Assembly (NCBI RefSeq): GCF_003336875.1
Contig: NZ_QGNJ01000003.1
Coordinates: forward strand, 1 to 64,000
DNA from: Oleisolibacter albus
GTDB taxonomy: Bacteria > Pseudomonadota > Alphaproteobacteria > Azospirillales > Azospirillaceae
Direction of reading: 5' to 3'
DNA: 64,000 nucleotides
Below are positions 1 to 64,000 of the stretch, piece by piece (the first letter of the stretch is position 1; each line of letters starts with the position of its first letter). Under the pieces are notes generated by a model. That model was not told the origin of the DNA and did no database searches. It worked only from the letters and a program-made list of their open reading frames with translations. The position numbers and the translations under genes are program-made.

Positions 1-60
1 GTCTTCCGGCTTCTCGTAGCCAGCCAGCAGCTTTTCTATGATCTCGTCGTCAATTGGCAT
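1..60 (-). CDS. IS256-family transposase, N-terminal 20 residues only
   Basis: The minus strand reads MPIDDEIIEKLLAGYEKPED from an ATG at 60 to the window edge. This is the characteristic start of Mutator/IS256-type DDE transposases, which continue with a leucine-rich N-terminal domain. A strong ribosome binding site, AAGGAG, sits about eight bases upstream of the ATG. The catalytic core lies outside the window, so activity cannot be judged. The call rests on a short stretch but start, ribosome site and element end all agree. Confidence 0.65.
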   Translation of the reverse strand, partial: MPIDDEIIEKLLAGYEKPED

Positions 61-128
61 TCCGTGGTCTCCTTGTGAAACAGGATCCCACGGGGCCGCT
101 CATTTACACAAAAGATCTGACACCCTCC
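1..128 (-). mobile_element. Left end of an IS256-family insertion sequence, cut by the window edge
   Basis: On the minus strand the segment runs from a terminal sequence near 128 (GGGAGGGTGTCAGATC, then a T-rich stretch) to the transposase start codon at 60. That end resembles the terminal repeats of IS256-family elements. Position 129 onward reads as an IS630 transposase in the middle of its chain, so this element appears to have inserted into that gene. The other end lies outside the window, so target duplication cannot be tested. Confidence 0.6.
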
Positions 129-704
129 CGGCCGGACATCCTGAGGCAGCGGCTGGCCTGGTTCGAGGCCCAGCCCGATCTCGATCCCGAGCGGCTGATC
201 TTTATCGACGAGACCTGGGCCTCCACCGCCATGGCACGCACCCATGGCCGGGCGCCCCGGGGGGAGCGGCTGCGCATGGGCGTCCCCTTCGGCCACTGGA
301 AGACCACGACCTTCGTCGCCGGTCTGCGGCTGTCCGGCCTCGTCGCGCCGATGGTGCTCGACGGCCCCATCAACCGGCGATCCTTCGAGGCCTATGTCGA
401 TCAGGTCCTCGTCCCGGAACTCAGGCCCGGAGACGTCGTGATCATGGACAACCTTGCCAGCCACAAATCCCCGGCCGTCCGTGCCGCCATCGAAGCGGCG
501 GGCGCAGAACTACGGTTCCTGCCACCCTACAGCCCCGACTTCAACCCGATCGAGAACGCCTTCTCCAAGCTGAAAACGCTGCTGCGCAAGGCCGCCGAAC
601 GCACCGTCGATGGCCTCTGGAACGCCATCGGCACCCTCATCGACCGCTTCACGCCAACTGAATGCGCGAACTTCTTCACCGCAGCAGGCTATGAGCCAGA
701 GTGA
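129..704 (+). pseudogene. IS630-family transposase, C-terminal DDE domain, interrupted
   Basis: The reading frame from 129 begins in mid-protein with RPDILRQRLAWFEAQ and continues through a complete DDE_3-type domain. The first Asp is in LIFIDETW, the second in VVIMDNLASHK and the Glu in YSPDFNPIENAFSKLK, all features of the second reading frame of IS630-type elements. The N-terminal HTH half normally found upstream is absent, and the sequence before 129 is the end of an IS256-family element. I therefore read this as a gene disrupted by insertion. An ATG at 54 lies in frame but belongs to the IS256 segment. The missing half may lie beyond the window on the far side of the IS256 copy. Confidence 0.8.
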
Positions 705-719
705 GCGGAAACCGCTCTA
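703..719. repeat. IS630 right-end hairpin followed by TA
   Basis: A six-base inverted repeat (GAGCGG, AAA, CCGCTC) overlaps the transposase stop codon and is followed by TA at 718-719. IS630-family elements duplicate TA on insertion, so this is the likely right boundary. Confidence 0.5.
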
Positions 720-725
720 AGCTGA

Positions 726-814
726 CCTTAACGCGACAAACGCACCCTCGGCGCACCGGCATGTCGCCTGGCAATGTGTGGATTCTAAAGGATTTTTATC
801 CTTAATGCGACAAA
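726..814. repeat. Imperfect direct repeat pair, intergenic
   Basis: CCTTAACGCGACAAA at 726-740 recurs as CCTTAATGCGACAAA at 800-814, a 14/15 match. Between them is a six-base inverted repeat (AAGGAT at 788-793, ATCCTT at 798-803). The interval 721-968 holds no convincing gene. Function is unknown; remains of a mobile element are possible because it adjoins the IS630 end. Confidence 0.4.
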
Positions 815-886
815 GGTGACGGGGTCTGGCGTCTGTCGCCCCTGTCGCCTTAGGCAAAGACGTTCTCTTGTATAAACGCTGTCCAA

Positions 887-917
887 GACCCGGATTGCCG
901 CGGGGGCAATCCGGGTC
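887..917. other. Perfect 13-bp hairpin, intergenic
   Basis: GACCCGGATTGCC (887-899) and GGCAATCCGGGTC (905-917) are exact inverted repeats around a five-base loop. It lies downstream of the stop of the minus-strand oxidoreductase gene that ends at 969. Neither side has a run of T, so it is not a classical intrinsic terminator. It could be a terminator-like RNA stem or a mobile-element end. Confidence 0.45.
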
Positions 918-968
918 AGGGAAGCATGATTGAGGAATTTTGTCCACAAGACGCCGGCCAGTCCCCCC

Positions 969-1988
969 TCAATCGGCGGTGAGCACGATCTTGCCCTGGA
1001 TGTGCCCGCCCTCGGCCCGTTCGTGCGCCTTGCGCGCCTCGGCCAGCGGATAGGTGCTGTCGATGACGATGCGGATGCTCCCGTCATCGAGCAGAGCCCC
1101 GACCTCCCGCAACTGCGCGCCGTTCGAGCGGACCTGGGTCGCCGATACCGTGACGCCCCGCGCCAGGGCTTCCGCGTGGCCGGAAAAGCCCAGGGGAAAG
1201 ATCGGGAACAGGGCGCCGCCGCGTTTCAGCGTGCGCAGGAAACGCCCTGCGGCCGGTCCGCCCACGGAATCGATGACGAGATCGACATCACGCACGGTCT
1301 CCTCGGGCGCCGTCCTGGTATAGTCGATGACCTGGTCCGCTCCGAGATCGCGCAACAGCGCCTCATGCCGTCCGGAGGCCACGGCGATGACATGGGCGCC
1401 CTTCCGTTTGGCGATCTGCACGGCAAGGTGCCCCACACCGCCCGCGGCCCCATTGACAAGCACGGTCCTGTCCCTGAGCGGCACCGGCTGATGCCGGGCG
1501 GGCTGGAGCGGGTTCGGCACGTCGTGACCCAGGTCGATCATGAACTGCCAGGCGGTCAGCAGGGACATGGGGGCGCCGGCGGCATGCACATGGTCGATGC
1601 CCGCCGGCTTCAAGGCCAGCTGCGCTGCCGGCACGGTGACATAGTCGGCATAGGCCTGGCTCAGTCCGAACACACCGTCGGGAAAGCGCACCAGCGCATA
1701 GACGGCGTCGCCGACGGCGAAGCCCCGCACATCATCGCCGACCGCGGCGACGGTGCCGGAAATGTCCGTTCCGACGATGATGGGGAACGTCCCCGGTGGC
1801 CGCCATTCCGGCGGAAGCGACCGGTAGCCGGTGCGCAGGTACCAGTCGGGCGGATTGACGCCGACGGCGTGAACCCGGACGAGCACGTCGCCGGCCGCGG
1901 GGGACGGTCTGGGGGCATCTTCATAGACCAGCACGTCGGGACCGCCGAACGCGTGGATGCGGACGGCCTTCATCAGGTCGCTGGGCAT
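969..1988 (-). CDS. NADP-dependent quinone-oxidoreductase-like protein, MDR superfamily
   Basis: About 339 residues. The N-terminal GroES-like fold carries typical text such as VHAVGVNPPDWYLRTG, and the Rossmann half has the nucleotide-binding motif NGAAGGVGHLAVQIAKRKG followed by DLGADQVIDY, as in zinc-independent quinone oxidoreductases. No catalytic or structural zinc cysteines are visible. The substrate is unknown; members reduce quinones or enones with NADPH in the cytoplasm. Four in-frame ATGs occur at 2012, 2000, 1988 and 1973; I prefer 1988 because GGAG lies seven bases upstream. The gene is divergent from a TetR regulator, with repeated operator-like sites between them, so it is probably the repressor's target. 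Confidence 0.85.
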   Translation of the reverse strand: MPSDLMKAVRIHAFGGPDVLVYEDAPRPSPAAGDVLVRVHAVGVNPPDWYLRTGYRSLPPEWRPPGTFPIIVGTDISGTVAAVGDDVRGFAVGDAVYALVRFPDGVFGLSQAYADYVTVPAAQLALKPAGIDHVHAAGAPMSLLTAWQFMIDLGHDVPNPLQPARHQPVPLRDRTVLVNGAAGGVGHLAVQIAKRKGAHVIAVASGRHEALLRDLGADQVIDYTRTAPEETVRDVDLVIDSVGGPAAGRFLRTLKRGGALFPIFPLGFSGHAEALARGVTVSATQVRSNGAQLREVGALLDDGSIRIVIDSTYPLAEARKAHERAEGGHIQGKIVLTAD

Positions 1989-2023
1989 GGCTTTCTCCAT
2001 CTGAGCGGACATGCTATGAGATG

Positions 2024-2061
2024 CGGAACACTGATCCGGTTATAAACGGAACACTGATCCG
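2024..2061. promoter_or_regulatory. Two identical 15-bp TetR-type operator candidates
   Basis: CGGAACACTGATCCG occurs at 2024-2038 and again at 2047-2061, so the copies start 23 bp apart. Each has CGGA/TCCG outer symmetry, as expected for a dimeric repressor. They sit between the divergent oxidoreductase and tetR genes, the normal place for a TetR autoregulatory operator. Binding is inferred, not shown. Confidence 0.6.
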
Positions 2062-2077
2062 CTTGTCAAGGAAAACG

Positions 2078-2626
2078 ATGAGAGCCGACGCCCAGAAGAA
2101 CTACGACCAGCTGCTCGCCGTGGCCCGGCAGCTGGTCAGCGAACACGGGGCCGACACGTCGCTGCGTGATATCGCCCGCACGGCGGGTGTGGGGCTTGGC
2201 ACGCTGTACCGCCATTTCCCGACCAGGGAGGCTTTGCTCGATGCCCTTCTGCGCAGCGATTTCGATGCGCTGGCACGGCGGGCGGCGGATCTTGAGCGTT
2301 CGGATGAGGCCGGCGGCGCCCTGGTCGCCTGGCTGCGGGAAGCGGTCGCCATGACCTACAGCTGCCGTGGCGCCATCGCCTTGATGGTGGCCGCGATTTC
2401 GGACGAGGAGTCGGCGCTGCATGTCTCCTGCACCGGTCTGCGCGCCGCCGGCACACGGCTTCTGCACCGGGCCCAGGCGGCGGGGGCGGCGCGGCTCGAC
2501 ATGGACGGCAACGACCTGTTCGCCCTGATCAGCGCACTGGCATGGCTTGCGGAACAGCCGCCGCTGGTGCCCCGGGCCGATCACCTGTTCGATATCATCT
2601 GCGGCGCCATCCTGACCACGCCGTGA
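2078..2626 (+). CDS. TetR/AcrR-family transcriptional regulator
   Basis: 182 residues from the ATG at 2078, preceded by AAGGAAAA. The N-terminal HTH is clear: SLRDIARTAGVGLGTLYRHF at about residues 28-47 is the usual recognition helix region, followed by PTREALLDALL. The C-terminal ligand-binding part is alpha-helical and divergent, as is normal for the family. An in-frame ATG at 2021 would place the start inside the first operator repeat and is unlikely. The gene is divergent from the MDR oxidoreductase and probably represses both itself and that gene through the two 15-bp repeats. The inducer is unknown. Confidence 0.85.
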   Translation: MRADAQKNYDQLLAVARQLVSEHGADTSLRDIARTAGVGLGTLYRHFPTREALLDALLRSDFDALARRAADLERSDEAGGALVAWLREAVAMTYSCRGAIALMVAAISDEESALHVSCTGLRAAGTRLLHRAQAAGAARLDMDGNDLFALISALAWLAEQPPLVPRADHLFDIICGAILTTP

Positions 2627-2648
2627 GCCGCGGGCGCGTGCGGGCGGT

Positions 2649-2682
2649 GCCGGCCTCGGTAGGGCCGGCGCTGCATAGCGCC
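2649..2682. terminator. Adjacent GC-rich hairpins after tetR
   Basis: GCCGGCC (2649-2655) pairs with GGCCGGC (2663-2669), and GGCGCT (2667-2672) pairs with AGCGCC (2677-2682); the stems overlap and could be alternatives. There is no T-run, so termination is only suggested. The interval 2627-2806 otherwise holds the presumed promoter of the export operon; no clear -35/-10 pair is visible. Confidence 0.3.
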
Positions 2683-2806
2683 GGGGGCCGGCGGCATAGA
2701 AGATAAGCGTCGCCCTGCGAACCATCGCCCCCTTAGGGTACTGCGTTCGGGCCGGCCCGCCGGGGCCGGCCGTCCCGTTCCGCCGAGCCGCCCAGGAGAA
2801 CCGACC

Positions 2807-2929
2807 GTGGCCCCGCTTCCTGCCCGCCGCATTGCTGCCCCCGGTCCTGCCGACAGCCGCTCCGCATCCGGCCGGACCGCCGCCATCGGGCCGGTCCCGG
2901 GCGGGCCGGCGGGCCGGGACGGCCGCTGA
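2807..2929 (+). CDS. Possible 40-residue leader ORF upstream of the HlyD gene
   Basis: A GTG at 2807 follows the best ribosome site in the region, AGGAGA at 2794-2799, with seven bases between. The frame runs 40 codons to TGA at 2927-2929, one base before the ATG of the HlyD-like gene, so translation could be coupled. The peptide is rich in Ala, Pro, Gly and Arg and ends IGPVPGGPAGRDGR. It resembles no known leader or bacteriocin precursor. Its low complexity fits a chance open frame in GC-rich DNA; only the ribosome site and the coupling argue for a gene. Confidence 0.3.
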   Translation: MAPLPARRIAAPGPADSRSASGRTAAIGPVPGGPAGRDGR

Positions 2930-2930
2930 G

Positions 2931-4196
2931 ATGTCGGCGCCCGAGGCGACCCGCCTGTTCCGCAAGGCGGCGCTGGACCGGCTGGCGTCACCGGACCAGC
3001 TGGACAAGGTCATGGTGGTGGCCCGGCCGCTGGACTGGCTGGCCCTGGCCGTGCTGCTGGCGCTGACGCTGGCGGCCCTGGTCTGGAGCATCACCGGCTC
3101 GATCCCCACGCGGGTCAAGGGGTCGGGCATCCTGGTCAATGCCGGCGGCCAGCTGTTCGCCGCCACCGCCACCGGCAGCGGCGCCGTGGTCGCCCTCAGC
3201 GTCGGTGTGGGGGACGCGGTGAGGGAAGGCGCCGTGGTCGCCCGCATCGCCCAGCCCGATCTGGTGCAGGGGGTGGAGAATGCCCGCGCCACCGTCGGGG
3301 AACTGGAGACACGGCTGGAGGAGATGCGCCGCCAGCTTGCCGCCTACGCCGAGGCGCGGCAGGCCAACGGCGCCGCCCGCCGGACCCTGTTCACCCAGGC
3401 CCTGACCAATGCCGAGGCCAAGGCCAAGGTGCTGGAGGCGCGGCTGTCCAGCGAGGAACAGCTGTTGAGCCGGTCCTTCATCACGGCCCAGCGCGTCAAT
3501 GCCACGCGGCAGGAACTGGCCGAGGCCAGGCAGGCCGCCACCGAGGCCCGCGGCCAGCTGATCCAACTGGAGGCCGACGAGATCGCCGCCCGCAACAATG
3601 ACGACCGCGAACTGCGCACGGCCGAGGGCAATCTGGCCGAGGCGCGGCGCAAGCTCCAGGATGCCGAACTGCTGTTGGAGCAGCGCCAGAGCGTGCGCAG
3701 CCCGGCCAGCGGGCGGGTCAATGAGATCAAGGCGCCGGTGGGGACGCAGGTCGCCGCGGGGACGCCGGTGGTGGCGGTGGAGAGCGGCCGCAGCGGGTTG
3801 CAGCTGGTGCTGTATCTGCCGCCCAAGACCGGCAAGCAGGTAAAGCCGGGCATGAGCGTGCGCATCGCCCCGTCGGTGGTGAAGAAGGAGGAGTTCGGCA
3901 CCCTGGTCGGAACGGTGGTCGCGGTGTCCGACTTCCCGTCCACGCCGCAGGCCATGCAGGCCACCCTGCAGAACGACCAGCTGGTCAACCAGTTCTCCAA
4001 GGACGGGCCGCCCTTCGCCGCCCGTATCGATCTGGTGCCCGACAGCGGCACGGCCAGCGGCTATCGCTGGGCCGGCGGCGCCGGACCGGAGCTGACGCTG
4101 ACCTCCGGCACGCCGGCCGACGCCGAGGTGACGGTGCGCGAACAGTCGCCCCTGTCCTTCGTCATTCCGCTGCTGCGGGCGGCGACCGGCCTATGA
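2931..4196 (+). CDS. NHLM-type bacteriocin system secretion protein, HlyD family
   Basis: 421 residues. A short cytoplasmic N terminus with FRKAALDRLASPDQLD, typical of NHLM-system HlyD proteins, is followed by one membrane segment at about residues 34-54. A periplasmic region comes next, with a long alpha-helical hairpin rich in Glu, Ala, Arg and Gln (about 105-255) flanked by lipoyl-like halves, for example SVRSPASGRVNEIKAPVG. It should act as the membrane-fusion adaptor that connects the two ABC exporters to the periplasm or an outer-membrane channel. The start at 2931 is chosen by comparison with a paralogous N terminus encoded at 14142-13930; an upstream in-frame ATG at 2832 gives an implausible Pro/Arg-rich extension. 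The stop overlaps the next gene as ATGA. Confidence 0.87.
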   Translation: MSAPEATRLFRKAALDRLASPDQLDKVMVVARPLDWLALAVLLALTLAALVWSITGSIPTRVKGSGILVNAGGQLFAATATGSGAVVALSVGVGDAVREGAVVARIAQPDLVQGVENARATVGELETRLEEMRRQLAAYAEARQANGAARRTLFTQALTNAEAKAKVLEARLSSEEQLLSRSFITAQRVNATRQELAEARQAATEARGQLIQLEADEIAARNNDDRELRTAEGNLAEARRKLQDAELLLEQRQSVRSPASGRVNEIKAPVGTQVAAGTPVVAVESGRSGLQLVLYLPPKTGKQVKPGMSVRIAPSVVKKEEFGTLVGTVVAVSDFPSTPQAMQATLQNDQLVNQFSKDGPPFAARIDLVPDSGTASGYRWAGGAGPELTLTSGTPADAEVTVREQSPLSFVIPLLRAATGL

Positions 4197-6385
4197 TGTC
4201 CGGACTGCGCGCAGTATGGCAGCGGGCGGTCCGCAGCAGCCGGCCGGGGACAGGTCGGCGCTGCAAGGTGCCCAGCGTGCTGCAGATGGAGGCGGTGGAG
4301 TGCGGCGCCGCCTCTCTGGCCATGGTGCTGGCCCATCATGGCCGCTGGGTGCCGCTGGAACAGTTGCGGGCCGCCTGCGGCGTCTCCCGCGACGGGGCCA
4401 AGGCCAGCAACCTGCTGAAGGCCGCCCGCGGCTTCGGCCTGACCGCCAAGGGCTTCAAGAAAGAGGTGGAGGGGCTGGCCGACCTGCCGCTGCCGGCCAT
4501 CGTCCATTGGAACTTCAACCATTTCCTGGTGCTGGAGGGGATGGCCGGGAACAGGGTGTTCCTCAACGATCCGGCCAGCGGCCCGCGCACCGTGACACTG
4601 GAGGAGTTCGGCGAGGGCTTCACCGGCGTGGTGCTGGCCTTCGAGAAGGGGGAGCGGTTCCAGCCCGGCGGTGCCCGTCCCGGTCTGCTGTCGCTGCTGG
4701 CGACGCGGCTGCGCTCGTCGCGGCCGGCGGTGCTGTTCATCGCCCTGGCCGCCCTGGCCCTGGTGGTGCCGGGTGTCGCCATCCCCGCCTTTTCCCGAAT
4801 CTTCGTCGATGGTGTGCTGGTCGGCGGGCAGGACGGCTGGCTGAAGCCGCTGCTGGTCGGCATGGTGCTGACCGCGGCCCTGCGCGCCGGGCTGACCCTG
4901 GTGCAGCAGACGCTGCTGCTGCGGCTGGAGACGCGGCTGGGTGTCGTCGGCGCCGCCCGCTTCGTCTGGCATGTGCTGCGTCTGCCCATGGGCTTCTTCA
5001 ACCAGCGCCACGCCGGCGACGTGGCCCAGCGCATCGCCGCCAATGACCGGGTGGCCCGGCTGCTGTCGGGCGAAATGGCGCAGAGCGCCCTGGATCTGGC
5101 CACCTGCCTGTGCCTGGGCCTGATCGTGCTGAGCTATGATCCGCTGCTGGGCGCCGTCACCGTGGGCATGGCCCTGCCCAACATGCTGCTGCTGCGTGCC
5201 ATCGCCGCCCACCAGCGCCAGTCCAGCCAGCGTCAGGCCTCGGCCGGGGCCAAGCTGGCGGCCGCCTCCATCGGTGCCCTGCAATCCATCGAAACGCTGA
5301 AGGCGTCGGGTCTGGAGAACCAGGCCTTCGAGCGCTGGGCCGGCCATCAGGCCAATCTGCTGGAGGTGCGGCGCGACCTGGGCCAGATGGAGGTGCTGCT
5401 GGCGGCGGCACCGACGCTGTTCCGCACCCTGGCCAATGTGGTGGTGCTGGGGCTGGGGGCCACGCGGGTCATGGACGGGGCCATGACCATCGGCACGCTG
5501 GTGGCGTTCCAGAGCCTGGCCGAGAGCTTCTCCGAGCCCATCGGCCGCTTCGTCGGCCTGTCCAGCCAGGCCCAGTCGGCGCGGGCCGATCTGTCGCGCA
5601 TCGACGATGCCTTCGCCAACGCCACCGACCCCTGCCTCGATCTGCCCGAAGGCGGGCTGCCGCCGGCCCGCGGCGAGGTGGAGATCGAGGGGCTGAACTT
5701 CGGCTACAGCCCGCTGGACCCGCCGCTGATCCAGGATTTCTGCCTGCATCTCAAGCCCGGCATGCGCGTGGCCCTGGTCGGCGGCTCCGGCAGCGGCAAA
5801 TCCACGGTGGGCCGGCTGCTGACCGGGCTGGCCCAGCCCTGGTCGGGCAGAATCCGCATCGACGGCCGTCCGCTGGCCGAGATCCCGGCGGCGGAGCGCG
5901 CCCGGCTGCTGGCCGCGGTGGATCAGGACATCTTCCTGTTCGAGGGGACCGTGCGCGACAACCTGACCCTGTGGGACCGCTCCGTGCCCGATGCGCGGCT
6001 GCTGCGGGCGCTGGAGGATGCCGCCCTGCTGGACGAGGTGGCGGCCCGCCCCGGCACGCTGGAGGCGCGGGTGGAGGAGGGTGGCGGCAATTTCAGCGGC
6101 GGCCAGCGCCAGCGGCTGGAGATCGCCCGTGCCCTGGTCAGCGATCCGTCGGTGCTGGTGCTGGACGAGGCCACGGCGGCGCTGGACCCGACCACGGAGA
6201 AGGAGATCGATGACCGGCTGCGCCGCCGCGGCGCCACCTGCATCATCATCGCCCACCGGCTGAGCACGGTGCGTGACTGCGATGAGATCGTGGTGCTGCA
6301 GCGGGGCCGCATCGTCGAACGCGGCAGCCACGAGGCGCTGCTGGCCCAGGGCGGCGAATATGCCCGCCTGATCTCCGCCCACTGA
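4193..6385 (+). CDS. NHLM-type peptidase-containing ABC exporter (ABC1)
   Basis: 730 residues. An N-terminal C39 peptidase is intact: oxyanion Gln31 and catalytic Cys37 in QMEAVECGAASL, His110 in HWNFNHFLVLEG and Asp126 in FLNDPASGP. This domain cuts substrates after a double-glycine-type leader. A six-helix transmembrane domain follows (about 160-450), then an ATPase with Walker A GGSGSGKST near 529, Q-loop VDQDIFLF, signature FSGGQ near 633, Walker B VLVLDEATAALD and H-loop IIAHRLST. All ATPase motifs are present. The ATG overlaps the stop of the HlyD gene by four bases, and the next ABC gene starts 15 bp downstream, so this is one operon. Expected role: leader removal and export of a ribosomally made peptide. 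Confidence 0.9.
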   Translation: MMSGLRAVWQRAVRSSRPGTGRRCKVPSVLQMEAVECGAASLAMVLAHHGRWVPLEQLRAACGVSRDGAKASNLLKAARGFGLTAKGFKKEVEGLADLPLPAIVHWNFNHFLVLEGMAGNRVFLNDPASGPRTVTLEEFGEGFTGVVLAFEKGERFQPGGARPGLLSLLATRLRSSRPAVLFIALAALALVVPGVAIPAFSRIFVDGVLVGGQDGWLKPLLVGMVLTAALRAGLTLVQQTLLLRLETRLGVVGAARFVWHVLRLPMGFFNQRHAGDVAQRIAANDRVARLLSGEMAQSALDLATCLCLGLIVLSYDPLLGAVTVGMALPNMLLLRAIAAHQRQSSQRQASAGAKLAAASIGALQSIETLKASGLENQAFERWAGHQANLLEVRRDLGQMEVLLAAAPTLFRTLANVVVLGLGATRVMDGAMTIGTLVAFQSLAESFSEPIGRFVGLSSQAQSARADLSRIDDAFANATDPCLDLPEGGLPPARGEVEIEGLNFGYSPLDPPLIQDFCLHLKPGMRVALVGGSGSGKSTVGRLLTGLAQPWSGRIRIDGRPLAEIPAAERARLLAAVDQDIFLFEGTVRDNLTLWDRSVPDARLLRALEDAALLDEVAARPGTLEARVEEGGGNFSGGQRQRLEIARALVSDPSVLVLDEATAALDPTTEKEIDDRLRRRGATCIIIAHRLSTVRDCDEIVVLQRGRIVERGSHEALLAQGGEYARLISAH

Positions 6386-6400
6386 GCCGATGGAGCGCGC

Positions 6401-9271
6401 ATGACCACGCTGGAGACAGCGGCGGAGACGTCCCGGACGGGACCGCTGTTCGAGGGCGGCTATCGCCACCCGCTGGTGCTGGACGGCGCCGGGGACGGCT
6501 ATTGGCGGGTGGAGGACGGGTTCTTCGACCTGTTCGCGGTGGAACGCGACGGCGCCGGCCGTGACGGCCGCCGCCACCATCTGTTCCGGGTGCCGCAGGG
6601 CGGTGTGCTGCTGGATGTGGCGCCCGCAGCCGGGCTGCATCTGCTGGCCGTGGGTTCGCTGGGGTCCCGTGCCCGCCGCTGCGGCGCGGCGCCGGACGCG
6701 GCGGCGGCGGAGGCCTGGATCGTGCGGCTGGCCCAGGCCGCCGCCTTGGAGATGCCCTGGTCGGAGCGGGTGGCCGAACCGGGCGCACAGATTCTGCCCG
6801 CCGGTGCCACTCTGGCGGCCGATGCCCGGCGCGTGCTCTGGCTGCGGGTGGAGCGGGGCACGGCCGATCTCCTGGGCTTCCACCCCGTGGCCGCCGGGGC
6901 GCCGCCGCTGCCGCTGGTGGACCGGCTGTGGCTGACGGCCCCGGAAGAGACGACGCTGGTCCTGGAGCCCACTGGGGCTGTGCCGCCGCCGCTGGCGCGC
7001 TTCCACGCCTTCGTGCTGGAGGCCGTGGCCGAGCGCCTGCGCCGTCAGGCCCGGGCCGGCGAGGCCGTGGCCGGACAGCGCGCCCGCGACGAGGCCGACG
7101 CGCTGTCGCGCGGGCTGGGCCGGCTGGCCGGCGCCCTGGACGGGCGCGACCATAGCCCGGCGGTGGAGACGGGCGAGCCGCTGACCACGGCCATCGCCCG
7201 GATCCTGCTGCATCTGGGCGAGCCGATGCCGGCACTTACCGCCGCGCCGCCGCCGGGCACCGGTGTGGACGAGACCTTCGCCCAGATGGGCCTGCGCCGC
7301 CGGCGCGTGCTGCTGCGGCCCGGCTGGGAGCGCAGCGCCGCCGACGCCCTGCTGGCCTTCCTGGACGAGGAGAAGCGGCCCGTGGCCCTGCTGCCGGCGG
7401 GAAAGGGCTGGCGTGTGGCCGGGCTGGGCCTGGATGCGCCGCTGGATGCGGATCTGGCGGCCCGGCTGCAGCCGGAGGCCTGGCAGCTCTACCGTAGTTT
7501 CCCGGCGGACCCCCTGCGCTTCCGCGACCTGATGCGGCTGGGCGCCCGCGGCAATGGCCGCGACCTGCTGCGTCTGGCCCTGGCGGGGGCGGCGGCGGCC
7601 CTGGTCGGGCTGGCCGTGCCCAAGGGCATGCAGATCGCCTTCGACAGTCTGGTGCCCAATGGCGAGGTGCCGGCGCTGCTGGCGCTGATGGCGGGGCTGG
7701 TGGCGGCGGCCATCGGCCAGGGCGCCTTCGAGCTGGTGCGCGGGCTGGCGCTGCAACGGCTGGAGGCGCGGTTCGAGATCAATGCCGCCCCGGCGCTGAT
7801 GGACCGGCTGCTGCGGCTGCCGGCCCGCTTCTTCCGCGGCTTCACCGCCGGTGATCTGGCCGACCGGCTGCTGGGCATCCAGAATGCCCGCGCCATCCTG
7901 GGCAGCAATGTCACGGGCGGGCTGGTGGGCGCCGTGTTCGGGCTGGTGGGGTTCGGGCTGCTGCTGAGCTATGACGGGCGGCTGGCCCTGGTGGCCCTGG
8001 TCCTGTCGCTGGCCACCACCGCCGTCATCGTCGGCACCTCGCTGGCCGAACTGCGGCACGAGCGCGAGCGGATCCGCCATCAGGGCCGGCTGGACGGCTT
8101 CGTGCTGCAACTGATCATGGGCATCGGCAAGCTGCGCACGGCGGCGGCGGAGAAGCGGGCCATGGCCGAGTGGGCGCGGCGCTATGCCCACCAGCGCGAC
8201 CGCTTCGTGGCCGGGCGGCGCTGGGCCGCGGTGGAACAGACAGTGATGGCCTTCCTGCCCACCCTGTGCACGGCCGTGCTGTTCGGGGCGCTGGCCTACT
8301 TCCTGAAGGCCGACCTGACGGCGGCGGCCACCAGCGGGAATGTCGCCGCGGGCGAGGCCCGGCAGGCCATGACCACCGGCGCCTTCGTCGCCTTCTCCGC
8401 CGCTTTCGGGCAGCTGATGGCGGCCATCGTCGGGCTGGGCAAGGCCTCCTCCGGCCTGACCATGGCCCTGCCGCTGATCGAGCGGGCCAAGCCTCTGCTG
8501 GAGGCGGTGCCCGAGGGGACGGCGGAGTCCGAGCCGCCGGGTCTTCTGCAGGGCGGTGTGGCGCTGCGCCAGGTGCGCTTCCGCTATGGCAGCGACAGTC
8601 CGGCGGTGCTGGACGGTCTGGACCTGGAGATCGAGCCGGGCCAGTTCGTGGCCCTGGTCGGCCCGTCGGGCAGCGGCAAATCCACCATTCTGCGCCTGCT
8701 CCTGGGCTTCGACCGGCCGGAAACGGGCGAAGTGCTGTTCGACGGCAGGACGGCCAGCCGGCTGGACATGGCGGCGGTCCGCCGGCAGATCGGTGTCGTG
8801 CTGCAGAACGGCCGCATCTCGGCGGGGTCGCTGTCGTCCAACATCCTGGGCCCGTCGGGACTGCGGCTGGAGGATGCCTGGGCCGCCGCCCGCATGGTGG
8901 GGCTGGACCGGGATATCGAAGAGATGCCCATGGGCATGCACACCGTGCTGATGGAGGGCGGCGGCACCCTGTCCGGCGGCCAGCGCCAGCGCCTGCTGAT
9001 CGCCCGCGCCCTGGTGCACCGGCCGCGGCTGCTGCTGCTGGACGAGGCCACCAGCGCCCTGGACAACCGCACCCAGGCCATCGTCACCGAGACGCTGAGC
9101 AAGCTGAGCGTCACCCGCATCGTCATCGCCCACCGGCTCAGCACCATCCAGGGTGTCGACCGCATCTTCGTCATCGAGAAGGGGCGGCTGGTGCAGTCCG
9201 GCCGCTACGAGGCCCTGATCGACAGCCCCGGTCCCTTCGCCACGCTGGCCCAGCGCCAGCTGGTGCAGTGA
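6401..9271 (+). CDS. NHLM-type ABC exporter, ATP-binding/permease (ABC2)
   Basis: 956 residues, start preceded by GGAG. The first ~370 residues form a large soluble N-terminal region without peptidase residues, as is usual for the second ABC protein of NHLM loci. A transmembrane domain (about 395-680) and a complete ATPase follow: Walker A GPSGSGKST near 753, Q-loop VVLQNGRI, signature LSGGQ near 856, Walker B LLLLDEATSALD and H-loop IVIAHRLST. It probably pairs with the upstream peptidase-ABC protein as a heterodimer. Between 8170 and 9321 another frame stays open through the conserved ATPase; it is a GC-driven shadow. Confidence 0.9.
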   Translation: MTTLETAAETSRTGPLFEGGYRHPLVLDGAGDGYWRVEDGFFDLFAVERDGAGRDGRRHHLFRVPQGGVLLDVAPAAGLHLLAVGSLGSRARRCGAAPDAAAAEAWIVRLAQAAALEMPWSERVAEPGAQILPAGATLAADARRVLWLRVERGTADLLGFHPVAAGAPPLPLVDRLWLTAPEETTLVLEPTGAVPPPLARFHAFVLEAVAERLRRQARAGEAVAGQRARDEADALSRGLGRLAGALDGRDHSPAVETGEPLTTAIARILLHLGEPMPALTAAPPPGTGVDETFAQMGLRRRRVLLRPGWERSAADALLAFLDEEKRPVALLPAGKGWRVAGLGLDAPLDADLAARLQPEAWQLYRSFPADPLRFRDLMRLGARGNGRDLLRLALAGAAAALVGLAVPKGMQIAFDSLVPNGEVPALLALMAGLVAAAIGQGAFELVRGLALQRLEARFEINAAPALMDRLLRLPARFFRGFTAGDLADRLLGIQNARAILGSNVTGGLVGAVFGLVGFGLLLSYDGRLALVALVLSLATTAVIVGTSLAELRHERERIRHQGRLDGFVLQLIMGIGKLRTAAAEKRAMAEWARRYAHQRDRFVAGRRWAAVEQTVMAFLPTLCTAVLFGALAYFLKADLTAAATSGNVAAGEARQAMTTGAFVAFSAAFGQLMAAIVGLGKASSGLTMALPLIERAKPLLEAVPEGTAESEPPGLLQGGVALRQVRFRYGSDSPAVLDGLDLEIEPGQFVALVGPSGSGKSTILRLLLGFDRPETGEVLFDGRTASRLDMAAVRRQIGVVLQNGRISAGSLSSNILGPSGLRLEDAWAAARMVGLDRDIEEMPMGMHTVLMEGGGTLSGGQRQRLLIARALVHRPRLLLLDEATSALDNRTQAIVTETLSKLSVTRIVIAHRLSTIQGVDRIFVIEKGRLVQSGRYEALIDSPGPFATLAQRQLVQ

Positions 9272-9313
9272 TGTCTCCAGGCCCTTGGCCGTCGATCCAA
9301 TCCGGAGTCCGCC

Positions 9314-9850
9314 ATGCGTAAAGTCCTCTACATCATGGGCCTTCTCAACGACGCCGACATGGCCTGGATGGCCGGGGCCGGCCGGCGCCTGCGCCCGCGG
9401 CCCGGCGACGTGCTGATCCGCCAGGGCGAGCCGGCGGATGATCTGTTCATCGTGCTGGGAGGGGAGGTCACGGTGGAGCTGGCCGACGGCAGCGTGCTGG
9501 CCCGCATGGGCAGCGGCGAGGTGCTGGGCGAGATGTCCTTCGTTGACCGCGCGCCGCCCTCGGCCACGGTGCGGGCCGGCGAAGGCTGCCAGGTGCTGGC
9601 CCTGGACAAGCGCGCCATGGAGGCGCGGCTGGCCGGCGACAGCGGCTTCGCCGCCCGATTCTACAAGGCGCTGGCCGTGTTCCTGGCCGACCGCCTGCGC
9701 AGCACCACCCAGCGCATGACCACAGGGCCGGACGGGTCCATCGGCGGCGACGCCCTGCTGGCCGACGAGTTGGACGAGACCGTGCTGGACCAGGTGTCGA
9801 TGGCCGGTCTGCGCTTCGAGCAGATGCTGAAGATCCTGGCGGGGGGCTGA
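9314..9850 (+). CDS. Cyclic-nucleotide-binding-domain protein at the end of the export operon
   Basis: 178 residues. A cNMP-binding beta-roll is visible: RPGDVLIRQGEPADDLFIVL, then GSGEVLGEMSFVDRAPPSATV, which contains the phosphate-binding-cassette-like Gly-Glu pair and the basic/hydrophobic tail. There is no DNA-binding domain after it. The C terminus (about 120-178) is helical and ends DQVSMAGLRFEQMLKILAGG. It lies 42 bp after the second ABC gene in the same orientation, so it is likely the last cistron. Similar small proteins accompany some NHLM clusters; a role as regulatory or assembly subunit of the exporter is inference. The ligand is unknown. Confidence 0.75.
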   Translation: MRKVLYIMGLLNDADMAWMAGAGRRLRPRPGDVLIRQGEPADDLFIVLGGEVTVELADGSVLARMGSGEVLGEMSFVDRAPPSATVRAGEGCQVLALDKRAMEARLAGDSGFAARFYKALAVFLADRLRSTTQRMTTGPDGSIGGDALLADELDETVLDQVSMAGLRFEQMLKILAGG

Positions 9851-9888
9851 TCCGATCCCGGCCGGTCCCCGCGGCGGGGCGAGGGCCC

Positions 9889-11829
9889 TCAGCCCGCCGG
9901 CGTCAGGTCGATGACGCGGTCGGCCAGGGCCGTGATCTCGGGCCGGTGCGAGGTCAGCACGATCATCATGCCCTGGGCGCGCAGCGCCTCCAGGATCGGC
10001 CGGACCGTGGCCACATCGAGGAAGGCCAGCGCCTCGTCCAGCAGCAGCAGACGCGGACGCCGGGCCAGGGCGCGCGCCAGCAGCAACTGATGCACCAGCC
10101 CGCCGGGGAACAGGCCCTGGGCCACCAGCGTCTGCACCCCCATGGGCAGGGCCGTCACCGCCGGTTCCAGCCCGACGAAGCGCAGCGCGGCCCAGATGGC
10201 CGGTCCGTCCAGCGGGCCGTTGCCGGCCACGGCCGAGCGCACGGTCTGCACGGCCACGCTGTCGTCCTGGAACACGGCGGCCACATGGGCGCGGTAGCCG
10301 GCAGGGTCGAGATGGGCCAGGGTGACGCCATCGACGGCGATACGGCCGGTCGTGGGCTGGTCCAGCCCGGCCAGCAGGCGGATCAGCGTGGTCTTGCCCA
10401 CACCGGACGGCCCGACCAGGGCCAGCACCTGCCCCCGCGCCAGCTGGAAGCCCAGGCCATGGAACAGGGGACGGGCGGCCCCGGGATGGGTGAAGGACAG
10501 GTCCTCTGCCGTCAGGCTGTCGAAGGCCGGCACCGGCGCGCCGGCGCCGCTGTCCGGCGGCAGGGCCAGCACCGGCTCCAGCGCGGCCAGATCGCGTCGG
10601 CCGGAGCGGTCCAGGCCCAGGGCATGTCCAAGGCGGGCGGACCCGGCCCCGGCCTGCAGGCCCAGCAGCAGGGCGGCCAGCAGCAGCGGACCCGACGTCA
10701 GGATGCCCGGGTCCTGCCCCGGCGGCAACGTCGGCAAGGGCGCAACGGCCAGCACCGGCGGCAGCGTCAGCAGGGCGCCGGCGAAGCGCAGCCGGTCGGC
10801 CGCCGCCCGCCGCCAGGCAGCCGACCGATCCGCCGCCAGTTCCCGCGTCAGAAGGGCCTGCACGCGGCCGCTCAGCCAGGCGGCGGTGCCGGCCTGGCGC
10901 TGCTGGGGCAGGGCGCGGACCAGGGCCGTGAGCAGGGGACCCGACTCCTCCCGCGCCCGCCCGGCCCTGCGGTTCTGCCGCTCGGCCCCTTCGGTCAGGA
11001 CCCAGCCGAGGCCGGTCAGGGCCGCCAGCGCCGGCGATACGGCCAGGGCCGTGGCCGGCGACAGCCAGGACAGGGCGGCCAGGGGCACCAGCAGGCCGCA
11101 CAGACCCCAGTCCAGGGCCGAGGCCGCCGCCAGCCGGCGGTGGGCGCCGGCCAGTCCCCGCATCGCGGCCGTGGCCCAGGCCGTGGCCGGCTGGCGGCGC
11201 ACGCGCTCCGCCGGCAGGTCCAGCAGCCGGTCCCACACCGTCGCCTGCAGGCGCTGGGAGATCAGGCGGCCGCGGTGGCGCCCGTCGGCCAGGCGGCTGA
11301 CCGTGGCCAGGGCCGCCGCGGCCCCGGCCAGGGCGAGACCGGCCGCCAGCCCGGTCCAGCCCGGCCCCCGCGCCAGCAGCAGGGCCGGCAGGGCCTGGGC
11401 CAGCGCCGCGGCCAGCGGCCACGCCCAGGAGGGGGGCGCCCCGTCCAGCCGGTGCAGCGACCACCAGCCGTCCAGCCCGCGCCGGTCGCGGGGGAAGCGG
11501 GGATAGGGCATGAAGGCGTCGGAACCGAGGGCCGTAGCCGTCCCCTCGTCCAGGGGGCGGCCGGGTTCATCCGCCGCCGTCACCAGCAGCGGGATCCTGC
11601 CCGGCCGGGGCAGCAGCAGGGCCGGCCGGCCGGCCAGCGTCACCAGCAGCGGCCCCAGGTCGCGGCGCCACCAGTCCGCCCCATGGGGGCGGACACGGCG
11701 CAGGCGCAGGCCCAGCGGCGGGGCCGCCTGCCGCCAGCGGGCCGGGTCGGTGCCGTCCGTCCGCGCATGTCCACGGCCGCTCTGGAGATGATCCAGCAGG
11801 GTGCGCAGCACCGTCTCATCCGGCGGCAT
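9889..11829 (-). CDS. Second NHLM ABC2-like exporter subunit, degenerate signature motif
   Basis: 646 residues. It lacks most of the large N-terminal region of its plus-strand paralogue but keeps a ~130-residue stretch similar to the part just before the membrane domain. A hydrophobic domain follows, then an ATPase with Walker A GPSGVGKTT near 470, Q-loop AAVFQDDSV, Walker B LLLLDEALAFLD and H-loop VLTSHRPEI. The signature is not LSGGQ but reads LFPGGLVHQLLLARAL near 572. Its start overlaps the stop of the peptidase-ABC gene by 14 bp. The protein probably forms a heterodimer with that partner, with its changed signature completing a non-catalytic ATP site. It ends 38 bp from the convergent plus-strand operon. 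Confidence 0.85.
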   Translation of the reverse strand: MPPDETVLRTLLDHLQSGRGHARTDGTDPARWRQAAPPLGLRLRRVRPHGADWWRRDLGPLLVTLAGRPALLLPRPGRIPLLVTAADEPGRPLDEGTATALGSDAFMPYPRFPRDRRGLDGWWSLHRLDGAPPSWAWPLAAALAQALPALLLARGPGWTGLAAGLALAGAAAALATVSRLADGRHRGRLISQRLQATVWDRLLDLPAERVRRQPATAWATAAMRGLAGAHRRLAAASALDWGLCGLLVPLAALSWLSPATALAVSPALAALTGLGWVLTEGAERQNRRAGRAREESGPLLTALVRALPQQRQAGTAAWLSGRVQALLTRELAADRSAAWRRAAADRLRFAGALLTLPPVLAVAPLPTLPPGQDPGILTSGPLLLAALLLGLQAGAGSARLGHALGLDRSGRRDLAALEPVLALPPDSGAGAPVPAFDSLTAEDLSFTHPGAARPLFHGLGFQLARGQVLALVGPSGVGKTTLIRLLAGLDQPTTGRIAVDGVTLAHLDPAGYRAHVAAVFQDDSVAVQTVRSAVAGNGPLDGPAIWAALRFVGLEPAVTALPMGVQTLVAQGLFPGGLVHQLLLARALARRPRLLLLDEALAFLDVATVRPILEALRAQGMMIVLTSHRPEITALADRVIDLTPAG

Positions 11830-13930
11830 GGCCGGCCTCCGGTCCCAGGCGGATCACCTGATCGTAGCTGTCCGCATCCTCGTCCCGCCGGGTCACCACC
11901 AGCAACAGGATGCCGCGGCGGCGGATGGCGGCGCGGATACGCCGGGCCAGCGGCGGTTCGAGCCGGTCCAGCAGCTCGTCCAGCACCAGCAGCTTCGGTG
12001 CCCGCAGCAGGGCCATGGCCAGCAGCAGCCGGCGCTGCTGCCCGCCGCTGAGTTCGGCGCCGCCGGTGTGCAGACGCAGATCCAGCCCGCCGCGGGGGGC
12101 GAGGTCGGCGGCAAGCTCCACCTCCTCCAGCACGGTCTGGAGCCGGTCATCGTCGAGGGTCAGCCCGCGGCAGAGATTGTCGCGCACGCTGAGCGGCAGC
12201 ACGCTCCAGCTGTCATCCAGCAGCAGCGCCGTGCCGGGCGGGGCCGCGGCCGGCGGCACGCCATCCAGCCGGATCCGGTCGCCGGCCTCGCTCTCCAGCC
12301 CGCTCAGCCGCCGCACCAGCACCGACTTGCCGCTGCCCGACGGGCCGAGGATGGCCAGCTGCTGTCCCGGCGCGGCCCGCAGGGTGAGATCGTGGAACAG
12401 GACCCGGCCGGAGATCAGATCGGTGCAGCCCAGGCTCTCCGCACACAGCCCGTCGGGCCAGAGCGGCGCCGGCTCCACGGTCCCGATGTCGGGACCCGGT
12501 GTCCGCGGCCCGCCCGCGCCGGCATCGGTCTGCGCCGTCTCGCCGCCCTGGTCCAGGGTGCGCCGGTGCAGCAGCAGGCTTTCCAGCGGGGTCCATCCCT
12601 CCCAGCGGGCCAGACGGGCGGGGAAGCCTGCGGCCAGTTCCGGCAGCAGCAGCACCAGCAGGGCCGGCGTCATCCGCCCCTCTGTCAGCAGCAGGGCCGC
12701 CAGCAGCACCGACAGCACGCGGCGGGCCGCACCCAGGGCGGGGCGGGTCCGATGCAATAGACGGTGGGTGGCGGCGGCCCGGTCGGTGCTCTCCAGGGAA
12801 AGGGCCAGCCGCCCCCCCAACTCCGCCACCAGCTCCGCCTCGGCTCCGCCCAGCCGGTGGCGGCCGTAATCGGCGAAGATGTCGGCCCCCGGCGCCAGTT
12901 GCGGCACGGCCGCGGCCTGGATGGGGGCCGGATCGCCCCGGCGCAGGAACGGCCGCAGCAGCAGCGCGGTTTCCGCCGCCAGCAGGGCAGACAACAGCGA
13001 TCCGGCCAGGGGGGCCGTTCCCCAGAGCAGCGCCAAGGCCAGCAGGGCGGTCACCGCCTGCGTGGCCAGGGCCGGCAGGTCGCTGCGGGCCGCCAGATCC
13101 AGTCCCAGCCGGGCCTGACCGGCCAGCGTGGCGGGGGCATGGCTGAACAGGCTTCGGGTGGGCAGCCGCCACAGCCGGTCCAAGCCGGCGGCCAGTTCGT
13201 GCCGGCCCAGCCGTGCGGCCACGGACTGCAGCCCGCGTTCCGCGCCCAGGGTCGCCAGCAGGGCGGCGAGGCCCAGCGCGCCGGCGGCGGCAAGGGCGGC
13301 CGGGGTGGCCGCCATGGGTGTTGCCGGCAGGTCGGGCGCCAGCATGTCCGCCACCAGCCGGGCCAGCGCCAGACAGGCCGCGATCTGCATCAGGCCGGCA
13401 ACCAGCCCGGCGGCGATGGCCCCGGCCAGCGCCCACCCCTGTCCCGTCAGCAGATCGCGCAGGCCGGCCAGGGGCCGGAAGCCGCGGCCCTGGCGCTTGG
13501 CCGTGTCGGTGGGGACCAGGCGCAGCACCACGCCGGAGAAATCATCGGCGAAATCCGCCAGCGGCACCCGGACGGGACCGCAGGCCGGATCGTTGATCAG
13601 CAGGCTGTCGCCATCCATCCGCTCGACCACGACGAAATGGATGAAGGCGCGGTGGGCGATGAAGGGGACGGGTTGTCCGCCCAGCCGGTCGATATCGCAG
13701 CGGAAGGCGCGGAGCTGGAAGCCGTAGGCCTCCGCCAGCCGGCGCAGGGTGCGGGCGCTGGTGCCCAGCCGCGTGTCGCCGCACAGCCGGCGCAGCGGCT
13801 CCAGCCCCACATGGCAGCCATGGACGCCCAGCAGGATGGCCAGGGCGGCCAGCCCGCATTCCGCCACCTCGGCCTGACGCACGGCGGGGGTGGCGGGGGC
13901 GGCGGTGCGGACAGCGGCGGGCTTGCGCAT
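11816..13930 (-). CDS. Second NHLM peptidase-containing ABC exporter subunit, degenerate Q- and H-loops
   Basis: 704 residues. The C39 peptidase keeps its key residues: Gln19 and Cys25 in QAEVAECGLAAL, His98 in FIHFVVVE and Asp114 in LINDPACGP. The membrane domain is strongly diverged. In the ATPase, Walker A GPSGSGKSV, signature LSGGQ and Walker B LLVLDE are intact, but the Q-loop glutamine is replaced (LLLDDSWSVLPLSVRDN), the D-loop reads LDRLE and the H-loop histidine is Arg (LLVVTRRDED where the paralogue has IIIAHRLST). The ATG overlaps the upstream stop as ATGA. Likely role: leader processing and export, with ATP turnover carried by the partner's site. Not a pseudogene by any visible lesion. 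Confidence 0.87.
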   Translation of the reverse strand: MRKPAAVRTAAPATPAVRQAEVAECGLAALAILLGVHGCHVGLEPLRRLCGDTRLGTSARTLRRLAEAYGFQLRAFRCDIDRLGGQPVPFIAHRAFIHFVVVERMDGDSLLINDPACGPVRVPLADFADDFSGVVLRLVPTDTAKRQGRGFRPLAGLRDLLTGQGWALAGAIAAGLVAGLMQIAACLALARLVADMLAPDLPATPMAATPAALAAAGALGLAALLATLGAERGLQSVAARLGRHELAAGLDRLWRLPTRSLFSHAPATLAGQARLGLDLAARSDLPALATQAVTALLALALLWGTAPLAGSLLSALLAAETALLLRPFLRRGDPAPIQAAAVPQLAPGADIFADYGRHRLGGAEAELVAELGGRLALSLESTDRAAATHRLLHRTRPALGAARRVLSVLLAALLLTEGRMTPALLVLLLPELAAGFPARLARWEGWTPLESLLLHRRTLDQGGETAQTDAGAGGPRTPGPDIGTVEPAPLWPDGLCAESLGCTDLISGRVLFHDLTLRAAPGQQLAILGPSGSGKSVLVRRLSGLESEAGDRIRLDGVPPAAAPPGTALLLDDSWSVLPLSVRDNLCRGLTLDDDRLQTVLEEVELAADLAPRGGLDLRLHTGGAELSGGQQRRLLLAMALLRAPKLLVLDELLDRLEPPLARRIRAAIRRRGILLLVVTRRDEDADSYDQVIRLGPEAGHAAG

Positions 13931-14142
13931 CAGGCCAGGACCAGAAGCAGCAGGGTCAGCCCGATCAGCAGCCAGGACATGAGGCCGATGCCATGGGCGG
14001 CCGCGGGCCGGTACACCGGCCGGTCGAGATGCTCGGGCGAGGCCAGCCGGTCCAGCGCGGCCTGACGGAACGGTCCCGGCGCCGCGGGCGTCCGCTTCTC
14101 TTCCGGACGTCCCTGGTCTTGACTCTGTTCCCCGCCGGACAC
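13930..14142 (-). CDS. 70-residue membrane protein resembling only the N terminus of the NHLM HlyD adaptor
   Basis: GTG start at 14142 with AAGGAG about 11 bases upstream; stop overlaps the next ATG (ATGA), so the two are translationally coupled. Residues 24-40, FRQAALDRLASPEHLDR, match FRKAALDRLASPDQLDK of the complete HlyD protein encoded at 2931, and both are followed by a membrane segment (MSWLLIGLTLLLLVLA here). The chain ends right after that segment, so the whole periplasmic adaptor is absent. No downstream remnant of the missing part exists, because the peptidase-ABC gene begins at once. It may be a docking or assembly subunit, or a worn-down adaptor replaced by the complete one in trans. 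Confidence 0.75.
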   Translation of the reverse strand: MSGGEQSQDQGRPEEKRTPAAPGPFRQAALDRLASPEHLDRPVYRPAAAHGIGLMSWLLIGLTLLLLVLA

Positions 14143-14279
14143 GGTTGCGCGCGCTCCTTCCTGCGGCCCCGTATGGGGCGGCCTGACGGGGCCAGTGTCT
14201 GCGGCCAGGGGGGCGCTGCCGTCAAGGTGGCGGGTCTATGGCGGAGCCCTGCCGCTCTCTGCGCGGCAGAAACAACGGC

Positions 14280-14312
14280 GGTCCCGGCGGAGCGCCTGTC
14301 GCCGCCGGGACC
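14280..14312 (-). terminator. Terminator-like hairpin after phoD
   Basis: GGTCCCGGCGG (14280-14290) and CCGCCGGGACC (14302-14312) form a perfect 11-bp stem with an 11-base loop just past the phoD stop at 14325. On the minus strand the stem is followed by GTTGTTT, a weak T-rich tail. It separates the phoD unit from the second export operon starting at 14142. Confidence 0.5.
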
Positions 14313-14324
14313 GGTTGGCCGGCA

Positions 14325-16415
14325 TCAGGCCATGGGGAAGGGGCGCTGCCCGTCCACCACCGGCGCGTCCAGCGCCGGGCTCTGGCCCTTCGACCAGGGC
14401 TTCACCGTGAAATGGGCCGTGCGCAGCACCGGCGCGCCGGCCTCGCCGTAATGGCTGGTGGCCAGGGCCGTGGTGACCAGGGCGGTATGCACGCCCTTGG
14501 CGCCCACGGTCACCAGCCCGAAGCCGTTGGAGCGGGTGTCGACATAGCGCAGATGCGGGTTCTGCCGCGGGTTGCTGGCCGCCAGCGCGGCCTTGAGATC
14601 GCCGGTCTTGGCAGCCGTGATCGCCGCCTTGGTGCCATGGCGCAGGGTGAGGTTCAGCGCCTCCACCACGTCGCCGGGGCGGCCGAAGCGGGCGCCGTCG
14701 CCCACCACCAGCGGCTTCAGCGGATTGTCGTCCTTCGACGCCACGGCGGCGAAGGCAGTGAAGACCGGAGTGCTGGCGATGCCGGTGATGCTGAACTCCA
14801 CCGACACCGGCACGGGCTTGGCCGCTTCGTAATCCTCATAGATCAGGCCGGCGAAGGTCTGGTGATGGTCGCCGGTCAGGGCGACCACATTGGTGATGCC
14901 CTGGCGCCGCAGCCAGCCCATCAGCTCCTGCCGTTCGGTCGGGTAGCCGTCCCAGGCGTCGGCGGTCAGCACCAGCGTCTCGGCCTTGGGGTTGATCTCG
15001 GCCATGTCGATGCGCATGGGCAGGAACGGCACCGAGCTGGCCAGGATCTTCCAGGTGGCATCGCTGCCGGCCAGGGTCCGCTTCAGCCAGTCCTTCTGCG
15101 GGCCGCCCAGCAGCGTGCCGGCGGGCCGGTCCTTGCGCGGGTTCGGCACCTGCTTGTCGCCCAGGGGCAGCATGGCCGGCGGGTTGCCGCCATTGGCGGT
15201 GCGGCCGGCATCCATCAGCCGCACCAGCGACAGCGGCAGCATGTAGGTGGCCTGGCCGGTGATGGCCATGGCCAGCTCGTCCGGCACCGCATGGTCGGAG
15301 CGGTAGCTGCGCGTATCGGTCAGCACCAGTTCCACATGCCGGCCGAAGCGCAGGCTGCGGTAGATGGTCAGGCTGTTGATGGCCGCCAGGCTGTTGGGTT
15401 CCTGCAGCAGGTTGTTGTCATCGACGGGGGCGTTGCGCCCGTCCACGTCGCTGACGCTGGCCGGCTGGAAATCCTTGGCCGCGGGCGCCACGCCCCGCAC
15501 GCCCACGGTGCCGGTCAGCAGGGCGGGGATGTACTCGAACCAGGCCTGGTTCGAGGCCAGCTTGGCGCTGGGGGCCGACTGGCCGGCCGGGGTATAGGTG
15601 ATGACCGTCTGCCAGTAGTCGTTGACGAATTCGTGGTCGTCCCAGATCGAGATGAAGGGGAAGCGCGCCCGCGCCTCCCGGTAGTCCGGGTCGGACAGGT
15701 AGGTGCGGTAGAGATAGCGGAAATCGGCCAGGGTCAGGGCGTTGCGCGCGGCACCCCATTTCGTCTCGCCGCCGCCGCTGGGCAGGGGCGGGATGGTGCG
15801 GGCGCCGCTGTCGCCCACCGTCTCATAGATCTGGTCACCCAGATGCAGCACGAAATCGATGCCGGCGTCGCCGGCTGCCTTGTCCTGGTTCAGCAGCGTG
15901 CGGTAGGCGCCATAGAACCCGTCCTCGAAATTCTGGCAGGAGACGAAGGCCAGACGCACCGTGCGGTCGGCGTCGGGTGCCGGCGCCGTGCGGGTGCGGC
16001 CAATGAATTCCGGCACGGCCCCGTCGGGGGCGATGAAGCGGTAATGATAGGTGCGGTCGGGCTTCAGCCCGTCCACCAGCACGCGCACGGTATGGTCATG
16101 CTCGGGCCTGGCCGTGACCGTCTTCTCCAGCACCACGGTGCGGAACTCGGCGGTGTCGGACATCTGCACCGTCAGCGTCACCGGCTGGCCGGCGGCGGCG
16201 GTGTCGCGCGCCTCCACCCGCGTCCACAGCACCACCCGGTCCGGCATGGGATCGCCCGAAGCCAGCCCCTGGGGGAAGTGGAAGCGGTTGCTGTCGGCGG
16301 CGGCGGCCGGGCGGATGCCGGGCAGAAGCGGCAGACCGGCCGTCAAAGCCGCCATGGCGCCGCTGGCCAGCATCAGGTCAAGGAAGGAGCGGCGGTTGAG
16401 ATCGGGACGGGACAT
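14325..16415 (-). CDS. phoD: Alkaline phosphatase D family, Tat-exported
   Basis: 696 residues from the ATG at 16415, which places a twin-arginine signal at the N terminus (NRRSFLDLMLASG then a hydrophobic stretch and AAA). The PhoD N-terminal domain (FPQGLASGDPMPDRVVLWTR) precedes a calcineurin-like metallophosphatase core with FVSCQNFEDGF, LHLGDQIYE, SIWDDHEFVNDYW and VALTGDHHQTFAG, which hold the metal ligands. PhoD enzymes release phosphate from mono- and diesters in the periplasm with Ca and Fe. An in-frame ATG 19 codons upstream would bury the Tat motif and is rejected. It follows a TonB-dependent receptor 98 bp upstream in the same direction, so the receptor may supply its substrate. 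Confidence 0.9.
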   Translation of the reverse strand: MSRPDLNRRSFLDLMLASGAMAALTAGLPLLPGIRPAAAADSNRFHFPQGLASGDPMPDRVVLWTRVEARDTAAAGQPVTLTVQMSDTAEFRTVVLEKTVTARPEHDHTVRVLVDGLKPDRTYHYRFIAPDGAVPEFIGRTRTAPAPDADRTVRLAFVSCQNFEDGFYGAYRTLLNQDKAAGDAGIDFVLHLGDQIYETVGDSGARTIPPLPSGGGETKWGAARNALTLADFRYLYRTYLSDPDYREARARFPFISIWDDHEFVNDYWQTVITYTPAGQSAPSAKLASNQAWFEYIPALLTGTVGVRGVAPAAKDFQPASVSDVDGRNAPVDDNNLLQEPNSLAAINSLTIYRSLRFGRHVELVLTDTRSYRSDHAVPDELAMAITGQATYMLPLSLVRLMDAGRTANGGNPPAMLPLGDKQVPNPRKDRPAGTLLGGPQKDWLKRTLAGSDATWKILASSVPFLPMRIDMAEINPKAETLVLTADAWDGYPTERQELMGWLRRQGITNVVALTGDHHQTFAGLIYEDYEAAKPVPVSVEFSITGIASTPVFTAFAAVASKDDNPLKPLVVGDGARFGRPGDVVEALNLTLRHGTKAAITAAKTGDLKAALAASNPRQNPHLRYVDTRSNGFGLVTVGAKGVHTALVTTALATSHYGEAGAPVLRTAHFTVKPWSKGQSPALDAPVVDGQRPFPMA

Positions 16416-16469
16416 GGATCGTACTCTTCTTCTGCGGGCGCAGCGGGACAGCGGACCCGAGCGGGTGGA

Positions 16470-16505
16470 CATGCCGGCCGCCGCCCGCGGGGCGGGGCCG
16501 GCATG
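16470..16505 (-). terminator. Strong hairpin between the receptor and phoD genes
   Basis: CATGCCGGCC (16470-16479) and GGCCGGCATG (16496-16505) pair perfectly, with a smaller GC stem inside the loop. No T-run follows. It begins eight bases after the receptor's stop codon and may be an attenuator or a 3' stabilising stem within the operon. Confidence 0.4.
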
Positions 16506-16513
16506 GCGTCGGT

Positions 16514-18796
16514 TCAGAACTTCACCGCGAATTCCACGCCGTAGAAGCGGGGCGGGCCGGCGATGTAGGTGGGCAGCCCGAAGGAGGCGCCGGTATTGCC
16601 GGCGTCGATCAGGTATTCGCGGTCCAGGGCATTCTCCACATAGGCGGTTGCCGTCCAGCGGCCGTCGGCGGAGCGGATGCCGGCGCGCAGGTTCAGCAGG
16701 CCATAGGGACCCTGCTCGATGCCCGGCGTGTTGGCATCCTCGAAATAGACCCGCGACTTGAAGGTGAAGCTGGGGGTGAAGAAGATCTCCGCATCGGCTG
16801 CGTCCAGCCCATAGGTCGCGGTGCCGCCCAGGGAGAAGGCGTGCTTGGGTGTCAGGCGGAAGGTGTTGCCGCCCAGCGCCTGCGCATTGCCGTTGGAATC
16901 CTCGTCGTCGATGCGGGCATTGATGTAGCCGTAGGTGGCGAACAGGTCGAGCCAGTCGGCGGCGCGGGCATTCAGCGTCAGCTCGAAGCCGTAGGACCGG
17001 GCCTCGCCGGCATCGTCCACGCGGGTCAGGGCACTGTTCGGCACGCGGACGGAGGTCTGGAAGTTGCTGTAATCGTACCAGAAGGCCGAGGCGTTGGCCC
17101 GCAGACGGTCGCCCAGGAAGGTCAGCTTGGTGCCGGCCTCGTAGCTCCAGACGATCTCGTTCTTCAGCACTTCGCTGTTGGTGGCGTCCACCTGCACCAC
17201 GGCCGGACGGCGGCCGCGGGCGACGCTGGCATAGAACAGGCTGTCGCGGTTCGGCTGATAGGTGGCGACCAGGCGGCCGACGACACTGTTGAAATCCTCG
17301 GACAGTTCGCGCCGGGCCACGTTCGGGAACAGGGCCGGCAGCAGGATGGCGGTCGGGCTGACCGACTGGACGAAGGCCGAATCCTGCTCCTCGTGGGTGA
17401 AGCGGAGGCCGCCGGTCAGAGAGAACTCCTCCGTGACGTGGTACGTCGCGTCGGCGAAGGCCTCGTAAGCCTTGTTGGTGCCGAAGTTGGTGAATTCGCC
17501 CGTCGCCAGCGCGGGCAGCGGGAAGGGCAGCGGGTTGCCTGCCGTGGGCGGCAGGCCGAGCAGCGCCACCAGCGGATTCAGGGTGCCGGCCGGGGTGATG
17601 ATCGGACCAAAATTGGGGAAGGGCAGGGCGCCGCCCGGATTGAACACGGCCAGCTGGCGCTCGTCGGTGCTCAGCGGTACGCGCTGGAAACCGTCCTCGT
17701 AGAAGTAGCTGACGCCGGCGAAGCCTTCCAGCTTGTCATCCACCTTGTAGTTCAGGCGGAATTCCTGGGACCATTGCGTGCCCTGGGCGTCCTCGGCGAA
17801 TTCCAGCAGATAGGCCTGGCTGCCGTCGGCGTCGAAATCCTCCCAGGCGTTGAATTCGCGGTAGGCGGTGATGCTGGTCAGGCTGAGCGCGTCGTTGATC
17901 TCGTACTCGGCGTTCAGCGTGGCATTGAACAGCTTGCGGTCCACGCCCAGACCCTCGCCGCGGTTCAGCTGGGCCGCGGAGAAGGGGCTGGTGTCGCCGC
18001 CCTGGGGGGCGAAGACCTTGTTCTTGAAGGAGGTGCCGGTGTAGTCGTCCTCCTGGTAATTGACGATGCCGGTGACGGTCAGACGCTCCACCGGCAGCAG
18101 CAGGAACGAACCGCGCAGGGCCTTGACGCCGACACCGTTCAGGGCCTCGCCACCGGCCAGATTGTCGATATAGCCGTCGCGGTCGCGGCTGATGCCGGCC
18201 ACACGGATAGCGACCTTGTCGTTCAGCGGCACATTGGCGGCGGCCTCATAGGTCTTCTGGCCGTAATCGCCGATGGCGACACGGCCATTGATCGCCACCG
18301 CGTCCGTGTCGGGCTTGGCGGTGATGATGCTGACGGCGCCGATCTGGGCGCCGCGGCCGAACAGGGTGCCCTGCGGCCCCTTCAGCACCTCGACGCGCTC
18401 CAGGTCGAACATCTCGATGTTGGCGCCGCGGGCGCGGCTGGCCGGCACGCCGTCCACGAACACGGACACCCGCGCCTCCTCCTGCGCGGAGCCGCTGTCG
18501 GAGGTGATGCCGCGGATGACGAAGCCCGGATTGTTCGGGCTCTGCAGCTGGATCTGCAGGCCGGGGACATAGTTCGACAGCTTGTCCAGCTGATCGACGC
18601 CGAGCCTGGCCAGATCGTCGCCGGTATAGGCGGTCAGGGCGATGGGAACGTCCTGCGCACTCTGCGCGCGCTTCTGCGCGGTGACCACGATCTCTTCCAG
18701 GACGGTCTCTTCCGCCAGCGCCGGAGCGGCTGCCAGCATGGCGACCAGGGCGCCGCCGGCCAACAACGTGGTCCGCCGGACAGTGTCTGCGCGCAT
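16514..18796 (-). CDS. TonB-dependent outer-membrane receptor
   Basis: 760 residues with a signal peptide (TLLAGGALVAMLAAAPALA). A TonB-box-like stretch, TVLEEIVVTAQKR, precedes a plug domain (IPNNP-type text replaced here by SPNNPGFVIRGITSD and ERVEVLKGPQGTLFGRGA), then a long beta barrel ending in the aromatic FYGVEFAVKF. It should take up a scarce solute across the outer membrane using TonB energy. The ATG at 18796 has GGGGGAG nearby. The next gene downstream is phoD, which suggests an organophosphate or phosphate-containing ligand; this is inference from context. The upstream 281-bp interval to the divergent aminotransferase gene holds the promoter, but I see no convincing Pho box. Confidence 0.9.
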   Translation of the reverse strand: MRADTVRRTTLLAGGALVAMLAAAPALAEETVLEEIVVTAQKRAQSAQDVPIALTAYTGDDLARLGVDQLDKLSNYVPGLQIQLQSPNNPGFVIRGITSDSGSAQEEARVSVFVDGVPASRARGANIEMFDLERVEVLKGPQGTLFGRGAQIGAVSIITAKPDTDAVAINGRVAIGDYGQKTYEAAANVPLNDKVAIRVAGISRDRDGYIDNLAGGEALNGVGVKALRGSFLLLPVERLTVTGIVNYQEDDYTGTSFKNKVFAPQGGDTSPFSAAQLNRGEGLGVDRKLFNATLNAEYEINDALSLTSITAYREFNAWEDFDADGSQAYLLEFAEDAQGTQWSQEFRLNYKVDDKLEGFAGVSYFYEDGFQRVPLSTDERQLAVFNPGGALPFPNFGPIITPAGTLNPLVALLGLPPTAGNPLPFPLPALATGEFTNFGTNKAYEAFADATYHVTEEFSLTGGLRFTHEEQDSAFVQSVSPTAILLPALFPNVARRELSEDFNSVVGRLVATYQPNRDSLFYASVARGRRPAVVQVDATNSEVLKNEIVWSYEAGTKLTFLGDRLRANASAFWYDYSNFQTSVRVPNSALTRVDDAGEARSYGFELTLNARAADWLDLFATYGYINARIDDEDSNGNAQALGGNTFRLTPKHAFSLGGTATYGLDAADAEIFFTPSFTFKSRVYFEDANTPGIEQGPYGLLNLRAGIRSADGRWTATAYVENALDREYLIDAGNTGASFGLPTYIAGPPRFYGVEFAVKF

Positions 18797-19077
18797 CAGT
18801 TTTCTCCCCCAACCCGATATGGCCGTGCCGGCGGGTCATGGCCGCCGGGTTCATGTCAGGCTGGCAGGATAGGGAGAACTGTTACGGCAAGATGATGCAC
18901 GCATGAATGTTTTTTGAGCGAACAGAATCGGCGGCGGGGTGTGTCCTGGCTGCCGAAACGTTCATTCCACATCTGCCAATTTGTAGAAAAGAAGTTGCTG
19001 CCGTCGCGGTGCGGGGCTATGTCCGTCAGTCCGGGTCCGGCCGGGCCACGGACCAGAGAACGGAACAGGCGACGGGG

Positions 19078-20748
19078 ATGGCGGTGAGCGGGAACGAGTC
19101 CCTCTGCGAGACCGGGAACGGCGGGCTGATCGACTGGGTACGGGCCGCGCTGATCGGTGGCGATGCGGTCTTCACCGGCCCGTTCGGGCCGCGGCGGGTG
19201 GTCTATGCCGACTGGACCGCTTCCGGCCGGGCGCTGGGGTTCATCGAGGATCATCTGCGCCGGGCTGTTCTGCCCTTCTATGCCAATTCCCATACCGAGA
19301 CGTCGGAGACCGGGCGGCGCACCACCGCCCTGCGCGAGGCCGCCCGCCGCAGCGTGGCCGCCGCCGTCGGCGCCGGACCGGAGGATGCCGTCATCTTCTG
19401 CGGCACCGGCACCACCACCGCCGTCAACATGATGGTGCGCATCCTGGGGCTGGACCGGCCGGTGGCCGGGGAGCCGCCGCTGGTGCTGATCGGCCCCTAC
19501 GAGCATCATTCCAACGAGCTGCCCTGGCGCGAATCCTGCGCCGAGGTGGAGGTGGTGGGGCTGGACGCGGCCGGGGGCCTCGATCTGGCGGATCTGGAGG
19601 CGCGGCTGCGGCGCCATGCCGGGCGGCGCATCATCGGCAGTTTCTCCGCCGCCTCCAACGTCACCGGGGTGATGACGCCGGTGGACCGGGTCACCGGCCT
19701 GTTGCACCGCCATGGCGCCCTGGCCCTGTGGGATTATGCCGCCGCCGGCCCCTATCTGCCCATCGCCATGAACCCGCCGGCGGAGCCGGGGACCGATCCG
19801 GCCAAGGACGCCATCTTCCTGTCGCCGCACAAATTCCCCGGCGGGCCGGACACGCCGGGCGTGCTGGTGCTGAAGCGGCGGCTGGTGCGCGACAGCGTTC
19901 CCCCGCCCAAGCCGGGCGGCGGCACGGTCGCCTTCGTCTCCCCCAGCGGGCACCGCTATCACCGCGACATCATCCGCCGGCTGGAGGCGGGCACACCCTC
20001 CATCGTCGGGGCCATCCGCGCCGGGCTGGTGTTCGAGGTCAAGCAGGCCCTCGGCGCCGCGGCCATCCAGGCGCGTGAACAGGCGCTGTACCGCCGGGCG
20101 CGGCACAGGCTGGCCGCGGTGCCGAACCTGGAGATCCTGGGACCGGTGCTGGAGGCGGAAGCCGGCGGGCCGGAGCGCCTGTCGATCCTGTCCTTCGTGG
20201 TGCGCCGGGGCGAGCGGCGCCTGCACTACACCTTCGTGACGCAGCTGCTGAACGACCTGTTCGGCATCCAGGCCCGCGGCGGCTGTTCCTGCGCCGGCCC
20301 CTATGCCCATCACCTGCTGGGCATCGACCCGGAGCGGTCGCGCGGCTTCGAGCAGGCGGTGACGGACGGGCTGACCCTGCTGCGGCCGGGATGGACCCGC
20401 ATCAACCTGCATTATCTCATGAGCGACGCCGAGGTGGATTTCGTGCTGGAGGCCGTGGCCTTCGTGGCCGAGCATGGCCACCGCTTCCTGCCGCTCTACC
20501 GCTGCGATGCCCGCACGGGCGGCTGGCGGCGTGAGGGCTGGCAGCCCGAGCCGGCCCCGGTCGATCTGGCCGCTGTGGTGCGGGGGCTGGTGCTGCCCGC
20601 GGCGTCCGCCGCGTCCCCGGCCGATGCGCCCGACGCCGACGCCTGTCTCCGCCAGGCCCGCGACCTGCTGGCGACACTCGCTTCCGGGGCCGGCGAGAGC
20701 CGTTCCCTGCCCGAGAACATTCCCCAGGATCTCTGCTGGTTCGCCTGA
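19078..20748 (+). CDS. Aminotransferase class V / cysteine-desulfurase-like PLP enzyme
   Basis: 556 residues from the ATG at 19078. The PLP lysine is in FLSPHKFPGGPDTPGVLV, the aspartate that holds the pyridine nitrogen in LWDYAAAGPY, and the loop ARGGCSCAGPYAH carries the cysteine that corresponds to the catalytic one of cysteine desulfurases. A ~90-residue C-terminal extension after the fold is Ala/Pro rich. An open frame extends to 18907 but the added residues look unstructured, so the start is uncertain. No suf or isc genes are near, so the sulfur acceptor is unknown; the protein could also act on other amino compounds. Confidence 0.8.
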   Translation: MAVSGNESLCETGNGGLIDWVRAALIGGDAVFTGPFGPRRVVYADWTASGRALGFIEDHLRRAVLPFYANSHTETSETGRRTTALREAARRSVAAAVGAGPEDAVIFCGTGTTTAVNMMVRILGLDRPVAGEPPLVLIGPYEHHSNELPWRESCAEVEVVGLDAAGGLDLADLEARLRRHAGRRIIGSFSAASNVTGVMTPVDRVTGLLHRHGALALWDYAAAGPYLPIAMNPPAEPGTDPAKDAIFLSPHKFPGGPDTPGVLVLKRRLVRDSVPPPKPGGGTVAFVSPSGHRYHRDIIRRLEAGTPSIVGAIRAGLVFEVKQALGAAAIQAREQALYRRARHRLAAVPNLEILGPVLEAEAGGPERLSILSFVVRRGERRLHYTFVTQLLNDLFGIQARGGCSCAGPYAHHLLGIDPERSRGFEQAVTDGLTLLRPGWTRINLHYLMSDAEVDFVLEAVAFVAEHGHRFLPLYRCDARTGGWRREGWQPEPAPVDLAAVVRGLVLPAASAASPADAPDADACLRQARDLLATLASGAGESRSLPENIPQDLCWFA

Positions 20749-20754
20749 TCGGGG

Positions 20755-22986
20755 TCAGACCGGGGCTGGTCCGCCTGAGCGGGGGGCGCGCGGTGGCTGG
20801 TGTGGGGGCGTGCCGCCGCGGCGGTCCAGCATGTCGGCCACGGTGCGCAGCAATGTTTCCGCACGGCAGGGTTTGGCCAGCACCGTCAGTCCCTCGGCTT
20901 CGGCCTCGGCAATGGCCGTGCTGAACCCGGTCATCAGGATCACCGGCAGATCCGGCCGGGTGCGGCGGATCTCGCGGGCCAGATCTAGTCCCGTCAGCCC
21001 GCCGGGCATCATCACGTCCGACAGGACCAGATCGACGGGACGGCGCTGGTCCAGGACGGACAGGGCCGCCGTGCCCGACAGGACGCGGTGCACCTGGTGC
21101 CCGGCGGCCGCCAGCATATCCTCGACGGCGATGCCCACCGCCGCGTCATCTTCCACCAGCAGGACCGTGCCGCTGTTGCCGGGCCGGGTGGCGGCCGGTG
21201 CCTCGGCCAGGGACGGCTCGGGCGGCCGCGGCGAACGCGGCAGCAGCAGCACCACGCTGGTGCCGCTGCCCGGCCGGCTCGACAGCTGGACGCCGCCGCC
21301 GGACTGGCGCACGAAGCCATAGACCATGCTCAGCCCCATGCCGGAGCCCTGGCCGACCTCCTTGGTGGTGTAGAAGGGTTCGAAGGCGCGGGCCTGCACC
21401 TCGGGCGGCATGCCGGTCCCGGTGTCGGTGACTGTCAGGCGGACGAAATCGCCCATCAGCCCGTCGGCCGCTTCCCCGTCCAGCCCGTCGGGCTGATCCC
21501 CGGGGGTCAGGGTGACATTGGCGGCCGACAGGCGCAGCAGCCCGCCCTGGGGCATGGCATCACGGGCATTGACGGCCAGATTGAGGATGGCCAGTTCCAG
21601 CTGGATCGGATCAGCCAGCAGCGGCCACAGATCGGCCGGCAGGTCCAGGTCCACCCGGATATCGGTCCGCAAAGACCGGTCCAGCAGGTCGCGCATGCCG
21701 CGGATCCGGGACGCAAGATCAACGGCTTCCGGTGCCAGTGGCTGCCGCCGGGCAAAGGCCAGAAGATGCCGCACCAGCCGGGCGCCGCGTTCAACCGTGT
21801 CGATGCCCGCGCGTACCAGACCGGTCACCTGCGGGTCCTGGACCCGGCGCTCCACCATCTCCAGGCAGCCATTGAGGGCTTGCAGCAGATTGTTGAAGTC
21901 ATGGGCCACGCCACCGGTCATCTGGCCGATGGCTTCCATGCGCTGGGCCTGGAGCAACTGTGCCTCCACGCCCTCGCGCCGCTTCACCTCCGCTGCCAGC
22001 GCGGCAAGGACGGCCTGTTCGCGCCGCGTCCGGCGCAGCGCCAGCAGCGCCACGGAAAACAGGCCGGCGGCGGCCAGCAGGGCGAAAAAGCAGAACAGTG
22101 CCAGATTGCGGTACCAGATCTGGCGGAACGCCCGCAGATCCAGCCCACAGCTGACATAGACCGGGAGGTCGCCAACCCGGCGGTAGGCATAAAGCCGCTC
22201 CACGCCGTCAATGGCGGACACGGCGCGGTAGACCCCCCGGTCGGTCTTTCCGATCTGTTGCATCAGCGGCACCGATGGTCCCAGCCGTGCCGGCATGCCC
22301 GCCACATCGGGCACCCGCGCCAGCATGCTGCCGTCGGCCCGGATCAGGGCCACGGAATCCCGCGGCGACTGCAACACCTTCCCATAGAAATCGGTGAAAT
22401 AGCTGGTGAGAACGGCAACGGCGATGACCCCGTTGAACTGTCCGTCCGGCGAGGATCTGGCCCGGCCGATATTGAGGATCGGCAACTGGCTGAGGTGCCC
22501 GACGACGGGCGCCCCCACATAGGCCTTGCCTATGTTGTCGCGGGCCGCGAGGAAGAAGTCCCGCTCCGCCATGTCGACCGGCCCCTCCAGCGGGAAGCGG
22601 CGGGTATTGGCGACCATGCGTCCGGCCGGATCGACCACCAGCATCGAACTGATCTGGCGCGAGGTGCCCTTGACCCGCATCATGTCCTGATGCACCACGG
22701 GGGAGGCGGCGATCTCCGCCCAGGACAGCCGCTGCAGGCGTTGGTCGAGCCAGTCGAGCATGACCTCGTTGATTTCGAAGACTTTCTGGGCATGCTCATG
22801 CAGCATGGACACGGTGGTCAGCGCCCGGTTCTCCGCCTCGGCCCGCAGCTGTCGCCAACTGACCCAGCCCGCCCCGATGCAGGCCAGTCCCGGCACCAGA
22901 ATCGAGGCGAGCAGAAGGGCATACAGGGGACGGGCGGGATCGTGGGACGCCAAATTCCATCTCCGGGGAGTCGCGGACGGTGCCAT
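20755..22986 (-). CDS. Hybrid sensor histidine kinase with C-terminal receiver
   Basis: 743 residues. A membrane segment at about 21-43, a periplasmic double-Cache-like sensory domain (text such as GRMVANTRRFPLEGPVDMAERDFF) and a second membrane segment near 290 precede the kinase. The phospho-acceptor His is in GGVAHDFNNLLQALNG; the ATPase has NLAVNARDAMPQGG, DTGTGMPPEV and GQGSGMGLSMVYG. The receiver at the C terminus carries Asp in LVLSDVMMPGG. The open frame continues far upstream, but that part is antisense to the next operon; I place the start at the ATG at 22986, where the N-terminal membrane segment begins. No dedicated partner regulator is adjacent. It ends 7 bp from the convergent aminotransferase gene. 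Confidence 0.85.
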   Translation of the reverse strand: MAPSATPRRWNLASHDPARPLYALLLASILVPGLACIGAGWVSWRQLRAEAENRALTTVSMLHEHAQKVFEINEVMLDWLDQRLQRLSWAEIAASPVVHQDMMRVKGTSRQISSMLVVDPAGRMVANTRRFPLEGPVDMAERDFFLAARDNIGKAYVGAPVVGHLSQLPILNIGRARSSPDGQFNGVIAVAVLTSYFTDFYGKVLQSPRDSVALIRADGSMLARVPDVAGMPARLGPSVPLMQQIGKTDRGVYRAVSAIDGVERLYAYRRVGDLPVYVSCGLDLRAFRQIWYRNLALFCFFALLAAAGLFSVALLALRRTRREQAVLAALAAEVKRREGVEAQLLQAQRMEAIGQMTGGVAHDFNNLLQALNGCLEMVERRVQDPQVTGLVRAGIDTVERGARLVRHLLAFARRQPLAPEAVDLASRIRGMRDLLDRSLRTDIRVDLDLPADLWPLLADPIQLELAILNLAVNARDAMPQGGLLRLSAANVTLTPGDQPDGLDGEAADGLMGDFVRLTVTDTGTGMPPEVQARAFEPFYTTKEVGQGSGMGLSMVYGFVRQSGGGVQLSSRPGSGTSVVLLLPRSPRPPEPSLAEAPAATRPGNSGTVLLVEDDAAVGIAVEDMLAAAGHQVHRVLSGTAALSVLDQRRPVDLVLSDVMMPGGLTGLDLAREIRRTRPDLPVILMTGFSTAIAEAEAEGLTVLAKPCRAETLLRTVADMLDRRGGTPPHQPPRAPRSGGPAPV

Positions 22987-23141
22987 GCGCGTGCGGATGC
23001 GCCTTTGACCCTGTCCGCCATCTTTAACGTGCGGCTCTGCCGCCGTCACTCGGCGGGTTGTCATAGGGCCGGCGGGACTTGGCACCACCACTCCTGACAC
23101 GACCGGTGGGCACGGGCAGGCGGGCACGGGAATGAATTGAA

Positions 23142-23159
23142 AATGCGAGTCGTTCGCGT
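23142..23159. promoter_or_regulatory. Fur/Irr-like palindrome upstream of the PepSY operon
   Basis: AATGCGAGTCGTTCGCGT is a near-palindrome built from ATGCGA and TCGCGT half-sites, close to the alphaproteobacterial Fur-type pattern ATGCGA-N-TCGCAT. It lies 45 bp before the GTG start of the first gene of a PepSY membrane operon, which in other bacteria is often iron-regulated. Identification is by eye. Confidence 0.4.
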
Positions 23160-23203
23160 ATAACCGGTCCATTGAATTGGGATGGAGAGGGGAGGGTCCA
23201 CCG

Positions 23204-23776
23204 GTGTCCGGTCTGCTGACGATGGTGCCCGGCGTGGCGGCCATGGGGGCGGGGGTTCTGGCCCTGCGTCTGGTCTGGGCGCGCTCCGGCCTGCCCTGGC
23301 GCGCCCTGGTGGCGGCCGCGGGAGCGTGTCTGCTGCTGCTGTCGCTGCTGCTGTGGGCCTGGATGGCCGGTCCCGATCTGGGCCTTCCCTTCGGCTTGCT
23401 GTGCTTCAGTCTGATCGGGCTGGCGGCTGTCGTTCTGGGGGTGGAGGTCCGGCCCGAGCGGTTGCGCCGCCGCGCTCCGGCGGCCGTACCGGCCGTCCGC
23501 CGCACCAGCCGCTGGCTGGGCATGGCCCGTTTCCTGCTGGCCGGCCCTCTGGGGCTGCTGGCCGCCATGGGGGTGGGCATCGCCATGGCCATGCAGGGAC
23601 CGATGGTCGAACAGACCCGTCTGGTCCTGGGGGGACTGCTGGTTCCGATCCTGTGGGCCGCCTGCATGGCCTGGACCCTGTGCGACGCCCGCGTCGGCCG
23701 GGCCGCCCTGGTGCTGACCGGGGTGGCCGTCGCCGGCTATGCCACCGCCCTGCTGCCGCTGGTGCTGCATGTCTGA
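23204..23776 (+). CDS. Six-helix membrane protein of the PepSY operon, unknown function
   Basis: 190 residues from a GTG at 23204 with GAGGGGAGGG upstream. Six hydrophobic segments span nearly the whole chain (for example GACLLLLSLLLWAWMAG and LGGLLVPILWAACMAW). A short Arg-rich cytoplasmic loop, RPERLRRRAPAAVPAVRR, separates the third and fourth. There is no enzymatic motif. Its end overlaps the start of the PepSY gene by eight bases. Small multi-helix proteins of this kind accompany PepSY_TM proteins in siderophore-linked operons; a part in iron uptake or ferric reduction is inference. Confidence 0.65.
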   Translation: MSGLLTMVPGVAAMGAGVLALRLVWARSGLPWRALVAAAGACLLLLSLLLWAWMAGPDLGLPFGLLCFSLIGLAAVVLGVEVRPERLRRRAPAAVPAVRRTSRWLGMARFLLAGPLGLLAAMGVGIAMAMQGPMVEQTRLVLGGLLVPILWAACMAWTLCDARVGRAALVLTGVAVAGYATALLPLVLHV

Positions 23777-25271
23777 CCGCACCACTGCCATGCCCGGCCA
23801 GGGCGGGTTCGTCCGTTCCATGCTGGCCGGCCACTCCGCCCTGGGCATCGCCTTCGCCGCCCTGATCCATCTCGTCTGTTTCAGCGGGCTGCTGGCCGTC
23901 TTCCATGCCGAGTTCGCCCGCTGGGAGCAGCCCGACGCGCCGCTGGTGACCGCGTTGCAGCCGCAGGCGGCCGAGGCGGCGCTGCATGGGGTTGCGGCCA
24001 AGGCGGCGGCCGATGATGCCCTGCACGATCTTCTGCTGATCGCCCCGGGACGCGGCCTGCCGCGGCTGGCGGTGAATTATCACGACCATGACAGCGGCAA
24101 GGAAGGCGACTGGTATGCCGATGCCGAGGGCCGGCTGGTCATGCCGGAACATCTGCCCTGGACCGATTTCATGCTGCGCCAGCATTACGATTTCCATGCC
24201 CGTCCCTGGGGCATGTATCTGGTGGGCATCATCGGCGTGGCGCTGCTGTCGCTGCTGATCTCCGGGATCCTGTCCCATCCCCGCATCCTGCGGGACGCCT
24301 TCCATTTGCGCTGGGGCGGATCGCGCCGGCTGCAGGATGCCGACCTGCACAACCGTCTCAGCGTCTGGGGGCTGCCGTTCCATCTGGCGGTGGCCCTGAC
24401 CGGGGCGTTCCTGGGCCTGTCGGGGCTGGTGGTCAATGTGCTGGCCTATGCCGCCTATGGCGGCGATACCACCCGCGCCATCGAGGCCGTGCTCGGCCCC
24501 CAGCCGGGGCAGGACGCATCGCCGGCACCGCTTCCGGCCATCGTCCCGTTGCTGGCCCAGGTGCAGGCGCAGACGCCGGGGGACGTCCTGTCCTATATCC
24601 AGCTGGAACATGCGGGGCAGGCGGGGCAGATGGTGGTGATTTCCGCCCAGGCGCCGGACCAGCTGGCCCGACCCGACACCTACAGCTTCGATGGCGCCGG
24701 CGTCTTCCTGCACCGCGGTGGCTATGACCATGGTGTGGCCGGCATGCAGGTGCTGGCGGCGATGCAACCGCTGCATTTCGGCAGTTTCGGCGGCCTGCCG
24801 GTCAAGCTGGCCTATGGCGTGCTGGGCCTGGCCCTGTGTCTGGTCACCTCCACCGGCATTACCATCTGGCTGGCCCGCCGCCGTGACCGCGGCGATCCGG
24901 CCCCCGGCTGGGAACGGGTGTGGACGGCTGTCTTCTGGGGACAGCCCGTGGCTTTCGCCGTCACGGCGCTGGCTGTCCAGGCGGCCGATCTGCCGCCACT
25001 GCCAGTGTTCTGGGCGGTGACGCTGCTGACCCTTGTCACGGCCATTCCGGCGCTGGAGGCAAGGCGGCTGGCGCGTCGCCTGCGGGCGGTGACAGGGGGG
25101 CTGCTGCTGGCTGTGGCCCTGCTGCACGGTGTGCGCTGGCAGGGCATCGCCATCGACCCCGCCGCCTGGATCATGGACGGCGTTCTGGTCGCCATGGCCC
25201 TGGCGATGGGGCTGTCCCTGGGCTGGGGACGCGACCGGGCCGGCCGTCTTGCCCCGGTCGGCCGCTCCTGA
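23769..25271 (+). CDS. PepSY-associated transmembrane protein
   Basis: 500 residues. The PepSY_TM architecture is clear: an N-terminal helix (LIHLVCFSGLLAVF), a periplasmic region with a PepSY-like repeat around LNYHDHD/DGEW-type text (here AVNYHDHDSGKEGDWYADAE), three central helices including SLLISGILSHPRI and WGLPFHLAVALTGAFLGLSG, a second periplasmic region, and a C-terminal helix cluster. Conserved His residues in membrane segments are typical of the family and may bind haem. Members are linked to ferric-siderophore reduction. The ATG at 23769 overlaps the upstream stop; an earlier ATG at 23739 adds a Cys/Pro-rich stretch and is unlikely. Confidence 0.8.
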   Translation: MSDRTTAMPGQGGFVRSMLAGHSALGIAFAALIHLVCFSGLLAVFHAEFARWEQPDAPLVTALQPQAAEAALHGVAAKAAADDALHDLLLIAPGRGLPRLAVNYHDHDSGKEGDWYADAEGRLVMPEHLPWTDFMLRQHYDFHARPWGMYLVGIIGVALLSLLISGILSHPRILRDAFHLRWGGSRRLQDADLHNRLSVWGLPFHLAVALTGAFLGLSGLVVNVLAYAAYGGDTTRAIEAVLGPQPGQDASPAPLPAIVPLLAQVQAQTPGDVLSYIQLEHAGQAGQMVVISAQAPDQLARPDTYSFDGAGVFLHRGGYDHGVAGMQVLAAMQPLHFGSFGGLPVKLAYGVLGLALCLVTSTGITIWLARRRDRGDPAPGWERVWTAVFWGQPVAFAVTALAVQAADLPPLPVFWAVTLLTLVTAIPALEARRLARRLRAVTGGLLLAVALLHGVRWQGIAIDPAAWIMDGVLVAMALAMGLSLGWGRDRAGRLAPVGRS

Positions 25272-25547
25272 GCCATTGACCGGCGGTTATTGCCCGTGAC
25301 CGCCCCAGGGCGATTATCGGCCCGCACGATGCCTGCGGGCCGGTGCTGCCAGCATCGATGATCCAGTGCGCCGATGCCGAGCCGTTGCCGGCCGCACTGT
25401 CGGCTGCCGGATCGTTGGCCGCCGGGACTATGACCTATCCAAATCAATGGACATATGAATGGATTGACGATATCTGATCGGCGTCCTGAAGATCCACAGA
25501 GATCCGGGGCTGGAGGAACGCAAGGTTCACCGACCGGGATGGGCGTG

Positions 25548-26072
25548 ATGTCAAAAGCAATGACAGGCAGGGAACGATTCTTCGAAGAGAACGACGTCAT
25601 TGTCACCAAGACCGATTGTTCCGGCCGCATCACCTACGCCAATGACATCTTCCTCAATATATCGGATCTGAATGAGTCCGCCGCGATTGGCGCGCCGCAT
25701 AACATCATTCGCCATCCAGACATGCCGGCCTGCATCTTCCGCCTGCTTTGGACCACGGTTCAGGCCGGCCGGGAAATCTTCGCCTATGTGTTGAACCGCG
25801 CCGCCAATGGCGACCACTACTGGGTCTTTGCCCATGTGACGCCGACGCTGGCGGCGGATGGGCAGATTGCCGGTTTCCATTCCAACCGGCGTCGGCCGGA
25901 CCGGCGCATCATCGAAGAAACCATGGTGCCCCTGTACCGCACATTGCTGAACACGGAATGTCAGGCGGTGTCGCGCGCCAAGGGCATCGAAGCGGCGCAG
26001 GCGCTGCTGGAGCAGCGCTTGCAGGCGCAGGGGATGGATTATGACCGCTTCATCTTCTCTCTTCAGGCTTGA
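25548..26072 (+). CDS. PAS-domain sensor protein, Aer-like input half
   Basis: 174 residues from the ATG at 25548; earlier in-frame starts exist from 25455. The chain is almost only a PAS domain: [20 protein letters not shown], then [20 protein letters not shown] and [17 protein letters not shown], the pattern of Aer-type redox/FAD-binding PAS proteins. A short helical tail (to about 174) may contact the partner. The next gene, encoding a chemoreceptor without periplasmic domain, overlaps by 32 bp, so the pair looks like an aerotaxis receptor split into two polypeptides. Binding of FAD is inference. The interval 25272-25547 contains no other gene I can support. Confidence 0.8.
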
Positions 26073-27339
26073 AGCCGCGAGCTGGCTGGGGCTCGGATTC
26101 GGGTTGGTTGCGGCCGTTCTGGCCATCGGCACCCCGGCGGCGGCCGTTGCCGCCCTCGCCGCGGGCCTGACCGGTGCTGTCAGCGTGCTGGTGGTGCGGC
26201 GGCTGCGGCGGGATCTCGATCGGGCGACGACGGCCCTGGTGGCCCTGCAACAGGGTGATTTCGAGGCCCGCATCATCGGCATCGACGACAGGGGGCCGGT
26301 GGGCGGCCTGCTGCACGCGGTCAACGACTTCGCCGACCGGACCGACGCCTTCGTGCGCGAGGCCCAGGCCTCACTGGAAGCCGTCAGCGAGCAGCGCTAC
26401 CACCGCCGCATCATCGAGCAGGGCATGCAGGGCGGCTTCCTGCGTTCGGCCCGGGCCATCAACGGGGCCACGACGGCCATGGGGGGGCGCATCAGCGGCT
26501 TCCGCGGCGTCACCGACCGGTTCCAGCAATCGCTGGCCGAGGTGATGGGAGCCGTGGAGCGGGCTGCCGGCCAGTTGCAGGCCGCGGCGACATCGATGGA
26601 CGGCGTTGCCGGGGAGTCGACACGGCAGGCCGCGGCCGTGGCCGCCGCCTCCGATCAGGCCAGCGCCAATGTGCAGACGGTGGCGGCGGCGGCGCGGCAG
26701 CTGTCGGCCTCGATCACCGAAATCGCCATGGAGGTCAACCGCTCGACCACGGTAACGCGCGAGGCCGCGGACCAGGCCGCCGCCACCGACGGGGATGTGC
26801 GCAAGCTGGCCCAGGCGGCCGGCCGCATCGGCGAGGTGGTGTCCCTGATCCGCGCCATTGCCGAACAGACGAACCTGTTGGCGCTGAACGCCACCATCGA
26901 GGCGGCACGGGCCGGGGAGGCGGGAAAGGGCTTCGCCGTGGTGGCCTCGGAGGTCAAGGCGCTGGCCAACCAGACGGCCCAGGCCACCGAGGAGATCGGT
27001 CTCCAGGTCATGGCCATCCAGCAGGCCACCGGCGACGCCATGGCGGCCATCCAGGCCGTCGGCAGTGTGGTGGGGCGGATCGACAGCACCATGGCCACCA
27101 TCGCCGCCGCGGTCGAGGAGCAGGCTGCCGCCACCGGCGAGATCGCGCGCAATGTGGATCAGGCCGCCACCGGCACGGCCGAGGTGTCGGGCCGTATCGA
27201 TACGGTGCGCACGGCAGCGGCGGGCGCCGGTGCAGCGGCACAGCAGGTGCTGGGGGCGGCGGGATCGCTGTCAGGGCAGGCGCAGCAATTGGGCAGCGCC
27301 CTGCACGGGTTCCTGGGCGAGTTGCGCCGGGTGGTCTGA
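26041..27339 (+). CDS. Methyl-accepting chemotaxis protein without a periplasmic domain
   Basis: 432 residues. Two adjacent hydrophobic segments at about 12-52 leave almost no periplasmic loop, so sensing must come from the cytoplasm or a partner. A HAMP-like region ([23 protein letters not shown]) follows, then a long coiled-coil signalling domain whose hairpin tip contains [20 protein letters not shown] and [13 protein letters not shown], the CheA/CheW contact site. No C-terminal CheR-docking pentapeptide is visible. It starts inside the end of the PAS gene, which probably provides the sensory input for aerotaxis or energy taxis. Confidence 0.88.
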
Positions 27340-27346
27340 TCCGGCC

Positions 27347-28567
27347 TCAGGTCAGCAGGCCGGACAGCACCTCGTCCCGGCTGAAGCGGCGCATATGTTC
27401 CGGCGTGTCGCGCCAGCCGCCGATCAGGTCACCGGCCAGGTAGCCGATGTCCGCCTTTTCCGCCTCCAGGCAGAGGGGGCGCCTGTCGATGCCTTCGACA
27501 AAGGCGTCCAGCCGCAGTTTGCGGGCCTGATGGCCGAATTTCTGCAGATCGCGGAAGGCCCGGTCCGGATCGGCGCGCGGCGACAGCCGCGTCCCGGCCC
27601 CCTGCAGCCCGGCGGCGGCATAGGTCGGCAGATCGCCGGCCCCCAGATCCTGCAGGGCCATGACCGCCCGGCAGAAGGGCCGGACGGCATAGGCCAGCTC
27701 GGTCAGACGCCCCACGGGAATGCCGCTGGGCAGTCCAGCCAGATGGAAGATCAGCAGCGATTGCAGGTGCGGCGGCACGGCCCGCAACAGGGCATGGACC
27801 TGCCGCCGCCGGGCCAGGACGGCCAGGCTTTCGAAATGCAGCGGCAGCGACAGAAGACAGCGGAAGCGGTTGTTATACAGATCCTGCAACTGCTCCAGCG
27901 CACGGTCCAGCATGGCCAGATCCAGGGCCAGGATGCTGTGCGGATCACCCCAATGCTCCGCGGTTTCATGGCCCCAGAGGCGGTGCCCGTCCTCGCGATC
28001 ACGCCAGGGCCGGGCCAGATAGATCGATACGACCTGGTGCCGGGCATCCCAGACCGGGCGGAAGGCCAGATGCACCGACGCCAGCGGGTCCGGCCGCGGT
28101 GGAGGCGGGGTCGGAGCGCCGGTCTGCCGCAGCAGGGCGTGCAAGGACTCGCCCTCCGCGCCCTGCCGCCCGTCCACCTGGCCCAGCCGGGCCTGAACGC
28201 CGATATCCCGGGTCTCCTCGCTGCCCAGCAGCATCTCCTGCAACTGGGCCACCAGACGGGCGCAGACGGCTTCGGCCCGGCTGCCATCGGCGAAGAGGAC
28301 CAGGAAGCGGTCGGGCCCGACCTGAAGCCAGACATCATGTGGGCTGAGATGCTGGTGCAGCAGACGCTCGGCCAGCAGCAGGACCCGGTCCCTCACCCGG
28401 TCCCACCGGGGGCCGACGCGGGCGCGCAGGGCCTCCAGCCCGATCAGTTGCAGGCTGCCGCCGGTCACGGTGGGTGAGGCCAGCAGCAGGACCCGCAGGC
28501 GCTGGCGCAGCGCCGCATCCTGAAGTGCCGGTATCTCCTCCGGTGCCACTGGCGGGATCGCCGCCAT
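27347..28567 (-). CDS. Conserved hypothetical protein, possible degenerate GGDEF/EAL-type signalling protein
   Basis: 406 residues, no membrane segment. The first ~140 residues include VWLQVGPDRFLVLFADGSRA, reminiscent of the RFLVLL region of a nucleotide-cyclase domain, but no GGDEF motif is present. The second half has an alpha/beta pattern (LLSLPLHFESLAVLARRR, LLIFHLAGLPSGIPVGRL) resembling an EAL barrel without the EAL, DDFG or KID residues. A catalytically inactive c-di-GMP effector or scaffold is one reading; this is weak. It ends 7 bp from the convergent chemoreceptor gene, and its AT-richer upstream region (28568-28664) likely holds the promoter. Confidence 0.5.
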   Translation of the reverse strand: MAAIPPVAPEEIPALQDAALRQRLRVLLLASPTVTGGSLQLIGLEALRARVGPRWDRVRDRVLLLAERLLHQHLSPHDVWLQVGPDRFLVLFADGSRAEAVCARLVAQLQEMLLGSEETRDIGVQARLGQVDGRQGAEGESLHALLRQTGAPTPPPPRPDPLASVHLAFRPVWDARHQVVSIYLARPWRDREDGHRLWGHETAEHWGDPHSILALDLAMLDRALEQLQDLYNNRFRCLLSLPLHFESLAVLARRRQVHALLRAVPPHLQSLLIFHLAGLPSGIPVGRLTELAYAVRPFCRAVMALQDLGAGDLPTYAAAGLQGAGTRLSPRADPDRAFRDLQKFGHQARKLRLDAFVEGIDRRPLCLEAEKADIGYLAGDLIGGWRDTPEHMRRFSRDEVLSGLLT

Positions 28568-28664
28568 GCCATGCCCCCGCGCTCACTCAACTATCCAAAC
28601 GATATAGATGTAAAGTTGATGAAATGCCATGCAAAGCTGATCGGTGGCGCGGAAAGATGCGTCT

Positions 28665-30029
28665 TCAATCGGGGCCGGCAGTGTCGGCCGCGCCGGGTCC
28701 AGGTGGAGCCGTGGCCGTGGCCGGGGCGCCGGACGGGATCAGGCGCCAGATCCTGTTGCCCACATCGTCGGCCACCAGCAGCGCGCCGCCGCCATCGACC
28801 GCCACGCCGACCGGCCGGCCGAGGGCGTTGCCGTCGGCGTCCAGGAAGCCGGTCAGCACATCCTGCGGCAGGCCGTCAGGGCGGCCGTTGCGGAAGGGCA
28901 CGAACACCACCTTGTAGCCGCTGGGCGGGTCGCGGTTCCAGGAGCCATGCTGGCCGATGAACACACCCGCGCCGAAGCGGCCGGTCAGGGCGTCCCCGCG
29001 GGCGAAGGCAAGGCCGAGCGAGGCCGTATGCGGCCCCAGCGCATAATCCGGCACGATGGCCTTGGCCACCAGGTCGGGCCGCTGTGGCGCGACCCGCTCG
29101 TCCACATGCTGGCCGTAATAGCTGTAGGGCCAGCCATAGAAGCCGCCGTCCCGCACCATTGTCATGTAGTCCGGAACCAGATCGCTGCCGATCTCGTCCC
29201 GCTCGTTCACGGCCGTCCACAGGGCACCGGTCGCGGGCTCCCAGTCCAGGCCGTTGGGATTGCGCAGGCCCGTGGCGAACAGGCGGTGGCTGCCGCTGGC
29301 CGGGTCCACCTCCCAGATGGCGGCGCGGCCGTCCTCGATCTCCAGCCCGTTCTCGCCCACATTGCTGTTGGAGCCGACGGTGACATACAGGCGGCGGCCG
29401 TCGGGGCTGGCGATGACGTTCTTGGTCCAGTGGTGGTTGAGGCCTGCCGGCAGATCCACCACCGTCTCCGCCGGCGCTGCGATCCGGGTCTGGCCCGGCT
29501 GGTAGGGGAAGCGCACCAGCGCGTCGGCGTTGGCGACATAGAGCCTGTCGCCCACCAGGGCCATGCCGAAGGGGGAATGCAGTTTTTCCAGGAACGGCGT
29601 CCTGATCTCGGCCACGCCGTCGCCGTCGGCATCGCGCAACAGGGTGATACGGTCGGCGCTGGGGGTGCGGGCGCCGGCCTCGCTCATGACCCGGTCCATG
29701 ACCCAGCCACGGAGGCTGAAGGGCTTGTCCGTGGCCGGGGCGTTGCTCTCCGCCACCAGCACATCGCCATTGGGCAGCACATGCAGCCAGCGCGGATGGT
29801 CCAGCCCCTCGGCGAAGGCGATGACCTGCACGCCCTCGGCTGCGACAGGCTTGCCCCCTTGGGGCCAGCCCTTGGCCGGGGCGATGTTGACGGTGGGGAT
29901 CAGGCTTTCAGCCGGCGCCGGCAGCTGCGGGCTGGGGCCGCTGCCCGCGGCGACGGGAAGCTGGGCTTCGTCACCGCAGGCGGCCAGGGCCATCGGCAAC
30001 AAAGCCGCCAGCAGAAATCTCGCACGCAT
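28665..30029 (-). CDS. PQQ-type sugar (sorbosone-like) dehydrogenase lipoprotein
   Basis: 454 residues. A lipoprotein signal is followed by the lipobox LAAC with Cys18, so the protein is anchored to a membrane. The rest is a six-bladed beta propeller of the soluble glucose/sorbosone dehydrogenase type, with blades marked by [65 protein letters not shown] and [18 protein letters not shown]. The His and Arg residues expected near PQQ are plausible but not proven. Substrate is unknown. It is followed 3' by the start region of a minus-strand signalling gene and preceded by the RNase J gene 111 bp upstream on the same strand; co-transcription is possible. Confidence 0.8.
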
Positions 30030-30140
30030 GGCAGGTCCCTGAGGTCATGGGCAACTGCCAGCGGCAACGCCGGGAGGGGGACGGGGGTTCCCCGGGATGC
30101 GGTTGATCCGCGTGGGAAAAGGTCCGCCCCCGTCCTCTGG

Positions 30141-31667
30141 TCAGCCGGCGATGGCGGCGGCGGGGCGGTAGGGGACGCGGTTGCCGCGTTCGTCCTTTTC
30201 CAGATGCAGCAGCGGCGCATCGACCCGGCCCATGACGCGGGCGCCGCAGGGGGCCAGGCGGATGAGTTCCGCTTCCTCCGAAACGATGGCGGCCTGGACC
30301 CCGCAGCCGCGGGCCAGCCGGGCATGGGCTTCCAGATGCATCTCGGTGCCGTGGACCGGCATGGCGAAGCGCGGGCGGACCAGTTCGTAGAGCTGGCGCA
30401 GCTCGTTGGCGCCGGGATGGCCGGAGACATGCACCGGCAGCCCGTCGACCAGATCGGTGCCCATGATGATCTCGACCCCGCGCGCCCGCAGCTTGGAGAC
30501 GACGGCTTCCACCGCCGCCTCGTTGCCGGGGATGACGCGGGCGGACAGCACCACGGTGTCGCCGGGGCCGAAGGCGGGCAGGCGCCAGTCGCCCTTGGCC
30601 AGCCGGGCCAGTGCGGCCCGCTCCTCCCCCTGGCCGCCGGTGCAGACCAGGGCCACCTGACGACGGTCCAGCCCCTTCAGGTGTGAGGGTTCGGCCAGGA
30701 ATTCCGGAACGCCGTCCAGCAGGCCCAGCGTGCGCGCCGTCTCCTCGTTGGCGCGCATGGAGCGGCCGGCCAGGGCGATGTGGCGGCCAGTCCCGTGGGC
30801 GGCCAGGGCGGCCGAGGCCATGCGTGCCACATTGGTGGAGAAGCAGCAGATGGCGATCTGGCCCTTGCGCGTGGCGAACAACCGCTGGAAGGCGGCGCGC
30901 ACCTGGGCCTCCGAGGTGATCGGCAGCTCCTTGTGGGCGTTGGTGCTGTCGCAGAGCATGGCCAGCACGCCCTCGTCACCCAGCCGGCGCAGCATGTCGA
31001 AATCGGTGGCCTCGCCGATCAGCGGCTCGGGATCGAACTTCCAGTCGCCGCTGTGCAGCACCGTGCCCGCCGCCGTGCCGATGGCCAGGGCCACGGGCTC
31101 CGGGATGGAGTGGGTCATGCGCACCGAGCGGATGTGGAACGGCCCCACATCGAAGGCACCGCCCACGGGATAGGTGTGCAGCGTGACCTGGGCCAGCGAT
31201 CCGGCTTCTTCCAGCCGGCGGGTCAGGATGCCGGTGGCGAAGGGCGTGGCCCAGATGGGGCAGTTCAGCGCCAGCGGCCACAGCTTGTCGATGCCGCCGA
31301 TATGGTCTTCATGGGCGTGGGTCACCACCAGCCCGACCAGGCGGTCGCGGATGGGCCGCAGGAAGGCCGGATCGGGGACGATGCTGTCCACCTCGTCCAG
31401 ATCCTCCGGCGGGAAGGCGATGCCGGCATCGACCAGCAGCCATTGTCCGGCATGGCCGTACAGGGTCCAGTTCATGCCGATGCGGCCCAGGCCGCCCAAC
31501 GGCACGACCAGCACTTCCTCGGCGCTGGGCACGGGCCAGCGGCTGCCGAAGTCGGTATAGCGGTGGAAGGGGACGACGATACCGTCGCGATGGTCCGCCC
31601 CGTTCCGGACAACGGAAGTCTGGGCGGCGGTGCTCCCGGCGGGAACACGATCATTTTCTTGCTTCAT
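30141..31667 (-). CDS. rnj: Ribonuclease J, metallo-beta-lactamase/beta-CASP family
   Basis: 508 residues from the ATG at 31667. The metal-binding motif is THAHEDHIGG at about 100, with TLYGHAGQWLLVDAGIAF before it, then beta-CASP motifs: CTGGQGEERAALARLA, and VHVSGHPGANELRQLYELVRPRF... ending in PVHGTEMHLEAHARLA. These are the residues of RNase J, a 5'-exonuclease and endonuclease acting on mRNA and rRNA. The chain is about 50 residues shorter than many RNase J proteins, mainly at the C-terminal domain, so dimer assembly might differ. An in-frame start at 31817 adds a Pro/Arg-rich stretch without a ribosome site and is rejected. Confidence 0.82.
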   Translation of the reverse strand: MKQENDRVPAGSTAAQTSVVRNGADHRDGIVVPFHRYTDFGSRWPVPSAEEVLVVPLGGLGRIGMNWTLYGHAGQWLLVDAGIAFPPEDLDEVDSIVPDPAFLRPIRDRLVGLVVTHAHEDHIGGIDKLWPLALNCPIWATPFATGILTRRLEEAGSLAQVTLHTYPVGGAFDVGPFHIRSVRMTHSIPEPVALAIGTAAGTVLHSGDWKFDPEPLIGEATDFDMLRRLGDEGVLAMLCDSTNAHKELPITSEAQVRAAFQRLFATRKGQIAICCFSTNVARMASAALAAHGTGRHIALAGRSMRANEETARTLGLLDGVPEFLAEPSHLKGLDRRQVALVCTGGQGEERAALARLAKGDWRLPAFGPGDTVVLSARVIPGNEAAVEAVVSKLRARGVEIIMGTDLVDGLPVHVSGHPGANELRQLYELVRPRFAMPVHGTEMHLEAHARLARGCGVQAAIVSEEAELIRLAPCGARVMGRVDAPLLHLEKDERGNRVPYRPAAAIAG

Positions 31668-31915
31668 CTGTACCGGGAAGATGAGGCCGGCCCCCCGGCC
31701 TGTCAACCGACACTGCGGCATGGCCGCCTGCTGCGCCGCGCAAGGACACCTGCTGCGCCGCAAAAGGTCCGGCCGGGTCGGAACGCCGCTGGACGGGCTC
31801 TCCGGGAACGGCCGCACGCGGTCCCCTGTTGCCGCTGGCCGGCAGCAGAGCTGTGTGCGGAGGACCGGTCAGCCCGGCCTGTTGCCGGATTGCGTGACGA
31901 GCGGGAGCAGGGTCC

Positions 31916-32224
31916 ATGGAACAGGATTGGATGGCGACAGCGGTGGGTCTGGTTGCCGGCGCGCTGGGCAGCTCCGGGTTCGTGCCACAGGTGCTGAAGC
32001 TGTGGCGCTCCGGCGATTGCAGCGCCATTTCCAGCCGGGGCTACGCCGTGACCGTCTCGGCCTTCGCGCTGTGGGTCGGCTATGGCCTGCTGATTGCCAG
32101 CCTGCCGGTGGTTCTGTTCAACAGTGTCAATTTTCTGCTGAGCGGCACCATCCTGGTGCTGACGCTGCGGTCGCGGCGGCGGACGCGCGCGTGTCCGGCG
32201 GATGGGGCAGCCGCCAGGATGTGA
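31916..32224 (+). CDS. SemiSWEET-type PQ-loop sugar transporter
   Basis: 102 residues with three membrane segments and the PQ-loop signature GFVPQVLKLWRSGDCSAIS in the first helix region; the third carries FNSVNFLLSGTILVL, where Asn lines the sugar pocket. SemiSWEETs work as homodimers that let mono- or disaccharides equilibrate across the inner membrane. GGAGCAGG precedes the ATG. The gene stands alone, divergent from RNase J with 248 bp between them, and is followed by a clear terminator. The substrate cannot be read from the sequence. Confidence 0.82.
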   Translation: MEQDWMATAVGLVAGALGSSGFVPQVLKLWRSGDCSAISSRGYAVTVSAFALWVGYGLLIASLPVVLFNSVNFLLSGTILVLTLRSRRRTRACPADGAAARM

Positions 32225-32254
32225 CCGTCCGCGGGCTTACAGCCCCCTTCCGGG

Positions 32255-32283
32255 GCGGGTGCGGTGATCCGCACCCGCTTTCC
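32255..32283 (+). terminator. Intrinsic terminator after the SemiSWEET gene
   Basis: GCGGGTGCGG (32255-32264), loop TGAT, and CCGCACCCGC (32269-32278) form a perfect 10-bp stem followed by TTT. It lies between two convergent genes and could serve the plus-strand gene mainly. Confidence 0.65.
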
Positions 32284-32286
32284 CAG

Positions 32287-32937
32287 TCAGGCGGCCTTGG
32301 CCGCCAGGCCTTCTTCGGCCAAGCCGTTGTTCATGGCCCAGATGGCGGCTTGGGTGCGGTTGGAGGCGTTGATCTTGCGCAGCAGGCTCTTGAGGTGGAC
32401 CTTCACGGTCGCCTCGGTGATGCCCAGCTGGTTGGCGATCATCTTGTTGCTGTCGCCGCGGACCAGGCAGCGCAGGATCTGCATCTCGCGCTGGGACAGC
32501 CCCTTGTGCCCGGCGGCCTGGGTCGGGGCGGTGCTGGCGCCGCCCGACATCAGCAGCGTGGCGATGGCGCTGGGGAACACCTTCTCCCCCATCAGGGCCA
32601 GGCGCAGGAACTCGGCCAGGATGGCGGGGTCGCTGTCCTTCAGCAGGCAACCATCGACGCCGGCCTGCAGCGCCTCGGCCAGACGCCGCGGCTCGGTCCC
32701 CTCGCTCAGCATGATGATGCGGGCTTGCGGGCAGGCTTCCCGCAGGGCGGCCACCGCCGCGGCGACACCATCACGAACGTCGAACAGCACCACGCGGGCC
32801 TCGCTGCCCTGGCCCTTCAACTCCGAAGCGGTGGCCGCACCCGCCACGACCGTGAAGCCGTGCTCCGCCAGCAGTGTGGCCAGACCCTGACGGAACAGGC
32901 GGTTCGAGTCGGCAACGACGACGGGGGTAGAATTCAT
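32287..32937 (-). CDS. NarL/LuxR-family response regulator
   Basis: 216 residues from the ATG at 32937, with TTGGAG upstream; an ATG at 32949 lies before that ribosome site. The receiver has Asp in ADSNRLFRQG (one of the usual two acidic residues is Ser), the phospho-acceptor Asp in VVLFDVRDG, Ser in MLSEG and Lys in GCLLKDSDP. A short linker rich in Ala/Gly precedes a LuxR-type HTH, LSQREMQILRCLVRGDSNKM then ATVKVHLKSLLRKIN. The sensor partner is not adjacent. An interrupted palindrome at 33045-33065 lies in its upstream region. Confidence 0.88.
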   Translation of the reverse strand: MNSTPVVVADSNRLFRQGLATLLAEHGFTVVAGAATASELKGQGSEARVVLFDVRDGVAAAVAALREACPQARIIMLSEGTEPRRLAEALQAGVDGCLLKDSDPAILAEFLRLALMGEKVFPSAIATLLMSGGASTAPTQAAGHKGLSQREMQILRCLVRGDSNKMIANQLGITEATVKVHLKSLLRKINASNRTQAAIWAMNNGLAEEGLAAKAA

Positions 32938-33044
32938 GTCGATCTCCAATGCGATTGGTCGAGTGCGTGGCGGAGACGTTGCCTATCTTTCAGGTGGCCG
33001 TAAAGGTATCGTTAACCATCCCCCCCGCTTTCTCACAACATCAC

Positions 33045-33065
33045 CCCATCTTTGTCACAGATGGG
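33045..33065. promoter_or_regulatory. Interrupted palindrome in the luxR/DUF2934 intergenic region
   Basis: CCCATCT (33045-33051) and AGATGGG (33059-33065) form a perfect inverted repeat around TTGTCAC. It sits in a 370-bp, relatively AT-rich divergent intergenic region (32938-33307) that otherwise holds no gene I can support. A regulator-binding site or RNA stem is possible. Confidence 0.3.
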
Positions 33066-33307
33066 TTCGATCCGATTACCGCCTGTGAAAATAACGCCCT
33101 GGGAAAGTACCGAAAGATTGACGTGAATACCTTTTCCATCAGGACTGTTGCTGGTCGAGAGGGGCTGTCGCCTCCGGTCGCGGATGGTGCCGCCCGTGCG
33201 TCCCTGCCGGGACAGGCTTGGGTCGGCGAATTGCTCTGGATCAATGTCGGGAGTCGTTCGGTGGCGTGAATTGTTCATGCCCCCACTGACCTGTCGCGGA
33301 GGATGTA

Positions 33308-33706
33308 ATGGCGATCACCACCGAAAGCCCGGCTGAGCCGACCGTCGAACCCGTGAAGCCTGCCCGGCGCAAGCCGAAAGCGGCTGCCGCGCCGAGCGCC
33401 GAGGTCCAGGCAGCGGCGTCCGTTCCGCCGGGAAAGGCCGGCGCATCGCGGAAGGCCAAGGGCGAAAAGGCGGAACCGGCCGCAAAGACCCCGGCTAAGG
33501 CCGCGGCCAAGCGGACTTCCCCCGCCGCGGCGGAGGCCGCCGCCGCCGCACCGGAGCAGCCTGCGGATCTCAGCGACGAGATCGCGCTGCAGGCCTATTT
33601 CATCTGGCTGGAGGAAGGGCGGCCCCATGGCGCCAGCATGGAGCATTGGCTGCGGGCCGAGACGCTGGTGCGGACGCGGCGCGACGTGGACAGCGTCGCC
33701 GCCTGA
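33308..33706 (+). CDS. DUF2934-type protein with a histone-H1-like basic tail
   Basis: 132 residues. The first ~85 are Ala/Lys/Pro rich, with repeats such as PARRKPKAAAAPSAE and KTPAKAAAKRTSPAAAE, like bacterial H1-type tails. The last ~45 form a small domain, LSDEIALQAYFIWLEEGRPH then ASMEHWLRAE, matching the DUF2934 pattern (x-W-x-x-E-G-R-P, HWL-x-A-E). A GGAGG ribosome site precedes the ATG. Function of the domain is unknown; the tail suggests nucleic-acid or nucleoid association, which is inference. It stands alone between a LuxR regulator and a sensor kinase. The 238 bp after it (33707-33944) show no gene. Confidence 0.75.
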   Translation: MAITTESPAEPTVEPVKPARRKPKAAAAPSAEVQAAASVPPGKAGASRKAKGEKAEPAAKTPAKAAAKRTSPAAAEAAAAAPEQPADLSDEIALQAYFIWLEEGRPHGASMEHWLRAETLVRTRRDVDSVAA

Positions 33707-33944
33707 GCCTCGGCGCCCGCCGCCTCGACGATCCGCGTTCCGGACACAGTCAGTCCGGCACGGTCGTCCGTTCCGATCAATGTGTCCCGACAGCCGGTGT
33801 TGCCATCCCCGGTACGGTTTTGGCCGTGCCGGTGGTGCTGCGCGCCGGACATGATCCGTATTGCGTGTAGGCCGGCCGGCGACTACCACGTCTGGAAAGG
33901 TGCGGTCACGCGGGCCGCCATAACTGTGCCCACCGGGAGCGCCG

Positions 33945-35576
33945 ATGACGTCAGAGCCGGAGACCCATTCCCAGGCTGCCCGGGACAGCCGCGTGGATCA
34001 GGATCACGGACAGAATCCGTCGCGGCAGCGGACTCCGGGCCTGGCGCTCCGGCTGCGCCGACGCTTGATCCTGGAACTGGACATCAATGCCCGGCCCATC
34101 GAGCCGATCCGTGCCATGGCCCGTATCCAGGGCAGCGCCGCCTTCGGCAATCTGTGTGCGCTGTTGCTGTTGCTGGCCGTGCTCTGGACCCAGGTGCCGC
34201 GCCCCTGGCTTCTGGGCTGGTTCGGTTTCGCTCTGGCTGTCGTGTTCTGCCGCACCCTGCTGGTGCCGGGCGTCAGCGGGCCGGTGAATCCCGGGCGCTC
34301 GGCCCGGGCCTGGGGCCGGCGGATGCTGGCCGTGGCTGCCGGTCTGGCCCTGGTCCATCTGCCCGTGCCCTGGTTGCCCGGTGTCACGGCCGATCCGCTG
34401 GTCTTCATGTTCGTGATCTGTATCCTGTTCGGGGTCTGCGGATCGGCGGCCATGACCCTGTCGGCCTACAGTCCGGCCTTCACCGCCCTGTCCTATCCCG
34501 TTCTCGGCAGTTGCATGCTGGCCGGCGTCGCCTATGGGGCGACGGCCACGATTGCCACCGGAATCGCCTGCTTCGTCTTCCTGCTCTATGCCACCCGACA
34601 CCAGCTGGCCACGACGCTGGCGCTCGAGGCGGTGCGGCGCAACGATCATGACCGCCTGTTGCTGGCGACCGAAGCCCGCCGCCGCGCGGCCGACCTGACC
34701 GCTGCCAACGCGCAGCTGCAGGCGACGTTGACCTCCCTGCGGGACACGCGGGCGCGGGTGGTGCAGCAGGAGAAGCTGGCCAGCCTGGGGCAGCTGGTGG
34801 CCGGCGTTGCGCACGAGATCAACACGCCGCTGGGCATCGCCCTGACCATGGCGACCCAGCTGGCCGGGCAGGAACTGGCTGTCGAACGCGCCCTGAAGGA
34901 GCGCACATTGCGTCTTGACCAGCTGGAGGCGCATCTGGCCGGCATGCGGGAAGGCTTCGCCCTGCTGGTGCGGAATCTGGAACGGGCCGGCAACCTGGTA
35001 CGCAGCTTCAAGCAGGTGGCGGCCGATCAGAGCAGTGATGCGGTGCGCCGGCTGGAGCTGGGGGCCTATGTCGGCGACGTGCTGCTCAGTCTGGAACCGC
35101 TGCTGCAGGGGGCACGGGTCCGGCTGACCCTGGATGTGGGCGGGGCTTTCCCCATCACCACCCGCGCCGGGGCCTTGGCCCAGGTGCTGGTCAATCTGGT
35201 GCAGAACGCGGTGTTCCACGCCTTTGCCGGGATCGAGGAGCCGGAGATCATCGTCGGTGTGCGGGCGGGTCCCGGCGATCGCATTCAGCTGGTGGTGGAG
35301 GACAACGGCACCGGTATGACACCGGACGTGAAGAGCCGGGTGTTCGACCCCTTCTTCACCACACGGCGCGATGCCGGCGGGACCGGGCTGGGACTGCATA
35401 TCGTCCATACGTTGGTGACTGGCGCCCTGGGGGGCGATATCGACCTGGACAGCCGTCCGGGGCAAGGCACCTGCTTCACCATCACCCTGCCTGTCAGCCT
35501 GCCGCCGGTGTCCGACGCGCCGGCGCGCGATGGCAGCCCCGTGGTTACGGCGTCCTCTCCAGCTCCCGAAGCGTGA
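33945..35576 (+). CDS. Membrane sensor histidine kinase
   Basis: 543 residues; ATG with GGGAG upstream. A basic N terminus precedes about six membrane helices (about 70-225) with little periplasmic sequence, so the signal may be sensed within the membrane. A coiled-coil linker leads to the dimerisation domain with His in GQLVAGVAHEINTPLGIAL, then an ATPase with NLVQNAVFHAF, VEDNGTGMTPDV, FDPFFTTRRDAGGTGLGLHI and the closing GQGTCFTITLP. There is no receiver. A response regulator is not adjacent. Its last 32 bp overlap the 3' end of the convergent tonB gene. Confidence 0.87.
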   Translation: MTSEPETHSQAARDSRVDQDHGQNPSRQRTPGLALRLRRRLILELDINARPIEPIRAMARIQGSAAFGNLCALLLLLAVLWTQVPRPWLLGWFGFALAVVFCRTLLVPGVSGPVNPGRSARAWGRRMLAVAAGLALVHLPVPWLPGVTADPLVFMFVICILFGVCGSAAMTLSAYSPAFTALSYPVLGSCMLAGVAYGATATIATGIACFVFLLYATRHQLATTLALEAVRRNDHDRLLLATEARRRAADLTAANAQLQATLTSLRDTRARVVQQEKLASLGQLVAGVAHEINTPLGIALTMATQLAGQELAVERALKERTLRLDQLEAHLAGMREGFALLVRNLERAGNLVRSFKQVAADQSSDAVRRLELGAYVGDVLLSLEPLLQGARVRLTLDVGGAFPITTRAGALAQVLVNLVQNAVFHAFAGIEEPEIIVGVRAGPGDRIQLVVEDNGTGMTPDVKSRVFDPFFTTRRDAGGTGLGLHIVHTLVTGALGGDIDLDSRPGQGTCFTITLPVSLPPVSDAPARDGSPVVTASSPAPEA

Positions 35577-36405
35577 AGGCGATGTTCAGCGCGATGCGCT
35601 TGCGCTGCCAGTCGGGCGCATCCGGCCGGGGGAACGGTGCGGCGTCGCGGACCTGCTGCAGGGCGGCCCGGTCCAGACTGTCGCTGCCGGAACTGGCCAG
35701 CAGCTCCACCCGCAGCAGCCGGCCCCAGGGGTCCAGCTCCAGCGCGATGCCGACCACGCCCTCGATCCGGTCGCGCACGGCATCGCGGGGATAGCGCTTG
35801 TGGCGGTTGATCCAGGCCAGGATCTCGGCCTCGTAGGAGGCGGGCTGCACCACGCCGCCGCCCTGGTTGCCCGAGCGGCCGGTATCGGTGTGGACCCGGT
35901 CCAGGCTGCTGCCGGCGTCGCCCTGGTTGCCAGCCTCCGCGGCGACGGAGGCCAGGGCGGACGGGGGCGCTGCCCGTTCCGGCGGCGCCTGCGCCGCCAC
36001 CCGCCAGCGGATCTGGGTCAGCGGCGGCGGACGCACCGGGTCCGGCAGGGGCAGGTGCAGGCGGGCCGGCGACTCGGAAACAGGGCGTGGTGTCGGGACG
36101 GCGGACAGCGGCAGCAACATCAGGGCGCCCCGGCTGGCTCCGCGCGAGCCATCGCCCCGGTGCTGCACGGCCGGGGTCCAGCTGGCGGCCAGGGGGGACA
36201 GCAGCAGAACGGCCAGGGTCAGGTGGGCAGCGATCACCAGCGCCAGCGACAGGGGGCGCTGGCCGGCGAACCCCAGGCGCGGCGCCGTTCGGCGCAGCCG
36301 CCACAGCGGCTTCGGCAAGAGCCGCAGCTTGGCCCGGGCCGGGGGCCGACGCGGCCGGTCCATGACCGCGGAGGGAACCGCAACAGGTTGAGGACGGGCA
36401 TTCAC
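35545..36405 (-). CDS. tonB: TonB-family energy transducer
   Basis: 286 residues from a GTG at 36405 with GGAG about nine bases upstream. A ~45-residue basic cytoplasmic leader, longer than usual, precedes one membrane segment (LSLALVIAAHLTLAVLLLSP). A Pro-rich periplasmic spacer follows, then a TonB C-terminal domain, YEAEILAWINRHKRYPRDAV through VVGIALELDPWGRLLRVELL and AALQQVRDAAPFPRP. It couples the ExbBD proton motor (not in the window) to outer-membrane receptors. The gene is divergent from the receptor at 36587, with a direct-repeat site between them, so the two are probably co-regulated. Confidence 0.88.
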   Translation of the reverse strand: MNARPQPVAVPSAVMDRPRRPPARAKLRLLPKPLWRLRRTAPRLGFAGQRPLSLALVIAAHLTLAVLLLSPLAASWTPAVQHRGDGSRGASRGALMLLPLSAVPTPRPVSESPARLHLPLPDPVRPPPLTQIRWRVAAQAPPERAAPPSALASVAAEAGNQGDAGSSLDRVHTDTGRSGNQGGGVVQPASYEAEILAWINRHKRYPRDAVRDRIEGVVGIALELDPWGRLLRVELLASSGSDSLDRAALQQVRDAAPFPRPDAPDWQRKRIALNIAFTLRELERTP

Positions 36406-36480
36406 CCCAGGACACTCCGTTCAACGGGCCGCTTCGGTCGGCGCAGCGCAGGGCTGCGACGATCGCGACCTGCGAACAGT

Positions 36481-36512
36481 TTAGTCGCAATTGCACATTA
36501 GTCGCAATTGCA
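36481..36512. promoter_or_regulatory. Direct repeat between tonB and the TonB-dependent receptor
   Basis: TTAGTCGCAATTGCA occurs at 36481-36495 and again at 36498-36512, a 17-bp period. The core contains GCAATTGC, a palindrome. It lies 75 bp before one start codon and 76 bp before the other, in the middle of a divergent promoter region, so it is a good operator candidate for both genes. The regulator is not known; an iron or copper repressor would fit the gene content. Confidence 0.55.
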
Positions 36513-36586
36513 TTACACAGCCTTCCCCATTCGGAGGCGGTGGATGCAGCCACTGCCAAGACAATCTGAACGCAAGGGGAGCAGGA

Positions 36587-39109
36587 ATGCAGTTGGGGGG
36601 AGCCGGTTGCGCACGCAGCCGTATGTTGGTCGGCGTTTCCGTGCTGGCGCTGCTGACCGGTGGAGCCGCGGCCCAGAGCGCGGGAGGCCAGGACCCGCGT
36701 CCGACCATCACCGTGGAGGAAAGCGCCGCGGCCCCGGCGCCCGCCTACAGCAGCAACGATACCGTGGCCACCGGCCGCTCGGTCATCAGCCAGGATTCGG
36801 TGCAGGCGCGCCAGACCGGCAATGGCGACGCCATGGAGCTGCTGAAGGTCCTGCCGCATGTGCAGTTCAGCCGCAGCCAGTACAGCACCGATCCCACCGA
36901 CATCCAGGATCTGCGCCCCTCCGACATCTCGATCTCGGGCGGCCGCTTCTATGACAATTATTTCTCCATCGACGGGGTCGGGGCCAATTCGCGCTTCGAC
37001 GCCGCCAGTTCCAACGCATCGAATCCCGCCAGCTGGAACGAGGTTGCCGGGGCTCACGCCCAGAGCATCTGGGTCGATCCGGCCCTGATCGGCAGCATCA
37101 CCGTCGAGGACAGCAACATCGGCGCCGAATATGGCGGCTTCACCGGCGGCGTGGTCGATGTGCAGACCAAGCGGCCGGAGGCGCGCTGGGCGGCCACGGC
37201 CACCGGCAATTACACCAGCGACGGGATGGTGCATTTCCGCGTCAGCAAGGCCGACAAGGCGGCCTTCGGCGACGATCTCCCCAAGAAGGTGGATTTTCAG
37301 AAATTCCGCTTCGGCAGCACGCTGAACATGCCGCTGACCGACCGGACCCGCGTGCTGGTCGGCGCCAACCGCAGCCGGTCCGAGGTGACCTATTACAAGG
37401 CCGCGACCTATGGCGGCGGGGCCTCGCCGCGCATGAGCACCAGCGACAATCTGCTGGTGAAGGCCGAACACGATCTGCGCGAGGATCTGCTGCTGACGGC
37501 ACAGGTGACCTACAGCCCCTACACCAGCGAATTTTCGTCCAACAACCGCATCGATGACACGTCCCGCACCCATGGTGGCGGCCTGTCCTCCTATCTCGAT
37601 CTGGCGCGTACAGGCAGCCAGGACGACTGGTCGCTGAAGCTGTCCTATGTCCAGTCCGACATGGACCGCGACTGGGCGCCGATCCATTATTCCTGGCCAT
37701 CCAAGTCGCAGCGCGGCTCCTTCTGCAGCAGCAGCAACTGCAGCCAGGGCGGTTTCGGTGATCTCAACCAGCAGCAGGAAGACACCAGCCTCAAGGGCCA
37801 GTGGACGCATCGCTTCGATACGGCCGGCACCCTGCGCCTGGGCGCCGAATATACGCGGGTCGAGGCGGAGAAGGAGCGGCCGGAAGACAATTACGCCTAC
37901 AGCCGCGGTGTCACCGGCAGCAAGATCGTCTGTAACACCAGTGTCGCCTGCGTGACCGGCGATACAGTGCTGACGCAGTACAGCATCTACAAGGCCTACG
38001 ACATCAACGTGGCGCTGGACAGCTTCAATGCCTGGAGCGAGTACAATGTCACCTGGAACCGGTTCGAGGTGCGGGCCGGCCTGCGGTATGATTACGAGAG
38101 CTTCCTGGGCAACCACGATGTCAGCCCGCGCCTCAGCGTGGCCACGGCGCTGCCCTGGGACACCACCCTGACCCTGGGCGCCAACCGCTATTACAGCCGC
38201 AGCTTCCTCGGCTATGCCATGCGTGAGAAATATCCGGACAATTATGCCTACCAGCGCACGGCCACGGTCAGTGGCGGCAACCAGATCTATTCCGACAATT
38301 GGACGCTCTACAGCTACTCCAAATCGACCCGCTACTCCGATGCCGACCTCGACACGCCCTATTCCGACGAGCTGACGGCGGCCTTCACGGCCCCGCTGCC
38401 CTGGGGCACGCTGCGGCTGAAAGGCATCCTGCGCAACAATGAGGACGAGCTGACCCGCAGCCTGACGGCGGACAGGGTCACCTATGTCGACCTGGTGACC
38501 GGGAAGACCAGCAACTTCATGGATTACAAGGTCAGCAATGACGGCCACAGCCGCTATCGCGGCCTGTCGGCGGAATGGGCCGGCACCTGGCGCAACCACA
38601 GCCTTGCCGTCAATGCCGCCTGGACCAAGACCAAGAGCAACTCCGAAACCTATTTCGACCCGGCCGACGATCAGGAGGCCGAGGACAGCTTCATCTACTT
38701 CAATGGCCGGGTGACATCGGAGGCGGAGATCATCGCCCGCAACCGCCGGCTGGACTTCAACACGCCCTGGACCATCAATGCGGCCCTGACCTCACGCTGG
38801 TGGGAGGATCGCATCACCACGGTGCTGCAGGGCCGCTGGAAGGCGGATTTCGACCGCATCCAGGATTCCGGGGCCAATATCACCGTCGGCGGCGTCTCCT
38901 ATGATGTCTGGGAAGAGCGGCATTACAAGGGCTGGCTGGATCTGGGCCTCAATGTCCAGGCCAAGCTGGTCGAGACGGATTTCGGCGGCCTGACGGCCGA
39001 GGCCCGCATCACCAACGTGCTGGATGCGCTGCCCAACACCGAGACCAGCGCCTCCAACCCCTATCAGATGGGCCGGTCCGTGTGGCTGGGCCTGACCTAC
39101 ACCTATTGA
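36587..39109 (+). CDS. TonB-dependent receptor paired with a di-haem cytochrome
   Basis: 840 residues from the ATG at 36587, which has AAGGGGAG upstream; an earlier ATG at 36491 lies inside the operator repeat. A signal peptide (MLVGVSVLALLTGGAAAQ) is followed by a plug domain (ELLKVLPHVQFSRSQ, ISISGGRFYDNYFSIDGV) and a long beta barrel ending in WLGLTYTY. One extracellular-loop segment has two close cysteine pairs (FCSSSNCSQGG and VCNTSVACVTG). The ligand is unknown. The cytochrome peroxidase-like gene starts 11 bp after it, so the two form an operon; receptor plus di-haem partner occurs in metal or metallophore systems, but this is inference. Confidence 0.85.
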   Translation: MQLGGAGCARSRMLVGVSVLALLTGGAAAQSAGGQDPRPTITVEESAAAPAPAYSSNDTVATGRSVISQDSVQARQTGNGDAMELLKVLPHVQFSRSQYSTDPTDIQDLRPSDISISGGRFYDNYFSIDGVGANSRFDAASSNASNPASWNEVAGAHAQSIWVDPALIGSITVEDSNIGAEYGGFTGGVVDVQTKRPEARWAATATGNYTSDGMVHFRVSKADKAAFGDDLPKKVDFQKFRFGSTLNMPLTDRTRVLVGANRSRSEVTYYKAATYGGGASPRMSTSDNLLVKAEHDLREDLLLTAQVTYSPYTSEFSSNNRIDDTSRTHGGGLSSYLDLARTGSQDDWSLKLSYVQSDMDRDWAPIHYSWPSKSQRGSFCSSSNCSQGGFGDLNQQQEDTSLKGQWTHRFDTAGTLRLGAEYTRVEAEKERPEDNYAYSRGVTGSKIVCNTSVACVTGDTVLTQYSIYKAYDINVALDSFNAWSEYNVTWNRFEVRAGLRYDYESFLGNHDVSPRLSVATALPWDTTLTLGANRYYSRSFLGYAMREKYPDNYAYQRTATVSGGNQIYSDNWTLYSYSKSTRYSDADLDTPYSDELTAAFTAPLPWGTLRLKGILRNNEDELTRSLTADRVTYVDLVTGKTSNFMDYKVSNDGHSRYRGLSAEWAGTWRNHSLAVNAAWTKTKSNSETYFDPADDQEAEDSFIYFNGRVTSEAEIIARNRRLDFNTPWTINAALTSRWWEDRITTVLQGRWKADFDRIQDSGANITVGGVSYDVWEERHYKGWLDLGLNVQAKLVETDFGGLTAEARITNVLDALPNTETSASNPYQMGRSVWLGLTYTY

Positions 39110-39120
39110 CGGGGCCGATC

Positions 39121-40266
39121 ATGCGTAACTGGATGATGGCCGGCCTGGGGCTGGCCCTGCTGGCCGGGGCCGGCGCCGCCGCAGCGGACAAGACAGCACC
39201 GGCCCAGGCGTCGCCGGTGAAAGCCGCACCGGACGCGGCCATGCCCGACATCACCACGACGGATATGGCGGACCTGCGCCGGCTCTATGCCGGCCCGCCG
39301 GAGAGCTGGCCGCGGCCCACCCTGCTGGACGGGGCCGTCTTCACCGAGTTCGGGCCGTTGCCGGCCATAGCCGAGCCGGCCGGCAATCCGTCGACGCCGG
39401 AGAAGGTGGCCCTGGGCAAGCAGCTGTTCGATGATCCCATCCTGTCGGGATCGGGACAGATCGCCTGTTCCAACTGCCACAATCCCGAGCTGGGCTGGGG
39501 GGACGGGCTGCGCAGCTCCTTCGGGCATGACCGGCAGCGGGGGGCGCGCAATGCCCCCACGCTGATCGCCGTGGCCCACCGGCGCAGCTTTTTCTGGGAC
39601 GGCCGCGCCGCCAGCCTGGAGGAGCAGGCCAAGGGGCCGATGACCAACCCGATCGAGATGAACGGCCAGCCCGCCGACATCGAGGCGCGGTTGAACGGCA
39701 GCGGCGACTACCCCGCCCGCTTCGCCGCCATCTTCGGTCCGGGACCGGTCACGCTGGACCAGATTGCCATGGCCCTGGCCGACTATGAGCGGACCATCAA
39801 GCCGCGGCCCGGCAAGTGGGACCGGGCCCTGGCCAAGGGGACGCAGACCCTGTCGGACCAGGAGTTGCAGGGGCTGCACCTGTTCCGGACCAAGGCCGGC
39901 TGCGCCAACTGCCACAACGGCCCGCTGTTCAGCGACGAGAAGTTCCACAATCTCGGTCTCAGCTTCTATGGCCGCGAGCGCCAGGATCTCGGCCGCTATG
40001 CCGTAACCGGCAAGGCCGAGGATGTGGGGGCCTTCCGCACGCCGTCGCTGCGCGGCATCGCCAGCACCGGCCCCTACATGCATAACGGGCTGTTTCCTTC
40101 ACTGGAGAACATTGTCGATTTCTATAATGCCGGCGGCGCCCGGCCGCGCCCGACGGCGGCCCAGGCCCGGGACCCGCTGTTCCCGACCACAACGCCGCTG
40201 CTGCGCAAGCTGGGTCTGACCAAGCCGGAGCGCGAGGCGCTGGAAGCCTTCCTGCGCACCCTGTAA
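39121..40266 (+). CDS. Di-haem cytochrome c peroxidase/MauG-family protein
   Basis: 381 residues with a signal peptide ([18 protein letters not shown]). Two c-haem sites are visible: CSNCHNPELGWGDGL near residue 119 and CANCHNGPLFSDEKF near 261. The spacing and motifs such as RNAPTLIAVAHRRSFFWDGR and FRTPSLRGIASTGPYMHNGL are those of bacterial di-haem peroxidases and MbnH/MauG-like enzymes. It acts in the periplasm. A true peroxidase or a protein-modifying oxidase cannot be separated from sequence alone. Being co-transcribed with a TonB receptor favours a metal-linked or substrate-modifying role over general peroxide defence. The start at 39121 follows the receptor stop by 11 bp. Confidence 0.85.
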   Translation: MRNWMMAGLGLALLAGAGAAAADKTAPAQASPVKAAPDAAMPDITTTDMADLRRLYAGPPESWPRPTLLDGAVFTEFGPLPAIAEPAGNPSTPEKVALGKQLFDDPILSGSGQIACSNCHNPELGWGDGLRSSFGHDRQRGARNAPTLIAVAHRRSFFWDGRAASLEEQAKGPMTNPIEMNGQPADIEARLNGSGDYPARFAAIFGPGPVTLDQIAMALADYERTIKPRPGKWDRALAKGTQTLSDQELQGLHLFRTKAGCANCHNGPLFSDEKFHNLGLSFYGRERQDLGRYAVTGKAEDVGAFRTPSLRGIASTGPYMHNGLFPSLENIVDFYNAGGARPRPTAAQARDPLFPTTTPLLRKLGLTKPEREALEAFLRTL

Positions 40267-40552
40267 CCACCCGCAACCGGCTGCGCCCCATCCTTGCCGG
40301 CCCGTATCCCGGGACAGATCGGCTCCTGTCATGGAGTCGCCTGATCCCGGGCCACAGGGTGAGGCAGCGAAGACGAAAGTCATGCAGAAGCTCTCTCGTG
40401 TCCCCTGATGTAAAGAAGTGATAGGGTTGCGACAGTGGTACTGCGCCGGATCTGTCCCCTTCTGCCGAAAGGCAGACCAGTCTTGTGACGGGTCCGCCCC
40501 ATTTCTGCCGCAATCGGCGTTGGTCCGCTGGGCAGGTCTGAAATTTTCCAGA

Positions 40553-40574
40553 CTGCACAAAAACTGTCACAAAA
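40553..40574 (+). promoter_or_regulatory. Pho box upstream of pstS, with a likely -10
   Basis: CTGCACAAAAACTGTCACAAAA consists of two 11-bp units that match the PhoB direct-repeat pattern (CTGTCA-type 7-mers with A-rich spacers). TAGGGT at 40581-40586 could be the -10, at the distance typical of PhoB-activated promoters that lack a -35. The rest of the interval 40267-40664 holds GC stems around 40306-40353 and no gene. Confidence 0.65.
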
Positions 40575-40664
40575 CCCGACTAGGGTGGCGCCGCTTGACC
40601 CATGCGGTCGCCGGCCGACGGTGACCGGCACGATCTATCGACGTCTCCAAGCGTGGAGTGAACA

Positions 40665-41729
40665 ATGAGCTTCCTGTCCAAGGCCTGGTTCAGCGGTGCG
40701 CTGCTGGGGGCCGCCATCGCCGTCGGCGTTGCCGGCACGGGCACGGCTGCCGAAATCAGCGGCGCCGGCGCGACCTTCCCGTACCCGGTCTATGCCAAGT
40801 GGGCCGACGCCTATAAGTCGGAAACCGGCATCGGGCTGAATTACCAGTCCATCGGTTCCGGTGGCGGTATCAAGCAGATCAAGGCCCGCACCGTGACCTT
40901 CGGCGCCTCCGACATGCCGCTGAAGGCCGAGGATCTGAAGGAAGCCGGTCTGGTTCAGTGGCCCATGATCATGGGCGGCGCCGTTCCGGCCATCAACGTC
41001 AAGGGCGTTGACGCCGGCAAGCTGGTGCTGGACGGCCCGACCCTGGCCAAGATCTACATGGGCGACATCAAGACCTGGAACGATCCGGCCATCAAGGCGC
41101 TGAATCCGGGCCTGACCCTGCCCAGCACCGCCATCGCCGCGGTCTACCGCTCCGACGGGTCGGGCACCAACTTCCTGTTCACCGACTATCTCTCCAAGGT
41201 CAGCCCGGACTTCAAGAGCAAGATCGGCGCCAACACCTCGGTGCAGTGGCCGGTCGGCATTGGCGCCAAGGGCAATGAAGGCGTCGCCAACATGGTGAAG
41301 CAGACCGACGGCGCCATCGGCTATGTCGAGTATGCCTACGTCAAGCAGAACAAGATGGGCTACGCCGCCCTGAAGAACCAGGCCGGCAAGATCGTGCATC
41401 CGGAAAGCAAGACCTTCCAGGCTGCCGCCGCCAATGCCGACTGGGCCGGGACCCCGGGTTACGCCGTGGTGCTGACCAACGAGCCGGGCGCCGAGAGCTG
41501 GCCGATCACCGGCGCCAGCTTCATCCTGATGCCGGCCAAGGTGGATGATGCCGCCGCCGCCAAGCAGGCGCTGGAGTTCTTCAACTGGGCCTATGCCAAG
41601 GGCGGCCAGATGGCCGACCAGCTGGACTATGTGCCGATGCCCGACGCCGTGGTGAAGATGGTCACCAAGACCTGGGCCGAGCAGATCACCGATGCCAGCG
41701 GCAAGCCGGTGCTGGCCGCCGCCAAGTAA
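40665..41729 (+). CDS. pstS: Phosphate-binding periplasmic protein PstS
   Basis: 354 residues with a signal peptide ending GTGTAA. Hallmarks are [20 protein letters not shown], the phosphate-contacting [20 protein letters not shown], then [20 protein letters not shown] and [21 protein letters not shown]. It captures phosphate in the periplasm for PstCAB. GGAGTG precedes the ATG. A Pho box lies 91 bp upstream and a strong terminator directly follows, which would give more PstS than permease. The length is normal for the family. Confidence 0.95.
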
Positions 41730-41795
41730 GGGCGCCGACAGCGACTCTGGCTCTTTACAGGCCGGCTCCCGACAGGGTAGGGGGTCAGTCTTGCC

Positions 41796-41824
41796 GAGGG
41801 GGGCGGGGACGCCCCCCTCTTTTT
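41796..41824 (+). terminator. Strong intrinsic terminator between pstS and pstC
   Basis: GAGGGGGGCG (41796-41805), loop GGGA and CGCCCCCCTC (41810-41819) form a perfect 10-bp stem followed by five T. It should end most pstS transcripts, leaving partial read-through into pstCAB. Confidence 0.85.
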
Positions 41825-41876
41825 CCATTGATGGACCTGCCCGTCTGGGCAGGCGTCACGGCTGTGGGATGCTCGG

Positions 41877-42860
41877 GTGACTGTGCAGAACCTGATGGAA
41901 CAGCAAGTGCCGCATCCGTTTGCCCAGCAAGCGGGGCGGGAAAACCGGCGCGACCGTGCCTTCCATGGTTTCACCATGGGATCGGCCATCCTGGTGCTGG
42001 TCATCCTCGGCGGTGTCGCCCTGTCGATCGCCGTCGGTGCCTGGCCGGCCCTGCGGGCCTTCGGTCCGGCCTTCCTGACCACCGAGGTCTGGAATCCGGT
42101 GACCGACCAGTTCGGCGCCCTGGCGCCCATCTATGGCACGCTGGTCACCTCGATCTTCGCCATGGCCTTCGCCCTGCCGGTCGGGTTCGGCATCGCCGTG
42201 TTCCTGACCGAGCTGTGCCCGGCGCCGCTGCGCCGCCCCATCGGCATCGCCATCGAGCTGCTGGCCGGCATTCCCAGCATCATCTACGGCATCTGGGGCC
42301 TGTTCGTGCTGGCGCCATTCCTGCAGCGCACCGTGCAGCCCTTCCTGATCGACACGGTGGGTCAGGTTCCGGTGATCGGCGCCCTGTTCCAGGGGCCGCC
42401 CTACGGCATCGGCGTGCTGACGGCCGGGCTGATCCTGGGCATCATGGTGCTGCCCTTCATCGCCGCCATCACCCGCGACGTGTTCGAGACCGTGCCGCCG
42501 CTGTTGCGCGAAAGCGCCTACGGCCTGGGCTGCACCACCTGGGAGGTGGTGTGGAACGTGGTCTTCCCCTACACCCGCGTCGGCGTGGTCGGCGGCGCCA
42601 TGCTGGCCCTGGGCCGCGCCCTGGGCGAAACCATGGCCGTGACCTTCGTCATCGGCAACGCCCACCGCATCTCCACCTCGCTGATGGCGCCGGGGACCAC
42701 CATCTCCTCCGCCATCGCCAATGAGTTCACCGAGGCCACCGGCACGCTCTACACCTCGTCGCTGGTGGGGCTGGGGCTGGTGCTGTTCCTGCTGACCTTC
42801 TCCGTCCTGGCGCTGGCCAAGGCCATGCTGCTGCGTCTCGACCGCAAGGCAGGGAAGTAA
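41877..42860 (+). CDS. pstC: Phosphate ABC transporter permease PstC
   Basis: 327 residues. Six membrane helices and the permease signature region, ESAYGLGCTTWEVVWNVVFP then GGAMLALGRALGETMAVTF, identify PstC. It forms the channel with PstA. The GTG at 41877 is one of several possible starts (GTG at 41883, ATG at 41895); the N terminus is cytoplasmic, so the choice has little effect. pstA begins six bp after the stop. Confidence 0.93.
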   Translation: MTVQNLMEQQVPHPFAQQAGRENRRDRAFHGFTMGSAILVLVILGGVALSIAVGAWPALRAFGPAFLTTEVWNPVTDQFGALAPIYGTLVTSIFAMAFALPVGFGIAVFLTELCPAPLRRPIGIAIELLAGIPSIIYGIWGLFVLAPFLQRTVQPFLIDTVGQVPVIGALFQGPPYGIGVLTAGLILGIMVLPFIAAITRDVFETVPPLLRESAYGLGCTTWEVVWNVVFPYTRVGVVGGAMLALGRALGETMAVTFVIGNAHRISTSLMAPGTTISSAIANEFTEATGTLYTSSLVGLGLVLFLLTFSVLALAKAMLLRLDRKAGK

Positions 42861-42866
42861 GACACC

Positions 42867-43718
42867 ATGAACAACGGCTTCTATCGCCGCCGCAAGCTGG
42901 TGAACCGCCTGGCGCTGACCCTGTCCATGGCGGCAGCCGGCATCGGCCTGCTGTTCCTGCTGCTGGTGCTGTCGACCCTGGTGGTGCGCGGCCTGTCCGG
43001 CCTGACCCTGGACCTGGTCACCCGGATGACGCCGCCGCCGGGGTCGGAGGGCGGCGGTCTGCTGAACCCGATCATGGGCAGCATCCTGATGACGGGCATC
43101 GCCATGCTGCTCGGCACGCCCGTCGGCATCCTGGCCGGCACCTGGCTGGCCGAATATGGCCGGGCCGGCAAGCTGGCCGGCACCATCCGTTTCATCAACG
43201 ACATCCTGCTGAGCGCCCCCAGCATCATCATCGGCCTGTTCATCTATGAGCTGATGGTGCTGCGCATGGGCCATTTCTCGGCCTGGGCCGGTGCCGTGGC
43301 CCTGGCCGTCATCGTCGTGCCCGTGGTGGTGCGCACCACCGAGGACATGCTGCGGCTGGTGCCGGACAGTCTGCGCGAGGCCGCCGCCGCTTTGGGCGCT
43401 GCGCGCTGGCGCGTCATCACCATGGTCAGTTACCGGGCGGCGCGCACCGGGCTGGTCACCGGCGCGCTGCTGGCCTTCGCCCGCATCAGCGGCGAGACGG
43501 CGCCGCTGCTGTTCACGGCCCTGAACAACCAGTTCTGGAGCACCAATCTCAACGCGCCGATGGCCAACCTGCCGGTGACCATCTTCCAGTTCGCGCTCAG
43601 CCCCTATGAGCGCTGGCAGGCCCTGGCCTGGTCCGGCGCCCTGCTGATCACCGTCACCATCCTTGCCGTCAACATCGTTGCGCGGAGCCTGTCCCGCAAC
43701 AAAGGGAACCGCACATGA
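42867..43718 (+). CDS. pstA: Phosphate ABC transporter permease PstA
   Basis: 283 residues with six membrane helices. [20 protein letters not shown] and the permease loop [20 protein letters not shown] are typical, followed by [20 protein letters not shown]. It pairs with PstC and docks onto PstB. The stop overlaps the ATG of pstB as ATGA, indicating translational coupling. Confidence 0.93.
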
Positions 43719-44530
43719 CCATGCGCCCCCACGCCTCCGTTTCGCTGCGCCAGCAGAACCCCTATGACGGGCAGGATGTGCCCAAGGTCGAGGTGCGCAA
43801 TCTCAATTTCTATTACGGCGGCTTCCACGCCCTGCATGATGTCAGCCTGCCGCTGCATGATCGGCAGGTGACGGCTTTCATCGGCGCCTCTGGGTCGGGC
43901 AAGTCCACCCTGCTGCGGGTGTTGAACCGCATGTACGACCTCTATCCGCATCAGCGGGCCGAGGGCGAGGTGCTGGTGGACGGGCAGAATATCCTGGACC
44001 CCAAGCAGGATCTGAACCTGCTGCGGGCCAGGATCGGCATGGTGTTCCAGAAGCCGACCCCGTTCCCGATGTCCATCTATGACAACATCGCCTTTGGTGT
44101 GCGGCTGTACGAAAAGCTGTCGCGGGCCGAGATGGACGAGCGCGTGGAGAAGTCGCTGCGCCGCGCCGCCCTGTGGGACGAGGTCAAGGACAAGCTGCGC
44201 CAGTCCGGCCTGTCGCTGTCCGGCGGCCAGCAGCAGCGCCTGTGCATCGCCCGCGCCATCGCCGTGCAGCCGACCATCCTGCTGCTGGACGAACCGGCCA
44301 GCGCCCTGGACCCGATCAGCACCGCCAAGGTGGAAGAGCTGATCGACGAGCTGCGGGCCGACTACACCATCGCCATCGTCACCCACAACATGCAGCAGGC
44401 CGCCCGCGTGTCGTCCTGGACGGCCTTCCTGCATCTGGGCACGCTGATCGAGTTCGGGCGCACCGACGCCCTGTTCACCAATCCGCAGAACCCCAAGACC
44501 GAAGAATATGTGACCGGGCGCTTCGGCTGA
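43715..44530 (+). CDS. pstB: Phosphate ABC transporter ATPase PstB
   Basis: 271 residues. Walker A is GASGSGKST, the Q-loop [17 protein letters not shown] is diagnostic for PstB, the signature is [10 protein letters not shown], Walker [14 protein letters not shown] and the H-loop [12 protein letters not shown]. It powers phosphate import through PstCA. No phoU or phoBR follows; the next gene is parB on the other strand, so the regulatory part of the Pho system is elsewhere. Confidence 0.95.
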
Positions 44531-44573
44531 CCCGGCGACCGTCGCCGCGCCGCGCCGCACCGCCCGCCGGGGA

Positions 44574-45449
<876 letters not shown>

Positions 45450-45451
45450 GC

Positions 45452-46462
45452 TCAAACCTCCGCGTCGCTGGCAGCGACATCGATCACGGGCCGCGTGGCG
45501 CGCGGCAGCGTGCCCTTGCCCGCCAGGGCCTGGGCCAGACGGGCATAGACGGCGACGGCGGGCACGGTGGGGAACATGCGCAGCGCCGGCTGCGCTTCCC
45601 GCGCCGCCTTGCCGAAGGCCGCATTGTAGTCCACCGGCTCCAGCACCGGTGCTGTGTCGCCCAGATGATCGATCAGGGTGGCCAGCACTTCCCGGTCCAC
45701 GCTCTTGCGCTTGACATACTGGGTCGGCAGCACGCCCAGGATGCGCAGGCCGGGATTGAGCCGGCGCTGCACCTTCTGGATGGTGTCCAGGATCAGGTTG
45801 ACGCCCATGGCGTCGATGGGTTCGGTCCGCACCGGGATCAGCACCCGGTCCCCGGCGGTCAGGGCCATGCTGGTGACGATGCCCAGGTTCGGCGGCGCAT
45901 CGATCAGGATGTCGTCATAGCGGTCGCGCACCGGCTCCAGCGCCTCGCGCAGGATCACCTCGGCCCCGGCTTCGCGCGTGCCGTCGGCCTTGGCCAGGTC
46001 GATGTGGGAGGCAACCACGTCGAAATGCTCGCCCGCGGTGATGGCGTCGGCCAGCGGCGTGCCCGACAGCACCACATGGGCCACCGTCTGCCCGGCCTTG
46101 TACAGCGCCAGCGCCGGCAATCCCAGCGCCACCGTGGCGCTGGCCTGGGGATCGCAGTCGATCAGCAATACCTTGCGCCCGGCCTGGGCCAGGGCATAGG
46201 CCAGATTGCTGGCCGTGGTGGTCTTGCCCACGCCGCCCTTCTGGTTGGCCAGCACGATGACACGGGCCGCACGGGCCGCCGGTGCCTCCTCCCGGCGCAG
46301 CAGGTCGATCACCGGCTCGGGGATGGCTTCCTTGTTGCCTTCCCAGCGGCTGATCCGCGCCTTGTCATAGCTGCGCGCCAACCGGCTGTTGAGCCAGTCC
46401 GCGAATTGTCCCTGGTTCATGTTCCGCGCGCTGCGGAACGCCCGAAGTTCCTGCCCGTCCAT
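45452..46462 (-). CDS. parA: ParA-family ATPase with N-terminal HTH
   Basis: 336 residues from the ATG at 46462; an upstream in-frame start at 46516 is less likely. Residues 1-55 form an HTH-like domain ([20 protein letters not shown], then [18 protein letters not shown]), characteristic of plasmid ParA proteins that repress their own operon. The deviant Walker A is [20 protein letters not shown], the A' region [16 protein letters not shown] and Walker [19 protein letters not shown]-driven ParA binds DNA and moves ParB-parS complexes. Direct repeats just upstream (46499-46527) are candidates for its operator. Confidence 0.9.
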
Positions 46463-46498
46463 GGCGCATCCCCGAAAGCACGGGCTCACCCTGGCAGA

Positions 46499-46527
46499 GT
46501 TGACGCAACTGGTCAAGGTTGACGCAA
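46499..46527. promoter_or_regulatory. Direct repeats upstream of parA
   Basis: GTTGACGCAA occurs at 46499-46508 and 46518-46527, 19 bp apart, with GGTCAAGG between. An inverted pair, TCAAC at 46597-46601 and GTTGA at 46609-46613, lies further upstream. They fit an autoregulatory operator for the HTH-ParA, or part of a centromere; neither is shown. Confidence 0.45.
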
Positions 46528-46782
46528 TGGGGCAGTCGATTGGATGGCCCGGCAGTCAGACCGTCCGCGGCGGCGGCCATTGTTCCGTCAGGCTCGTCAA
46601 CGCCAGGGTTGATGGCCGCCATGGCCCAATACAGGCCGATGCGCCGACGGGATCACCAGGGCTCCGGTACAGGGTCGGCATAGGCGATGGCCGGCCGCAA
46701 CCCAGCCCACCGGTCGTCCGCATTGCGATGGACCGAGCGGCTATGCTCCCTTGGGCTGGCGCACCCTGTCCGGGATTCAGTC

Positions 46783-47442
46783 ATGACCGCCCATACCCTC
46801 GGCCTGTTCCTAGTGACCTGTTTCTTCCTGTCTATGACGCCGGGGCCGAACATGCTGCTGGCCCTGGGTCTGGGCCTGCGCTTCGGTCTTCGGGGGGCCG
46901 CCTGGGCCGGTCTTGGCATGTGCCTGGCTCTGGCCGGTCTGGCGCTGCTGTCCGCCCTGGGCCTGGGCGCCGTGCTGGCGGCATCGCCCCTGGCGTTCCA
47001 GCTGTTGAAATGGGCCGGTGTCGCCTATCTGGCCTGGCTGGGCGTGCAGGCCTGGCGTGCGCCGGCGGACGGTGCCCGCGCCGGTGCGCCCACCCCCGGT
47101 GCGTCCGCTGACGCGGGGCGCCTTGGGGAGGCGGAGGGCGGCAGTGTGCGCCTGTTGCTGCGCGGTCTGCTGGTGGCCGTCAGCAATCCCAAGGCGCTGG
47201 TGTTCATGGCGGCCCTGTTCCCGCAATTCATCGATCCTGCCCGGCCGGTGGCGCCGCAGCTTGGTGTGCTGGTGGTGTCGATGCTGGTGATCGAGTTCGG
47301 CTGGATCATGACCTATGCCGCCAGCGGCGACCGGCTGGCCGTGCGCCTGTCGGGTGCGGTGGCCATGACATGGCTGAACCGGGTGACCGGCAGCCTGCTG
47401 CTGGCCGCTGGCGGGTTGCTGGCCTTGGCCAGCCATCCCTGA
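46783..47442 (+). CDS. LysE/RhtB-family amino-acid exporter
   Basis: 219 residues from the ATG at 46783. The family signature is near the N terminus, TPGPNMLLALGLGLRFGLRG, followed by five further hydrophobic segments and SNPKALVFMAALFPQFID, another conserved element. A 35-residue Ala/Gly/Pro-rich loop separates the helices. It would export amino acids or related metabolites from the cytoplasm. The open frame reaches 46687 but the extra residues are not membrane-like. It is convergent with the HWE kinase gene, 21 bp away. Confidence 0.87.
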   Translation: MTAHTLGLFLVTCFFLSMTPGPNMLLALGLGLRFGLRGAAWAGLGMCLALAGLALLSALGLGAVLAASPLAFQLLKWAGVAYLAWLGVQAWRAPADGARAGAPTPGASADAGRLGEAEGGSVRLLLRGLLVAVSNPKALVFMAALFPQFIDPARPVAPQLGVLVVSMLVIEFGWIMTYAASGDRLAVRLSGAVAMTWLNRVTGSLLLAAGGLLALASHP

Positions 47443-47463
47443 CCCGTCCGGCGACCCGGGGTG

Positions 47464-48855
47464 TCAGCAGAGGGGAGTCGGCACCGGCCCGGGCAGCAGC
47501 ACCCCGGCGGGCAGCTCCACCGTCAGGTCCAGGCCGGATCGTGCCCAGTGCGGCTGGAGCGCACCGCCCAACTGGTCATGCATGGTCGTTTCCAGCAGCA
47601 GCAGGCCGAACCCCCGCCGGAGTGGCGCACGGGACAGGGCGGGACCGCCATGCTCGGTCCAGCGCAGCGTCCCCCGGCCGTCGGCATGCAGAGTCCAGCC
47701 AAGCGCGACACTGCCCGCGTCCGTGGACAGGGCGCCATGACGCAGGGCGTTGCTGGCCAGCTCGTGCAGCGCCAGCCCCAGGGCCTGGGCACCCTCGGGC
47801 TGCAGCAGGACCGTGGACGCCCCTGTCAGCACCAGACGGGACGGCTGGCCGGGATCGCCGTCACCGCTGCCCGGCAGGATGGATGCTGCCAGTTCGGCCA
47901 AGGGCACCGGACCCCAGCCATGGGCGGACAGGACGCGGTAACAGGCAGCCAGGGCGGCGATCCGCCCCTCGATGGCGCCCTTGTAGACGGGAACCGTGTC
48001 GGCGTCGGCCAGACGGACCAGGGTCTGCACCACCATCAGGGCGTTGCGCACACGGTGATCGACCTCGCGGGCCAGGATCTCGTGCTGGGCACTGCACCGG
48101 CGCAGGAGTGTGACGTCACGGTTCAGGCCGACAACGCCGGAGATGTGGCCTTGCCGGTCCCGCAGCGGGCGACGCAGGGTTTCCAGGATTCTGCTTCCGC
48201 CATCGGCCGTGGTCACGACCGTTTCGCTGCGGATGGTCTGGCCGCTCTCCATGGTCTGCCGGTCAAGGGTCCGATCGCTGTCGCTGACCGCGTGCCGCTG
48301 CTGCTGCGCTGTCCCGGCCAGGAGATCGCGGCCGGACCGGTCGCGGGCGACGATCCCGTCCTCCAGCGCTGCCAAGAGTCCATCCAGCACGGATTGTTGT
48401 TCGGCGGACGCCCACTCGGCCTCCCGGATCCCGGTCCGGTCGGTCAGCAGCACCCCAAGGCCCCGCCCCGCCGGAGCCAGATCCAGCGGAAAGGCCCGGA
48501 TCTCCAGCACACGGTCCGGCCTGTGCAGGCCCTGTGTTTCAAGCTGATCGGCCCGGCCCGTGGCCATGATCGTGGTCAGCCAGCTTTCGAACCAGGTGCC
48601 GGCGCTGGCCGGCAGCACCTCCCACAGCCCCCGTCCCAGGATGGCGTCGCGCGGCAGCGCGAAATGCGGCTCGGCGGCGGCATTGATTGCAACAATGCGC
48701 CAGTTTGCATCGACGGCATAGAAGGCGTCGGCGATCTGTTCCAGGACGGCGACCTGGGCGGCCCGTTGCGCCGCGGCGAACGCGCCGGCGGTCTCGGTCG
48801 CAGGGACCGGGGTTGGGCTGCTGGGGACGGAGTGGTTCACGGCCTGCCGGATCAT
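47464..48855 (-). CDS. HWE-family sensor histidine kinase with PAS domains
   Basis: 463 residues from the ATG at 48855. Two PAS-like modules are visible, the first around VDANWRIVAINAAAEPHFAL, the second around VGLNRDVTLLRR as its C-terminal end. The kinase is HWE type: the His is in EILAREVDHRVRNALMVVQT, the ATPase has LHELASNALRHGALS and RWTEHGGPALSRAPLRRGFG. There is no membrane segment. HWE kinases are common in alphaproteobacteria and often sense light or redox, but no chromophore Cys motif is evident. No response regulator is adjacent. The interval 48856-49341 upstream shows no gene I can support. Confidence 0.83.
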   Translation of the reverse strand: MIRQAVNHSVPSSPTPVPATETAGAFAAAQRAAQVAVLEQIADAFYAVDANWRIVAINAAAEPHFALPRDAILGRGLWEVLPASAGTWFESWLTTIMATGRADQLETQGLHRPDRVLEIRAFPLDLAPAGRGLGVLLTDRTGIREAEWASAEQQSVLDGLLAALEDGIVARDRSGRDLLAGTAQQQRHAVSDSDRTLDRQTMESGQTIRSETVVTTADGGSRILETLRRPLRDRQGHISGVVGLNRDVTLLRRCSAQHEILAREVDHRVRNALMVVQTLVRLADADTVPVYKGAIEGRIAALAACYRVLSAHGWGPVPLAELAASILPGSGDGDPGQPSRLVLTGASTVLLQPEGAQALGLALHELASNALRHGALSTDAGSVALGWTLHADGRGTLRWTEHGGPALSRAPLRRGFGLLLLETTMHDQLGGALQPHWARSGLDLTVELPAGVLLPGPVPTPLC

Positions 48856-49341
48856 GGATGGTCTGTATGCCGCTGCGGCGGAATCCGAGCGGGCAGGTCG
48901 GCGGGTGATGCCGCCGCGTCCCGTCTCTCGCTCTGCCAGCCCATGACCATTGCCTATCCCCACCTGTCCGCGCGCGGCTGATGGCGTCCATCATTGACGC
49001 GCTCCCGGCTCCGCGGCGTAACGTCGAAGAAAACCAGCGGTTTCACCAGATGTACGGAAGTATGTTTTTCGTCCCCGGTGTATTCAGAGCGGCCTGCGCG
49101 CTGGATTTTCCGATGAAAACCAATCCCGAAGGATAGATCGACTGGCCTGGCCGCTGTCTGTCTGCCGAGCAGGCGTACCCTGTGACAGATGGCCTTGACG
49201 GCACGGCCGGGGACCGATGAGGGTGCAAGCCCCGTTCAGACCGGAAGCGTTCCATTCCGGCTGCCTGTGCCCGTGACCGCCCTTGATCCGCCCGTTCGCC
49301 CTGTCCGTCACCCTTCCCGTCCCGCCCTGCCGAAGGTTCCG

Positions 49342-50586
49342 ATGTCCTCCCCGCCGACGCCTGCCCGCGCCCCGTCCTTTGCCGAGTTTGTCGCCCTGGT
49401 CGCGGTGATGATCGCCCTGACGGCTCTGTCCATCGATGTCATGCTGGTGGCACTGCCGGACATTGCGGCCAGCTATGGCGTCACCACGGCCAATGACCGG
49501 CAGCTCATCATCACCCTTTACATGGCCGGATTTGCCGTCGGGCAGATTCTCAGCGGCCCGCTGTCCGATCGCTATGGGCGGCGGCCGGTGCTGTTCGTCG
49601 GACTTGTGGTGATGGCAGTGGCCGCCCTGCTGGCTGCGCTTGCTCCCAGTTTCCAGCTGCTGCTGGCGGCGCGTTTCCTTCAGGGCCTCGGCGCCTCGGC
49701 ACCGCGGGTCCTGGCCGTGGCCGTGGTCCGCGACCGCTATGCCGGACGGGAGATGTCGCGGGTGATGTCGTTCGCCATCATGATCTTCGTCGTGGTGCCG
49801 GTGCTGGCGCCCAGCGTCGGCGGTGCGGTGCTGCACCTGGGACCCTGGCCCTGGATCTTCGCCCTGATGGGGCTGGGGGCGGTTGCCACGCTGGTCTGGG
49901 CCGCGCTGCGCCTGCCGGAGACGCATCCGCCCGAGCGGCGGGTGCCGCTGTCGGCCACGCGCCTGACCGGCATCGTGCTGGAGGTGGTGCGCTGCCGCCG
50001 CACCCTGGGCTATACGGTGGCGGCAGGATTCCTGTTCGGCGGCGTGCTGGCCTATGTCTCCAGCGCCCAGCAGCTGTTCGTCGATCTCTATGATCTGGGG
50101 GCGCTGTTTCCGCTGATGTTCGGCGGTGTCGCCGTGGTCATGGGGGTGGCCTCGCTGGTCAATTCCAGGCTGGTGATGCAACTGGGCATGCGTCGCGTCT
50201 CCCATGTGGGGCTGGTGCTCTATCTCGGCGTCTGGCTGCTTGGCGGGGTGCTGGGCTTCCCCGCGCAGCCGCCGCTGCCGCTGCTGGTGCTGATGCTGGC
50301 CGCCGCCTTCTTCTTCTCCGGCTTGGCCATGCCGAACTGCAATGCCCTGGCCATGGAGCCGCTGGGGCATGTGGCCGGCACTGCCTCGTCCTTCATCGGC
50401 TTCTTCACCTCGGCGCTGGCGGCATTGGTGGGCTGGATGGTGGGGCAGGCCTTCGACGGGACCGTGCGTCCGCTGCTGGTCGGCTTCGCCGCCGTCGGGG
50501 TGTCGGCCCTGCTGGCGGTGTTGCAGACGGAACGCTGGCGGCTGGCCCTGTTCCACACCCCGGCCGACGGGACGGCACGGGGCTAG
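49342..50586 (+). CDS. MFS drug transporter, Bcr/CflA type
   Basis: 414 residues from the ATG at 49342 with GAAGG upstream. Twelve hydrophobic segments are present. The MFS motif A is GPLSDRYGRRPVLFVG after helix 2, and LSIDVMLVALPDIAASYGVT with RFLQGLGASAPRVLAVAVVR match the Bcr/CflA subfamily of proton-driven multidrug exporters. A start at 49189 would add a long non-membrane extension and is not chosen. Substrate is unknown. The tandem TetR gene follows 195 bp downstream on the same strand and may or may not control it. Confidence 0.87.
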   Translation: MSSPPTPARAPSFAEFVALVAVMIALTALSIDVMLVALPDIAASYGVTTANDRQLIITLYMAGFAVGQILSGPLSDRYGRRPVLFVGLVVMAVAALLAALAPSFQLLLAARFLQGLGASAPRVLAVAVVRDRYAGREMSRVMSFAIMIFVVVPVLAPSVGGAVLHLGPWPWIFALMGLGAVATLVWAALRLPETHPPERRVPLSATRLTGIVLEVVRCRRTLGYTVAAGFLFGGVLAYVSSAQQLFVDLYDLGALFPLMFGGVAVVMGVASLVNSRLVMQLGMRRVSHVGLVLYLGVWLLGGVLGFPAQPPLPLLVLMLAAAFFFSGLAMPNCNALAMEPLGHVAGTASSFIGFFTSALAALVGWMVGQAFDGTVRPLLVGFAAVGVSALLAVLQTERWRLALFHTPADGTARG

Positions 50587-50781
50587 GGGCACGGCGCCGC
50601 AGGCGGGACTTCGGGCGTGGGGCGCACTGGTTTTTCGATTGTGGCGGGCAGATACACCTTTGTCCGCCCGTTCCGCTCGTGGCAGGCCGGGCCTGCCCAT
50701 ACCCGTCCCCGTGAAATGCGGCTGTAACCGGTGGCAAGACCGGTGACGGCCTCGGCGGTGGCATGCTAGATAGCGGTCACC

Positions 50782-52017
50782 ATGGTCGAGCCAACAAAAA
50801 GAATCCCAGAGACCGAGCGTTTCCGGCGCAAACGGGACCTGATCATCGATGCCGCCGCCACCGTGATCAATGAGCGGGGCGCCAAGGGCATGACCCTGTT
50901 CGATGTGGCGGAGAGCGTCGGGCTCAGCACCACCAGCGTCACCTATTATTTCAAGCGCAAGGAACAGCTGGCCTGTGCCTGCTTCGCCGCCACGCTGGAC
51001 CGGCTGGAGGCGCTGGTGATCGACGCGGCGACGGAGCCGGACCCGCGCCGCCGCGTGGCCCGCTTCGTCAACCGGCATTTCGATCTGCTGGCGGCCATCC
51101 GCCGGGGCGAGGCCCGGCCCATGGCCCGCCTGTCCGACCTGCGCGCCATGGAGGACCCGCTGCGCGGCGACCTGCTGGAGCGCTATTTCGGCATCTTCCG
51201 CCGCATCCGCCTGTTGCTGGGCGATGATGGCGGCCGGGAGGACTGGTGGCTGCGCACGGCCCGCACCCATGTGCTGGTGGAAAACCTGTTCTGGTTGCCG
51301 GAATGGCTGCCGCGCTACGACGTGGAGGATTACGACCGCGTCCGCCACCGTTTCCTGGAGCTGTTCGAGCGCGGCCTGGCCCCGGAAGGCATGGTCTGGG
51401 CGCCCGCCGTCCGGACCCTGACCGATCCGGAGGAGGAGGACGGGGCCAAGCGCAACTTCCTGGCGGCGGCCACGAAGCTGATCAATGAGCGGGGCTATCG
51501 CGGTGCCTCGGTCGACCGCATCGCCTCGGAGCTGAATGTCACCAAGGGCAGCTTCTACCATCACCTCGACGCCAAGGACGATCTTGTCCTGGCCTGCTTC
51601 CGGCGCAGCCTGGCCACCATCACCCAGGCCCAGCGCGTGGCCCTGACGGAGCCGGGCAGCCACTTCCACCGGCTGGCCACGGCGGCGGCGACGCTGCTGA
51701 ATGTGCAGTTCGACGAGCAGGCGCCGCTGTTGCGCACCATCGCCCTGCAGGCCCTGCCCATGGATGTGCGGCTGCAGGTGGTGGACCATTCCAACCGCAT
51801 CGCCCGCCGCTTCGCCGGCATGATGATCGACGGCATCAGCGAGGGATCGGTGGCGACCATCGACCCGCTGGTGGCCAGTCAGGCGGTGATGGCCATGGTC
51901 AACGCCTCCTACGAGCTGACGGGCTGGGCGGCCAAGATGCCCAAGGACCGCGCCATCGCCTATTACGCCTCCACCCTGTTCTTCGGGCTGTATGCCGATC
52001 GGCCCCGGCTGGGCTGA
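50782..52017 (+). CDS. Tandem TetR-family regulator with two HTH domains
   Basis: 411 residues made of two TetR units. The first HTH is TLFDVAESVGLSTTSVTYYF at about residues 38-57; the second, SVDRIASELNVTKGSFYHHL, is near 247-266. Each is followed by a helical region of ligand-binding type (WWLRTARTHVLVENLFWLPE in the first half). A single chain would thus act as a pseudo-dimer or bind two operators. The next gene, 213 bp downstream on the same strand, is the Nif11-like peptide precursor, so it is a candidate target. In the 52018-52230 interval, TTGACA at 52152 could be a -35, but no good -10 follows. Confidence 0.85.
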   Translation: MVEPTKRIPETERFRRKRDLIIDAAATVINERGAKGMTLFDVAESVGLSTTSVTYYFKRKEQLACACFAATLDRLEALVIDAATEPDPRRRVARFVNRHFDLLAAIRRGEARPMARLSDLRAMEDPLRGDLLERYFGIFRRIRLLLGDDGGREDWWLRTARTHVLVENLFWLPEWLPRYDVEDYDRVRHRFLELFERGLAPEGMVWAPAVRTLTDPEEEDGAKRNFLAAATKLINERGYRGASVDRIASELNVTKGSFYHHLDAKDDLVLACFRRSLATITQAQRVALTEPGSHFHRLATAAATLLNVQFDEQAPLLRTIALQALPMDVRLQVVDHSNRIARRFAGMMIDGISEGSVATIDPLVASQAVMAMVNASYELTGWAAKMPKDRAIAYYASTLFFGLYADRPRLG

Positions 52018-52230
52018 GCTGGCCGCGGGCCTGGCGGGCGGGCATAGCGTTTCCACCGGCGGACAGAGCCGGCCCGGCTGGAAGGCGTGTGGCCCGGCAC
52101 GTCATACTGGTTGTCCGTATCCGTCCCTGCCGGCGGTGCGGCGGGGCTGGCTTGACATCCCGCGTCGGGGCGGCCCAAGGTCCGGCCGTGCGCCGGTCGC
52201 CCCTGGTTCCCCAAGGTCCGTTGCGCCGGG

Positions 52231-52533
52231 ATGACGAGCATGAGTGAAGCCGCCCTGATCGAGTTCTACCGCCTGGTCCGCGAGGACGAGGCCGTGATGG
52301 GCCGGCTCGCCGCCTGCCGCACTCCGGAGGAGCTGGTGGCCGCCGTGGTGGAGGAGAGCGCCCGCCGCGGCCTGAGCGTGGACGCGCCCAGCGTGGAGCT
52401 GGCGCTCAGCGATCTGAAATCCTTCATCGATCTGGCCAATGACGATGCCCTGACCGACCTGGAGCTGGAGATCGTCTCCGCCGGGTCCGGGGCCATCGGC
52501 GGCTATGGCAGCAAGGACGGCTGGCCCGGCTGA
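52231..52533 (+). CDS. Nif11-like leader peptide precursor (RiPP precursor candidate)
   Basis: 100 residues, or 97 if the ATG at 52240 is used. The N-terminal ~75 residues have the Nif11-like pattern: MSEAALIEFYRLVREDEAVM, then helical text with CRTPEELVAAVVEESARRGL. The leader ends LTDLELEIVSAGSG, comparable to the E-L-(D/E)-x-V-(A/S)-G-G end where C39 peptidases cut. The presumed core is short and Gly-rich, AIGGYGSKDGWPG, and has no Cys, Ser-Thr cluster or other obvious modification site apart from one Ser. NHLM exporters handle such precursors; two are encoded at 2931-14142. No modification enzyme is adjacent. It could also be a divergent Nif11-domain protein with another role. Confidence 0.72.
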   Translation: MTSMSEAALIEFYRLVREDEAVMGRLAACRTPEELVAAVVEESARRGLSVDAPSVELALSDLKSFIDLANDDALTDLELEIVSAGSGAIGGYGSKDGWPG

Positions 52534-52556
52534 ACCAAGGAGAGTTGCGGTGCCGT

Positions 52557-52578
52557 GGCGGGATCCCATTCTCCCGCC
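52557..52578 (+). terminator. Hairpin after the precursor gene
   Basis: GGCGGGA (52557-52563) and TCCCGCC (52572-52578) form a perfect 7-bp stem with an 8-base loop, 24 bp after the precursor's stop. No T-run. AAGGAG at 52537-52542 lies just before it. Confidence 0.4.
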
Positions 52579-52590
52579 CGGTCTACGCCA

Positions 52591-53535
52591 TCAGCCTTCC
52601 CGCGGGCCGTTCTGGTGGCGGCGCGGGGGTTCGCCGAAGCGGTTGCGGTAGGCGGTGATGAAGTTGTTGACGTGGCTGTAGCCCACCTGCCAGGCGATGG
52701 CCTTCAACGGCAGCTCCTCCTGGAACAGCAGGCAGCGCGCCTTTTCCAGCCGGGCATTGCGCAGGCATTCGAAGACCGTGACCCCGAACAGGGCCTTGAA
52801 GCCCTCGTTCAGGCGCTTCTCGTTCAGCCCGACGGCATCCGCCAGTTGGCGCAACGAGGGCGGGGTGGTGAGATCGGCCAGCAGCCGGTCGCGCGCGTCG
52901 GCCACCAGCCTGTGCTCGCGGCGGGACAGACCGTTGTCATCCGCCGGCGGCTGGGCGAGGTCGGCCAGGGCCAGGGCCAGCAACTCCAGGCAGCGTGATT
53001 CCAGCATCAGCGTCTGCAGGCCGGGGATGGCGATGCGGTCGACAAACAGGCTGTCCGCCACACGCAGGCACGCGGCCCCGGCGGGCCGGCTGTCCAGCAC
53101 CGGCTCCGGACCGCATGCCGGATTGTCGTCCGGCAGCAGCGGCCGCAGCATGGAGGCCGACGCATGCACCATGATTCCACGTACCGTCTCGCCGGCGGTC
53201 AGCGCCAGATGCAGGCCGCTGTTGCAGCTCCGGACCCGGTGCAGCCGCCCCGTCGTCAACGGCGGCTGCGAGCCCGTGGTGCCACGGGCGTCGGGCAACA
53301 GATCGACCCGGCCCTGCAACAGGATGAGCAGATGGTTCCAGGCTCCCGGCGCGGCGTGGCTGACGCGCAGCGGCTGGGCCGGTGCGCCGTCAAGCAGGCT
53401 GATGCTCAGGTCCGGGCGCAGGTCATGGCTTTGCCAGAGGCTGTCCCGCCGGGGTTCGGCGGCGGCATGCGCGGAGGGCGGCACATCTCCGATCACCCAG
53501 GTCTGATCCACGGCGTCATTCCCTGTGTCAGCCAT
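52591..53535 (-). CDS. AraC-family transcriptional regulator
   Basis: 314 residues if the ATG at 53535 is used; an ATG at 53604 adds 23 residues and cannot be excluded. The C-terminal DNA-binding part has two HTH motifs: SLRQLADAVGLNEKRLNEGF and then PLKAIAWQVGYSHVNNFITA followed by YRNRFGEPPRRH, the AraC signature. The N-terminal ~200 residues form a sensory domain without recognisable pocket; LHLALTAGETVRGIMVHA fits PchR-type regulators, which respond to ferric siderophores. The gene is convergent with the Nif11-like precursor gene, 57 bp away. Its target is unknown. Confidence 0.82.
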   Translation of the reverse strand: MADTGNDAVDQTWVIGDVPPSAHAAAEPRRDSLWQSHDLRPDLSISLLDGAPAQPLRVSHAAPGAWNHLLILLQGRVDLLPDARGTTGSQPPLTTGRLHRVRSCNSGLHLALTAGETVRGIMVHASASMLRPLLPDDNPACGPEPVLDSRPAGAACLRVADSLFVDRIAIPGLQTLMLESRCLELLALALADLAQPPADDNGLSRREHRLVADARDRLLADLTTPPSLRQLADAVGLNEKRLNEGFKALFGVTVFECLRNARLEKARCLLFQEELPLKAIAWQVGYSHVNNFITAYRNRFGEPPRRHQNGPREG

Positions 53536-53690
53536 GCCGGGCCTGAACGGCTTGCCGGCCGAACCGCCGGGCCGCACCACGTCCTTTGGTGGCAGAGCCG
53601 GCATATCGCGGGAAGACAGCCACTTTTGCGCAGCGCCGTCGAGGGCGTGCGGGAAAAGATCAACCGGGATTGAGATTCGCCGGCAGAAGG

Positions 53691-56600
53691 TCAGTCAACG
53701 GCCTGGAGGGCCATGACCGTCTCGTTGATGACGCGCAGCAGCACCGGCACATCGATCCGGCCCTCCTGCTCCGCATCCGCCGCCAGCTGGGCCAGTTGCT
53801 GTGCGCCCATACCGGCCGCGGTGCCCTTCAGCCGATGGGCGACGGAGCGGAAGGTGCCATCGTCGCCGGCATTGGCCAGCTCGCTCATGTCACGGGCCAC
53901 CTGGTCATCCAGCATGGTGACGGCCCGGCGCCAGCCCGAGGCACCGATGGCGGCGCGGATGGCATGCACCTGATCGGCGTCGATCAGCGACAGCACCCGG
54001 CCGCGGTCGTTGGCGGGGGGGATGGCCTGGACATTGGCCGGTGGCGCGGCTTTCGCCGCCGCATCCCGGACGGTGCTGACGATGGCCGTCAACAGCTTGT
54101 CCGGTGTGATGGGCTTGGCCGTGTACCCGTTCATTCCGGCCTCCAGGCAGCGGGCGCGGTCGGCATCGGCGGCATTGGCCGTCAGCGCCAGGATCGGCAC
54201 GCGGCCCTTGGCGCCGCCCAGGCTGCGGATGCGGCGGGTGGCTTCCAGCCCGTCCATCTCCGGCATCTGCATGTCCATCAGGATCAGGTCAAGGCCGTCC
54301 CGGCTGGCCGCATCCACCGCCTCGCGGCCGTTCTGCACCTCGACCACATCATGCCCGGCGCGCTGCAGCATCAGCCGGACGATGTCGCGGTTCATGACAC
54401 TGTCCTCGGCCACCAGGATGCGCAGGGGGTGAATCCCGGCCGCCGGCCGGGCCGGTGCCGGGAAGTCGGCCGGTGCCACGGGCCGCACGGGGGGCGGCGG
54501 CGCAATGACGGCGGGGGCCGGCGCGACCTCACCAGCGGGGAGGATTTCCGCTGCCGGCGGCTCCGCCGGCTCCTCGGCCGCCGGCTCCCAGGGTACGGAG
54601 AACCAGAACAGGCTGCCCTGTCCGGGCTGGCTTTCGACCCCGATGCGGCCGCCCAACAGGGTACAGACCTCCCGGCAGATGGCCAGTCCCAGGCCGGTGC
54701 CGCCGAAACGGCGGGTGGTGGAGCCGTCGGCCTGGGTAAAGCGCTCGAACAGGCGCGGCAGCACATCGGGCGCGATGCCGATGCCGGTGTCACGGACCTC
54801 GCCCCGCAGACAGGCACGGCCGGTCTGGTCGGTATCCGGCCGCAGCCACACCTCCACCCGGCCGGCCGCGGTGAATTTCAGGGCATTGCCGATGAAATTC
54901 AGCAGCATCTGGCGGATGCGGCTGCGGTCGGCCCGCAGCCGCGGCGGCAGATCGGGGTCCACCCGCACACTCAGCCCGAGCTGGCGGATCTCCGCTTCCG
55001 GCTGGAACAGCGCCTGGATCTCGTCCAGCAGTGCCGCCGGGGCGAAATCCACCGGGTCGGACTCCGCCCGGCCGGATTCCAGCTTCGACAGGTCCAAAAT
55101 CTCGTCGATGAGCTGGCGGAGCGCTGCACCCGCGGCCAGCGCCATGTCCACCAGCCGCCGCTGCTCCGGCGCCAGCCCCGGCCGCTCGATCAGGCTGAGG
55201 GCGCCCAGCACACCATTCAGCGGTGTGCGGATTTCGTGGCTCATGGTGGCCAGGAATTCGCCCTTCAGCCGGCTGACCCGGTCGGCCTCGTCGCGGGCCC
55301 GCCGCAGATCGGCTTCCAGCTGGCGATGGGCGGTGACATCGTTGATCATGGCCGTGAAGCAGCGCCGCCCTTCGTCCAGCCAGCCGGACAGCGACACCTC
55401 CAGCGGCACCTCCTGGCCGTCGCGCCGTCGCCCTTCCAGCTGGAGCACGGTGCCCGGTAGCGGGGCACGTCCGGTGCGCAGGTAATTGACCAGCCGTTGC
55501 AGGTGGCGCGCCGCCTCGAAGCTGCTCATCAGCAGCGTGACGTCGCGGCCCAGCACCTCATCCGGCGCATAGCCGAACAGCCGCTCGGCCGCCGGGTTGA
55601 AGCCATCGACGATGCCGGTGTCGTCGATGGTGATGATGGGCTGTCCCGCGGCTTCGAACATGGCGCGGTAGCGCCGTTCGCTGGCTTCCAGGCGGGCGGC
55701 GGCCCGGCGGCGCTCGGTGATGTCGCTGGCCGCCCCGCGATAGCCGATGAAGCGGCCGTCGGCGTCGAACACCGGGCGGCCGCTGATCAGCAGCACATGC
55801 TCCTCGCCACCGATGCCGAGATGGCCTTCCAGGCCGCGGAAGGCTGTGCGTTGGGATACGGCGGTCCAGATGGCGCGGATATCGGCTTCTCCGGGATGGA
55901 AGACATCCATGACGGGCTGTCCCAGGATGGTCGTGTCATCCTGGAGCGAGGGGGCATGGGGGCCGGTGATGCCGGTCAGCCGCAGCTCCGAGTCTGTTTC
56001 CCAGAACCAGTCGGAGGCGGTTTCCGCCAGATCGCGGAAGCGCTGCTTGCTCATCTCCAGCCGGGCGGTCTGGGCCCGCAGGTCGGCCTGGGCCTGGAGT
56101 TGCTTGCGCGCGAAGCGGGCGGCCACAAGGGCCAAACCCAGGAGGGCCAGGGTACAGGCGGCCGCGACCATGCGATAGAGCAGGGATGTGCGTTGGGCAT
56201 CGCCCAGGAAGGCCGCCTTGGAGACTCCGGCCACCACCAGCAGCGGATAGCCCGGCAGCTGGCGGAAACTGACCAGCCGTTCGATGCCGTCGATGGCGCT
56301 GGTCTGCGTCATGAACCCCGCCATCCGGGTGCGGGCCGCCGCCACCACAGGGCTGCCGCTGAGATCCGCGCCCATGATGGCATCATCCAGCACGGCACGG
56401 GCCCTCAGCACGCCGTCCAGGCCCAGGATGGCGATGGTCCCGCCCGGCCCGACATCCACGTCGGCGAAACTGCGGCTGAAATAATAGGGGTCCAGCGACG
56501 CCACCACCACGCCGCCGAAGCGACCATCGGCCAGTTCGATGCGCCGCGTCAGCTGGATCGACCATTTGCCCGAGGCGCGGCCGAAAACGGGTTTGCTGAT

Positions 56601-57041
56601 GAACAGCCCCACATCCGCGCGGTCACGGTGGACGCGGAAATGCTCCCGGTCCGACAGGTCGATGCCGGTCTTCGCCCCGGCCACACTGGTCTGGCGCAGC
56701 ATGCCGTCCGCGCCGATATAGGCCAGCTGCAGCACCGTGTCGGAACTGTCGACGGCGGTGCGCATGATCTTGTCGACATCCGCCATGGCAGCGTCATCCC
56801 GCTGCACACCCAGGGCCATGAAACGCAGCGCCTGGTCGGCACCGGCAATGGTGCGGCGCGTCTGCTCCGCGATGGTCTGGGCCAGATTTCCCGTATCACG
56901 TTCGGCGCGCTCCAGCGCCTCGCGCATGATACGCTGGTTGAGGGCAGTGGCCGTGATCCACAGGGCCATGATTGCGAGGGCGGTGACCGCCCAGATCGCA
57001 ATCACCGGCCGATGTCCCCGCAATGCCGCGGAATTGCTCAT
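53691..57041 (-). CDS. Large hybrid sensor kinase: Cache, two PAS, kinase, receiver, HPt
   Basis: 1116 residues from the ATG at 57041. An N-terminal membrane segment ([20 protein letters not shown]) and a second near 300 ([17 protein letters not shown]) enclose a dCache-like periplasmic sensor. Two PAS domains follow ([20 protein letters not shown] and [20 protein letters not shown]). The kinase has His in [18 protein letters not shown]-box [19 protein letters not shown] and [10 protein letters not shown] Pro-rich linker leads to a receiver with Asp in [13 protein letters not shown], and an HPt with [13 protein letters not shown] ends the chain. The layout supports an internal phosphorelay. 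A HD-GYP response regulator is divergent 110 bp away and is the obvious output candidate. Confidence 0.9.
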
Positions 57042-57151
57042 CTTGAATTGTGTCCAGACCAAACGCTAGCCCAGTGGATAGCTTAACTTTGCCGGCCATC
57101 TCCCGGTATCTATGCGAAGGGTGATGGGTTGGACATTGGCGGAGAATTCGC

Positions 57152-58222
57152 ATGCGGACACGGCTCAATGTCCTTGTCATCGACGATGTGCCGGTCAACC
57201 GCTTTCTGCTGGAGAGCATTGCGGGAGAGATCGGGGGACTGCAGGTCTCCAGCGCGTCCGACGGCGCCGAGGCCCTGGACTGGTGCCGGCGGAACCAGGC
57301 CGATGTGGTGGTCGTTGACTGGATGATGCCGGGTATGGACGGCTTCGCCTTCCTTCAGGCGTTCCGGGCCGATCCCGCCAACGAAGGCGTGCCCGTGGTC
57401 ATGATCACGGCCAATGACGACCGGGCCGTGCGACAAAAGGCGCTGGATCTGGGAGCCAACGATTTCCTGGTCCGACCGCTGCAGCCGGCGGAGGTGCGTG
57501 GCCGCCTGCGCAATATGCTGACGTTGCGCCGGGCTCATCTGGCCTTGGCGCATCAGGCCCAGGTGCTGTCCGAGCAGGTGGCGGCGGCCACGGCCCAGCT
57601 CCGCGCGCGCGAACGTGAACTGGTGTCGCGCCTGGCCGGCGCCCTGGAGCATCGCGACCCGGAGACCGGGGCCCATGTGGTGCGGATGGCGCTCTACTCC
57701 CGGCTGATCGCCGAGCGGCTGGGATTGCCGGCCGAGTTCCAGGAGATGCTGCTGGCCGCAGCCCCCATGCATGACATCGGCAAGGTCGGCATTCCCGACT
57801 ACATCCTGTTGAAGCCGGGCCGGCTGACGCCGGACGAACTCACCATCATGCGGCGGCACGCCGAACTGGGCGGCCGCATCCTCGATGGCAGCGAGTCGGA
57901 GCTGGTGCGCATGGCCCAGCGCATCGCCATGGGTCACCACGAGAAGTGGGACGGGACCGGTTATCCCCAGGGACTGTCCGGCACCGCCATTCCCATCGAG
58001 GCCCGCATCGTGGCCGTCGCGGACGTCTTCGATGCCCTGACCTCGGAGCGGCCCTACAAGCCGGCCTGGTCGCTGGAGGAGGCGCGCGCCCATCTGCTGG
58101 CGCTCCGTGGCGCCCATTTCGATCCGGACTGTGTCGACGCCTTTCTGGCGGGTTGGGACAAAGTGTTGCAGATCCGCACGGAGCATGCCGATCCCGTAAC
58201 GGCCAGCCTCGCCGATGATTGA
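57152..58222 (+). CDS. Response regulator with HD-GYP c-di-GMP phosphodiesterase output
   Basis: 356 residues; GGAG precedes the ATG. The receiver (1-120) has acidic VIDD, phospho-acceptor Asp in VVVVDWMMPGMDG, Thr in MITAND and Lys replaced by Arg in FLVRPLQPAE. A coiled-coil linker leads to an HD-GYP domain with LEHRDPETGAHVVRM, MHDIGKVGIPDYILLKPG, HHEKWDGTGYPQGLSG and VADVFDALTSERPYKPAW, so the metal site and GYP are intact. It should hydrolyse c-di-GMP on phosphorylation. The giant hybrid kinase is divergent and likely its partner. The receiver's Lys-to-Arg change may alter phosphotransfer. Confidence 0.9.
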   Translation: MRTRLNVLVIDDVPVNRFLLESIAGEIGGLQVSSASDGAEALDWCRRNQADVVVVDWMMPGMDGFAFLQAFRADPANEGVPVVMITANDDRAVRQKALDLGANDFLVRPLQPAEVRGRLRNMLTLRRAHLALAHQAQVLSEQVAAATAQLRARERELVSRLAGALEHRDPETGAHVVRMALYSRLIAERLGLPAEFQEMLLAAAPMHDIGKVGIPDYILLKPGRLTPDELTIMRRHAELGGRILDGSESELVRMAQRIAMGHHEKWDGTGYPQGLSGTAIPIEARIVAVADVFDALTSERPYKPAWSLEEARAHLLALRGAHFDPDCVDAFLAGWDKVLQIRTEHADPVTASLADD

Positions 58223-58331
58223 AAGAGCGGCGAAGTGCAACATGACAAGAATTTCATCATGGCGTTAAGCCTGACGAAAGGCGCATGGGTGCATTCCCTC
58301 GGGCCAAGACCAAACCGTCCCTCGGCCCCCC

Positions 58332-60992
58332 ATGCTACGCGCGTCCTTTGTCGAGCCGATAATGCAGGCCAAAGCGTCTGACCCGCCATCCCCACCCGCC
58401 CTGCATCCGCTGTTGCGCCGGGCACGCCAGATCCTGCCCTGGACCGTGGCCGGCCTGCTGGCCGTGATCGGGTGGCTGGTGCTGCACCGGCAGCTGGCCA
58501 GCCTGGACCATGACGAGCTGATGGTGGCACTGTCGTCCACCTCCTGGTCGGCTCTGGCGGTGGCCCTGCTGCTGACCATCGCCAATTACATCTGCCTGGT
58601 CGGCTACGATCTGACCGGCCTGCACTGGATCGATCCCAAGGTGCCGCGGCGGGCCGGAGTCCTGGCCGGGATCATCGGCTTCGCCTTCAGCAACACCATC
58701 AGTTTCACCGCCCTCAGCGGTGGGGCCGTGCGCTACCGCATCTACACCGCGGCCGGCATGCGTCCCATGGATGTGGCCCGCATTGTCGTCTTCGTCGCCA
58801 GCTCCTTCATGATCGGCGTGTCCGCCGTGGGCAGCATCGGTCTGCTGCTGGCCCCCTGGCGGGCGGCCACGGCCTTCCATGTGGCGGATTGGGTGGTGCA
58901 GGCGGTGGCGCTGGTCATCGCCGTGGCCCTGCTGCTGCTGATCGTGGCGGCGGCCCTGCTGCGCAACGGTATCCAGTTCCGGGGCCGCACCATCCATCTG
59001 CCCAGCCCCGGCATCCTGATCCTGCAGCTGGTCATCTCCAGCCTGGATGTGCTGCTGTCGGCGTCGGTGCTGTATGTGCTGCTGCCGGCCGATACCGGGA
59101 TCGGTCTGGGGGCCTTCCTCGGGGTCTACAGCGCCGCCATCGTGCTGGGGCTGGCCAGCCATGTCCCGGGCGGGCTGGGGGTGTTCGACGGCATCGTGCT
59201 GGCGGCCCTGTCCGGCCATGCGCCGCTGGAGTCGCTGGCCGGCGCCCTGATCCTGTACCGGGTCATCTATTATCTGCTGCCGCTGGCCTTCGGCGCGCTG
59301 CTGTTTCTGGTGCATGAACTGACCGACCGCAGGCATCGTCTGGTCTTCCTGCTCCGGCATCCGCGCATCGGTGCCGCCTATCGGCTGCTGCGCAGTCAGG
59401 CCCCGCGGATCGGCGCCGTGCTGGCGGTAACGGCCGGCGCCATCCTGCTGGCGTCGGGGTCGCTGCCGGCGACGCCGGGTCGCGTGCGCGTGGTGGCGCA
59501 TCTGGTGACGCTGCCCGTGGTCGAGGTCTCGCACGTGCTGGCCAGTGTGGCCGGGCTGGGACTGGTGCTGGTGGGCTACGGCCTGTTCCGGCGCATCGAT
59601 TCCGCCTGGCTCCTGGCCCAGGCCCTGTTGTCGGCCGGCATCATCCTGTCGCTGCTGAAGGGCTTCGACTATGAGGAGGCGACGCTTCTGGTCGGCCTCA
59701 TGGGACTGCTCTGGCTGGCGCGCGGCGAGTTCTATCGCCGGGGCCGGCTGACGGACCTGCGGCTGACGCCGGGCTGGCTGCTGGCCGCCGCCGCCGCCAT
59801 CGGTGGCGCCACCTGGCTGACGCTGTTCTCCTACGAGCATGTGGAATACCGCGACAGCCTGTGGTGGCACTTCGCCGTTCATGCCGATGCGCCGCGTTCG
59901 CTGCGGGCGCTGGTGGTGACGGCGGCGGCACTATTGGCCATCGGCCTGCGCCAGATGATGCGACCGGCCGCGGCCAAGCTGACCGGGCCACTGATCGCCG
60001 ATCTGCAGGATGCCCGGCGCATCCTGACCACCTCGCCGCGGACCGAGGGCTGGCTGGTGCTGCCGGGGGACAAGGCGCTGCTGTTCTCAGACGACCGGCG
60101 TGCCTTCCTGATGTATGCCGTGCGCGGCGGCAACTGGATCATGCTGGGCGATCCCGTGGGGCCGCGCGATGCCTGGCCGGCCCTGGTCTGGCAACTGCGT
60201 GAGAAGGCGGACCGCCACGGTGCCCGCATGGCCGCCTATCAGGTGCGGCCGGACAGCCTGCCCGTCTATATCGATGTGGGGCTGATGCCGGTGAAGATCG
60301 GCGAGGAGGCCCGCATTCCCCTGACGGGCTTCAGTGTCGAGGGGCCGGAGCGTCGCGATCTCCGCTATGCGCTGCGCCGGGGCGAGAAGGACGGGCTCCG
60401 GTTCGCGCTGGTGCCGCCGGACGGGGTTCCGGCCATCCTGGACGAGATGCGGGCCGTGTCCGACGCCTGGCTCGATCATCGCCGGGCCCGCGAGAAGGGC
60501 TTCTCCGTCGGCTTTTTCGATGACGACTACATGCGGAGCTGCACCCAGGCCGTGGTGTGGGAGAATGACCGCATGGTGGCCTTCGCCAACCTGTGGACCG
60601 GCGCCCGCGCCCCTGGTCTTGATGCGGAGTTGAGCATCGATCTGATGCGTCACCGGGACAGCCAGTCGGCAGTCGTCATGGACTTCCTGTTCGCCAAGCT
60701 GATGCTGTGGGGCGCCGCCGAGGGGTTCGCCTGGTTCAATCTGGGGATGGCGCCCCTGTCCGGCCTGTCCGGCCGGCCGCTGGCCCCGCTATGGCAGCGC
60801 ATCGGCGCCTTCCTGTTCGCCCGGGGTGAGCCCTTCTATGGCTTCCGCGGGTTGCGCAGCTACAAGGAGAAATTCCGGCCGGTGTGGGAACCGCGCTACC
60901 TCTGCTGCCATGGCGGGCTGGCCCCCGCCACCGTGCTGGCGGATGTGGCCGCCCTGGTTTCCGGCGGGCTGGACGGGGTGATCCGGAAATGA
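58332..60992 (+). CDS. mprF: Aminoacyl-phosphatidylglycerol synthase/flippase, MprF family
   Basis: 886 residues from an ATG at 58332; an ATG at 58362 is an alternative. About 14 hydrophobic segments form the flippase part (for example LLLTIANYICLVGYDLTGLH and AIVLGLASHVPGGLGVFDGI, the conserved SHVPGGLGV element). The C-terminal cytosolic synthase region contains LSIDLMRHRDSQSAVVMDFL and GFAWFNLGMAPLSGLSGRPL then YGFRGLRSYKEKFRP, matching MprF aminoacyl-tRNA-dependent transferases. It adds an amino acid, usually lysine, to phosphatidylglycerol. Its stop overlaps the ATG of an AcvB/VirJ gene, coupling synthesis to a hydrolase. Confidence 0.92.
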   Translation: MLRASFVEPIMQAKASDPPSPPALHPLLRRARQILPWTVAGLLAVIGWLVLHRQLASLDHDELMVALSSTSWSALAVALLLTIANYICLVGYDLTGLHWIDPKVPRRAGVLAGIIGFAFSNTISFTALSGGAVRYRIYTAAGMRPMDVARIVVFVASSFMIGVSAVGSIGLLLAPWRAATAFHVADWVVQAVALVIAVALLLLIVAAALLRNGIQFRGRTIHLPSPGILILQLVISSLDVLLSASVLYVLLPADTGIGLGAFLGVYSAAIVLGLASHVPGGLGVFDGIVLAALSGHAPLESLAGALILYRVIYYLLPLAFGALLFLVHELTDRRHRLVFLLRHPRIGAAYRLLRSQAPRIGAVLAVTAGAILLASGSLPATPGRVRVVAHLVTLPVVEVSHVLASVAGLGLVLVGYGLFRRIDSAWLLAQALLSAGIILSLLKGFDYEEATLLVGLMGLLWLARGEFYRRGRLTDLRLTPGWLLAAAAAIGGATWLTLFSYEHVEYRDSLWWHFAVHADAPRSLRALVVTAAALLAIGLRQMMRPAAAKLTGPLIADLQDARRILTTSPRTEGWLVLPGDKALLFSDDRRAFLMYAVRGGNWIMLGDPVGPRDAWPALVWQLREKADRHGARMAAYQVRPDSLPVYIDVGLMPVKIGEEARIPLTGFSVEGPERRDLRYALRRGEKDGLRFALVPPDGVPAILDEMRAVSDAWLDHRRAREKGFSVGFFDDDYMRSCTQAVVWENDRMVAFANLWTGARAPGLDAELSIDLMRHRDSQSAVVMDFLFAKLMLWGAAEGFAWFNLGMAPLSGLSGRPLAPLWQRIGAFLFARGEPFYGFRGLRSYKEKFRPVWEPRYLCCHGGLAPATVLADVAALVSGGLDGVIRK

Positions 60993-62431
60993 TGCGTTAT
61001 CTTCGTCCCCAGAGCTGGCGCCATCTGCTGGTGCTGCTGCTGGCCGGAACGGCGGTCATCGCCCTGGTCCTGGCCGGGATCGTGTCGTTGTGGACCGCCG
61101 CCCGCATCCGCACCCAGTCCTTCAATGCCGGGGAATTCGGCGAGGTCCAGCTGTTCCAGCCTGCGGCCAGCAGCGGCCGGGTGGTGGTGCTGGTCTCCGA
61201 CAGCGATGGCTGGTCCCACGCCGACACGCGGCAGGCCAAGCGTCTGGCCAAGGCCGGCGCCATCGTCGTCGGACTGGATCTGGCCGACCTGTTGCCGCGG
61301 CTGAACGAACAGACCGAGGGCTGCCACTGGATCTCCGGCGATCTGGAGGCGGTCAGCCGTGCCGTGCAGCAGGCCCGCGGCTTCACCCGCTATCACCCGC
61401 CGGTGCTGGTCGGGCGTGGCGATGGCGGCATGCTGGTGCTGGGGGCGGCCGCGCAGGCCCTGCCGCGCATGTTCGCCGGGGCCGTCGTCACCGAACTGGA
61501 CCGGGTGCTGCCGTTGAAGGCGCCGATCTGCCTGGACCAGGCGCCGAGTCAAAGCGCGGACGGCCCGCTCTATCCGCTGCCGGCCTCTCCCAACACGCCG
61601 GTGACGCTGCTGCGTGCCACCGGCGACGACGATCCGGGTCCGCTGCCCGACGGCCTGCGGCGTGAGGACCAGGATGGCGAGGATCTGGCCGAGCAGGTGG
61701 CCGACATTGCCATTCGGCTGGACGGCATCGGCCCGCAGCCCGATCCGGTGGCCGGCATTCCGGTTGTGGAGATCCCGGCCGAGGCCGACGTCAAGGATGC
61801 CGTGGACGCCGACACTCTGGCCATCATCTGGTCCGGTGATGGCGGCTGGCGCGATATCGACAGCAGCATGGGCGATGCCCTGGCCGCCCGCGGCATCCCC
61901 GTGGCCGGCATCGACAGTTTCGAGTATTTCTGGCACACGCGCACGCCGGACGAGATGGCCCGCGACCTGGACCGGCTGATCCGCCACTATACCGGCCTGT
62001 GGGGGCGGCATAAGGTGTTGCTGATCGGCTATTCCTTCGGCGCGGACACGCTGCCCTTCGCCGTCAGCCGGCTGTCTGACGAGGACAAGGCCGCGCTGCG
62101 GCTGCTGGGCCTGCTGTCGCCCTCGCGCGGTGCCGACTTCCAGATCAATGTGGCCGCCTATCTCGGCAACAGCGACGAAGGGGCCTTCCCGCTGATGCCG
62201 GAGATGGCGAAGCTGTCGGGCCTGCCCATCGCCTGTATCTATGGCGAGGAGGATGCCGATGACAGCCTGTGTACGGTCCCGGACTTCAAGGCCGACCATA
62301 TCCTGAAGCTGGCCGGCGGCCACCATTTCGATGGCGACTATGACGGGCTTCTGGACCGGCTGCTGGCCGCGGCCGGGATTGCCCCTTCCGCCGCCAGCGG
62401 AGAGAAGCAGAGCAACGCCGGCGCGCGATGA
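60989..62431 (+). CDS. acvB: AcvB/VirJ-family protein, likely aminoacyl-PG hydrolase
   Basis: 480 residues; the ATG overlaps the MprF stop (ATGA). An N-terminal membrane anchor (LVLLLAGTAVIALVLAGIVS) places the rest in the periplasm. The first half repeats an alpha/beta fold weakly. The second half is the VirJ domain: TLAIIWSGDGGWRDIDSSMG, then VLLIGYSFGADTLPFAVSRL with a nucleophile Ser in GYSFGAD, and LAGGHHFDGDYDGLL with a candidate His. AcvB of Agrobacterium cleaves lysyl-phosphatidylglycerol and is encoded with the synthase, as here. So this pair can add and remove the positive charge on the membrane lipid. Confidence 0.88.
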   Translation: MMRYLRPQSWRHLLVLLLAGTAVIALVLAGIVSLWTAARIRTQSFNAGEFGEVQLFQPAASSGRVVVLVSDSDGWSHADTRQAKRLAKAGAIVVGLDLADLLPRLNEQTEGCHWISGDLEAVSRAVQQARGFTRYHPPVLVGRGDGGMLVLGAAAQALPRMFAGAVVTELDRVLPLKAPICLDQAPSQSADGPLYPLPASPNTPVTLLRATGDDDPGPLPDGLRREDQDGEDLAEQVADIAIRLDGIGPQPDPVAGIPVVEIPAEADVKDAVDADTLAIIWSGDGGWRDIDSSMGDALAARGIPVAGIDSFEYFWHTRTPDEMARDLDRLIRHYTGLWGRHKVLLIGYSFGADTLPFAVSRLSDEDKAALRLLGLLSPSRGADFQINVAAYLGNSDEGAFPLMPEMAKLSGLPIACIYGEEDADDSLCTVPDFKADHILKLAGGHHFDGDYDGLLDRLLAAAGIAPSAASGEKQSNAGAR

Positions 62432-62494
62432 TGCGGCTTGGGGCGGCTCCAGGCCGTGGAGTAGGCTCGCCCGAGCGGAAGGGGAAGCCATCGC

Positions 62495-63613
62495 ATGTCC
62501 GATCGGAAAAGCATCGCGCGCTATCGCAGCAATCTCCAGGGTGAGGTGGACGGGGCCGCGCTCTATCGGGCGCTGGCGGCTGCCGAAGGCGATCCCCGGC
62601 TGGCGGACGTCTTCAACCGGCTGGCCGCGGTGGAGGAAGCACATGCCGATTTCTGGCGGCGGCGGCTGGCCGCGGCCGGGGCGGCGGTGACGCTGCGCCC
62701 GTCGCCACGGGTCCGCATCCTGGCCTGGCTGGCCCGGCGCTTCGGCACGGCCTTCGTGCTGCCGGCGATCACGGCGACGGAGGTGCAGAGCAGCGCCGTC
62801 TATGATGACCAGCCCGAGGCGCGCACGGCCGGCATGGCCGAGGACGAACGCTCCCATGCCCGGCTGATGCAGGCAGCGGCCGGGCGTGACGGGCTGGCCG
62901 GTCCGACCCTGGCCATGCTGGAGGGCCGGCACCGCGGCGGTGGCGGCAATGCCCTGCGCGCCGCCGTGCTGGGCGCCAATGACGGGCTGGTGTCGAACCT
63001 CAGCCTAGTCATGGGCATGGCCGGGCTGGCCGCCGACGAGCGCACGGTGCTGCTGGCCGGACTTGCCGGTCTGGTCGCCGGGGCCGGCTCCATGGCCATG
63101 GGCGAGTGGCTCTCGGTCACCAGCGCCCGCGAGCTGTACCAGAGCCAGATTGCCACTGAGGCGGCGGAGCTGAAGGCCGTGCCGGAAGAGGAGAAGCAGG
63201 AGCTGGTGCTGATCTATCAGGCCAAGGGGCTGGGCGAGGCCCAGGCCCGGGCCCTGGCCGACCGGCTGATGGCCGATGAGAAGACGGCGCTGGACACGCT
63301 GGCGCGCGAGGAGCTGGGCGTGGACCCGGATGAGCTGGGCGGGTCGGCCGGTGCGGCGGCGCTGTCGTCGTTCCTGCTGTTCGCCCTGGGCGCCATCTTC
63401 CCCGTCGCCCCCTACATGCTGTTGCAGGGGCAGGCGGCCTTCATCGGAGCGCTGGCCAGCAGCGGGCTGGCGCTGGTGCTGGTCGGGGCCGGCACCAGCC
63501 TGTTCACCGGCCGGCCGGTGACTCTGTCGGCCCTGCGCCAGCTGCTGATCGGCTTGGCTGCCGCCGGCCTGACCTATGGGCTGGGCCGCGCCGCCGGGGT
63601 GCTGGTGGGGTGA
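62495..63613 (+). CDS. mbfA: Ferritin-like/VIT1 fusion, MbfA-type iron exporter
   Basis: 372 residues. The N-terminal ~155 residues form a ferritin-like (erythrin) four-helix domain with metal-ligand Glu/His pairs in YRSNLQGEVDGAALYRALAA, VEEAHADFWRRRL and AGMAEDERSHARLMQAA. The C-terminal part is a VIT1/CCC1 membrane domain starting at ALRAAVLGANDGLVSNLSLV and including AGAGSMAMGEWLSVTSAREL, then four more helices. MbfA proteins export iron (or Mn) and protect against iron and peroxide stress; they are Irr-regulated in rhizobia. No Irr box is visible in the short 63-bp upstream gap, so it may be co-transcribed with the lipid genes. GGAAGGGGAAG precedes the ATG. Confidence 0.88.
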   Translation: MSDRKSIARYRSNLQGEVDGAALYRALAAAEGDPRLADVFNRLAAVEEAHADFWRRRLAAAGAAVTLRPSPRVRILAWLARRFGTAFVLPAITATEVQSSAVYDDQPEARTAGMAEDERSHARLMQAAAGRDGLAGPTLAMLEGRHRGGGGNALRAAVLGANDGLVSNLSLVMGMAGLAADERTVLLAGLAGLVAGAGSMAMGEWLSVTSARELYQSQIATEAAELKAVPEEEKQELVLIYQAKGLGEAQARALADRLMADEKTALDTLAREELGVDPDELGGSAGAAALSSFLLFALGAIFPVAPYMLLQGQAAFIGALASSGLALVLVGAGTSLFTGRPVTLSALRQLLIGLAAAGLTYGLGRAAGVLVG

Positions 63614-63649
63614 GGCAGGCGGCCGGGAGACATCATCGATCGCGCGCGC

Positions 63650-64000
63650 TCACCGTCCCAGCGCGGCCACGGCCTGTCGTGGATTGTCGGTGAAGATCCC
63701 GTCCACGCCCAGACCGCGCAGCGCCCTGATTTCGCCGGCCAGATCACCGGCCAGGGCGGGGAAGCGCGGGTCCGCGGCATCGCCGCGGCGCAGGGGCACC
63801 GGCAGAAAGTAGTTTTCGACGCGCAGGGTCCAGACATGCACCCGCAGCCCGGCCTTGTGCGCCCGCGCCACCAGATCGGTGGGCGTGCTCCAGTGATTGT
63901 CATCGTCGCGCGGCAACAACAGTCCCTTTTCGGCGCCCAGCCCGTCGGCATAGCTGGCGATCTCCGCCAGCCCGGCATCGGTCAGCAGGTCGGGGCTGCC
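63650..64000 (-). CDS. glpQ: Glycerophosphodiester phosphodiesterase, C-terminal part
   Basis: The minus strand from the window edge reads GSPDLLTDAGLAEIASYADG and continues in frame through LLPRDDDNHWSTPTDLVARA, a Gly-Leu-Arg-Val-His segment, RVENYFLPVPLRRGDAADP and LGVDGIFTDNPRQAVAALGR to TGA at 63650. These are the last blades of the GlpQ TIM barrel, with FTDNP a conserved end motif. The full enzyme cleaves glycerophosphodiesters to glycerol-3-phosphate. About 117 residues are visible; the catalytic N-terminal half with its metal and His residues lies outside the window, so periplasmic export cannot be judged. It is convergent with mbfA, 36 bp apart. Confidence 0.85.
   Translation of the reverse strand, partial: GSPDLLTDAGLAEIASYADGLGAEKGLLLPRDDDNHWSTPTDLVARAHKAGLRVHVWTLRVENYFLPVPLRRGDAADPRFPALAGDLAGEIRALRGLGVDGIFTDNPRQAVAALGR

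Follow-up and report, generated by a model that had tools for sequence, protein, structure and literature searches.

In the 64,000-nucleotide stretch of Oleisolibacter albus DNA analyzed here (contig NZ_QGNJ01000003.1, positions 1 to 64,000; hereafter, the window), two peptide-export operons lie tail to tail on opposite strands (Table 1). A preliminary description of this DNA had given the two the same gene order and a distance of 38 bp between their ends, and all of the genes, as well as the 38-bp gap, were confirmed; only the start of the plus-strand operon, which had been placed at 2807, was moved, namely to the ATG of its HlyD gene at 2931. Genes overlap on both strands, with the HlyD stop codon running into the ABC1 start (ATGA) on the plus strand and the stop codon of a short HlyD-like gene running into the start of ABC1m (TGATG) on the minus strand. 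No terminator was found in a scan of the gap between the operons, and Rfam and tRNA scans across the window gave no match. The whole genome contains two C39 matches (E 0.001), both at this locus.

Table 1. Genes of the two operons and a candidate cargo gene, with their positions in the window.
Feature	Position	Strand	Length	Evidence
HlyD (TransFuse), complete NHLM	2931..4196	+	421 aa	TIGR03794, 315.5 bits (cut-off 156.2)
Canonical ABC1, C39 peptidase-permease-ATPase	4193..6385	+	730 aa	TIGR03796, 1002 bits (cut-off 853)
Canonical ABC2, permease-ATPase with long N-terminal part	6401..9271	+	956 aa	TIGR03797, 775 bits (cut-off 709)
cNMP-binding, bacteriocin-transport-associated protein	9314..9850	+	178 aa	PF00027, 69.6 bits
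ABC2m, diverged partner ATPase	9889..11829	-	646 aa	Walker A, Walker B Glu and H-loop intact; FPGGL replaces LSGGQ
ABC1m, diverged C39-ABC	11816..13930	-	704 aa	C39 Cys25/His98/Asp114 and LSGGQ kept; H-loop His to Arg
Mini-HlyD stub, GTG start, AAGGAG upstream	13930..14142	-	70 aa	tblastn against HlyD N-terminus, E 6.5e-6
Candidate cargo, Nif11-type precursor, 38 kb from locus	52231..52533	+		TIGR03798, 22.7 bits (under cut-off 32.3)

Three plus-strand genes, HlyD, ABC1, and ABC2, score above their NCBIfam cut-offs, and both the signature and the H-loop are intact in the canonical ABC1 (FSGGQ) and ABC2 (LSGGQ), with the cNMP-binding protein scoring 133 bits with TIGR03896, under the cut-off of 161. 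By its family assignments, the plus-strand operon is a canonical NHLM exporter, a system (TransFuse/TransCleave/TransABC; TIGR03794/03796/03797) that has been presented as a three-gene transporter (Haft, 2010; PMC2887384).

The minus-strand pair was described at the outset as much diverged from the plus-strand one, and this is borne out by ABC1m scoring 238 bits with TIGR03796 (cut-off 853) and ABC2m scoring 176 bits with TIGR03797 (cut-off 709), placing both outside the equivalog-level NHLM families. These two models are also their top NCBIfam matches, and with NHLM ABC1 and ABC2 as the closest families, and a group beside canonical ABC1, the proteins belong to a wider NHLM kind. ABC1m contains a C39 domain (PF03412, 107 bits), and its Cys-His-Asp triad and PCAT fold place it among the C39 PCATs; in AlphaFold2 monomer predictions, the best PDB fold for ABC1m (pLDDT 76.4) was PCAT1 and those for ABC2m (pLDDT 82.3) were HlyB (8dck) and then PCAT1. 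The ATP-site motifs of the two proteins are asymmetric and complementary, such that an obligate heterodimer should be expected, with a competent site that should be made up of the Walker A, Walker B, and H-loop motifs of ABC2m and the signature of ABC1m, and with a degenerate second site. A search of a plasmid collection with ABC1m at 1e-30, a strict limit with relatives only 28–44% identical, gave no match.

Comparisons with known transporters show a combination of features. ABC1m resembles PCAT1 (PDB 4ry2) and ComA in its C39-TMD-NBD sequence profile, fold, and triad. PCAT1 and ComA are homodimers that, to our knowledge, work without an HlyD, whereas the motifs of ABC1m/ABC2m indicate a heterodimer in which the ATP sites are asymmetric. 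TmrAB and TM287/288, as far as we know, have no C39 peptidase. Like the minus pair, which is placed in their class by motif only, these heterodimeric ABC exporters combine a consensus with a degenerate ATP site (PMC8277102). The minus set is like the NHLM exporter in its order (adaptor, C39 ABC, ABC), its Nif11/NHLP-type precursors, its C39 triad, and the HlyD N-terminal motif in its stub, but unlike it in that the pair falls far under the cut-offs, the adaptor is cut to the N-terminus, one ATP site is degenerate, and a complete NHLM exporter stands alongside.

The pair had been taken to lack an adaptor of its own; it does lack a complete one, but a truncated adaptor gene is present and is conserved in relatives. 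The stub consists of a FRQAALDRLASPEHLDRP segment followed by a single C-terminal hydrophobic helix at which the protein ends—that is, it has the FRxxALxRLssPExLD segment and transmembrane helix of an HlyD N-terminus, with the hairpin, lipoyl, and barrel domains of the periplasmic part missing. A stub profile matched HlyD N-termini of other genomes, with E values down to 1.5e-12, as well as further stubs, and the stubs align with the NHLM HlyD N-terminus (cytosolic segment and helix), the periplasmic part being gone in 19 of them. No NCBIfam or Pfam model describes the mini-HlyD: the window stub matched no family in either at E 0.01, 16 stubs gave nothing convincing and no HlyD match at E 1, and the profile searched against the PDB had a best E of 1 and recovered no solved HlyD. 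Literature screened by title and start of abstract, with subscription journals mostly outside coverage, held no truncated HlyD and no second NHLM pair. A chance open frame and a frameshifted full HlyD were both rejected: ABC1m begins on the stub stop codon, the profile recovers HlyD N-termini and more stubs, and no HlyD piece adjoins, with tblastn using HlyD (E 1e-8, >55 bits) finding no fragment near the minus set. In G021, a 55-aa stretch that nearly copies the HlyD N-terminus of that genome lies beside the full gene; this was taken for a partial tandem duplication rather than a stub, and short-frame profile matches at E 0.02–0.08 (G005, G064, and G032) were left uncounted.

In HlyB/HlyD, two HlyD are bound per HlyB dimer, and HlyB is contacted by HlyD cytosolic residues 35–50 and the transmembrane region (Zhao, 2022, via PMC10386944). 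The stub is a small protein that is itself conserved, and by its position, judged against NHLM HlyD, it probably corresponds to the HlyD part that binds the transporter there. ABC2m has a predicted fold closest to HlyB, but, unlike in HlyB/HlyD (PDB 7sgr, 8dck), the stub is without a periplasmic part and the ABC1m C39 domain retains its catalytic residues.

Searches of related genomes recovered the diverged pair in 24 loci, split (16) or fused (8), from Azospirillaceae, Telmatospirillum, Rhizobiales, Magnetococcales, and one Acidobacteria MAG. The stub adjoins the pair in 19 of these loci; a longer form is present in one, none was found in three, and one lies outside judgement. The rhizobial loci L059, L061, and L064 carry the pair and the canonical HlyD/ABC1, with no stub detected by the profile, and each of the 11 family genomes in which a stub was matched at E ≤ 1e-9 also carries the pair. 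Left out of the count were duplicates of Azospirillum loci (L056, L060, L063, L066, and L067, among 20 loci of one search), L065 (in the diverged group, yet with NBD1 His retained and running to the end of its stretch), and the weak NBD-only matches L073 and L074. An ABC1 tree placed the window ABC1m in a diverged group (24 rows) separate from canonical ABC1 (35 rows) with support of 100/100, as did an enlarged tree with G456 and more canonical rows (25 versus 43 rows; SH-aLRT 100). These trees are made up of the C39-ABC proteins recovered with NHLM queries, other C39 families not being weighed, and leave out the second NHLM systems of G030, G043, G051, and G057; in a quick tree, the fused forms of L069–L072 and L175 belonged less surely to the diverged group.

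A set unique to this genome and under relaxed selection, according to the preliminary description, would mark a decaying duplicate. Some features would fit a decaying duplicate of the plus operon: the HlyD is truncated, the scores lie far under the family cut-offs, and the dN/dS of the pair, 0.21–0.38 in relatives (the window's own copy having no close relative for comparison), exceeds that of canonical ABC1 (0.03–0.13) roughly 2- to 8-fold. However, the set is not unique, forming a deep diverged group common to distant bacteria; its reading frames are open, and the pair is under purifying selection in three separate lineages. Furthermore, the losses of motifs are patterned. The NBD1 signature is retained (SGGQ; SGGE in four) and the NBD2 signature altered in all 24 pairs, which also all retain the NBD2 H-loop His and the C39 Cys and His (Asp in 23), whereas the NBD1 H-loop His is lost in 16/16 split and 1/8 fused pairs, and the NBD1 Walker A Lys in 4/16 split and 3/8 fused pairs. 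On the grounds of conservation, selection, and these patterned losses, decay was rejected as scarcely credible. The stub dN/dS is poorly resolved, with a best value of 0.29 (bootstrap 0.13–0.52), several intervals reaching >1, and values of 1.3 and 1.9 in two close pairs.

The diverged pair co-occurs with a canonical NHLM exporter. Canonical NHLM ABC1 accompanies it in 22 of 22 testable cases (in the same stretch in 16, elsewhere in the genome in six), and 20 of these companions fall in one subclade, where 20 of 21 rows belong to genomes with the pair; in six of these genomes, all Azospirillum, the two are unlinked. Canonical HlyD, complete or edge-cut, is found in 21 of the 22, the L055 copy lying outside its stretch. 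All 11 stub genomes belong to the 29, out of 82 in the family, that exceed the TIGR03794 cut-off (hypergeometric 2.5e-6, without correction for kinship). A diverged pair without a complete adaptor and tied to one NHLM lineage is as predicted if two exporters share one HlyD or form a mixed assembly.

These counts bear on a rather unlikely alternative, an exporter confined to the inner membrane, in which the mini-HlyD would clamp the diverged dimer (or ring) with no periplasmic tube, so that the processed peptide, for example an acylated one, would stay in the periplasm or inner membrane, either to act at that place or to be handed on afterwards. All 19 stubs lack the HlyD periplasmic part, as this alternative would have it, and G443, a 98%-complete genome, carries a stub-ABC1-ABC2 operon with no NHLM HlyD above cut-off; thus, a stub need not mean a shared NHLM HlyD. 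The G443 operon has intact C39 and ATP motifs of canonical type and groups with the canonical rows in the tree, and for this it is outside the 24-locus count. A self-sufficient exporter, however, would need no canonical NHLM partner, and the constancy of ABC1 and HlyD beside the pair therefore counts against it.

With respect to cargo, the candidate precursor in the window has a leader ending in LTDLELEIVSAG and a core, SGAIGGYGSKDGWPG, and a similar peptide adjoins the fused pair in G001. Precursors are present in 15 and GNAT genes in 14 of the 24 pair loci, with no GNAT gene in the locus stretch of the other ten, including the window and L033. Precursors in related loci bear GG/AG leader motifs, and four GNAT genes with Pfam matches stand beside precursors having Lys-containing cores. 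Selidamide clusters, for example that of phaeornamide, contain an NHLP precursor, a GNAT, and transporter genes phaT1/T2/T3 (PMC9505594). The pair loci are like these in placing a GNAT gene and an NHLM-type exporter next to an NHLP/Nif11 precursor, but unlike them in having two exporters and in that acylation of the pair-associated peptides by GNAT is something we only infer.

In L035–L040, precursor-GNAT cassettes adjoin the pair and the canonical operon lies elsewhere. Together with the retention of the NBD2 motifs and C39 residues, this argues against the pair and stub having no cargo of their own and instead modulating the canonical exporter, as a mixed or regulatory ring or as a leader protease with secondary transport. 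Such a role, in keeping with the tie to one canonical ABC1 lineage and with the degeneracy of NBD1, Walker A Lys losses included, appears improbable.

The minus operon looks like a second, specialized NHLM-type ABC exporter with a C39 peptidase, and the two exporters look like a functioning system rather than one intact copy and one in decay. In the explanation that we favor, with confidence evenly balanced, this second exporter has its own peptide, with docking by the mini-HlyD and borrowing of the canonical HlyD conduit as its conjectural parts. ABC1m would cleave the leader from a Nif11/NHLP precursor of its own, in many cases adjoining a GNAT acyltransferase gene, and the ABC1m/ABC2m heterodimer would carry the core peptide over the inner membrane. 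The mini-HlyD would dock at the C39/TM region in the way that the N-terminus of HlyD docks on HlyB, bringing the diverged dimer into the canonical HlyD's ring in the inner membrane, and the products of both exporters would leave via the canonical HlyD periplasmic tube and a TolC-type pore. An unlikely further proposal is a composite machine, in which a single HlyD tube would stand over one ring of canonical and diverged dimers in the inner membrane; mini-HlyD and full HlyD would then take alternative docking positions, one conduit would export two classes of acylated peptide, and the stub:HlyD ratio would set the number of sites per exporter.

Membrane fusion proteins are usually treated as a single periplasm-spanning unit. 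Here, evolution appears to have split the docking part from the conduit part and to have retained the docking part by itself in numerous lineages, standing beside its complete relative wherever a diverged pair is testable. The system offers a natural way to ask about the role of the HlyD N-terminus, the sharing of a conduit between ABC exporters, and the separation of two leader-cutting exporters. In addition, it draws attention to peptide products of Azospirillum- and Rhizobium-type Alphaproteobacteria that are unstudied and possibly acylated, and of which one has a core that is strikingly conserved.

The window's minus-strand genes make up an exporter of the NHLM type whose adaptor is reduced, and they are part of a recurrent two-exporter arrangement. 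That two NHLM-type operons stand tail to tail with 38 bp between them, as the preliminary description had proposed, was confirmed by gene coordinates and family matches, and the plus-strand operon encodes a complete NHLM exporter. The genome (4.69 Mb) is a member of the Azospirillum family, and both C39 matches found in a whole-genome search fall inside the window. Elsewhere in the window, a transposase-like DDE gene, presumably of the IS630 type, lies at the left end (75-704, plus strand), and 44574-46462 on the minus strand holds the genes for ParB and for a ParA whose N-terminus weakly matches a helix-turn-helix, so that the 378-kb contig holding the window may belong to a secondary replicon.

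Genes of the two operons (window positions) and NHLP precursors of the second class; G000:C40, a contig of the window's own genome; L, loci in this and other genomes
Feature	Position	Strand	Remark
HlyD, NHLM	2931-4196	+	above its NCBIfam cut-off
Canonical C39-ABC (ABC1)	4193-6385	+	above its NCBIfam cut-off
Canonical ABC (ABC2)	6401-9271	+	above its NCBIfam cut-off
cNMP-binding protein	9314-9850	+	TIGR03896 match, below its cut-off
ABC2m	11829-9889	-	nearest NHLM family, 176 of 709 bits needed (NCBIfam)
ABC1m	13930-11816	-	nearest NHLM family, 238 of 853 bits needed (NCBIfam)
Stub, 70 residues	14142-13930	-	HlyD N-terminus likeness
SFSAFILYGPPYPD-core NHLP precursor	G000:C40:126205-126519 (L052 9191-9526)	+	identical core stretch
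Other SFSAFILYGPPYPD-type NHLP precursors	L042 2230-2562; L057 13866-14228; L058 14859-15209; L120-L127		

The stub (mini-HlyD) is a real gene. Within it, FRQAALDRLASPEHLDRP is similar to the N-terminal FRKAALDRLASPDQLDKV of the window's complete HlyD (tblastn E 6.5e-6, small database), its C-terminal end is one hydrophobic stretch, its GTG start is preceded by a Shine-Dalgarno-like AAGGAG, and the stop codon overlaps the start of ABC1m in TGATG; tblastn with HlyD detected no further HlyD piece beside it. A profile of 16 stubs matches HlyD N-termini in other genomes (best E 1.5e-12). When the 82 family genomes were searched with a nine-stub profile (E 1e-9 or better, frames no longer than 106 aa), 11 were matched, G002 and G009 being new to the profile, and all 11 stubs adjoin a diverged pair (ABC1m plus ABC2m, split or fused). 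Among 385 genomes of the class, the short frames matched at E 1e-4 were those of the window's genome, G456 and G443 and a partial copy in G021, with the remaining matches in frames of at least 385 aa; 398 phylum genomes gave no additional short-frame match, and three frames matched there are 198-247 aa long. The G021 copy (L107 7201-7368, plus strand; E 1.4e-6 with the nine-stub profile, weaker than the 1e-9 limit) is a 55-aa near-copy of the adjoining full HlyD's N-terminus, probably a partial duplication showing one way in which a stub could arise. A longer, 180-aa form in a Magnetococcales MAG (L070 14263-14802, plus strand) has a stub-like start, runs on beyond the helix and has no Pfam match; it is perhaps an intermediate of HlyD reduction.

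The diverged pair is conserved and was counted at 24 loci—the window, L033 and L035-L040 from seven Azospirillum genomes, genomes G001, G002, and G009 (in all three of which the halves are fused), G456, and 12 named-collection loci left after eight rows were dropped—with the stub present at 19. Of the other five, L070 has the 180-aa form, the rhizobial L059, L061, and L064 gave no stub by profile, and the contig of L062 is short. At L069, L071, and L072 the first profile matched the stubs weakly (E 0.009-0.4), but the motif and a position immediately after the exporter gene support them. At L071 (9956-14105, plus strand), the MAG exporter is divided over two frames, because the reading frame truly shifts, two genes meet there, or the assembly is wrong. 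The stub comes first in the operon at two loci (window, L055), upstream and divergent at 10 (L033, L035-L040, L057, L058, L068), and at the end, behind fused proteins, at seven (L042, L069, L071, L072, L105, L106, L175); stub and pair are thus rearranged yet still neighbours, which argues for a functional link between them. In the ABC1 tree, 24 diverged rows (L065 included) split from 35 canonical ones (100/100). The window's ABC1m falls, on a long branch, within the 16 split pairs (100/100), with weak closer placement (95/71). When G456, G443, and a further seven canonical rows were included, a quick tree separated 25 diverged from 43 canonical rows (SH-aLRT 100), which backs the placing of both genomes. 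G456 was detected through its stub alone; a fused diverged pair adjoins it, a canonical operon lies nearby, and the first half of the fused protein clusters with those of L070 and L071, which are likewise fused.

The possibility that the minus set is a decaying duplicate, unique to this genome and with dN/dS near 1, is contradicted by its recurrence and by values of 0.21-0.38 for the pair in relatives (Nei-Gojobori, on relatives' genes, the window's copies having no close relative). In four Azospirillum genomes, dN/dS was 0.28-0.38 for ABC1m and 0.22-0.37 for ABC2m, with 0.10-0.13 for canonical ABC1 in three Azospirillum genomes; corresponding values were 0.21 for the fused pair versus 0.03 for canonical ABC1 in G002/G009, and 0.32 and 0.35 versus 0.05 in L057/L058. 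The diverged pair is constrained, yet more loosely than the canonical exporter. The stub's shortness precludes a firm value: dN/dS was 0.29 in L035/L037 (bootstrap 0.13-0.52) and 0.32, 0.37, 0.53, and 0.56 in four more comparisons, three of whose intervals extend above 1. Two pairs so close that they differ by few changes gave 1.3 and 1.9.

The pair also travels with the canonical exporter. A complete NHLM HlyD above cut-off is present in 29 of the 82 family genomes and in all 11 with a stub (hypergeometric 2.5e-6, uncorrected for kinship). Canonical ABC1, judged at 22 loci with L062 and L072 left out, lies in the same stretch at 16 pair loci and elsewhere in the genome in six Azospirillum genomes; of these 22, 21 showed a canonical HlyD, which the stretch end cuts at L068, while that of L055 lies beyond the stretch. 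A tree was made of 42 canonical-type ABC1 proteins, without that of G456 and without the additional NHLM systems in G030, G043, G051, and G057. One subclade in it has 21 members (82/99, not a starred fork; the quick tree gives it SH-aLRT 99), and 20 of these come from pair-bearing genomes, the exception being G044, so that 20 such genomes, unlinked cases included, each have at least one canonical exporter of this lineage. The L055 canonical ABC1 and a second copy in G071 fall outside the subclade. At L061, an adenylate/guanylate cyclase domain gene (3528-4469, minus strand; Pfam PF00211) directly adjoins the NHLM HlyD, and the same kind of gene, read by eye, lies by that of L059 (3578-4120, minus strand), which is of interest because several NHLM operons contain a cNMP-binding protein.

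Motifs were read from aligned columns in all 24 pairs. In the 16 split pairs, NBD1 always keeps LSGGQ and always lacks the H-loop His, with the Walker A Lys lost in four and the Walker B Glu replaced by G or D in seven, and NBD2 always keeps the Walker A Lys, Walker B Glu, and H-loop His and always lacks the LSGGQ signature (FPGGL in the window). In the eight fused proteins, NBD1 has the signature (SGGQ or SGGE) in all, the His in seven, and a lost Walker A Lys in three; NBD2 keeps the His in all eight, with a more mildly altered signature in each. A single rule fits all of them: a consensus site built from the NBD2 Walker A, Walker B, and H-loop and the NBD1 signature, the opposite site being weaker. 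All 24 retain the C39 Cys and His, and 23 the Asp. The predicted structures, with nearest folds PCAT1 for ABC1m (moderate quality; pLDDT 76.4, pTM 0.52) and HlyB for ABC2m (pLDDT 82.3, pTM 0.65), agree with this reading.

With respect to cargo, precursors whose leaders end in GG or AG occur at 15 of 23 scanned pair loci, counting the window's Nif11-type peptide 38 kb off; none was seen at L175, the 24th. GNAT-like genes occur at 14 of the 24 (tblastn E 1e-5; L072's gene was itself a query), and four others were confirmed by Pfam matches. Two precursor classes recur. The first adjoins the diverged pair in Azospirillum and Telmatospirillum; its cores vary, and its leader ends in ...ELSDEELDLVAGG or a close form. 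The second has the leader ...LLDLASGG, and six genomes (the window's own, G001, G002, G009, and those of L057 and L058) share the core stretch SFSAFILYGPPYPD without a difference, which is unusual, since NHLP cores are described as hypervariable (PMC2887384). Its core is TSFSAFILYGPNDAPPK in G044, G045, and G051 and a more distant form in G057; second copies in the window's genome, G002, and G009 have only the core start SFSAF in common. Most SFSAFILYGPPYPD-type precursors looked at have a GNAT-like gene nearby. By analogy with one studied alphaproteobacterium, in which NHLP/GNAT clusters yield fatty-acylated selidamides (PMC9505594), the peptides of the systems described here may be acylated. 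Further Nif11-like precursors are scattered over the window's genome at a distance from the exporters (L053 2712-4018, L054 4857-5576, window 52231-52533), one adjoining a GNAT gene. Strong matches to the conserved peptide (E 1e-27 or better) were confined to eight of the 82 family genomes, all with the canonical subclade and G044 included, which tentatively suggests that the conserved peptide leaves by the canonical exporter and the variable ones by the diverged pair; G030, G043, G071, and G076, having both subclade and pair, gave no match of that strength.

In the hemolysin system (Zhao 2022, as told in PMC10386944), three HlyB dimers each bind two HlyD, HlyD cytosolic residues 35-50 and the TM region contact HlyB, and secretion requires the HlyD-CLD contact. 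The stub retains the HlyB-contacting region by position only, and a PDB search with the stub profile returned nothing. Given its homology to NHLM HlyD and its position, the mini-HlyD would dock the diverged dimer. The main rival is delivery of the peptide to the periplasm, best supported by G443, a genome with no NHLM HlyD above cut-off, in which a stub (L176 9596-9898, minus strand; G443:C196) directly precedes an ABC1-ABC2 pair whose C39 and ATP motifs are intact and which falls among the canonical proteins in the ABC1 tree; G443 is an independent case of mini-HlyD. As regards docking to a shared conduit, the earlier proposal of two exporters using one HlyD is supported in part: the two-exporter arrangement recurs, and co-inheritance suggests that the docked diverged dimer would use the canonical HlyD conduit.
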